Part shown: positions 1 through 31,786 of the stretch, piece by piece
Layout of the letters: each line of letters starts with the position of its first letter
Numbering within the stretch: position 1 is the first letter of the stretch
Virus record (IMG/VR): IMGVR_UViG_3300010885_002980
Span: 1 to 31,786 of that record
DNA from: a virus
DNA: 31,786 bases
Direction: 5' to 3' (one strand)
Translations under genes and position numbers: made by a program
Notes under the pieces: generated by a model
Told to the model about the DNA's origin: nothing
Seen by the model: only the letters and a program-made list of their open reading frames with translations
The model's database searches: none

Positions 1-1320
1 GAAGTAATCACCAAGAAGACTTCTATGGGAGACGTTATTTCCGACTTCGTTCACAGTAAGAATCCTAAGTTTGCTGGTAAGTCTAAAAAAGAACGTATGA
101 AGCAAGCTATGGGTGCCTATTACGCAATGCAGCGTAATGAAGCTTATGATGCAGAAAGCTCAGCAGAAGATGACTTTGAAGGTCTGATGGCTAAGACAGA
201 GTTGTCAGCTATTAGAGATAAAGCTAGTAAACTGATTTCGATGATTAGCGATTCAGATGACCTTGAAGCCTGGGTTCAGTCAAAGATCTCCTACGCCAAA
301 GTTCAAATTGATGGCGTTTATGACTATATGACTTATAGCGGTGAACATAAGACTCCAGAAGAATCAGAATATTCTCAATCGGGTCAGATGGCTTCAAACT
401 ACGGAAACTTTATGAACCGTATGGGTGAAGAATACGTAGTTGAGAAGAAAAGTGACGACAATGAAGATGATGATGAAATGGAACGCGCAGCTAGCAAGAA
501 TATAATCAACCAGATGCGTAAAGTACCAGTTGATAGTATGCACAAGCTAACTTTTGAAAATGGAAAAAAACATTTAGTACACCATAACAACGTTGTAAAA
601 GCTCTTCAAGTGCATGCAAATACGCCAATTGCTAAAGGCGCTAAAGAAAATGTGCAAAACGCGCTTGGCCGATCGCATGAAGATTTTATGCATGTAGTTA
701 AGTATGGCAAACCAGCGCCAGTTAAGGCTCGTTCAAAAGTTTCTCTTGCCGGCATGAAAGAAGAAGCCGATTTAGAAACACGCGAATCAGGAATGCGCCC
801 TAAAAAGGCTATCGTGGTTACTGGTTCAGATGGTAAACCAAAAGTCAGATACTTCACTCCAGCCCGTAAACAGATTGACGTATCTTCTGAAGGACTTAAA
901 GGAAATCAACATAAGATCGATGCTAATAAAAATGGCAAGATCGATAGTCAAGACTTTAAGCTTCTGAGAAAGAAGAAAGTACAGGAAGCCGAAGAGATGA
1001 CTCCAGAGAATGTTGCTAAAGCTGCAGCTACTCAGACTCAATTTGGGGCTGTTGGAAATAGGAACATGCAACAGGATAGCATTGATAAGATGCAATCTGA
1101 TCCACTTGCTTCTAAACAAAAAATCAAACTTCCTCCTACTCAGGGCAATAAACCAATCGGTGGAGATACCCAAACTCATCCGGATATTGCTGAAGAAATT
1201 TTGTTAAATAAACTATACGACAGTTTATCTGAACAGAATAAAGAGAAGTTTGAAGCAATGCTTGATACCGACGATGGCATCGAGAATCTTTTGGACTTCG
1301 CTAGGGAGCAAGAACTATAA
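1..1320 (+). CDS. Virion/prohead-associated protein with EF-hand-like loop (5' partial)
   Basis: The frame is open from base 1 with no stop before the first ATG at 25, so the gene probably begins outside the window; about 439 codons are visible. Near the start is a basic motif (SKKERMKQAMGAYYAMQR, residues 20-37 from the ATG at 25) of a type I associate with structural proteins of marine T4-like phages. Residues 299-310 (bases 919-954) form an EF-hand-like loop with Asp/Asn at positions 1, 3, 5, 9 and 12, Gly at 6 and Ile at 8. An acidic stretch lies at about 143-152, and the C-terminus is acidic and helical. Position directly upstream of a small virion protein and gp21 suggests a head or core component. 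The exact role is unknown. It touches the next gene by a TAATG overlap. Confidence 0.6.
   Translation, partial: EVITKKTSMGDVISDFVHSKNPKFAGKSKKERMKQAMGAYYAMQRNEAYDAESSAEDDFEGLMAKTELSAIRDKASKLISMISDSDDLEAWVQSKISYAKVQIDGVYDYMTYSGEHKTPEESEYSQSGQMASNYGNFMNRMGEEYVVEKKSDDNEDDDEMERAASKNIINQMRKVPVDSMHKLTFENGKKHLVHHNNVVKALQVHANTPIAKGAKENVQNALGRSHEDFMHVVKYGKPAPVKARSKVSLAGMKEEADLETRESGMRPKKAIVVTGSDGKPKVRYFTPARKQIDVSSEGLKGNQHKIDANKNGKIDSQDFKLLRKKKVQEAEEMTPENVAKAAATQTQFGAVGNRNMQQDSIDKMQSDPLASKQKIKLPPTQGNKPIGGDTQTHPDIAEEILLNKLYDSLSEQNKEKFEAMLDTDDGIENLLDFAREQEL
919..954 (+). other. EF-hand-like calcium-binding loop coding segment
   Basis: The segment encodes DANKNGKIDSQD followed by Phe. This fits the 12-residue EF-hand/dockerin loop pattern DxNxNGxIDxxD; position 12 is Asp rather than the more common Glu. 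It is a motif observation; metal binding is inferred. Confidence 0.55.
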
Positions 1321-1850
1321 TGGCTGAAGTATTCAAACCAATCGGAACTGAAACGTCAGTTAATGCTCTGGCTACAGCCGTGAGCACATCTTCGCGTCTC
1401 ATTCGTTTAGTACATACTGGTGCTGCGGCAACAGTATCAAACACGATCACGTGTAGAACTGCGGTTACTTTCAACTCTAACACAGATATTGATTCTACTA
1501 ATGATTTTATTACTTTGACGAATCACTATTTTAAAGTTGGTGACGTGGTTCTTTACACAACATCGACCGGTAACACCGCAATTACCGGTCTTGCAAACAA
1601 TACTACTTACTACGTTGGACCAATTGCTAATACTTCTGGTATTCAGTTATCTGCATCACTCGGTGGTGCAAATGTTAACATAACTAAGAGTGTTACAGAA
1701 TCTGGTCAGAACTTAACTAGAACAAATTATACGATCACACTAATTGGTGGTCAAACTATAGTTCTTGAAAAATACACGGCGTATGATACATTGCTTGGCA
1801 CCGACGTTGGAACAAACGTAAAAGCCGTAGCAGTCGCGTACACGAACTAA
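1320..1850 (+). CDS. Small virion protein with inserted beta-rich domain
   Basis: 176 residues. The first ~48 residues and the last ~40 residues look like two halves of a compact beta-sandwich: an N-terminal segment containing LIRLVHTGAAATV and a C-terminal one containing TLIGGQTIVLEKYTAYDTL and ending VKAVAVAYTN. Between them (about 50-130) lies a Thr/Asn/Gly-rich segment with the pattern HYFKVGDVVLYTTSTGN...ITGLANNTTYYV, which resembles repeat domains of phage tail fibres and large repetitive surface proteins. The gene starts at the ATG that overlaps the upstream TAA and is followed 10 bases later by gp21. It may be a capsid decoration or head-associated protein; function is inferred from place and composition only. 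Confidence 0.5.
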   Translation: MAEVFKPIGTETSVNALATAVSTSSRLIRLVHTGAAATVSNTITCRTAVTFNSNTDIDSTNDFITLTNHYFKVGDVVLYTTSTGNTAITGLANNTTYYVGPIANTSGIQLSASLGGANVNITKSVTESGQNLTRTNYTITLIGGQTIVLEKYTAYDTLLGTDVGTNVKAVAVAYTN

Positions 1851-1860
1851 GGAAACTAAA

Positions 1861-2520
1861 ATGAAACTCATGGCAGAACTTAACGAATCAATAAAGATCA
1901 TCACCGAAGAAGGTGTAGAAGGGAAAAAGAACCTCTACATCCATGGTCCATTTATTCAGACTGAAGTGAAGAATCGTAATGGTCGTATGTATCGAAATGA
2001 GTCTGTTGCTAAAGAAGTAAAAAGATATAACGAAGAATATGTTCTTAAAGGTAGAGCTCTCGGTGAACTTGGTCACCCCGAAAGTCCATCGATAAACTTA
2101 GATCGTGTTTCTCATAAAATCGTTTCTCTTATTCCTGAAGGTAACGACTTTATTGGTAAAGCACAAATTCTTTCTACACCGATGGGTGAGATTGCCAGAA
2201 ATCTTATTGAGTCTGGGGTTCAACTAGGTGTCTCAACACGTGGTATGGGATCGCTAAAAGAAGTTAACGGAATTCAAATAGTTCAAGATGACTTCTATTT
2301 GGCTACGGCTGCTGATATTGTTGCAGATCCATCTGCGCCAAATGCTTTCGTTAATGGCATCATGGAAGGTATCGATTGGGTCTGGGACAATGGTTTACTA
2401 AAAGCCCAGGAGCTTGAACAAGCAAAGAAGAAGATTGAAGAGTCCGCCAGGAAGGTGAACAAAAAAGAGCTAGAAGAAGCTAAACTTCGAATCTTCAAGC
2501 ATTTCGTTTCAAATCTCTGA
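1861..2520 (+). CDS. 21: Prohead core protein protease gp21
   Basis: 219 residues, similar in size and sequence pattern to T4 gp21 (peptidase family S80), the serine protease that matures the prohead by cleaving scaffold and capsid proteins. Visible family features are ELGHPES with the likely catalytic His72, the segment GVSTRGMGSL with the likely nucleophile Ser125, and the conserved ATAADIVADPSAP block (151-160). The C-terminal tail (180-210) is a charged helix. AAGGAA lies just before the ATG at 1861; an alternative ATG is four codons in (1870). The gene precedes the scaffold and major capsid genes as in T4. Confidence 0.95.
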   Translation: MKLMAELNESIKIITEEGVEGKKNLYIHGPFIQTEVKNRNGRMYRNESVAKEVKRYNEEYVLKGRALGELGHPESPSINLDRVSHKIVSLIPEGNDFIGKAQILSTPMGEIARNLIESGVQLGVSTRGMGSLKEVNGIQIVQDDFYLATAADIVADPSAPNAFVNGIMEGIDWVWDNGLLKAQELEQAKKKIEESARKVNKKELEEAKLRIFKHFVSNL

Positions 2521-2524
2521 ATTT

Positions 2525-2532
2525 TATAAATA
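2525..2532 (+). promoter_or_regulatory. T4-type late promoter before gp22
   Basis: An exact TATAAATA octamer lies 25 bases before the gp22 start, in the gap after gp21. This is the late promoter -10 element recognised by host RNA polymerase carrying gp55, which is encoded at 10398-10988. A ribosome binding site (TAGGAG) follows just before the ATG. Confidence 0.8.
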
Positions 2533-2556
2533 CTTAAGAAAAATAGGAGTATCACA

Positions 2557-3615
2557 ATGTCTGAGAACTACAATAACCGTGAAGAGATCTTTGACGACTC
2601 GGAAATAGTCGAAGAAGAAACTTCAAATGCAAGTACGATTGCGGGCAATCCAACCGTCTCTCGTTCAGATCTAATTAGAAACATGGTTTCTTATGCTACT
2701 AAGCTTGGGCCTGAAGAATTGGCTGACTTCGTTTCTCGTATTGGCGCGGCTGAAGAAATGACTTCCCCCAATGACGTTAATGCTCAAATGGATAGCGCGT
2801 TAGGTACTTCTGATAATTCAGCCAGTAACAAAGCATCTATCAAATCTGCGAGCGCACCAGGTGAACCAAATAAAGGTCTTCCTTCAGCAGTCAAAGAAGA
2901 TCTTGCTTTAGTGTTTGGTAATTCTCTCGACCTTTCGGAAGAATTCAAAGACAAAGTTTCTACTTTGTTTGAAGCAGCTGTAATGACTCGTGTCGATATT
3001 GAAAGAGTTCGTATCGAAGAAGAAGTTGCAGCTGAAGCCGAAGAAGCTCTCGAAGCTCTCCAAGAAGAGATGGAAGAGAACATTGACGCATACTTGAACT
3101 ACGCAGTTGCTGAATGGATGGATCAAAACAAACTTGCTGTTCAAAGCAACATCAAGATCGATATGGCTGAATCATTCTTCAACGGTCTTCACAACCTCTT
3201 TACAGAACATTATATTGATATCCCCGACGAAGAAGTTGGTGTTGTTGAATCTCTCATGACGGAAATTGAAGAGCTCAGAGATTATATCAATGAGACGACT
3301 GAAAAGAATATCGAACTCACTAAGATCGTTTCTCAAAAAGAAGTGTCTGAGTCTGCATCTAAACTTGCTGAAAACTTGACAGACACTCAAAAAGAAAAGT
3401 TTACAAAGTTGATTGAAGCTGTAGATTATTCTTCTGTTGAAGAATTCAATAAAAAAGCAAACATCATCAAAGAAACTTATTTTACAAAGAGCGACGTGAA
3501 AGTGAATGCCGACCAACTTATTAGTGAGTCAGTAGATGAGCCTGCTAAAGCTGAATACGTTGACCCTGATATGAAAGTTTATGTTCAGTCGCTTTCCAGA
3601 AGTATTAAGAAGTAG
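2557..3615 (+). CDS. 22: Prohead scaffolding core protein gp22
   Basis: 352 residues, highly acidic and helical, with long coiled-coil stretches (about 145-190 and 225-270), as expected for the gp22 scaffold that fills the prohead and is later degraded by gp21. T4 gp22 is about 270 residues, so this one is longer; an extra Ser/Asn/Ala-rich stretch near residues 70-110 may account for part of that. Identification rests on composition and on its position between gp21 and gp23 rather than on motifs. The start follows TAGGAGT with good spacing, downstream of an exact late promoter. Confidence 0.85.
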   Translation: MSENYNNREEIFDDSEIVEEETSNASTIAGNPTVSRSDLIRNMVSYATKLGPEELADFVSRIGAAEEMTSPNDVNAQMDSALGTSDNSASNKASIKSASAPGEPNKGLPSAVKEDLALVFGNSLDLSEEFKDKVSTLFEAAVMTRVDIERVRIEEEVAAEAEEALEALQEEMEENIDAYLNYAVAEWMDQNKLAVQSNIKIDMAESFFNGLHNLFTEHYIDIPDEEVGVVESLMTEIEELRDYINETTEKNIELTKIVSQKEVSESASKLAENLTDTQKEKFTKLIEAVDYSSVEEFNKKANIIKETYFTKSDVKVNADQLISESVDEPAKAEYVDPDMKVYVQSLSRSIKK

Positions 3616-3620
3616 TTTTA

Positions 3621-3628
3621 AATAAATA
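3621..3628 (+). promoter_or_regulatory. Probable late promoter before gp23
   Basis: AATAAATA matches the T4 late octamer TATAAATA at seven of eight positions, 31 bases upstream of the gp23 ATG at 3659. The gap between gp22 and gp23 is otherwise only leader with the AAAGGAG ribosome binding site. Abundant capsid protein would justify its own late promoter. Confidence 0.55.
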
Positions 3629-3658
3629 ATCTAGTAAAACCTCAAAAGGAGAAAACAA

Positions 3659-5035
3659 ATGGAAACCTTTAGCATTAGAGAAGACTTGCTCCAAAAGTGG
3701 AAGCCCGTGCTTGAGCATGGCGATCTTCCATCTATTAAGGACGCACACCGCCGGAGAGTTACTGCTCAGATCCTCGAGAATACCGAGATCGCGATCAGAG
3801 AACAAGCAAACTTTAACCCACAATCTCTGTTCGAAGTCTCACCAGCAAACGCCGGTGGTACTGGTGGTTATGCTGGCGCCGGTGGTACTGGGGTTGCTGG
3901 TTACGATCCTATCTTGATCTCGTTGGTTCGTCGTGCAATGCCTAACCTGATTGCATACGATATCTGCGGCGTTCAGCCAATGACCGGTCCTACTGGTTTG
4001 ATCTTCGCAATGCGTGCTAACTACGCTAACTCGACTGCTCGTACTACTGCGGAAGCGCTGTATAACGAAGCTAACACCGAGTTTGCTTCGCCTGGCATCT
4101 CGCAAGCTAACACTATCGGTAACAAGTCGGTTGGTACTTCACCTGGTTCAACTTCTCAAACGACAGTTCTGGCTAACAGCAACATCTATAACTTTGCTGG
4201 TGGTGCAAACACTCAACAGCTCGAAGCACTTGGTTCAACATCGAACGTGGCTTTTGCTGAAATGGCTTTCTCGATCGATAAGCAGACTGTTACTGCTAAA
4301 TCGCGCGCTCTGAAAGCTGAATACACCATGGAACTCGCCCAAGACCTTAAGGCGGTTCATGGCCTCGACGCTGAAACTGAATTGGCTTCGATTCTGCAAT
4401 CTGAAATCCTTGCTGAAATCAACCGTGAAGTTGTTCGTTCGATCAACATCACTGCTGTTCGTGGTGCCAACACAGGTACAACTACTCAAGGTATCTTCGA
4501 CCTCGACACCGACTCAAACGGCCGTTGGTCGGTTGAAAAGTTCAAAGGTCTGATGTTCCAGATTGAACGTGAAGCTAACCAGATTGCTAAAGATACTCGT
4601 CGGGGTAAAGGTAACGTGATCATCTGCTCTTCTGACGTTGCTTCGGCTCTTCAGATGGCTGGTGTTCTTGACTACACTCCTGCTTTGAATTCAAACAATC
4701 TGCAGGTTGACGATACTGGTAACACCTTTGCTGGTGTGTTGAATGGCCGCTATCGTGTTTACATCGACCCCTATACTTCCGGTAACTACATGACCATTGG
4801 TTATAAAGGTGCCAACGTATTCGACGCTGGTCTCTTCTATTGCCCCTACGTTCCTCTACAGATGGTTCGTGCGGTTGGTCAAGATACCTTCCAGCCGAAA
4901 ATTGGCTTTAAGACTCGCTATGGTATCGTTCCTAACCCCTTCGCAAAAGGTGCAACCGCTGCTTCGGCAACTGCTGCTCTTGAAGAAGATACGAACGTTT
5001 ACTATCGTCGTGTTTTGGTTACCAACCTGCTCTAA
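3659..5035 (+). CDS. 23: Major capsid protein gp23
   Basis: 458 residues, the HK97-fold capsomer of T4-like phages. Recognisable family segments include MPNLIAYDICGVQPMTGPTG (about 95-114), the AEYTMELAQDLKAVHGLDAE region (about 221-240), and NVIICSSDVASAL with YVPLQMVRA near the C-terminus. The N-terminal ~59 residues look like the gp21-removed propeptide: LFE at 57-59 fits the (I/L)xE cleavage pattern and is followed by a Gly/Ala-rich linker (T4 cleaves after residue 65). A strong AAAGGAG lies before the ATG. Codon use is more C-rich than in the neighbours, which fits very high expression. It is followed by a strong terminator. Confidence 0.97.
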   Translation: METFSIREDLLQKWKPVLEHGDLPSIKDAHRRRVTAQILENTEIAIREQANFNPQSLFEVSPANAGGTGGYAGAGGTGVAGYDPILISLVRRAMPNLIAYDICGVQPMTGPTGLIFAMRANYANSTARTTAEALYNEANTEFASPGISQANTIGNKSVGTSPGSTSQTTVLANSNIYNFAGGANTQQLEALGSTSNVAFAEMAFSIDKQTVTAKSRALKAEYTMELAQDLKAVHGLDAETELASILQSEILAEINREVVRSINITAVRGANTGTTTQGIFDLDTDSNGRWSVEKFKGLMFQIEREANQIAKDTRRGKGNVIICSSDVASALQMAGVLDYTPALNSNNLQVDDTGNTFAGVLNGRYRVYIDPYTSGNYMTIGYKGANVFDAGLFYCPYVPLQMVRAVGQDTFQPKIGFKTRYGIVPNPFAKGATAASATAALEEDTNVYYRRVLVTNLL

Positions 5036-5065
5036 TAACAAGCAGAAGAAACTACAAAATAAACT

Positions 5066-5093
5066 AAGGGGATCCGAAAGGATCCCCTTTTTT
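5066..5093 (+). terminator. Rho-independent terminator after gp23
   Basis: A perfect 10-base-pair stem (AAGGGGATCC / GGATCCCCTT) closes on a GAAA tetraloop and runs into a T tract (88-93 of this line). It lies 30 bases after the gp23 stop and ends the head transcription unit. Confidence 0.95.
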
Positions 5094-5214
5094 GTTGTTT
5101 AATTTACAATCTACAATATATAATTGATTATCCATTTTTATCAACATAATACTATTATACACGGTCTATAAAAATTGTCAACCTATTTTTTTTCTTGGAG
5201 TTTACACTTTTCAG

Positions 5215-5243
5215 TTGACATTTTCTAAGATCTCTGTTAAGAT
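5215..5243 (+). promoter_or_regulatory. Early-type promoter, first of a tandem pair
   Basis: TTGACA at 5215-5220, a 17-base spacer, then TAAGAT at 5238-5243. The T-rich stretch before the -35 (CACTTTTCAG) resembles that of the promoters at 15475, 26975 and 31634. It points into the small-gene island. Confidence 0.7.
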
Positions 5244-5304
5244 ATAGTCTAGTGAATGCCCAGGTGATACGGAGAAAAAAGTTGCTCAACAGTGAAAAAA
5301 GTAG

Positions 5305-5333
5305 TTGACATTTCTTTGAAAAAAGAATATATT
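5305..5333 (+). promoter_or_regulatory. Early-type promoter, second of a tandem pair
   Basis: TTGACA at 5305-5310, 17-base spacer, TATATT at 5328-5333 (five of six consensus bases). AGTTGACATTTCT is shared with the promoter at 15475. Transcripts would have a leader of about 20 bases before the ATG at 5362. Confidence 0.8.
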
Positions 5334-5361
5334 GAATATATAAGGTAAATGGAGAAACACA

Positions 5362-5772
5362 ATGTACACGTTTGATGGCTCTATCGTTTCGGATCTACAC
5401 AAAGATACCTACGGCTTTCGTCCCACTGCAGATTTCTGGGCAAACTGGAATGATTCTTCTGATGCTGACAAACAGCATATCTGGGATCACCTGTGTGAAG
5501 CTCACGATTATGCTATGGATCTTGAGGCTAACAGAACTATTGATGCAATCAATGCTTTCGAGATTGAAGTTGCAAACGCTCTTGATCTTGGGGCTTCTTC
5601 TCGAGATGTAGCAGTTCGTTGGATCGTTGAGTCACTGAACTTGACTCAGTTTGATTTAATGTATGGTGGTAACTATATCTGCTTCCTCAAAGACTTGCCG
5701 CTGTCTATGGCGCAACTGTTCGAAAAATCCATTCGTCAACTTTCAAAAAATCTTATGGAGGAGCTTTTGTAA
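5362..5772 (+). CDS. Conserved phage protein of unknown function
   Basis: 136 residues. The N-terminal pattern FDGSIVSDLHKDTYGFRP followed by an aromatic FWANW motif matches a widespread family of uncharacterised phage proteins I recognise by its SDLHKD-GFRP signature. The rest is helical and acidic. GGAGAA precedes the ATG. It is the first gene after the tandem promoters, so probably early expressed. No function is proposed. Confidence 0.75.
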   Translation: MYTFDGSIVSDLHKDTYGFRPTADFWANWNDSSDADKQHIWDHLCEAHDYAMDLEANRTIDAINAFEIEVANALDLGASSRDVAVRWIVESLNLTQFDLMYGGNYICFLKDLPLSMAQLFEKSIRQLSKNLMEELL

Positions 5773-6002
5773 TGCTGGAAACTATGACCGCTTGTGATCT
5801 GTGCTTTGGTATTCTTGAGTCGGAATTTCACCACCCATTAGTTAATGGTAAAGCTAATCGCGATAACATTGAAGATGCTATTACGATTGGAATGATGCAA
5901 AAGAAACTTGGATACGTAACGCAAGAGACTGTTGACATTGCTATTGCTTTGGTCAATGATCTATTGGCTGAATATTCACCACGGGAGGGTTTGCGTGACT
6001 AA
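5772..6002 (+). CDS. Small hypothetical protein
   Basis: 76 residues, start overlapping the previous stop (TAATG), preceded by GGAGG. It is mostly helical, with two Cys in CDLCFG near residues 8-13. I do not recognise a family. It is part of the coupled small-gene island. Confidence 0.65.
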   Translation: MLETMTACDLCFGILESEFHHPLVNGKANRDNIEDAITIGMMQKKLGYVTQETVDIAIALVNDLLAEYSPREGLRD

Positions 6003-6228
6003 TATTACTGTTGCTCACTTCGAAAAGTGGCTTGGTAAACGCCGGATGTCTAAAGTCGGTCAGATGTGGTATGAGACTAGTGGCATCATGATAGTTCTAA
6101 AAGGTGGATTAACCAACGAAAAGTGGGATACGAACGGACGGTTTGTGGACACCAGCGAGCCCATCGCCGACATCAAGGCGGACCTACTTGAATTTTTTGA
6201 TAATGTGGTGGAGGACCCCATAAAATGA
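5995..6228 (+). CDS. Small hypothetical protein (GTG start)
   Basis: 77 residues. The GTG at 5995 is chosen because GGGAGG stands at the right distance and it overlaps the previous stop by eight bases; a more upstream ATG (5932) would overlap that gene far more. The product begins MTNITVAHFEKWLGKRR and ends acidic. No family recognised. Confidence 0.6.
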   Translation: MTNITVAHFEKWLGKRRMSKVGQMWYETSGIMIVLKGGLTNEKWDTNGRFVDTSEPIADIKADLLEFFDNVVEDPIK

Positions 6229-6452
6229 CAACTGTTAACGTAGACGTAGATGTAGAACTTGATGATTTCGATGATCAAGACTTGATTGATGAACTAGAAA
6301 GTCGCGGATGGTTTGTTGGTCCTGAAAAAAGGTGGGAACCGCTATTTCAAGAGTTGACAAATGAAGAAATAGATGATATATTATCTAAGTATTCTTGGTC
6401 TATTCCTGGAACACTTGGTTTTGATATCTATGAGAAGTTGAGAAAGCGATGA
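6225..6452 (+). CDS. Small acidic hypothetical protein
   Basis: 75 residues with ATGA overlap to the gene before. The N-terminal ~28 residues are strikingly acidic (VDVDVELDDFDDQDLIDELE), followed by a Trp-containing segment. A DNA-mimic or host-protein-binding role is conceivable for such an early acidic protein, but that is speculation. Confidence 0.6.
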   Translation: MTTVNVDVDVELDDFDDQDLIDELESRGWFVGPEKRWEPLFQELTNEEIDDILSKYSWSIPGTLGFDIYEKLRKR

Positions 6453-6874
6453 ACATCAAACACAGTCCAGTTTTTAACACTATGATCATCAGCGAACACT
6501 ACTCTAATAAGGATAAGGTTCCTCTAGAATATGTTTGTACTTCTGCACCAAACAAACACGCCGATTATGCAGCAGACATCTTCTATCGTGAAACACCTCA
6601 TCCTGAGTATGGCAACCGTTACCTTGGCGTCTATCGGAATGGTGACCATCAAGTTATGATCACAAACTGTGACATGATTGAGGATCTTACTTTCAGTATG
6701 GTCGAAGGTCTTGATGGTTGGGAATACTCCCAGCACCGTCATGACTATCGTCAAGTTGGTCGAACTGCTATTGATGGTGGTCGTTCATATACTAAACTTG
6801 TTGGTGACGTTCACGCTCCTGTCAAGACCATGAAAGTCAAAGACGGACAATTTGAGGAAGTGATCGATGGTTGA
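6449..6874 (+). CDS. Hypothetical protein
   Basis: 141 residues, ATGA overlap with the preceding gene. It is His- and Tyr-rich with alternating short beta-like segments (YLGVYRNGDHQVMITNCDM). No catalytic motif was recognised. It belongs to the coupled island downstream of the tandem promoters. Confidence 0.65.
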   Translation: MNIKHSPVFNTMIISEHYSNKDKVPLEYVCTSAPNKHADYAADIFYRETPHPEYGNRYLGVYRNGDHQVMITNCDMIEDLTFSMVEGLDGWEYSQHRHDYRQVGRTAIDGGRSYTKLVGDVHAPVKTMKVKDGQFEEVIDG

Positions 6875-7157
6875 CGTAGAAACTAGTGGCAAATACGCTA
6901 AGTTTATACTAAATGAGATTAAACCTAGAGCTGATAAGTTGCTGAAACCTATGGATAAGTTCCTCCCGGCAACAGCGGCGTTTTACATCTTTTTGCTAGA
7001 ACAACAAGGTAAAACATTTCGAAAACAAACTAGAGAAGCATTAGATTTTCTTATGGACCCGACAGATAAAAGTCCTAGTGCTATAACAATGAAGATTATT
7101 GATTCTATATTTTTATTGGGTAAAGCGGAGAAATGGGAGAGGGAAAATGGAATATGA
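6867..7157 (+). CDS. Small hypothetical protein
   Basis: 96 residues, overlapping the previous gene by eight bases; GAGGAAG lies before the ATG. The product is basic and predicted helical, with a moderately hydrophobic segment (FLPATAAFYIFLLEQQ). No family recognised. Confidence 0.6.
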   Translation: MVDVETSGKYAKFILNEIKPRADKLLKPMDKFLPATAAFYIFLLEQQGKTFRKQTREALDFLMDPTDKSPSAITMKIIDSIFLLGKAEKWERENGI

Positions 7158-7323
7158 GGTAAGTACTCCACAACCGCTCTCAGATTGGGTCTGTTATCTC
7201 AGCGGCGATCCATCTAAACCTATGGGTTCGGTGACGTACAGACCGCCTAAAGATAGAGAACCAAAATGGTTCAATAGAAAAATGCAGGAATTCTTTTTTG
7301 GTGTAAGGTGGTATAAAAAATGA
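7147..7323 (+). CDS. Small hypothetical protein
   Basis: 58 residues from the ATG at 7147, chosen because GAGAGGG precedes it; the same frame opens at 7099, but that would overlap the neighbour by 59 bases. The product has several Trp/Pro residues (PLSDWVCYLSGDPSKPMG) and a basic aromatic tail. No family recognised. Confidence 0.55.
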   Translation: MEYEVSTPQPLSDWVCYLSGDPSKPMGSVTYRPPKDREPKWFNRKMQEFFFGVRWYKK

Positions 7324-7535
7324 ACAACTATGTAAGATATCGTAATTGGTGGTATGAATGGCAAGCGCCAGTTGACCTACACCACGAAGCTTTTAAAGAA
7401 CACATTAACTCTATGAGTCTATATGAATTGATGGAGACACTTGAAAAATTCGATACAGACTACGAATATGTTGCTGAAGCTCAGGGTAGTTATGGGTACA
7501 GCGAAGGTGTTGGAATGGGAGACATCAAGAAGTGA
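7320..7535 (+). CDS. Small hypothetical protein
   Basis: 71 residues, ATGA overlap with its upstream neighbour. It begins MNNYVRYRNWWYEWQAPVD, is rich in aromatic residues, and has a Gly/Tyr-rich end (GSYGYSEGVGMGD). Unknown function. Confidence 0.6.
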   Translation: MNNYVRYRNWWYEWQAPVDLHHEAFKEHINSMSLYELMETLEKFDTDYEYVAEAQGSYGYSEGVGMGDIKK

Positions 7536-7903
7536 CAATGCATCTGTTGCCGGTATACTATACCACTACACAAAGCAAGAGAAAGACAAAGCCTTCTAAA
7601 TCCGTTAGGCTTAAAGAAGCTGTAGAAAATCATGAGGCTTGGATCACCAAGATGACTCGTGGAAAGACTATTGATAAGAAGAATATTAATAAAGAATGGT
7701 TTGCCGAATATACGAGTATGCTAAAAGCTCATAAAACCGAGTACAACAGCGCGGGCATGAACAGTGCAGATACACCAAAGCCCGAACCCAAAGTCTATAC
7801 TGGCACTCGTCTCATTGGTATCGCCACGATGCACAAGTCAAATATGGTACCAGTTTTCAGTGCTCAGGATGCAGAAGATATTTCTAAGATGCGAAGGGGT
7901 TAA
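7532..7903 (+). CDS. Conserved phage hypothetical protein
   Basis: 123 residues from a GTG that overlaps the previous stop (GTGA); the ATG at 7538 giving MHLLPVYYTTT is an equally good start. The N-terminus MHLLPVYYTTTQSKRK and the C-terminal IATMHKSNMVPVFSAQDAED are hallmarks of a protein family common in aquatic phages whose function is not known to me. It is the last gene of the island before the late promoter at 7917. Confidence 0.7.
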   Translation: MTMHLLPVYYTTTQSKRKTKPSKSVRLKEAVENHEAWITKMTRGKTIDKKNINKEWFAEYTSMLKAHKTEYNSAGMNSADTPKPEPKVYTGTRLIGIATMHKSNMVPVFSAQDAEDISKMRRG

Positions 7904-7916
7904 CATTTTCCCCTCT

Positions 7917-7924
7917 TATAAATA
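7917..7924 (+). promoter_or_regulatory. T4-type late promoter before the tail-tube-family gene
   Basis: An exact TATAAATA octamer in the 40-base gap before the ATG at 7944. It lies downstream of the small-gene island and would restart transcription at late times from the gp55 polymerase. Confidence 0.8.
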
Positions 7925-7943
7925 TAATAGTAAGAGGTAAATC

Positions 7944-8504
7944 ATGGCCATAGACTTAACAACTACAATCAGTTCTTCTAACACTGGGATGCTTTCTACG
8001 CAACCTGGTGATGTGAACTTTCTATCGCCGCTTGGGTTTAGATTTAAACTAAAGCGTTCTCCAAATTTAAACTTCTTTGCGACTGACGCAAACATTCCAT
8101 CTTTCGAAATTGGTTATGTTAATTTACCATCACCTTTTAAAAGGATTGAGTTTCCAGGCGATAAACCAACTTTTGGTGACTTTACTCTTACTTTTAAAGT
8201 CGATGAAAATCTTGCAAACTACTTAGAGATATACCTATGGATCATGAAACTCGGATTTCCTGAGAACTTTGATCAATACGCTTCGCTGAAGAACGCTGCT
8301 ATCGGATCTGGCGAAGGGTCGGTGACTGATGGAACTCTAACTATTCTGAATAGCTCTATGGCTCCTACTACTGAAATACAATTCACTAATATGTTTCCGT
8401 ATAGCTTAAGTGAAATAAACTTTACTACTGCTGATACAAGTCTTAGCTATGTTACGGCGAGAGTTGCATTCAAATTTAATATTATGAAGATTGTGTCTAT
8501 CTGA
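7944..8504 (+). CDS. Tail tube (gp19-family) protein
   Basis: 186 residues. The order of motifs matches the tail-tube fold: an N-terminal region with FRFKLKRSPNLNFFATDANIPS, a PGDKPTFGDFTLTFKVDEN block comparable to GDRTFDDWTVTVMNDE in T4 gp19, and a C-terminal beta segment (MFPYSLSEINF...SYVTARVAFKFNIMKI). T4 gp19 is 163 residues. Because gp19 itself normally lies upstream of gp20, this may be a paralogue acting at a tube end (gp54- or gp48-like) rather than the main tube subunit. Its exact late promoter supports a structural role. Confidence 0.65.
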   Translation: MAIDLTTTISSSNTGMLSTQPGDVNFLSPLGFRFKLKRSPNLNFFATDANIPSFEIGYVNLPSPFKRIEFPGDKPTFGDFTLTFKVDENLANYLEIYLWIMKLGFPENFDQYASLKNAAIGSGEGSVTDGTLTILNSSMAPTTEIQFTNMFPYSLSEINFTTADTSLSYVTARVAFKFNIMKIVSI

Positions 8505-8522
8505 CACCTGTGAGGGTATAGT

Positions 8523-8957
8523 ATGAAGTTGGATGAAATCCATGAGTTGTGGTCGCAAGACTGCAACATTAATCGTATTGAGCTTGGTGAAGAAGCTCTA
8601 AAGATCCCAAAATTACACAGTAAATACTTAAGGATGTTCTCCGATGAGAGGCTGATGCTGCGTAAACTTGAAGAAGATAAGAACACCCTGAAGCTTCTCA
8701 AGATCGACTATTATCGTGGCGTCCTGCCTGAAGAAGATCTTCGTGCGAACGGGTGGCAGCCATTTCGTCTATCAGTATTAAAGTCTGATCTGTCATTGTA
8801 TCTTGACGCAGACCAAGATGTTATTAAGATTAACCTAAGAATTTCTGTTCAACAAGAGAAAGTAGACACTCTTGAAGCGATAATTAAATCGATAAGCAAC
8901 AGAGGTTATTTAATTAAGAGCGCGATTGATTTTGAAAAATTTAAAGTTGGTGGATAA
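8523..8957 (+). CDS. uvsY: Recombination mediator UvsY
   Basis: 144 residues, close in length to T4 UvsY (137). The sequence shows the family's pattern throughout: MKLDEIHELWSQD at the start, LGEEALKIPKLHSKY, the helical RLMLRKLEEDKNTLKLLK, NGWQPFRLSVLKSDLSLYL, and the C-terminal RGYLIKSAIDFEKF. UvsY loads the UvsX recombinase onto gp32-covered single strands. It lies just before UvsW and overlaps or abuts its start, so the two are probably translated together. Confidence 0.95.
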   Translation: MKLDEIHELWSQDCNINRIELGEEALKIPKLHSKYLRMFSDERLMLRKLEEDKNTLKLLKIDYYRGVLPEEDLRANGWQPFRLSVLKSDLSLYLDADQDVIKINLRISVQQEKVDTLEAIIKSISNRGYLIKSAIDFEKFKVGG

Positions 8958-10401
8958 AGTACATCTTCGTAAGATTAATGAGACATATCTTAAAGTAGAA
9001 GCTGAGTCTTCTGTTGTTCAAGAACTGTCTGATCAACTAACGTTTGAAGTTCCAGGCGCAAAGTTTATGCCGTCTGTCCGCAATAAGTATTGGGATGGAA
9101 AGATTCGCCTACTCAATTCATTAACCGCGGTAACATATGTTGGATTAGTTGAAGAGATCAGACAATTCTGTAAAGCTCGCGATTACGAATTTAGCGTAGA
9201 AGATAGTTTAAAACCAGTTCATGGAACACGACTCAAAGCCGAAGATTATCTTAAGTTCATAGAGTCTATCGGCATGACTATGAAGCCGCGAGACTATCAA
9301 GTCGAAGCGTTCTGTAAAGCTATAGCTGACGAGCGTAGAGTCTTTGTTTCACCAACTGCGTCGGGTAAGTCTCTTATCATTTATCTAATCGCCAGATTCT
9401 ATGGACTGAAGACCCTAATCATCGTTCCGACTACATCACTCGTAGCTCAACTTTCATCTGATTTTAAAGACTATGGGTATGACTCAGATAAGTACGTTCA
9501 CCAGATCTATAGTGGACAAGAAAAGAATAACAATAAACCTATCACGATATCGACCTGGCAGTCGATCTATAAGCTTCCAGCTTCTTGGTTTGAAGAATAT
9601 GACGTAGTGATAGGAGACGAAGCTCACCAGTTTAAAGCTAAGTCTCTCACTACGATCATGGAGAAGATGACTAAAACTGCTTTTAGGTTTGGATTCACTG
9701 GAACTCTTGATGGGTCACTGACGAATAAGATTACTCTTGAAGGTTTATTTGGTCCAGTTCACCAAGTCACAACTACTAAGTCTTTGATGGATGAGGGAAA
9801 GGTTGCAAAGCTTAACATCAAAGTCATTGTATTGAATCACACTAAAGAAGATAAAAAGTTCTGTTCAAAGATGGACTATCAAGACGAAATCAATTGGATA
9901 GTAACAAATCCAGTTAGAAACAAATTCTTGAGAAACTTAACACTTTCTTTGACTGGAAATACACTTTTACTGTTTCAATTTGTTGACAAACATGGTAAAC
10001 TGTTATATGATAGTATCAAGATCAAAGATCCAGATCGAAAAGTATTCTTTATTCATGGCGGCATCGATGCAGTGGATAGAGAAAATGTAAGAAAAATTGT
10101 TGAGAAAGAAAATAATGCAGTTATCGTGGCAAGCTATGGAACATTTTCAACCGGCGTTAACATACGCAATCTTCATAATGTGGTATTCACTTCTCCCACA
10201 AAATCTCGTGTTCGAACACTACAATCAATCGGTCGCGGCTTGAGACTCTCAGACACTAAAGACTCTGTTGCGGTATACGATATCGGAGACGATCTTCGTC
10301 ACGGCGATAGGACTAATTATACACTCCAGCATCTTACGGAGCGCATGGAGATCTACAACTCAGAAGATTTTGAATATAAAATATATACGGTAAACCTATG
10401 A
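8950..10401 (+). CDS. uvsW: DNA/RNA helicase UvsW (non-AUG start)
   Basis: About 484 residues from the GTG at 8950 (TTG at 8947 or 8926 are alternatives); no ATG is available near the expected start, and MDKVHLRKINETYLKVEAE aligns with the N-terminus of T4 UvsW. Superfamily 2 motifs, numbered from the TTG at 8926: PTASGKS at 143-149, DEAH at 231-234, FTGTLDG at 257-263, SYGTFSTGVN at 403-412 and QSIGRGLR at 433-440. UvsW unwinds branched DNA and R-loops and helps switch replication initiation to the recombination mode. It overlaps uvsY by eight bases and gp55 by four. Confidence 0.95.
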   Translation: MDKVHLRKINETYLKVEAESSVVQELSDQLTFEVPGAKFMPSVRNKYWDGKIRLLNSLTAVTYVGLVEEIRQFCKARDYEFSVEDSLKPVHGTRLKAEDYLKFIESIGMTMKPRDYQVEAFCKAIADERRVFVSPTASGKSLIIYLIARFYGLKTLIIVPTTSLVAQLSSDFKDYGYDSDKYVHQIYSGQEKNNNKPITISTWQSIYKLPASWFEEYDVVIGDEAHQFKAKSLTTIMEKMTKTAFRFGFTGTLDGSLTNKITLEGLFGPVHQVTTTKSLMDEGKVAKLNIKVIVLNHTKEDKKFCSKMDYQDEINWIVTNPVRNKFLRNLTLSLTGNTLLLFQFVDKHGKLLYDSIKIKDPDRKVFFIHGGIDAVDRENVRKIVEKENNAVIVASYGTFSTGVNIRNLHNVVFTSPTKSRVRTLQSIGRGLRLSDTKDSVAVYDIGDDLRHGDRTNYTLQHLTERMEIYNSEDFEYKIYTVNL

Positions 10402-10988
10402 AAACACTCCCACCAATTGGAACTGCTAAAAAGATACCTATTCACTATGTTGATAATAAGAAATTCTTTACGGAGATCATGCTCTATAAAGCAAAATGTG
10501 CTGAATACGCGAGTCTTAATAAAGACAGACCGCGAATTCCACCATATCTTGGCGAATGTCTCTATAAGATCGCATTCAGATTATCTCTTATGCCAAACTT
10601 CGTGAATTACACGTTTCGCGAAGATATGGTTGCTGATGGGCTTGAGAAGTGCATTACATATTTTAATAACTTCGATCCCGATAAATCAAGTAATCCATTC
10701 GCATATTTTACACAGATCATCTATTTTGCCTTTCTCGCAAGGATCAATAGTGAGAAGAAGCATCTTTATATAAAGCAAAAGACTCTCGAGAACTTTTACT
10801 TTGAAGGAATGCTTGCTGAACAATCAATCATTGGTGATGATCGCCCAGTCAGCGTAGACTTAGACAATGACTATATGCAGAATTTAGTAGCTAGTTATGA
10901 TGCTAAACAGGCAGAAAAGAAAGCTAAAAATAAAGCAAAGAAGAATGCAGGAAGTTTAGACAAATACTTTGGTGAGGTCACTGATTGA
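10398..10988 (+). CDS. 55: Late transcription sigma factor gp55
   Basis: 196 residues (T4 gp55: 185). The core resembles sigma region 2: ADGLEKCITYFNNFDP followed by NPFAYFTQIIYFAFLARI, matching the IADGI...NPHAYITQ pattern of T4. gp55 binds host RNA polymerase and recognises TATAAATA promoters, several of which occur in this window. The extreme C-terminus (AGSLDKYFGEV) follows a basic helix and could be the short hydrophobic sliding-clamp-binding tail known in T4 gp55; that part is inference. Its start overlaps the uvsW stop by four bases. Confidence 0.93.
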   Translation: MKTLPPIGTAKKIPIHYVDNKKFFTEIMLYKAKCAEYASLNKDRPRIPPYLGECLYKIAFRLSLMPNFVNYTFREDMVADGLEKCITYFNNFDPDKSSNPFAYFTQIIYFAFLARINSEKKHLYIKQKTLENFYFEGMLAEQSIIGDDRPVSVDLDNDYMQNLVASYDAKQAEKKAKNKAKKNAGSLDKYFGEVTD

Positions 10989-12055
10989 AAATTGCATTAA
11001 TTACAGATACGCACTGGGGAATCAGAAACGATTCTCCAGTGATGTTGAATCAGATGAAGAAGTTCTTCGATGAAGTTTTTTTTCCAGTAATTGATAAAGA
11101 TAATATCACTACTGTGATCCACCTTGGCGATCTCGTTGATCGTCGTAAGTACATCAATTACGTAACAGCAAGACGCCTTCGCGACGATTTTCTCGATCCA
11201 CTTCGCCAGCGAAACATCGATGTACATATCATTGCTGGAAACCACGACACGTATTTTAAGAATACGAATCAAGTCAATAGTCTGCGTGAACTTCTTGATG
11301 GTAAATATAACAATTTTAAGATATATGATAACACCGCTGGCGAAATAGATTTTGCCGATGGCTCAAAGATTTTTATGCTTCCATGGATTTGCGATGAGAA
11401 TCGCGATAAGTGCATGAAAGCTATTGATGAAACAACTGCTCCAATCTTAATGGGACACTTGGAGCTAAATGGTTTTGAAATGTATAGGGGGCAAATAAAT
11501 GAACATGGTGACGATCCTAAGCTTTTTGATAAATTTGATCTTGTCTGTTCTGGTCATTATCACACTCGTTCTTCTAGTTCGAACATCAATTATCTCGGAA
11601 CCCCAGCCCAATACACTTGGTCTGATTATGGAGACACCAAAGGTTTTTATATCTTAGATACTGAAACTAGGGGGTTGACATTTATCGAAAACCCGTATAC
11701 TATATTCTTTAAGTTTCACTACGACGATACTGAAAAAAATATGGATGACGTTCTAATCTTCGATGCTGAACAATACAAGAATACGTATGTTAAAGTAATC
11801 GTCAAGAACAAGACTAATCCTTATTGGTTTGATCTGGTGATTGACAAGATTGAGAAAGCTGGACCAGCTGACATTCAGATAGTCGAAGATCACTTCAACT
11901 TAAACCTAGAAGACGATTCAGATATCGTCAATGAAGCTGAAGATACAATCACAATCATCCGCAAATACATCGATACGATGAACGTAAATACAGACAAGAA
12001 GCGCGTTGAGAACATCATCCAATCACTATACATTGAAGCACACGAGATAGAATGA
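10985..12055 (+). CDS. 47: Recombination endonuclease subunit gp47 (Mre11-like)
   Basis: 356 residues (T4: 339). Metallophosphoesterase motifs are complete: DTHWG (8-12), LGDLVDRR (47-54), GNHD (85-88), GHLEL (157-161) and GHYHTR (190-195). The C-terminal third would contact gp46. gp46/gp47 is the phage Mre11-Rad50 complex, which resects DNA ends for recombination-dependent replication. The frame overlaps gp55 (TTG start within GATTGAAA) and gp46 by four bases. The start codon is TTG at 10985; no ATG fits. Confidence 0.95.
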   Translation: MKIALITDTHWGIRNDSPVMLNQMKKFFDEVFFPVIDKDNITTVIHLGDLVDRRKYINYVTARRLRDDFLDPLRQRNIDVHIIAGNHDTYFKNTNQVNSLRELLDGKYNNFKIYDNTAGEIDFADGSKIFMLPWICDENRDKCMKAIDETTAPILMGHLELNGFEMYRGQINEHGDDPKLFDKFDLVCSGHYHTRSSSSNINYLGTPAQYTWSDYGDTKGFYILDTETRGLTFIENPYTIFFKFHYDDTEKNMDDVLIFDAEQYKNTYVKVIVKNKTNPYWFDLVIDKIEKAGPADIQIVEDHFNLNLEDDSDIVNEAEDTITIIRKYIDTMNVNTDKKRVENIIQSLYIEAHEIE

Positions 12056-13767
12056 TATATTTTACAGCGATCCGTTGGAAAAACTTCTTATCTACCGGAA
12101 ACTCTTTCACTGAAATACAACTAAATAAAACTGATTCCACTCTCATTGTAGGTGAGAACGGAGCAGGAAAGTCTACTCTTCTTGATGCTTTATTGTTTGT
12201 GTTGTATAACAGACCATTCCGTAAAATCAATAAGCCACAACTCATAAACTCGATCAATAAGAAAGACGTCTTGGTCGAGATTGACTTCAGTATTGGTTTG
12301 AATCAATATCACATCAAGCGTGGCATGAAGCCAAACTTATTTGAAGTTTATCAGAATGGTAAGCTTCTCAACCAAGAAGCGGCTGACCGTGATTATCAGA
12401 CTGTGCTCGAGAAGCAAATCCTCAAGCTTAATCATAAAAGTTTCTGTCAGGTAGTAGTTCTCGGCTCAGCTTCTTTCGTTCCATTTATGGAACTTCCTGG
12501 AGGTCAACGGCGAGAAGTTATTGAAGACCTTCTTGACATTCAAATCTTCTCTGTGATGAACTCACTCTTGAAAGAAAAGATAAGTTTAAACTCGTCTACT
12601 CTAGTAAACGTTGAGTATGAGCACAGTTTGACATCTGAAAAGATACGAATGCAGAATGAATACATCTCTGCGATCCAACGTAATAATGAAGAACGGGTTA
12701 CAGTTCTCAAAGCCGAATTAAATAAAAACACAACTCGCATCTTCGATGAAAGAAACTTAGTCAAGCAACTTGGTGATGAAATTCAATTGCTTAGAACTGA
12801 GATTGGAGATCAAGAATCCATCGCCAAAAGACAGAATAGTTTGCAGAAACTTGAAGTTCAATTGTCAGATAAAGTTTCTAAACTTGAGTCTGAAATAGAA
12901 TTCTTTTCTTCTCATGATGCATGTCCTACGTGTAAGCAAGACATCGATGAAGAGTTTAAGTGTGATACAATAGCCCATAAACAAAATCAGGCTAAAGAAA
13001 CCAATGAAGCTAATAGTCAACTTCAAGAAGAAATAACTCGAGTCTTTGAACGCCTTAAGTCTATCTCCGATGTGATGTCTAACATTAATTCGCTAAACAT
13101 CGATATCGTTGCTAAGAATATTTCCATTAATGGTCTTATGGATCAGTGTAAGAATCTAGTAAAGCAAATTAAAGATATTCAAGATAGTAGCAATAAGCTT
13201 GAAGTCGATGATGATAAGATGAAAGAGCTTGAAAAAATGATTGGCAGACTCTCTGATGAAAAAGCAGAACTTCTTCGAGATAAAGACGCGCTCAGTGTAT
13301 CGGCTATTATCCTCAAAGATACCGGTATCAAAGCTAAAATCATCAAGCAATACGTGCCAGTCATAAATAAATTAATCAATAAGTATCTGTCTGCTATGGA
13401 CTTCTTCGTTAACTTTGAGATGGATGAGAACTTTGAAGAAAAGATCAAGTCACGATTTCGCGATGAATTCAGTTACTCATCGTTCTCAGAAGGTGAAAAG
13501 ATGAGGATTAATCTATCGATCCTATTCACTTGGAGGGCTATTGCTCGGTTACGTAATAGTGCATCGACGAACCTATTGATTATGGACGAAGTGCTTGATG
13601 GGTCTCTCGATTCTAATGGCACTGATGAGTTCCTCAAAATTATTGGAACTTTGACGCAAGACACGAACACTTTTATCATCAGTCACAAAGTAGACCAGAT
13701 GGTTGATAAGTTCGCTAATGTGATTAAGTTTGAGAAGCACAAAAACTTTAGCAGGATCGCAGCATGA
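12052..13767 (+). CDS. 46: Recombination endonuclease subunit gp46 (Rad50-like ATPase)
   Basis: 571 residues (T4: 560). Walker A GENGAGKST is at 34-42, the zinc-hook CPTC at 291-294 lies at the tip of a long central coiled coil (about 165-400), the ABC signature FSEGEKMR at 478-485 and Walker B LLIMDE at 508-513. It is the ATPase partner of gp47. The ATGA overlap with gp47 indicates coupled translation, and its stop overlaps the deformylase start. Confidence 0.96.
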   Translation: MIYFTAIRWKNFLSTGNSFTEIQLNKTDSTLIVGENGAGKSTLLDALLFVLYNRPFRKINKPQLINSINKKDVLVEIDFSIGLNQYHIKRGMKPNLFEVYQNGKLLNQEAADRDYQTVLEKQILKLNHKSFCQVVVLGSASFVPFMELPGGQRREVIEDLLDIQIFSVMNSLLKEKISLNSSTLVNVEYEHSLTSEKIRMQNEYISAIQRNNEERVTVLKAELNKNTTRIFDERNLVKQLGDEIQLLRTEIGDQESIAKRQNSLQKLEVQLSDKVSKLESEIEFFSSHDACPTCKQDIDEEFKCDTIAHKQNQAKETNEANSQLQEEITRVFERLKSISDVMSNINSLNIDIVAKNISINGLMDQCKNLVKQIKDIQDSSNKLEVDDDKMKELEKMIGRLSDEKAELLRDKDALSVSAIILKDTGIKAKIIKQYVPVINKLINKYLSAMDFFVNFEMDENFEEKIKSRFRDEFSYSSFSEGEKMRINLSILFTWRAIARLRNSASTNLLIMDEVLDGSLDSNGTDEFLKIIGTLTQDTNTFIISHKVDQMVDKFANVIKFEKHKNFSRIAA

Positions 13768-14267
13768 CACAGATAGTAAAATTTCCTGATCCAGTACTAA
13801 CTATTCCTACGGCTAAGTTTGATTTTACTAACCCGCAAGTTAACCAGTTTGAATTGGTTGAAGAGATGTTGAAGACTATGAATGATCATAAGTCTATTGG
13901 ACTGTCTGCAAATCAAATTCGCCATCCTTTACGTGTATTTGTAATGCGAGGAGAGAATCAGAACTACGCCTGCTTCAATCCAAAAATCGTCAGTCACAGT
14001 GACGAACAGAATTTATTGGAAGAGGGTTGCTTATCGTTTCCAGGAATCAATGTAAAGGTGAAGCGTTGGAACACAGTAAGGTTGCGGTTTCAGACTCCAT
14101 CAGGAGGAATCGATACGATTAACGTAGCAGGTCTTACTGCTAGAGTAATTCAGCATGAGATGGATCACCTGGATGGCACCATCTTCTATAGCCGAGCAAA
14201 TGCATATCATCGTGAGAAAGCTTTCAAAAAGCAGAAGGAGTACTTAAATGGAACTAGATCAGCATAA
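13764..14267 (+). CDS. def: Peptide deformylase
   Basis: 167 residues, normal bacterial length. All three motifs are present: GLSANQ (46-51), EEGCLSFPG (86-94) with metal ligand Cys89, and QHEMDHLDG (130-138) with His131 and His135. It removes the formyl group from nascent proteins. Phage copies are typical of marine T4-like viruses, where they are thought to speed processing of particular proteins. It overlaps the gp46 stop by four bases. Confidence 0.95.
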   Translation: MTQIVKFPDPVLTIPTAKFDFTNPQVNQFELVEEMLKTMNDHKSIGLSANQIRHPLRVFVMRGENQNYACFNPKIVSHSDEQNLLEEGCLSFPGINVKVKRWNTVRLRFQTPSGGIDTINVAGLTARVIQHEMDHLDGTIFYSRANAYHREKAFKKQKEYLNGTRSA

Positions 14268-14532
14268 GCGTCCTGGATTCAGGATCAAAGACTACTTCAT
14301 CAGCATCCCAATTCATGAAGACTTTCTTTTTGAAAATGATGACGGAACTATGCAAATGTCTATTGACATTTTCAAGATAGATGGTAATAATAACATGATA
14401 GCAGTGGATCAAGAGAAGATGGATCAAGAAGAATTCAGTGATCTTCAAATTCACATCGAAGCTTGGATTAATGAAGCTCTAACCCGTGCTATCGAAGAAG
14501 CAGAAAAAGAACAAGGAACAAAAAACAAGTGA
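14248..14532 (+). CDS. Small acidic hypothetical protein
   Basis: 94 residues. AAGGAG just before the ATG at 14248 decides the start, giving a 20-base overlap with the deformylase. It has a beta-rich first half (FRIKDYFISIPIHEDFLF) and an acidic helical second half. No family recognised. It ends with an overlap to the next gene's GTG start. Confidence 0.65.
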   Translation: MELDQHKRPGFRIKDYFISIPIHEDFLFENDDGTMQMSIDIFKIDGNNNMIAVDQEKMDQEEFSDLQIHIEAWINEALTRAIEEAEKEQGTKNK

Positions 14533-15062
14533 ACATCTTCTATATCAGTGAAGATCCATTCGAAGCCGCGCGGATGATGGTTGACAAACTTGTTGTCAAA
14601 ATGATCCTAGAAACCGCGCAACTCCTTTCTACAGCCCATCGTGTCATTGATGGCGAAGAGTTTGTCGGCCAGTCTCTATCTGGCCGTAAAGCTAAGCGCT
14701 GGCGTCTTCCAGACTTTCGCGACGCCGTTCTCTATCAGGCAACACATATTAACCACCCATCTGCTGTGTGGTGCAGGAATTCGAATAACAATTACAACTG
14801 GCTCTATGCTCATTTTCTTGCCTTGCTAGATGAATACACCTACCGATATGGTAAAGTCCATAAGTGTGCCACTCTAGTGGACTCTTTGCGCTCTACTCCT
14901 CATAATATCCATGTAGGATACCTAACGCCAGTAACACCGGCTATGCCGGATGAGTATAAAGTAGAACACGACTCTGTTACGTCTTATCGCAACTACTATC
15001 GCGTAGCGAAGCAGAGAATGCATAAATGGACAAATCGCCAAATACCGGAGTGGATAGCATGA
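14529..15062 (+). CDS. Conserved T4-like phage protein of unknown function
   Basis: 177 residues from a GTG overlapping the previous stop. The product shows the signature of a protein family I recognise from many aquatic T4-like phages: MNIFYISEDPFEAARMMVDK, then LVVKMILETAQLLSTAHR, INHPSAVWCRNSNNNYNW, and near the end TPAMPDEYKV and YRNYYRVAKQ with IPEW. Several His, Trp and Arg residues are conserved, which suggests an enzyme, but no reaction is known to me. Confidence 0.75.
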   Translation: MNIFYISEDPFEAARMMVDKLVVKMILETAQLLSTAHRVIDGEEFVGQSLSGRKAKRWRLPDFRDAVLYQATHINHPSAVWCRNSNNNYNWLYAHFLALLDEYTYRYGKVHKCATLVDSLRSTPHNIHVGYLTPVTPAMPDEYKVEHDSVTSYRNYYRVAKQRMHKWTNRQIPEWIA

Positions 15063-15457
15063 GTAAAGACTGGGTAAAAGACATCTACGATATGCACGAG
15101 CACTATGGAGTTCGACCCATCATCGAAAAGATGGATGGCGAAACTCTCAAGAAGTTTCTGCAGTTTCGCATTGACTTTTTAATGGAAGAACTTAATGAAC
15201 TTAAAGACGCAGAAAATCCTGAAGACGTAGTAGATGCTTTAATCGATCTATGTGTCGTGGCTATTGGAACCCTAGATGGATTTGCGGTTGACTCATACAA
15301 AGCCTGGGATGCAGTTCTAAAGCCTAATATGGCTAAGAAAACTGGCATTAAAGCCAGTCGTCCTAATCCTATTGGTCTACCAGACCTGATTAAACCAGAA
15401 GGTTGGGTTGGTCCAGATCACTCTGATAATCCAGGACTTCTACGCAAAATATTTTAA
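15059..15457 (+). CDS. MazG-like nucleotide pyrophosphohydrolase
   Basis: 132 residues from the ATG at 15059, which overlaps the upstream stop as ATGA; an in-frame ATG at 15026 would add 11 unlikely residues inside the upstream gene. The all-alpha NTP pyrophosphohydrolase pattern is visible: EELNEL at 43-48 and DVVDALID at 56-63, giving the acidic metal-binding cluster. The C-terminal RPNPIGLPDLIKPEGW is typical of the phage subfamily. It probably hydrolyses non-canonical or excess nucleotides. It is the last gene before an early-type promoter. Confidence 0.8.
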   Translation: MSKDWVKDIYDMHEHYGVRPIIEKMDGETLKKFLQFRIDFLMEELNELKDAENPEDVVDALIDLCVVAIGTLDGFAVDSYKAWDAVLKPNMAKKTGIKASRPNPIGLPDLIKPEGWVGPDHSDNPGLLRKIF

Positions 15458-15474
15458 AAAAATGCATTTTTTAG

Positions 15475-15526
15475 TTGACATTTCTCGCTCCATGTTATAG
15501 TATCTAAGAGTAAGGTATGGAAAAGG
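15475..15526 (+). promoter_or_regulatory. Early-type promoter with shared leader element
   Basis: TTGACA at 15475-15480, 17-base spacer, TAGTAT at 15498-15503, followed by CTAAGAGTAAGGTATGG and AAAAGG. The same -10 region and leader recur at 26998-27026 and, with small changes, at 31657-31684. A TGCATTTTTT box lies before the -35. It faces the small-gene and DNA-modification cluster. Confidence 0.8.
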
Positions 15527-15534
15527 AAACAACC

Positions 15535-15864
15535 ATGGCTAATGCTCTTCCCACTAGTTACGCGAACCAGATTGGTTATAGCGACGTAAAACCCTTTGAA
15601 ATCTTGTCTGTGACTAAGTCCGGCAAGCAAATCCTCATTCGTGAGATGGACGCTGAGCGCGACCCAACTTGGGTTCCGGATTTTGTTGCAGGTGGTTTCA
15701 CTGCTAACTGCGCTAACCAAGAAGACCAGAAGTGGATCATCCAATCAAATGAAGCTAATCCTGTAATCAAAGCTCGTAAGCGCGCTGACGGTTACTTCTG
15801 GTCATACTATGGCAAACACCGTATTGCCCGTGAACCCCGCAAATTTTATGATTTCAACTTTTGA
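15535..15864 (+). CDS. Conserved phage hypothetical protein
   Basis: 109 residues from the ATG at 15535, preceded by AAAAGGAAA; the ATG at 15517 lies inside the conserved promoter leader and is less likely. Patterns such as LPTSYANQIGYSDVKPFEI, GGFTANCANQEDQKW and the C-terminal FYDFNF mark a family widespread in phages of many morphotypes. Function unknown to me. Confidence 0.75.
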   Translation: MANALPTSYANQIGYSDVKPFEILSVTKSGKQILIREMDAERDPTWVPDFVAGGFTANCANQEDQKWIIQSNEANPVIKARKRADGYFWSYYGKHRIAREPRKFYDFNF

Positions 15865-15878
15865 TAGGAGAAAATAAA

Positions 15879-16229
15879 ATGATTTCCTTAGGGCAAAAAA
15901 TGAGTGACGTTTACGATATGCCAACGTTTGACCAAGTGGACGAGATGACTGACTCACTAAAGCAGAGACTGTTTGACTTAGGCTATGGTACTGGTAGTAA
16001 GACACCATCAGAAGCCATTACTTATATCGAAGATTTGGAGTTAGAGTTGTATGAGATAAACGAACTCTATGGGCAAGTAAAAGATGGGCTAGAGGAAAAA
16101 CTCGCCAAGGCTATGGATATTATCAAGCGCATACTTAACGCTGCACCTGATGCAGAGGATCATACTGGGTGGGCGCAGTTGTTGGATGATTCCGCTGCCG
16201 TGCTGGCTGAACTGGTGGGGAAGGAATGA
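15879..16229 (+). CDS. Hypothetical protein
   Basis: 116 residues; TAGGAG precedes the ATG at 15879. A predicted helical protein with an acidic central coiled-coil-like segment (EDLELELYEINELYGQVKDGLEE is spread over about 48-71, quoted here only by its ends). A second Met at 15900 is possible. No family recognised. Confidence 0.6.
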   Translation: MISLGQKMSDVYDMPTFDQVDEMTDSLKQRLFDLGYGTGSKTPSEAITYIEDLELELYEINELYGQVKDGLEEKLAKAMDIIKRILNAAPDAEDHTGWAQLLDDSAAVLAELVGKE

Positions 16230-16417
16230 CCAAAACCCTAGAAGAACTTGAAGCTGATGTAGCTGAGGCTGAGGCTGCTAAGGCTACTGCTGATGCTGCT
16301 ATGGCTGCTAAGGCTACTCGTGCTGCTGCTATGGCTGTTTATGCTGCTCGTGCTGCTGCTTATGATAAGTTGGAGGCTGCAAGGGCTGCGTTGGAAAAGG
16401 GGAAAGAGAATGAGTGA
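16226..16417 (+). CDS. Alanine-rich helical small protein
   Basis: 63 residues, nearly half of them Ala, in a low-complexity series built from GCT codons (AEAEAAKATADAAMAAKATR). It would form one long amphipathic helix. ATGA overlaps on both sides and a GGGGAAGG before the start argue that it is real. It may oligomerise as a coiled coil. Function unknown. Confidence 0.6.
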   Translation: MTKTLEELEADVAEAEAAKATADAAMAAKATRAAAMAVYAARAAAYDKLEAARAALEKGKENE

Positions 16418-16565
16418 TCATGACAATGACGAAATGTTTGCAGTAAAGGTTCAACCTATTATTACGTTTACTGCTATAGTAGTCATTATTTTTGCTATCT
16501 ATGGTGCTTTTCGCGCTGGTCACGATATTGTAATGATTGGTCTTAAAGTTGCTGGTGTGCTATGA
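16410..16565 (+). CDS. Small single-span membrane protein
   Basis: 51 residues. The ATG at 16410 follows AAAGGGGAAAG and overlaps the previous gene by eight bases. After an acidic N-terminus (MSDHDNDEM) a clear membrane segment runs from about 15 to 34 (VQPIITFTAIVVIIFAIYGA). No family recognised; small early phage membrane proteins often act on the host envelope, but nothing here shows that. Confidence 0.6.
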   Translation: MSDHDNDEMFAVKVQPIITFTAIVVIIFAIYGAFRAGHDIVMIGLKVAGVL

Positions 16566-16732
16566 CTGAAAGATACGGAAATCGTAAAGTAGTAAAGATG
16601 TTTAATCAGATCAACGCCTTACGTAAAGCTATTCGATCAGAAGGCACTCCCGCGATTCAAGAAGCGTGGGATAAGATTGAAGAACACATTGACTTCGTCT
16701 ATTCACAGCAAAAAGAAAGTGACAACACGTGA
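16562..16732 (+). CDS. Small hypothetical protein
   Basis: 56 residues, ATGA overlap with the gene before and GTGA overlap with the gene after. The product is charged and helical (MTERYGNRKVVKMFNQINAL). No family recognised; the coupled overlaps are the main evidence for it. Confidence 0.55.
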   Translation: MTERYGNRKVVKMFNQINALRKAIRSEGTPAIQEAWDKIEEHIDFVYSQQKESDNT

Positions 16733-16995
16733 AAAAAGAATTGTTTGACGTCAAGATCCTTCAAAGTCTGGATAAAATGCCTATCCATCAATCTCGCGAA
16801 ACTGCTAATAGTCTTGTTGAAAAGATGCCCAAGAAGTCTATTAATCAAGCAACTTCAGTTAATCGCATCAAACACGACTTACATAAAGCAAGAACACCTG
16901 TGGAAGTATCTCGGATTATGTATCAGGTTTACCTATCGGGTATTGGTCTCGGCACAGTTGGTTCAGCATGGAAGAAGCATTATGACAATGTCTAA
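16729..16995 (+). CDS. Small basic hypothetical protein
   Basis: 88 residues from a GTG overlapping the upstream stop. Basic, mostly helical, with a conserved-looking end SGIGLGTVGSAWKKHYDNV. Not recognised. It overlaps the start of the next gene by 14 bases. Confidence 0.55.
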   Translation: MKKELFDVKILQSLDKMPIHQSRETANSLVEKMPKKSINQATSVNRIKHDLHKARTPVEVSRIMYQVYLSGIGLGTVGSAWKKHYDNV

Positions 16996-17428
16996 TACTA
17001 ACGCCGAAATCATTGGTGATATCGGTGAAGTTGTCGTTCAAGAATTTTTCGATTCTACTCGAAGTATCTATAAGTACGACTCCGAGAAAGATGGTTACAT
17101 CAATGAAATGAAGTACGCCGTCAAAACGTTTCGGCTAAATAAATCGACACGCGGATTTTGGATGAGCGACAACTATACAAAGATTATGTGGAAGAATGTT
17201 GATTCAGTTCCCCTTCTATTTTTCATACGCGTACCTGAGACTGAGAATGATTTGGCTGAACTCTATTTGTCAGTAAATCATGTGAACTCTTATACGATGG
17301 TATCTACGAATAATGGAGTAAAGTGCCGAAATTATCCATTGACAAACTGTTTGAAAATTTGTAATATATCAGAAGACAGGTCTCGTGTATTGTACGAGAA
17401 CTCGATCAAACTCAGGAGAGTAGCGTGA
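16982..17428 (+). CDS. Hypothetical protein, possible nuclease-like fold
   Basis: 148 residues from the ATG at 16982 (or 16988); the same frame is open far upstream but lies within the two preceding genes. An N-terminal helix with GDIGEVVVQEFF followed by acidic residues, an E-x-K at 42-44 and VKTFR is loosely reminiscent of PD-(D/E)xK nucleases (Glu16, Asp37, Glu42, Lys44). The spacing is not convincing enough to name it. It ends with a GTGA overlap to the DUF1599-like gene. Confidence 0.55.
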   Translation: MTMSNTNAEIIGDIGEVVVQEFFDSTRSIYKYDSEKDGYINEMKYAVKTFRLNKSTRGFWMSDNYTKIMWKNVDSVPLLFFIRVPETENDLAELYLSVNHVNSYTMVSTNNGVKCRNYPLTNCLKICNISEDRSRVLYENSIKLRRVA

Positions 17429-17811
17429 AAGAATCAGTAAAAGTACTTCAAGAATGCATCGACCTACAACTCAAGAAGTCCCAAGACTATCAAAATCCAA
17501 ACTCAAACGTAGTTCAAGCCATGCACTATCGTCGTGGGGTAGATACGATCCACGATACCATGCAGGGTAAAATGTATCGTGCTCAGTCTCTTCTTGAGTC
17601 TGGCCGAGCTGATCAAGCAAACTTTGAGTCTCTTGAAGATACCTATAAAGATCTCATTAACTACGCTTCTTTCGCTGTATCTTGGCTCCGTGGTAAAATC
17701 GAAGGTCAAGATCCCGCGCGCGACATCTTTAATAATAAGTACGAGCCTAACCAGGATGCTAACCCAGATGCTAAGTCCATTTTCTTCTACGATGTGGATC
17801 GCAATAAATGA
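17425..17811 (+). CDS. DUF1599-like nucleotide-modification-associated protein
   Basis: 128 residues from a GTG overlapping the preceding stop. The pattern LKKSQDYQNPNSN, a central GKMYRAQSLLES, and ESLEDTYKDLINYASFAVSW fits the DUF1599 (nucleotide modification associated domain 1) family, an all-alpha family seen beside base-modifying enzymes in phages. It ends four bases into the dCMP hydroxymethylase gene, so the two are coupled; a role in handling modified deoxynucleotides is likely but not demonstrated. Confidence 0.65.
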   Translation: MKESVKVLQECIDLQLKKSQDYQNPNSNVVQAMHYRRGVDTIHDTMQGKMYRAQSLLESGRADQANFESLEDTYKDLINYASFAVSWLRGKIEGQDPARDIFNNKYEPNQDANPDAKSIFFYDVDRNK

Positions 17812-18455
17812 TGACACTTAATCAAATTCGTTTGTTCTTTAAGCAGCACTTAAAAGATGGCGTGTTTGTTAATGATAAATCAGGCGTTAAGATGCTTGAG
17901 ATCATGAATGCCAGTTTCATTGCAGATGAACCGACTATATTTGGCACCATTGATAAAAACTACATTCAACGAGAGTTGGAATGGTATGAGTCGATGTCTC
18001 TTAATGTTAACGATATTCCAGGTGGTCCTCCCGCTATCTGGCGACAGGTGGCAGACCCAAGTGGATATATCAACTCAAACTATGGTTGGTGTATTTGGTC
18101 GAAGGAAAATTCCTCACAATATAATAACGTAGTAAAAGAACTCAAGAAGAACCCTGAGTCTCGACGGGCTACGATGATCTATACACGACCAAATATGTGG
18201 AATGATTATAATGCTTTTGGGCGCAGCGATTTCATGTGCACAAACACCGTACAATATATGATCCGCGAGAATCGTCTTCACGCTCTAGTATACATGCGAT
18301 CAAACGATGTTGTGTTTGGGTATAAGAACGATTACGCTTGGCAGAAATATGTTTTGGGCTTGATGTGTGAAAGCCTGGGTTATGAGCCGGGACACATTTA
18401 TTGGAACGTTGCATCACTTCACGTATATGAAAGGCACTTTGATCTTGTCAAATAA
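17808..18455 (+). CDS. 42: Deoxycytidylate 5-hydroxymethylase gp42
   Basis: 215 residues, of the thymidylate synthase fold. It follows T4 gp42 closely: SFIADEPTIFGTIDKNYIQR, INSNYGWCIWS, RRATMIYTRPNM, the nucleophile Cys144 in DFMCTNTVQY, and RSNDVVFGYKNDYAWQKYV. In the last block Asp175 stands where thymidylate synthases have the dUMP-selecting Asn, the mark of a dCMP enzyme. It makes 5-hydroxymethyl-dCMP from dCMP with methylenetetrahydrofolate. The protein ends about 20 residues before the T4 C-terminus, right after the SLHVYERHF block. It overlaps the deaminase gene start. Confidence 0.93.
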   Translation: MMTLNQIRLFFKQHLKDGVFVNDKSGVKMLEIMNASFIADEPTIFGTIDKNYIQRELEWYESMSLNVNDIPGGPPAIWRQVADPSGYINSNYGWCIWSKENSSQYNNVVKELKKNPESRRATMIYTRPNMWNDYNAFGRSDFMCTNTVQYMIRENRLHALVYMRSNDVVFGYKNDYAWQKYVLGLMCESLGYEPGHIYWNVASLHVYERHFDLVK

Positions 18456-18903
18456 CTGGACACAAAACTATTTTAACCTAGCCAAGCAGGTATCGACTTG
18501 GTCTAAAGATCCGAGCACCCGAGTGGGTGCTGTTGCAGTAGGAGCTAGAGGCCAAATCCTTTCGCAAGGGTATAATGGCTTTCCTCGTGGAATTGATGAC
18601 AGTGACGTTAGGCTTAATGATCGAGAGCAAAAGTATAAGTATATTGTTCATGCTGAACAGAATTGTATATACAATGCAACACTGAATGGCGTAAGTCTAG
18701 CTGGTTCTGACCTGTATATCTGGGGACTACCTCTTTGTTCTGAATGCGCTAAAGGTGTTATTCAGGTCGGTGTTAAACGCGTATTCATGTGTTATCCTTC
18801 TTATGTAGATAACAAATGGAAAGACTCTTTTGAAACTACCAAAAATATGCTGAAAGAAGCTGGTGTTGAGTATATGTATTATGAAAATATCGAATTACGA
18901 TGA
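18427..18903 (+). CDS. cd: dCMP deaminase
   Basis: 158 residues from the ATG at 18427, which overlaps gp42 by 29 bases; TTG at 18445, with AAAGG upstream, is an alternative start. The zinc site is complete: HAEQN (His75, Glu77) and PLCSECAKG (Cys104, Cys107). DPSTRVGAVAVG is typical of the family. It converts dCMP to dUMP, feeding dTTP synthesis and balancing the pool that gp42 draws on. It is shorter than T4 Cd (193 residues). A 67-base gap follows, the largest within this cluster. Confidence 0.9.
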   Translation: MKGTLILSNNWTQNYFNLAKQVSTWSKDPSTRVGAVAVGARGQILSQGYNGFPRGIDDSDVRLNDREQKYKYIVHAEQNCIYNATLNGVSLAGSDLYIWGLPLCSECAKGVIQVGVKRVFMCYPSYVDNKWKDSFETTKNMLKEAGVEYMYYENIELR

Positions 18904-18925
18904 AACTGACTATTTTTCTTTCATA

Positions 18926-18931
18926 TATAAT
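18926..18931 (+). promoter_or_regulatory. Possible -10 element before the glucosyltransferase gene
   Basis: A perfect TATAAT sits in the 67-base gap between the deaminase and the glucosyltransferase. No convincing -35 lies at 17 bases, so it could be an activator-dependent middle promoter or chance in AT-rich DNA. AAAGAGG serves as ribosome binding site at 18954-18960. Confidence 0.3.
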
Positions 18932-18970
18932 TAACGAGCGTAATCAGACACCAAAGAGGTATATTATAAA

Positions 18971-20203
18971 ATGAAAGTGGCTATCCTTATGGGGCGCGGC
19001 ATTGAAGGATGCGGCGTCTCAAAATTTACTATTGAGATGACAAAGTATCTAAAGAAGAACGGCCATGAATGTACAGTGATTGCTTCTAAAGATAAAACAT
19101 GGTCTCGTGTTAACTCACACGTCATGCCAAATCTCATGTACGTAAAATTTGCAGAAGATGTTAATATCGATAGTGTAGCAGACGCTTGCAACTCATGTGA
19201 TCTAGTGATCATTAACTCGCTTCCACCTTTCGCACATAAGAAGAATCAGAATTACGATCTTAAGGTTGCTGAAAACTTCCGTAAAATTCTCAATAAGATA
19301 TCCGCACCATCGGTGTTATTTCAACACGATCACAATAAGATCTCCATCATACGTAACGATTGTTTGAAAGAATCTATCGATAAATCTAAAGTTTTGTTTG
19401 CTCATTCTCCAACTGGTGATTTTGCTGGTGTAGTAGAGAGTATGTCTGAAGCTGGCGGCATCATGGGATTCTTTGGTGGAGATGCTCCAAAGAAGCAAAT
19501 CTTAAACTTCCAGCCTGGAATGTACTTCGATGAAGTTCGCGAGAAGTACTGGAAACCCATCGAACAAATCGATAAAATGTGTCATAGGTGGATTGGTCGA
19601 ATGGCTCTATGGAAGGGCCCACGATTGATGATGGACTTCCATGAGAAGCACTTACGCCAGATGAATGCACTCACGATTCTTGAGGGTATTGAGAAATCAC
19701 TAGCTTATGTTGAACTCAAGCAAAAGTATTCATTCCATTACTTAAACAATGTTAGTCCAGACAAGACTGACTTTACAGATTGGTACGGAAACAAACCAGT
19801 AGTTTTCTCATTCTTTAAAAACCATGAAATCCTTGAACGCATGTCTAAATCTGGATACGGGTATCAACTCTCTCTTCTAGATCCAAGGTTCATCGAAAAA
19901 TCAATTGAGTATACGCACTGTGAGGTTGTAGCTACTGGTACAATTCCAGTATTTCACCAAGGTTATGGTGATGCATGTACCCATCGAGTACTAGGTATAC
20001 CCTTGACAGAATGCGCAGATAGTGGTACTATCTGGCTATCTAGTGAGAACATGCAGCAATCTGCAGACTTGATATCCGCGCTAAATAAAGACGACGGGAT
20101 GCGTAACGAGTATCGCGAGAAAGCATACGAGTTCTATAAATCACACCAAGATGCAGATGCAGTCTTTGACAGCATATTCAATATGATCGGAAAAGTTAAG
20201 TGA
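18971..20203 (+). CDS. a-gt: DNA alpha-glucosyltransferase (AGT)
   Basis: 410 residues (T4 AGT: 400). The similarity to T4 AGT runs the whole length: ILMGRGIEGCGVSKFTIEMT at the start, CDLVIINSLPP, QHDHNKISIIRNDCL, RWIGRMALWKGPRLMMDFHE, ILERMSKSGYGYQLSLLD, and EYTHCEVVATGTIPVF near the C-terminus, with the closing KAYEFYKSHQD. AGT is a GT-B retaining enzyme that moves glucose from UDP-glucose to 5-hydroxymethylcytosine in phage DNA, protecting it from restriction. With gp42 nearby it makes a complete synthesis-plus-glucosylation pair. It overlaps the next gene by four bases (GTGA). Confidence 0.93.
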   Translation: MKVAILMGRGIEGCGVSKFTIEMTKYLKKNGHECTVIASKDKTWSRVNSHVMPNLMYVKFAEDVNIDSVADACNSCDLVIINSLPPFAHKKNQNYDLKVAENFRKILNKISAPSVLFQHDHNKISIIRNDCLKESIDKSKVLFAHSPTGDFAGVVESMSEAGGIMGFFGGDAPKKQILNFQPGMYFDEVREKYWKPIEQIDKMCHRWIGRMALWKGPRLMMDFHEKHLRQMNALTILEGIEKSLAYVELKQKYSFHYLNNVSPDKTDFTDWYGNKPVVFSFFKNHEILERMSKSGYGYQLSLLDPRFIEKSIEYTHCEVVATGTIPVFHQGYGDACTHRVLGIPLTECADSGTIWLSSENMQQSADLISALNKDDGMRNEYREKAYEFYKSHQDADAVFDSIFNMIGKVK

Positions 20204-21399
20204 AACACGCTACAATCGTACCACTTATCGGGGGTGAAACTCTTGCTTCTGAGAAAGCGTTTGGGTCTCGCCCTGAGTGGTTAGCTTCTTACGAACCTTT
20301 TCAGGCTAATGATAGACACATCGTTAATTACTATAATAATGAAGTGCCATATCACCTGATTGATCGTGGAGACTTTCCAAAGACTAAAGTCGATGTCATC
20401 AGTACCGTGTGTCCCTGTGCAGGTTTATCCCAATTGTCGCATGGCTTTGGAGATCACAATCCCAATAATAGATGGATGACTGAGACTGCAAACTACGTTC
20501 TCGGCGAGCTTAAACCTGAAGTGTTTTGGGGCGAGAATGCTCCTGGATTTGCTGGTAAAATCGGTGAAAACGTTCGCAACCAACTTCATCAGATTGGTTT
20601 AGATAATGGTTATAGTATGTCAGTATACCGTACGAGGTCGCTGCTTCATGGTGTAGCCCAAGTTCGCGAACGAGCTTTTTACTTCTTTTGGAGAGGTAAC
20701 AAAATTCCGGTGTTGAACTTCTATAAACGTGAACGCCCGACAATTGAAGACACGATTTTAGGCGTAACATCAAACTTTCAGATGGAACCTATCAATACGA
20801 AAACTCCATCGAAAGACGATCCATACTATCGGTTTATCCTCGAGCATATTCACGGTGGAATTACACACCGCGAATTCTGCAAAACTGTTGAACCAGCAAA
20901 AGCTCGTGGCCAAGATGTTTTATCATATATAGAAAGAATGGGAATTGATTACGATGAAGTAGCTAAATGGATGGGTAATAATGGATATACGAAAGAAGTC
21001 GACAGATGTAAAGGACGCAAAGCTAAATTAGCTGCAGGCGGAAATATCATGCGTCGAGGAACCATTGTTCCACGAGACTACATCGGTGCATTTGTCGGTC
21101 ACTATCCAATGATGCTGACGCACCCGATTGAAGACCGCTATATAACTTATAGGGAAGCGATGACTATTATGGGTCTTCCCCAAGATTTCGAATTGCTCGA
21201 TCCAAAGAAGAGCGTTAACCACATCTGTCAAAACGTACCAGTGAGCACCGCACATGACATGGCAACTGAAGTCCTACAATATCTCGAAGGAAAGCGCGAG
21301 CTTGTTGACGCAAGACTTGGATTCCAATATAACTTCTCAAGAACAAACGAATTCAATTACACAAAATCAGCTACAGCAGGACTCGAAGCTTTCTTCTAA
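20200..21399 (+). CDS. C5-cytosine methyltransferase-like protein with atypical motif I
   Basis: 399 residues from a GTG coupled to the AGT stop. C5-methyltransferase motifs are visible: motif IV STVCPCAGLS with the catalytic Cys of Pro-Cys at about residue 73, motif VI WGENAPGF at about 109-116, and motif VIII AQVRERAFYFFWR at about 152-164. The C-terminal part holds RYITYREAMTIMGLPQDF and QNVPVSTAHDMA, matching motifs IX-X. The AdoMet-binding motif I, normally DLFAGxGG, is replaced by IVPLIGGETLASEKAFG. The central region (about 185-285) would hold the target recognition domain. What it modifies in a phage predicted to carry hydroxymethylcytosine is unclear. Confidence 0.8.
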   Translation: MKHATIVPLIGGETLASEKAFGSRPEWLASYEPFQANDRHIVNYYNNEVPYHLIDRGDFPKTKVDVISTVCPCAGLSQLSHGFGDHNPNNRWMTETANYVLGELKPEVFWGENAPGFAGKIGENVRNQLHQIGLDNGYSMSVYRTRSLLHGVAQVRERAFYFFWRGNKIPVLNFYKRERPTIEDTILGVTSNFQMEPINTKTPSKDDPYYRFILEHIHGGITHREFCKTVEPAKARGQDVLSYIERMGIDYDEVAKWMGNNGYTKEVDRCKGRKAKLAAGGNIMRRGTIVPRDYIGAFVGHYPMMLTHPIEDRYITYREAMTIMGLPQDFELLDPKKSVNHICQNVPVSTAHDMATEVLQYLEGKRELVDARLGFQYNFSRTNEFNYTKSATAGLEAFF

Positions 21400-21424
21400 T
21401 ATAGAATATAAGTATAAAGAAGCC

Positions 21425-21682
21425 CTGTACATTTCAGAAATTACGGATTATATTAATAATACGTACGGTGAACACTACTCGCGAACTAAGTTTCAAGCGA
21501 CTGAGTTCATCATCGATTCCGGACATGGTTCTGGTTTTTGCGTTGGTAATGTTTTAAAATACGCTCAGCGCTATGGTCGAAAAGGTAATCCTGACGACTG
21601 GAGAAAAGATCTGATGAAAGTAATTCATTATGCAATCATTCAGCTCTATGTGCACGATACAACACACGAGGATGATAAGTGA
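21425..21682 (+). CDS. DUF3310-like protein (start uncertain)
   Basis: The conserved part begins LYISEITDYINNTYGEHY and contains GFCVGNVLKYAQRYGRKG followed by DDWRKDLMKVIHYAII, the GN-KY-R pattern of the DUF3310 family of small phage proteins. The frame is open from 21254, but an ATG there would lie 146 bases inside the methyltransferase gene. No ATG, GTG or TTG sits near the domain; CTG at 21425 is used here only as a marker, with TTG at 21305, 21317 as other options. A +1 slip from the methyltransferase frame near its stop (21397-21399) is also possible. Confidence 0.6.
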   Translation: MYISEITDYINNTYGEHYSRTKFQATEFIIDSGHGSGFCVGNVLKYAQRYGRKGNPDDWRKDLMKVIHYAIIQLYVHDTTHEDDK

Positions 21683-21870
21683 AAAAGCTTTTATCATATA
21701 TAAAGCAATCGGATGTCATAGTCACCTTATTTCTAAATCCTCTTAAGTGGTGGAAGATTTACGCATATAAGGTGACTGAAAGCCAATCTGATCCTGGACT
21801 AATACTAGATGCGGTACTCAGAGTGGGGCCGATTAAAATTTGTGTCTATATAGACGATGAAAGGTGGTAA
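21679..21870 (+). CDS. Small hypothetical protein
   Basis: 63 residues from a GTG overlapping the preceding stop (GTGA). Contains a hydrophobic N-terminal half (SDVIVTLFLNPLKWWKIYAY) and a beta-rich C-terminal half ending YIDDERW. No family recognised. Confidence 0.5.
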   Translation: MKKLLSYIKQSDVIVTLFLNPLKWWKIYAYKVTESQSDPGLILDAVLRVGPIKICVYIDDERW

Positions 21871-21872
21871 TA

Positions 21873-22739
21873 ATGGAAATCCAAATTAAAATCGAGGAAC
21901 TACAGAAGAAAAAGCTATTCGTAGCTACTCCAATGTATGGCGGGCAGTGTAATGGTTTGTACGCTCGGTCGATGTGTGACTTGACAGCTTTGTGTCTAAA
22001 GTACGGCATCGAAATGCGTTCGTATTTCCTGTTTAACGAATCGCTTATCACTCGCGCACGGAATTATTGTGTTGACGAATTCCTGCGTTCAGGTTATACT
22101 CATCTCTTGTTTGTTGACTCAGACATTGGATTTAATCCTCAAGACGTGCTTGCACTATTGGCCCTTCAGACCGACGAGTCTCCTTATGACATCATCGGTG
22201 GTGCTTATCCTAAGAAGTGTATCACTTGGGAAAAGATCAAGATGGCCGTTGACAAAGGTGTGGCTGACGAGAATCCATCTGTTCTTGAAGACTTTGTTGG
22301 TGACTTTGTTTTCAATCCGGTCATGGAGAATGGCGAAGGTTCAAAATCTATTCGTCTAGACGAACCTGCTGAAGTTCTTGAGATTGGTACGGGTTTCATG
22401 ATGATCCGGCGCGAAACTTTTGAAGAATATGCAAGGAAGTTCCCGCTTATCATGTATAAACCTGATCATGTACGTACAGCTGAGTTCGACGGCACACGTA
22501 AGATTGGCATGTATTTCCAAGCTGAAATTGATCCTGAGTCTGAGCGCTACCTGTCTGAAGATTATCTCTTCTGTCAGAATACCCGTAAAACCGGGATGAA
22601 AGTCTGGATGTGCCCATGGATGCACTTGCAACACGCAGGTTTCTATACCTTCGGCGGAAAGCTTTCAGCTCTAGCATCAATTGGTGCTTCTGCTACGGCC
22701 GATCCATCACAAATCGCATCTTCAAAAGTAAAGAAATAA
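21873..22739 (+). CDS. GT-A-type glycosyltransferase
   Basis: 288 residues from the ATG at 21873 preceded by AAAGGTGG; a GTG three codons upstream is possible. LFVATPMYGGQC at 15-26, NESLITRARN at 55-64, and the metal-binding DSD (82-84) within HLLFVDSDIGF mark a family-2-like GT-A fold. A second block EIGTGFMMIRRETF and YLSEDYLFC carries a likely catalytic Asp/Glu. The family is common in marine T4-like phages, including ones without hydroxymethylcytosine, so the acceptor may be a protein or a cell-surface sugar; here a second sugar on glucosyl-hydroxymethylcytosine is also possible. Confidence 0.75.
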   Translation: MEIQIKIEELQKKKLFVATPMYGGQCNGLYARSMCDLTALCLKYGIEMRSYFLFNESLITRARNYCVDEFLRSGYTHLLFVDSDIGFNPQDVLALLALQTDESPYDIIGGAYPKKCITWEKIKMAVDKGVADENPSVLEDFVGDFVFNPVMENGEGSKSIRLDEPAEVLEIGTGFMMIRRETFEEYARKFPLIMYKPDHVRTAEFDGTRKIGMYFQAEIDPESERYLSEDYLFCQNTRKTGMKVWMCPWMHLQHAGFYTFGGKLSALASIGASATADPSQIASSKVKK

Positions 22740-22755
22740 CAGGAGACTATACATT

Positions 22756-23418
22756 ATGAAACTAAGTGACAATACAATCGCGATCTTAAAAAACTTCGCG
22801 ACTATTAACCCGTCGATCCTGGTTCGTCCAGGATCGACACTATCTACCATTTCGCAACACAAATCAATTTTTGCGAAAGCTATAGTAACAGAAACATTCC
22901 CGCGTGAGTTCGCCATCTATGAACTCACAAAGTTTCTCGGTGTTCTATCGCTTTTCAATGATCCTGAAATTGAGTTCGAAGAAAAGTCTATGCTTATCAA
23001 ATCCGGCAATCAACAACTCAGTTACACATATGCTGAGCCTACTATGATTGTTGCTCCTCCTGAAAAAGAAATTGGGTTTCCAGAACCTGAGATCGACTTC
23101 AACATTACTCAGGAAGAACTTCAGAAAGTCGTACGAGCTACTGGCGTTCTTCAAGTTCCAGATATTAGTGTTCAAGGAGATGAAGAGGTTATTCGCGTAT
23201 ACGCCCTGAACCCTAAGAACTCGACTGGCGATACCTTTAGCATCGATGTTGGTAAAACTGACAAGCACTTCGATATGTTCTTTAAAGCCGATAATATTAC
23301 TAAGCTTATTCCGGCAAACTACAACGTAAAGATCTCATCGCAAGGATTAGCCCTGTACACTTCCGATAAAATTAGTTATTATGTAGCTACTGAGTCCAAT
23401 AGCAAATATCAGGGGTGA
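22756..23418 (+). CDS. 45: DNA polymerase sliding clamp gp45
   Basis: 220 residues (T4: 228). The N-terminus MKLSDNTIAILKNFATINPS and the FAIYELTKFLGVLSLFNDPE segment match T4 gp45 almost position by position. The trimeric ring gives processivity to gp43 polymerase and, in T4, also activates gp55-directed late transcription. CAGGAG precedes the ATG. It is followed by gp44 with overlapping ends, as in T4. Confidence 0.95.
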   Translation: MKLSDNTIAILKNFATINPSILVRPGSTLSTISQHKSIFAKAIVTETFPREFAIYELTKFLGVLSLFNDPEIEFEEKSMLIKSGNQQLSYTYAEPTMIVAPPEKEIGFPEPEIDFNITQEELQKVVRATGVLQVPDISVQGDEEVIRVYALNPKNSTGDTFSIDVGKTDKHFDMFFKADNITKLIPANYNVKISSQGLALYTSDKISYYVATESNSKYQG

Positions 23419-23420
23419 TC

Positions 23421-24356
23421 ATGGAAGAGTTTCTTTGGGTAGAAAAATATCGACCAAAGACTATCGAAGACTGCGTGCTTCCGGAAGAATTGAAAAATAC
23501 CTTCCGGAAATTCGTGGAGAATAAAGAAATCCCAAATCTACTCTTGACGGGTGGCGCTGGTGTTGGTAAAACTACGGTCGCTCGGGCTATGCTCGAGCAG
23601 ATCGGGGCCGATTATATTGTAATTAATGGTAGTATGAATGGAAACATCGACACACTCCGTAACGAAATCCTGCAATTTGCTTCCTCAGTATCTTTTACTG
23701 GCGGAAGAAAATACGTCATCTTGGACGAAGCCGACTACCTTAATGCAAACTCAACACAGCCGGCTCTACGTAATTTCATGGAAGAATATTCAAGGAACTG
23801 TGGGTTCATACTTACCTGTAACTTTAAAAACAGAATCATTGAACCCCTTCACTCTCGCTGTTCCGTGGTCGAGTTCAAAATTTCCAAAGCGGATCTTCCT
23901 CGACTCGCAACACAATTCTTCAAACGCGTACTTTCAATTCTCGATGGAAATGGAGTGAAGTATGATAAGACTGTAATCGCCGAACTCATTCAGCGTTACC
24001 TTCCCGACTGGCGCCGCGTCCTTAACGAACTACAGCGCTATTCTGTAAATGGGACTATCGATACCGGTATTTTTGCTAATTATAGCGAATCTGCTTTTTC
24101 TGATCTGATTAACATTCTAAAACAGAAAAAGTTTGGCGAGATGCGTAAGTGGGTTGGTGAGAACTCCGATATGGATTCTTCTACACTCTTCCGCAAATTC
24201 TATGATACTGCCTATGAGAAAGTTGGTCCAAAGTCGATCCCCGAACTCGTACTTACTATTGCCAAATATCAATATCAAGCTGCGTTTGTAGCCGATCATG
24301 AGATCAATACGGCAGCCTTTCTAACTGAAGTCATGATGTCAGTGGAGTTCACATGA
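23421..24356 (+). CDS. 44: Clamp loader large subunit gp44
   Basis: 311 residues from the ATG at 23421 with AGGGG upstream; a GTG at 23415 overlapping the gp45 stop would add two residues. AAA+ motifs are Walker A GGAGVGKTT at 44-52, Walker B ILDEAD at 100-105 and the arginine finger SRC at 145-147. The opening EEFLWVEKYRPKTIEDCVLP is typical. With gp62 it opens and loads the gp45 ring using ATP. Confidence 0.95.
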   Translation: MEEFLWVEKYRPKTIEDCVLPEELKNTFRKFVENKEIPNLLLTGGAGVGKTTVARAMLEQIGADYIVINGSMNGNIDTLRNEILQFASSVSFTGGRKYVILDEADYLNANSTQPALRNFMEEYSRNCGFILTCNFKNRIIEPLHSRCSVVEFKISKADLPRLATQFFKRVLSILDGNGVKYDKTVIAELIQRYLPDWRRVLNELQRYSVNGTIDTGIFANYSESAFSDLINILKQKKFGEMRKWVGENSDMDSSTLFRKFYDTAYEKVGPKSIPELVLTIAKYQYQAAFVADHEINTAAFLTEVMMSVEFT

Positions 24357-24775
24357 GTCCTTTTGACTTCGTCAATGCTATAAACATGTCTAAGAAAGAC
24401 ATGATCCGCGAATCAGAAAATCCTGAGCTCGCGGAGAAGTCGTATAATCCATTCCTTGTCAACCGCGCACTGTCTTACTTTATCGATACTATTCTGTATG
24501 CCAATGAGATGAACGTTAACAACACCGTTGAAAAACAGTTGCAAAATGATTATCTTATAAATAGTATTAGAAAAGGTAAAAGGTTCTCTAAATGGTCAAA
24601 AACCATTGAAGAACCTGATGTTCAGTGCGTGCAGGAATACTACAACATAAGTTACAAGCGTGCTCTTGAAGCATGTAGTATCCTTACAAAAGAACATATC
24701 GACCTTATAAAACAAAAACTAATAAAGGGCGGTCTCAATGTTCAATCTAAGCCAACTGGTCGAAGTTCGACTTAG
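24353..24775 (+). CDS. 62: Clamp loader small subunit gp62
   Basis: 140 residues (T4: 187, so shorter, as in other non-enteric T4-like phages). The pattern FDFVNAINMSKKDMI, YNPFLVNRALSYFIDT, and LYANEMN with IRKGKRFSKW identifies it, and position between gp44 (ATGA overlap) and RegA confirms it. It is the non-ATPase subunit of the 4:1 gp44-gp62 loader. Its 3' end overlaps regA by 38 bases. Confidence 0.92.
   Translation: MSPFDFVNAINMSKKDMIRESENPELAEKSYNPFLVNRALSYFIDTILYANEMNVNNTVEKQLQNDYLINSIRKGKRFSKWSKTIEEPDVQCVQEYYNISYKRALEACSILTKEHIDLIKQKLIKGGLNVQSKPTGRSST
24556..24563 (+). promoter_or_regulatory. Late-promoter octamer inside gp62
   Basis: An exact TATAAATA lies inside the gp62 reading frame, about 175 bases before regA. 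It could drive late expression of RegA, the LpxH-like and amidinotransferase genes, or be chance; the codons it covers (Leu-Ile-Asn-Ser) are unremarkable. Confidence 0.3.
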
Positions 24776-25130
24776 ATCTCCGGAAGATTTTCTCAAAGTT
24801 AAAGAAACACTTTCCAGAATTGGTCTCGCTTCCAAAAAAGACAACACTCTTTATCAATCGTGCCATATATTCCATAAGCAGGGACGATATTACATCGTTC
24901 ACTTCAAAGAACTATTCATGCTCGATGGTAAACCAGCTGACTTTTCTGAGACTGATATGTCCCGTAGAAACAGGATTGCATTGCTTCTTGACGAATGGGC
25001 GCTAATCGAGATCATCGATAAATCTAAAATTCAAGAGCCTCTAGCACCCATAAACCAAGTGAAGATAATAGCGTACAAGGAAAAGTCGCAATGGAACCTG
25101 GTGACAAAGTACACTATCGGGAATCGGTAA
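24738..25130 (+). CDS. regA: Translational repressor RegA
   Basis: 130 residues (T4: 122). Residues VEVRLRSPEDFLKVKETLSR, LYQSCHIFHKQGRYYIVHFK, RRNRIALLLDEWALIEI and the C-terminal WNLVTKYTIGN follow T4 RegA closely. RegA binds near start codons of many early phage mRNAs and blocks ribosome entry. The ATG at 24738 lies inside the end of gp62. Its own 3' end overlaps the next gene by 40 bases. Confidence 0.95.
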   Translation: MFNLSQLVEVRLRSPEDFLKVKETLSRIGLASKKDNTLYQSCHIFHKQGRYYIVHFKELFMLDGKPADFSETDMSRRNRIALLLDEWALIEIIDKSKIQEPLAPINQVKIIAYKEKSQWNLVTKYTIGNR

Positions 25131-25858
25131 AGTATAAGTCAGTATTCATATCCGACATTCATTTAGGAACTCGTATGTCTCAGGCCGACGAGTTCCTTAA
25201 CTTTATGAAAACGTTCGAATGTGAAAATTTATATTTGGTTGGTGATATAGTAGATGGCTGGGCCATGAAATCTAAGATGTACTGGCCACAATCACACAAT
25301 GACATAGTTCAGAAACTCCTTCGCAAAGCGCGTAAAGGGGTGAATGTAGTTTTCATCCCAGGAAATCACGATGAGTTTCTTAAACCATTTTGTGGAAACG
25401 AATTCGGTAAAATCAAACTCGTATCTTCTGATGTTTATTGGGCACTTAATGGTAAAACATACTCAGTAGTTCATGGCGATCAATTTGATGTTGTGATAAA
25501 CCACGCAAAGTGGCTTTCGTATCTTGGATCCTGGGCTTACGATACATCGATAGTTATGAACGTTATGTTCAATAGGCTCATGGATTTTTTAAATCTTCCT
25601 AGATGGTCTGTCAGCGCTTGGTTGAAATACAAAGTTAAGTCTGCTGTAAACTTCATCGGATCTTACGAAGAGACTCTATCAACTTATGCAAAAAACTGTG
25701 GCACTGATGGAATCATCTGTGGGCATATACATCACGCTAATATAACTACGTTTGATGGTACTGAGTATATGAATTGCGGGGACTGGGTCGAAAGCTGCAC
25801 CGCATTAGTTGAAAAATACGATGGTACGTGGGAAATAATTAAGATTCAAGGAAATTGA
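25091..25858 (+). CDS. LpxH-like metallophosphoesterase
   Basis: 255 residues. It has the full motif set of the UDP-2,3-diacylglucosamine pyrophosphatase-like branch of calcineurin-type phosphoesterases: SDIHLGT (21-27), GDIVDGW (51-57), GNHDEF (91-96), HGDQFD (128-133) and GHIHHA (211-216). AAGGAAAAG before the ATG at 25091 supports the start, which overlaps regA. In bacteria LpxH relatives act in lipid A synthesis, but related enzymes have other substrates; the phage substrate cannot be read from the sequence. Confidence 0.8.
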   Translation: MEPGDKVHYRESVKYKSVFISDIHLGTRMSQADEFLNFMKTFECENLYLVGDIVDGWAMKSKMYWPQSHNDIVQKLLRKARKGVNVVFIPGNHDEFLKPFCGNEFGKIKLVSSDVYWALNGKTYSVVHGDQFDVVINHAKWLSYLGSWAYDTSIVMNVMFNRLMDFLNLPRWSVSAWLKYKVKSAVNFIGSYEETLSTYAKNCGTDGIICGHIHHANITTFDGTEYMNCGDWVESCTALVEKYDGTWEIIKIQGN

Positions 25859-25862
25859 AAAT

Positions 25863-26933
25863 ATGCTCAGTGTACACCAGGAATGGGATCCGCTAAAAGT
25901 TTGCGTAGTCGGTAAAAACTATCCTCCAGAATTTTATTCGTTTATGAAGAATTCGAAGATGAGGAATCTTTTCGAAAAGATAGCTACTGAAACCGAAGAA
26001 GACTATCAATCTCTAATCAAAGTATTAAAGTCTTTTGACGTAGAAGTATTGCGGCCAGATGTTCCAAACGTAGTACCACAGGAATACATCGATAAGAATA
26101 TTCCCATTCCAGCGCCAGTAAGTTCTATTCCACGCGATCAAATGATTATGATTGGCGATAAGTTCTTTCTTTTTCCTTACTTTAGAGTGAATCAGAAAGT
26201 TAACAACTGGTCAAATCATGATAAAATTGTAAACTTTGACGTATGTTGGCAGGGTATCTTAGACTACGTAGCCTCAAAAGGTAATACGGTTATTAACAAT
26301 CAGAGCGACGAAGACTTAGCCTGGATCAAGGTTAACGGTATTTTCAGGATTGGTAAAGACCTATTCTTTGGTACTAAACATAAGATGACTGATTGGCGTG
26401 TCTTAGATTCCATTGACATAATGAAGAATACCTATCTCCAAGACTATAATACGCATGCTGTTACCACGGGTGGGCATATTGATGGGGTCTTTAGTCCTCT
26501 AAAGCCGGGACTTATTTTCAGCGCGTACGACGCAGACGCGTATGACAAGACTTTTCCAGATTGGGAAGTAGTTTATTTTGAACAAAATAGAATGAATTCA
26601 ATGCGCGAATGGATGACTCTTAAGTCGAAAAACCATGGAAAGTGGTTTATCCCAGGAGTATCTGAAGATGATGATATCATAGAATATGTTGAGCACTGGC
26701 TTAAAGACTGGGTCGGATACGTTGAGGAAACTATCTTCGATGTTAACGTTCTAATGGTAGATCCAAAAAACGTCATCGTAGGATCCTATAACGAACAGGC
26801 GTTTAAAGCATTTGAACGTTATGGCATAACTCCACATATAGCTCCAATGAGACATAGGTTCTTCTGGGATGGTGGTACTCATTGTGTTACTGCTGAACTA
26901 CACCGTGAAGGCCAAAGACAGTCTTTTTTCTAA
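25863..26933 (+). CDS. Amidinotransferase-family protein (pentein fold)
   Basis: 356 residues. EWDPLKVCVVGKN at the start, GGHIDGVFSPLKPG (His205) and RHRFFWDGGTHCVTAEL (Cys341) are the marks of the glycine/arginine amidinotransferase superfamily, with the catalytic His and Cys in place; Asp/Glu partners lie nearby. Enzymes of this fold transfer an amidino group from arginine or hydrolyse guanidines. Such genes recur in marine T4-like phages with no proven role. Spacing to the LpxH-like gene is only four bases, so they probably share a transcript. No clear terminator follows. Confidence 0.8.
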   Translation: MLSVHQEWDPLKVCVVGKNYPPEFYSFMKNSKMRNLFEKIATETEEDYQSLIKVLKSFDVEVLRPDVPNVVPQEYIDKNIPIPAPVSSIPRDQMIMIGDKFFLFPYFRVNQKVNNWSNHDKIVNFDVCWQGILDYVASKGNTVINNQSDEDLAWIKVNGIFRIGKDLFFGTKHKMTDWRVLDSIDIMKNTYLQDYNTHAVTTGGHIDGVFSPLKPGLIFSAYDADAYDKTFPDWEVVYFEQNRMNSMREWMTLKSKNHGKWFIPGVSEDDDIIEYVEHWLKDWVGYVEETIFDVNVLMVDPKNVIVGSYNEQAFKAFERYGITPHIAPMRHRFFWDGGTHCVTAELHREGQRQSFF

Positions 26934-26974
26934 TTTTTTAACAAAATATATTTTGCTGGAACTGCATTTTTCTG

Positions 26975-27026
26975 TGTACAATCCATGGAAGGTGTGTTAG
27001 TATCTAAGAGTAAGGTATAGAAAAGG
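26975..27026 (+). promoter_or_regulatory. Early-type promoter with shared leader element
   Basis: TGTACA at 26975-26980, 17-base spacer, TAGTAT at 26998-27003, then CTAAGAGTAAGGTATAG and AAAAGG. The -10 and leader are almost identical to 15498-15526, and the region before the -35 (GAACTGCATTTTTCTG) is nearly that at 31618-31633. Confidence 0.8.
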
Positions 27027-27034
27027 TGAATGAG

Positions 27035-27193
27035 ATGGAAAACTGGGAACAAAATTGGACTTTCTGGAATGTAAATGGCATTTGGCTGGGTCGGCGTGGC
27101 ATTGGAAGTTGTATCCGCGCAGGCACTTACGTTGCCGTCTTCGCTAAAGCAAAGCTCCGCGAGGAAGAGATGCTCAGAGAAAGGGCTTACTGA
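27035..27193 (+). CDS. Small hypothetical protein
   Basis: 52 residues, starting MENWEQNWTFWNVNGIWLGR and ending with a charged helix. AAAAGG in the shared leader stands at a suitable distance from the ATG at 27035. It is rich in Trp, and is the first gene after the promoter at 26975. Not recognised. Confidence 0.6.
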   Translation: MENWEQNWTFWNVNGIWLGRRGIGSCIRAGTYVAVFAKAKLREEEMLRERAY

Positions 27194-27195
27194 GA

Positions 27196-27384
27196 ATGAA
27201 AGTACGCTATAAAATTATAGTCGAAAGCAAAGACCACGCGCGCTCACCAATCTCCCGTGACTCATGGTTCGTGGCTGAAAAATCAAAAGCAATTCGCGCC
27301 GTCGATCGTTGCTTGACCTATAAAGAAACGGTCAAGGCTTGGTATGAGCGGATTGAGTTGACCGCAGAAGCAATAGCAATTTAA
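27196..27384 (+). CDS. Small basic hypothetical protein
   Basis: 62 residues, two bases after the previous stop. Basic N-terminal half (MKVRYKIIVESKDHARSP) and a helical end. Not recognised. This and the next genes are visibly richer in G and C than the rest of the window. Confidence 0.6.
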   Translation: MKVRYKIIVESKDHARSPISRDSWFVAEKSKAIRAVDRCLTYKETVKAWYERIELTAEAIAI

Positions 27385-27395
27385 AGAGGACTAAG

Positions 27396-27608
27396 ATGAC
27401 CGGATGGGTTATGAAGACCGAGTTCGTGACAGAGACCCCCCTCGAGCATGGGAACTGGTCTTCTGTCGAGTTTGAAACCGCTGACGAGGCTTGGGCTTGG
27501 TGGGACGCAAAACCGACCAGGTCAGTGCACCCCCGTCAGATGACCATGATGGCGCCCGATGGAATAGTGTGGGCTTCGCGGTTCGTTAAAGTAGGAGTGA
27601 ATGGATGA
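27396..27608 (+). CDS. Small Trp-rich hypothetical protein
   Basis: 70 residues; AGAGGA precedes the ATG at 27396. The sequence contains FETADEAWAWWDAKP and MMAPDGIVWASRFVKVG, consistent with a small alpha/beta protein. Overlaps the next start by four bases. Not recognised. Confidence 0.6.
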   Translation: MTGWVMKTEFVTETPLEHGNWSSVEFETADEAWAWWDAKPTRSVHPRQMTMMAPDGIVWASRFVKVGVNG

Positions 27609-27841
27609 AACTAGAATACCGATATTACGTCGCTAAGCGCACCGAGGACGGTCTGTTGAAGATCGCCCATGAAGAAGTCGGGCCTTACTATAACACCACA
27701 GTCCTAGTCAGTCGCAACGGGTATGAGACTCGAGTGCAGGCTACTGAGGCAGTGGCGCGCTATGTCAAGCATTACGGCTTTGGTGGCTACACTTTCATGA
27801 TCCTAGAAGAAATGACTATGACCGAGGAGGACAAGGAATGA
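27605..27841 (+). CDS. Small hypothetical protein
   Basis: 78 residues with ATGA overlaps at both ends and AGGAG before the start. Tyr-rich, alternating beta and helix (MKLEYRYYVAKRTEDG, YETRVQATEAVARYVKHYG). Not recognised. Confidence 0.6.
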   Translation: MKLEYRYYVAKRTEDGLLKIAHEEVGPYYNTTVLVSRNGYETRVQATEAVARYVKHYGFGGYTFMILEEMTMTEEDKE

Positions 27842-28044
27842 GTGACGATCTGATCAAGCGGCTACAGGATGCAGCAAACGGCCCGTATGACATGACGCCA
27901 ATCTGCGCCGAACTCCTTGAAGCCGCTGACGAGATCAAACGACTACGTGAATACATAGTTCGACAGCATGACTACTTTACTGGCAAAGATGTTCCAGATC
28001 TTATAGTAACTACTGGAACTGATTACGAGGATTTACAAAAATGA
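27838..28044 (+). CDS. Small hypothetical protein
   Basis: 68 residues, GAGGACAAGGA before the ATG. MSDDLIKRLQDAANG and CAELLEAADEIKRLREYI resemble short helical modules (Ead-like) seen in many phage accessory proteins. The function of these modules is not known to me. Confidence 0.55.
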   Translation: MSDDLIKRLQDAANGPYDMTPICAELLEAADEIKRLREYIVRQHDYFTGKDVPDLIVTTGTDYEDLQK

Positions 28045-28211
28045 TCTATGTAGTAATGCGGTATTACCGCCAAACACAATTTGTTAATGCGGTCGCCGCA
28101 TTTGACAACCACGTCGATGCTAGTAAGTATGTTGACGAACTCGATAAAATGTACGATGATTATGCGTACCGCGTTGATTCTATACACTTGCACCCTGCTA
28201 CGGAGAAGTAA
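28041..28211 (+). CDS. Small hypothetical protein
   Basis: 56 residues: begins MIYVVMRYYRQTQFVNAVAA and ends SIHLHPATEK. The ATG overlaps the previous stop by four bases (ATGA). A beta-helix-beta-like small protein of unknown function. Confidence 0.5.
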   Translation: MIYVVMRYYRQTQFVNAVAAFDNHVDASKYVDELDKMYDDYAYRVDSIHLHPATEK

Positions 28212-28212
28212 A

Positions 28213-28341
28213 ATGTTTGCCGTAAGAACCAAAGATAAGAGTTTCACAGAAGCTCACTACACACACATGAATGACCTATTGAATGACTGGTGGGTAGAAT
28301 TAACTTCAAAGACCCATTATTGGGTTCGTGTTAGCGTATAG
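28213..28341 (+). CDS. Very small hypothetical protein
   Basis: 42 residues from the ATG at 28213, one base after the preceding stop, with GGAGAAG upstream. MFAVRTKDKSFTEAHYTHMN is followed by a Trp-rich end. The frame is open further upstream, but the strong ribosome binding site favours this start. Not recognised. Confidence 0.5.
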   Translation: MFAVRTKDKSFTEAHYTHMNDLLNDWWVELTSKTHYWVRVSV

Positions 28342-28351
28342 GAGAAATAGA

Positions 28352-28672
28352 ATGACTCGAGTAAAAACTTTCTTAATGGTATTTTCTGCAATCTTTGGTA
28401 CGATAGCTTTAATGTCTGCGATGTTTCCATTGGCATTTGCATTTCTATTTTGGGATATTAAGTTTTTGTTCACGCATGAGTTTGTTATGATATTTTGGCT
28501 TGCGATACGAGCAGAGGCATTGATTGCTGCTTTTATGGCACTGATTATATCTTTACATCCTGATGTAAGAGAAGTAGCATATGAACACAAGCAAGCTAAA
28601 GACGCTTTGAAAAATCGAGTTCGCTTCAAACTTAGTGATGAAGAGGAAGTCCACCCTTATCTTAAATATTGA
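28352..28672 (+). CDS. Small two-span membrane protein
   Basis: 106 residues from the ATG at 28352, preceded by AGGAGAAA; the same frame begins earlier at a GTG (28328) within the previous gene. Two hydrophobic segments, about 6-32 and 44-67, are followed by a charged cytoplasmic-type tail ending HPYLKY. Its stop abuts the stop of the opposing minus-strand gene with no base between them. Not recognised. Confidence 0.6.
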   Translation: MTRVKTFLMVFSAIFGTIALMSAMFPLAFAFLFWDIKFLFTHEFVMIFWLAIRAEALIAAFMALIISLHPDVREVAYEHKQAKDALKNRVRFKLSDEEEVHPYLKY

Positions 28673-29209
28673 TTACTGCGCTAAAGGATTATCTAAAGCA
28701 GTCTGAATCTTGTTATTCAGATCGTCTTCAATTGAACGCAGTTTGCTTTCAGTCTGAGACGAGAGTTGATCGCGCTTAGTATCAAAGCGAGTCTCTGCAA
28801 GGTCAATCATAGCTCTTACGTCAGCTTCTGAATCTTTAACACGTTGTTCAGTCTTGTCAACCACTGACTCGATACGGTCGATGTCACCTTTCAAGTCAAC
28901 TTTAATGTCACGGGTGTAGTCACGGGCTTCAATCACAGACTCCTGTAACTTCTTCATATTGGCATCGAGCACAGAGATTTGTTCTTGAAATGAAGACAGA
29001 TCTGGAGCAACATAACTCTGGATCTGTTCTTTCATATTCGTATAGTCTTTATAAACTTCAAACGCACCATACAAGAAACCAAGTATAGTTGAAATGAATG
29101 TTATGACTCCGATGATTTTCATCGGGGTCATTTTGTATTTGCCGATGCTAAACTCAGTGTTAGCAACTTTTTCTTCTAAAGAAATATCTTCGTCGGGCAC
29201 TATGGACAT
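28673..29209 (-). CDS. Membrane-anchored coiled-coil protein
   Basis: 178 residues. A cytoplasmic-type N-terminus with acidic residues is followed by one membrane segment (about 31-50, IIGVITFISTILGFLYGAF) and then a long charged coiled coil (about 60-170). AGGAGA stands before the ATG (minus strand). It overlaps the upstream secreted protein's stop by one base. The layout suggests an inner-membrane protein with its coil in the periplasm, perhaps acting with its two envelope-directed neighbours; no family was recognised. Confidence 0.6.
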   Translation of the reverse strand: MSIVPDEDISLEEKVANTEFSIGKYKMTPMKIIGVITFISTILGFLYGAFEVYKDYTNMKEQIQSYVAPDLSSFQEQISVLDANMKKLQESVIEARDYTRDIKVDLKGDIDRIESVVDKTEQRVKDSEADVRAMIDLAETRFDTKRDQLSSQTESKLRSIEDDLNNKIQTALDNPLAQ

Positions 29210-30999
29210 TATTTTCTCCTGTTGTATTGCATTTGAACCATTTCATTGAATTTCATTTCAGATGCTAAACCAAGACGGGCAGAGTTTTTGCTATCCGGTA
29301 TAGTTACATTCTTATACGCCTGTTCTTGTTGATAGAACGGGGAATCGGGCATGACTATATAATATTGATCGAAACCAGGGACGAAAGCCAGAAGCATCGA
29401 TATTTGAGCTTGGATAGCAGCAACATCTTTAGCTGACATTTCACCACTCGCCATTTCTTTTTTCAACTCAGCTATTTTAGCAGCAACCGCAGCTTTTTGC
29501 TTCTCAGCGCTTGGCTTTTCGCCAGTTGTTGATTTGTCTTCTCCATCTGAAGATTTTTCACCAACAAGTTCTGCCATCATTTCTTCCGCAGCAACTTGAT
29601 CTTCTGAGGTTGGTTCTTCCATAGGTTCAGATGCGGCTATTTGTTCTACGACTATGGTTTGAACAATTTCATCTTGCATAGAAGCTAACTCAATTGGTTC
29701 TGGAAGTATAGATAATAGTTGATCGAGTACTGGATCGCCAGTAGTTTCTGCAACGTTTTCTATTGCAGTTAAACTAACTGCAAATTCCTGTTCAAACATT
29801 TTCTCCTGCTGTTCTTGAGCTATTTTCATTGCCATAGCTATAGAAAATCCAGGACACTCTGAATCAAACAATTGATCTGCAGAACAATTTTGTTGGAAAA
29901 GCGCTGCTGCATAACCAGTACAACCAACATCATAGAGAGCATTATTCGAACACCGCTGGTTGTAATATGCTTGTTCGTATCCATCGCACCCAACATCATA
30001 CAATGGACTAATTGAGCACTGTTGGTTGTAATAGGCCACCTGATAACCAGGACAACCAGAATCGTATAGAGCGTTGAGTGAGCACTGTTGGTTATAATAT
30101 GCTGATTGATAACCAGGACAACCAACATCATACAATGGACTAATTGAGCACTGTTGGTTGTAATAGGCCGCCTGATAACCAGGACAGCCCGTGTCATATA
30201 GTGCACTTATCGAACATTGTTGACTATAGTACGCCTGTTGATAACCAGAACAGGACGGTGATGATAAAGGATTCGAATCACATGGATCGGGTCCTTCACC
30301 TGAATCTGGATTAATAGGACTTCCAAGACTGAATCCCTGACCATAATAAAGATCAACGTATTCGCCCTGTGATAAGTCACCTGTGATTCCGGCTGACACA
30401 TTATGATTAACAATATCTATGCCGCCATAACGCAAGTCTATGTTACCAGAACTATATAGTTCTATTTCGAAACTGTTTAGATTATTCGGATCGTAATATT
30501 CGAATACGCCATACCAACCAAAGGTAGCGCTTTCTTGTGTGCCCAGATAATATGCATTCTGTCCTAAAGTGAATAAATCACTCCAAGCCGCGGCGATAAT
30601 ATAGTTGTGTTGCGTCTGACCAGCGTCTGCCATCGCCGATATATCTTCACCATTACAACAATAACCACCACCATTGCCGGTGAAGCTAAGAACGCCATTA
30701 GACATCATCCAGACGTGATTGAATTGTTCACCGTAATATTCAAACTGAAATGGCAGAGTTAAATTTATTCTACCATCGTCTCCTAACCACGGACTAACGT
30801 TGGTTGCTGTAGGATTGTTTTTGATTTCATCTAAAGGCTGATTCTGAGTAATGTTCAGAGTTTGGCCAGTGGCAGGATCGATAACAATCGATACCTGCCC
30901 TGTGATTGGATCGACGGTAGTCTGAGCGTTAGTTGGTTGCGAGAGCGGCAGCAACCACAATAGCAAGAATAGGAAGAAGTAGTTTTGAACTGCCTTCAT
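29209..30999 (-). CDS. Secreted NIDO-like protein with Cys-rich 22-residue repeats
   Basis: 596 residues. A signal peptide (1-25, MKAVQNYFFLFLLLWLLPLS then PTNA) precedes a beta-rich domain (about 65-222) with LPFQFEYYGEQFNHVWMMSNG, IIAAAWSDLF and EIELYSSGNIDLRYGG, a pattern like the extracellular nidogen-type (NIDO) domain. Residues 250-381 are six 22-residue repeats of the type CPGYQxAYYNQQCSISPLYDVG with Cys at positions 1 and 13, and a degenerate seventh starts at 382. The C-terminal 200 residues are acidic, Ala/Glu-rich and helical, ending in a basic tail. Its first 71 bases overlap the upstream gene. It is probably a surface or virion-exposed protein; that is inference. Confidence 0.65.
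   Translation of the reverse strand: MKAVQNYFFLFLLLWLLPLSQPTNAQTTVDPITGQVSIVIDPATGQTLNITQNQPLDEIKNNPTATNVSPWLGDDGRINLTLPFQFEYYGEQFNHVWMMSNGVLSFTGNGGGYCCNGEDISAMADAGQTQHNYIIAAAWSDLFTLGQNAYYLGTQESATFGWYGVFEYYDPNNLNSFEIELYSSGNIDLRYGGIDIVNHNVSAGITGDLSQGEYVDLYYGQGFSLGSPINPDSGEGPDPCDSNPLSSPSCSGYQQAYYSQQCSISALYDTGCPGYQAAYYNQQCSISPLYDVGCPGYQSAYYNQQCSLNALYDSGCPGYQVAYYNQQCSISPLYDVGCDGYEQAYYNQRCSNNALYDVGCTGYAAALFQQNCSADQLFDSECPGFSIAMAMKIAQEQQEKMFEQEFAVSLTAIENVAETTGDPVLDQLLSILPEPIELASMQDEIVQTIVVEQIAASEPMEEPTSEDQVAAEEMMAELVGEKSSDGEDKSTTGEKPSAEKQKAAVAAKIAELKKEMASGEMSAKDVAAIQAQISMLLAFVPGFDQYYIVMPDSPFYQQEQAYKNVTIPDSKNSARLGLASEMKFNEMVQMQYNRRK
29857..30252 (-). repeat. Six tandem 66-base coding repeats
   Basis: Each unit encodes 22 residues beginning C-x-G-Y (Cys250, 272, 294, 316, 338, 360). 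The second and fourth units are nearly identical at the DNA level, so that a stretch of about 62 bases from 29991 recurs at 30123, exactly 132 bases away, suggesting duplication of a two-unit block. The sixth unit (CTGYAAALFQQNC) is diverged. Confidence 0.9.
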
Positions 31000-31471
31000 T
31001 TCTTTTTATCGCTCCCTCAATTGTTTCTGGCTTCATCTCAGGCTTCTCATTCCATGCAGCCAAAGCTTCTGGACCAATCATGCCATTGACTGGGCAGGGC
31101 GTACCTGCATTGATCATGGCTTCAAACACCCGTGGGTCTTGACACATAACACCTACAGCTGCCACTTTCATACCCATGTCATACAGGGTTTTAGATATCT
31201 TTAAACGTTCGCAGGTTGGGTCGATTGTTGTAGAACCACCTGAGACGCCTAGAATCTGAGTCTGTACAGCACCTGAAGTTCCAGTAAGGCAAAGGTCACT
31301 ATTAGTCGAGTTTATCGATGGTGAAGCAGCAGTCGGGGGAGGGGAGTTAACAGTAGTTTGTGAAGTTGAGTCGACAGTTGAAGTAGACTCAGTAACTATT
31401 GGATCATTCGCCTGACCAAGCGCAGCTGAACCCAATATTGATATAGTAATTGCTAGAAGTATTTTTTTCAT
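30929..31471 (-). CDS. Secreted protein with C-terminal membrane tail
   Basis: 180 residues from the ATG at 31471 (minus strand), chosen because AGGAAAG precedes it and MKKILLAITISILGSAALG forms a good signal peptide; the open frame continues 73 codons upstream without a better start. A Ser/Thr/Pro-rich linker (25-60) leads to a domain with four Cys (61, 87, 110, 126), containing LYDMGMKVAAVGVMCQDPRV and PVNGMIGPEALAAW. Residues 164-178 (LLLPILAIVVAAALA) are a hydrophobic tail. The last 71 bases overlap the next gene's signal-peptide region in another frame. No function is known to me. Confidence 0.6.
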   Translation of the reverse strand: MKKILLAITISILGSAALGQANDPIVTESTSTVDSTSQTTVNSPPPTAASPSINSTNSDLCLTGTSGAVQTQILGVSGGSTTIDPTCERLKISKTLYDMGMKVAAVGVMCQDPRVFEAMINAGTPCPVNGMIGPEALAAWNEKPEMKPETIEGAIKRNEGSSKLLLPILAIVVAAALATN

Positions 31472-31542
31472 GTCTTTCCTCATTGTTGAATAATATTCAT
31501 CGCAAAGTACTTGAAATGATGACAAGCCCATCATGCCATTGA

Positions 31543-31550
31543 TATTTATC
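31543..31550 (-). promoter_or_regulatory. Probable late promoter for the minus-strand genes
   Basis: Read on the minus strand this is GATAAATA, seven of eight bases of the TATAAATA late octamer, about 70 bases upstream of the secreted-protein ATG at 31471. It is the only such candidate found for the three minus-strand genes. Confidence 0.5.
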
Positions 31551-31633
31551 ATTTTTGGTCTCTGTAAAAAAATGAACATATAAACTATTGTTTCTATTGC
31601 ATAAAATATTTTTGTTAGAACTACATTTTTCTG

Positions 31634-31684
31634 TGTACAATCTATCAAAAGTTTGATAGTATCTAGAAGTAAGGTATATGGAGA
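31634..31684 (+). promoter_or_regulatory. Early-type promoter with shared leader element
   Basis: TGTACA at 31634-31639, 17-base spacer, TAGTAT at 31657-31662, then CTAGAAGTAAGGTATATGG. It is the third member of the family also seen at 15475 and 26975. GGAGAA follows as a ribosome binding site. Confidence 0.75.
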
Positions 31685-31688
31685 AACC

Positions 31689-31786
31689 ATGGAAAAGAAA
31701 TTTCTACTAGTGACTGGATATCAACTTTACGTGGTCCAGAAGAAGAACGACTTCACTGCTCATGGTGACAATTGCCTATATCATAA
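31689..31786 (+). CDS. Small hypothetical protein (3' partial)
   Basis: The frame is open from the ATG at 31689 to the end of the window, 32 codons seen, beginning MEKKFLLVTGYQLYVVQKKN. GGAGAAACC precedes the ATG and an early-type promoter lies just upstream. It is cut by the window edge; no family can be assigned. Confidence 0.55.
   Translation, partial: MEKKFLLVTGYQLYVVQKKNDFTAHGDNCLYH

Follow-up and report, generated by a model that had tools for sequence, protein, structure and literature searches.

A phage subfamily of C5-cytosine methyltransferase homologues with a remodelled donor pocket, linked to hydroxymethylcytosine cassettes

C5-cytosine methyltransferases (C5-MTases) are a textbook AdoMet family, and here we describe a large natural subfamily in which covalent catalysis is intact and the donor pocket, as read from alignments, is systematically rebuilt. 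Its tie to hydroxymethylcytosine (hmC) synthesis and to exchangeable genes for sugar addition or other hypermodification suggests that phage DNA chemistry has a layer not yet on record. The explanation we prefer, to which we give an even chance, is an active C5-MTase-fold enzyme that would act on cytosine or hmC of phage DNA with a non-canonical donor or reaction, as a constant member of the hmC hypermodification cassette. The C5-MTase fold and catalysis were already known; what is new, judged by alignment, is a subfamily that departs from the classical AdoMet-dependent definition at motifs I, II and X. A literature search, which was not exhaustive, found no published treatment of this subfamily or of its link to hmC cassettes.

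By fold and catalytic motifs, the enzyme that we studied is a C5-MTase homologue. It is encoded in the window, the whole 31,786-nucleotide stretch analysed here, a 31.8 kb virus fragment with T4-like gene content (Table 1). The protein scores 65.7 bits against Pfam DNA_methylase (PF00145), above the curated cut-off of 22. The match begins only at residue 51, so motif I lies outside it. An AF2 model (mean pLDDT 87, pTM 0.87, motif IV loop 74–86 poorly modelled) matched M.HaeIII, M.HhaI, DNMT1 and MET1 in Foldseek at E 1e-11 to 1e-14, with a best E of 3.5e-14 at probability 1.00 and a TM-score to HhaI of about 0.56/0.67. DSSP on this model places the helices of an insert between motifs VIII and IX at residues 182 to 278.

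The catalytic motifs are conventional and motif I is not. An earlier sequence-only reading had described the catalytic Pro-Cys, ENAPG and QVRER as intact, and all three are present at 20410-20430, 20533-20547 and 20659-20673. In motif IV, Ala takes the place of Q82 of M.HhaI. Residues V7-P8-L9-I10-G11-G12 pair without gaps with F18-A19-G20-L21-G22-G23 of M.HhaI in hhalign. Motif I, described in that reading as replaced, has lost F18 and G20 but keeps the last two glycines, so it is diverged rather than wholly replaced or deleted. Motif I was placed by hhalign to M.HhaI and motif X by ungapped HMMER alignment to M.HaeIII, the hhalign path there being wrong; motif II and III residues were placed by remote alignment and may be off by one or two columns.

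Table 1. Features of the modification cassette and of the enzyme. Positions are those of the window unless a locus is named.
Feature	Position	Strand	Evidence
DUF1599 'nucleotide modification associated domain 1'-like protein, weak match	17425..17811	+	PF07659 E 1e-4, 23 bits (cut-off 25)
dCMP hydroxymethylase (T4 gp42 family), cytosine-type Asp in RSNDVVFGYKND	17808..18455	+	T4 gp42 1b49 E 1.1e-83
dCMP deaminase	18448..18903	+	PF00383 63 bits
DNA alpha-glucosyltransferase (T4 AGT family), occupant of variable hypermodification slot	18971..20203	+	PF11440 247 bits; T4 AGT 1xv5 E 2.6e-86
GTGA overlap, 4 nt: enzyme GTG 20200-20202, AGT TGA 20201-20203	20200..20203	+	sequence
C5-cytosine methyltransferase-fold protein, remodelled donor pocket	20200..21399	+	399 aa, GTG start
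Motif I variant V7-P-L-I-G-G12, replacing F-x-G-x-G-G	20218..20235	+	hhalign to M.HhaI
Motif II position S30-Y31, replacing ribose-binding E40 and W41 of M.HhaI	20287..20292	+	alignment
D55, possible stand-in for motif III D60, two columns off	20362..20364	+	conserved 92/99
Motif IV C71-P72-C73-A-G-L-S, catalytic Cys73	20410..20430	+	C73 99/99, A74 98/99
Motif VI E112-N-A-P-G	20533..20547	+	E and N 99/99
Motif VIII Q154-V-R-E-R158	20659..20673	+	both R 99/99
Mostly helical insert, replacing canonical target-recognition domain	20743..21099	+	DSSP on AF2 model
Motif X variant I-C343-Q344-N345-V-P, replacing G303-N304-S305-V	21223..21252	+	C 98/98, Q 98/98
PF03167-like proteins	L016:1620-1979, L237:2567-2917, L288:5214-5654, L253:9014-9445

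Across the family, the alignments indicate consistent rebuilding of the donor pocket. The comparison covered 99 distinct members and, as controls, 35 C5-MTases (30 from one bacterial phylum, four from phages, and CmoX). Counterparts of M.HhaI C81, S85, E119, N120, R163 and R165 occur in 100% of members and of controls. The controls also hold F18 (33/35), G20 (35/35), E/D40 (34/35), Q82 (33/35), G303 (33/33) and N304 (32/35), whereas 98–100% of the family replace F18 with V or I, G20 with L, E40 with S or T, Q82 with A, G303 with C and N304 with Q. Motif I thus reads V/I-P-L-I-G-G, its F and first G lost in 99/99. At the column of the acidic ribose-holding residue, at the end of strand 2, all 99 members carry S or T against E or D in 34 of 35 controls, in a remote alignment whose placement is not beyond doubt. 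Motif X, classically G-N-S/A, is C-Q-N in nearly all members, with S305 replaced too. The family keeps G22, G23 and P80, has an aromatic residue at the W41 position, and carries an invariant N37.

These substitutions do not depend on how the family was collected. Because the profile scan used motif I and X patterns, we repeated the count on 39 distinct proteins found without those patterns and on eight bacterial-bin proteins. The substitutions recur in both sets; the bacterial-bin count for motif X is not independent, that scan having itself used the motif X pattern. The enzymes of S-TIM54 and XG4 show them as well. Altered cofactor binding had been singled out from the window's sequence as the interesting option, and the alteration of motifs II and X, beyond motif I, is what it predicts. 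AdoMet could still bind, because D55 may replace D60 and N37 might bind ribose.

The motif I variant marks a large phage family that is under strong purifying selection. The IMG/VR profile scan with motif I and X patterns found at least 590 relatives and retained 80 of them, and a scan with patterns outside these motifs found 59 loci encoding the 39 distinct proteins. Bacterial bins held eight clear matches and one fragment, and INPHARED only eight records, comprising S-TIM5 group cyanophages, Pseudoalteromonas phage XG4 and Bacillus phage G. One Rhodobacteraceae bin (G010) carries the enzyme on three different contigs (L307, L312, L314), which are probably binned phages. Conservation of the variant within a phage subfamily, proposed earlier as a check, was borne out by L9, G11 and G12, invariant in 99/99 members. 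The same three residues are invariant in the 39 proteins retrieved independently of motifs I and X, and the bacterial-bin contigs agree, so chance or sequencing error does not explain the variant. Close pairs give a dN/dS of 0.04–0.06, indicating that the enzyme is being kept; together with the invariant active site, this rules out a pseudogene.

The enzyme travels with the dCMP hydroxymethylase of hmC cassettes. A gp42 homologue is present in 82 of the 84 enzyme loci that have more than 4 kb upstream, while gp42, AGT and dCMP deaminase are found in 0 of 80 CmoX loci used as a control, which answers the earlier question of co-occurrence with gp42 in the affirmative. All 105 gp42 homologues carry the cytosine-type Asp. 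MetaGPA identified this residue as marking modified-cytosine contigs (PMC8670742); a DNA methyltransferase domain goes unmentioned in the main text of that study. The two loci lacking a nearby gp42 are S-TIM54 and phage G, each with an Asp-type thymidylate-synthase (TS) homologue elsewhere in its record; such a homologue is encoded in all three distant lineages, S-TIM54, XG4 and phage G. The annotated ThyA of S-TIM54 (L001:5114-5956, minus strand) lies about 2 kb from the enzyme on the opposite strand and contains RSNDMATGVPLD. Its Asp at the position of Asn177 of E. coli thymidylate synthase suggests that it is probably a dCMP (hydroxy)methylase and not a thymidylate synthase. Phage G (L304, L306) has two TS homologues elsewhere in its genome, one Asp-type and one Asn-type.

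In the reverse direction, 45 gp42 loci have 6 kb or more of downstream sequence; the enzyme is present in 24 of them and absent from 21. Among enzyme-free gp42 spans, L237 has no hypermodification gene between gp42 and the clamp, and several others carry a 'SHRAAQ' set. Since hydroxymethylase cassettes exist without it, the enzyme is an optional partner of hypermodification and not a requirement for hmC.

Translational coupling is a constant of the family, and the coupled neighbour is not. The enzyme start overlaps the upstream stop or lies within 10 nt of it in 120 of 126 loci, a count that includes near-identical loci and is therefore not made up of independent cases throughout. At least eight unrelated families supply the gene directly upstream, among them AGT (36 loci), the GT-B-like protein phrog_14998 (24), UDP-galactopyranose mutase (21), phrog_13881 (19), GT4 glycosyltransferase (8) and a protein resembling UDP-glucose dehydrogenase (5). 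The fold of the phrog_14998 neighbour gave only a weak GT-B-like match (SenB E 7e-4, pLDDT 72). On the enzyme tree (n=92), the neighbour changes about 28 times, against a possible minimum of 11 and a shuffled mean of 59; this tree was built quickly and 24 of its branches are weak, so the change count is approximate. The window gene had been described as translationally coupled to the glucosyltransferase. The 4-nt overlap with AGT is there, but across the family the coupling is to whichever hypermodification gene fills the upstream slot.

A dedicated partnership with AGT is ruled out by the range of neighbours and by T4-like coliphages, which have AGT without the enzyme. A link to sugars only is weakened by the 19 loci in which the upstream gene encodes the non-Pfam 'SHRAAQ' protein (phrog_13881), whose family also occurs where the enzyme is absent. 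A constant enzyme beside exchanged neighbours suggests that the common denominator is hmC-DNA and not a particular sugar. Because the neighbour varies and the coupling does not, the target would be one common to all carrier phages, namely cytosine or hmC in DNA.

The cassettes contain further genes of interest. The DUF1599-like gene is part of the conserved cassette and stays adjacent to gp42 in many loci, and the window enzyme is followed downstream by genes for a DUF3310 protein, a phrog_1574 protein, the sliding clamp and the clamp loader. The phrog_1574 protein (window 21864-22739) has weak glycosyltransferase similarity, and its gene is conserved between modification cassette and clamp in most loci, with a sugar gene or none. 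Many hmC cassettes encode a small uracil-DNA-glycosylase superfamily-like protein (PF03167, some below cut-off), adjoining the gene for dCMP deaminase or hydroxymethylase; the window cassette lacks such a gene. Four loci (L016:1954-4948, L018, L029, L048) pair UDP-galactopyranose mutase (GLF, 171 bits in L016) with the phrog_14998 protein, L016 and L048 also having an NAD-dependent sugar epimerase-like gene, and these cassettes predict a galactofuranosyl-type decoration of hmC DNA. Elsewhere (L035:1921-6001, L236:9408-12497, L248:2999-7073), three to four conserved genes without a Pfam match lie downstream of the hydroxymethylase, one near phrog_7093 'threonine dehydratase' and one phrog_13881; this set may constitute a further hypermodification pathway on hmC.

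From sequence and context, we infer an active enzyme with DNA as its substrate and a donor other than AdoMet. Cytosine or hmC would be flipped out of the phage's own DNA, and Cys73 would add to C6, helped by Glu112 and Arg156/Arg158, as the invariant catalytic set suggests; retention of this covalent attack is very likely. Since the donor pocket appears rebuilt in a fixed way, the step after C6 attack would be something other than canonical AdoMet methylation. Most likely, a group from a non-canonical donor would pass to C5 of cytosines left unhydroxymethylated. That donor might be derived from AdoMet, following the CmoX precedent, or be a different one-carbon donor; the cassette yielded no enzyme, CmoA for example, that would make one. 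A reaction on hmC without AdoMet would be the second choice within this explanation. Sequence alone cannot separate host DNA, residual cytosine, RNA or another donor, and genomic context favours phage DNA as the target and a sugar-independent reaction. Among specific reactions, we favour a non-canonical donor on residual cytosine, then AdoMet methylation with a drifted pocket, then AdoMet-free hmC chemistry.

The alternative that survives best, though we think it rather unlikely, is an ordinary AdoMet-dependent 5mC methyltransferase whose pocket has merely drifted, and which would add a second layer of protection by methylating residual cytosines of the phage genome, or else DNA of the host or a competitor. 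It would account for the full C5-MTase fold and catalytic set and for the retained G22, G23 and P80, and the aromatic residue at the W41 position with the Asp at D55 could still hold adenine. Drift, however, would not fix replacements at G20, E40, G303 and N304 in 99 sequences when the controls are near-invariant there, and a 5mC activity would add little in phages that replace cytosine already at the nucleotide level.

AdoMet-free hmC chemistry as a distinct reading is improbable. The enzyme would strip hydroxymethyl groups as formaldehyde from selected sites, acting as an eraser that spares those sites from glycosylation, or it would use the covalent intermediate to put another nucleophile in place of the hydroxyl. 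C5-MTases are capable of such chemistry in vitro: without SAM they have been reported to dehydroxymethylate 5hmC, with loss as formaldehyde inferred for M.MpeI (PMC11347137), and M.HhaI makes hmC from formaldehyde while eM.SssI couples thiols to hmC (PMC7176277). Association with the hydroxymethylase independently of the sugar fits this reading, but a donor-free reaction would not require a strongly conserved, remodelled pocket.

Two further readings are far less probable. Translational coupling with the transferase gene could suggest a catalytically dead relative that helps the adjacent glycosyltransferase by binding DNA or flipping bases, yet Cys, Glu and both Arg are invariant in 99/99, the fixed pocket speaks against a dead enzyme, and a dedicated interaction partner would not easily tolerate exchange among neighbours of unrelated families. 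A DNMT2-type RNA m5C methyltransferase acting on tRNA or phage RNA is likewise very doubtful: PF00145 includes the tRNA-acting DNMT2, and RNA of an hmC phage has unmodified cytosine, but the structure and sequence matches listed are DNA enzymes with no DNMT2 among them, and the strict link to DNA-hypermodification genes would go unexplained.

Probably, the enzyme produces or edits an as yet undescribed modification of cytosine. It is conceivable, if on balance unlikely, that its DNA-level cytosine reaction is one not known in nature: a polymer-level hydroxymethylase or alkylase of residual cytosine with a non-AdoMet one-carbon donor (formaldehyde or a folate, for example), or an enzyme devoted to dehydroxymethylating or substituting hmC and so setting which bases become hypermodified. 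Should the donor or reaction prove new, cytosine marks could be written or edited with a new enzyme, and phage evasion of restriction and CRISPR would gain a new player. Among phages in culture, XG4, S-TIM5 and phage G carry the enzyme. The first interpretation of this gene thus holds for the subfamily, its gp42 association and cofactor-site changes reaching beyond motif I, and gives way on two points, the surviving GG of motif I and a coupling that is not specific to AGT.

Known systems each share part of this arrangement. T4 has the same hydroxymethylase and alpha-glucosyltransferase families as the window, and since tblastn gave no match to the enzyme in any T4-like coliphage record, the enzyme is not needed for hmC glucosylation in T4. 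Bacterial C5-MTases such as M.HhaI and M.HaeIII (PF00145) share the fold, motif order, Pro-Cys nucleophile, E-N, Q-x-R-x-R and motif X region. Relative to M.HhaI, the family has F18, G20, E40, Q82, G303, N304 and S305 replaced; relative to both, the window enzyme has a mostly helical insert for the usual recognition domain and sits in an hmC hypermodification context.

CmoX, the DNA cytosine C5-carboxymethyltransferase of Synechococcus phage S-B43 (PDB 8yf3), uses carboxy-SAM and not SAM and has Arg at the N304 position (PMC12783734). In its crystal structure, F25, E47, D69 and R350 (N304 in HhaI) surround carboxy-SAM, and R350 decides the donor (PMC12783734). Like the family, CmoX is a phage C5-MTase homologue in a DNA hypermodification cluster, changed at the N304 position that sets its donor choice. 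CmoX keeps F25, E47 and D69 for adenine and ribose, whereas the family lacks the F and E and has Gln in place of the CmoX-type Arg (98/98). The family motif is VCPC/TCPC and not the CmoX-type SPPC, the 80 CmoX loci are without hydroxymethylase, AGT and dCMP deaminase, and neither CmoA nor CmoY is among the cassette genes run through Pfam, a search confined to the cassettes. The missing Arg and the genomic context rule out that the enzyme is CmoX.

The closest counterparts come from cultured phages. The DNA cytosine methyltransferase gp301 of Bacillus phage G is the best viral fold match (TMq 0.77) and has Gln at N304; an AGT gene (gp306) lies about 3 kb from it, and the phage also encodes an Asp-type TS homologue. 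It differs in its 25% identity, its motif I of F-I-F-G-G-S and the E kept at the aligned E40 column. Two TS homologues, one of them Asp-type, and an AGT homologue near a C5-MTase suggest that cytosine in phage G DNA may bear sugars. Vibrio phages 1.161.O and ICP1, found by tblastn from phage G, were rejected as relatives for their normal F-x-G-x-G and lack of Gln in motif X. The 'DNA methyase' of the cyanophage S-TIM5 group and its homologue in Pseudoalteromonas phage XG4 are cultured-phage members of the subfamily, sharing PLVGG/PLIGG, Ser at the E40 position and QNVP at about 32% identity.
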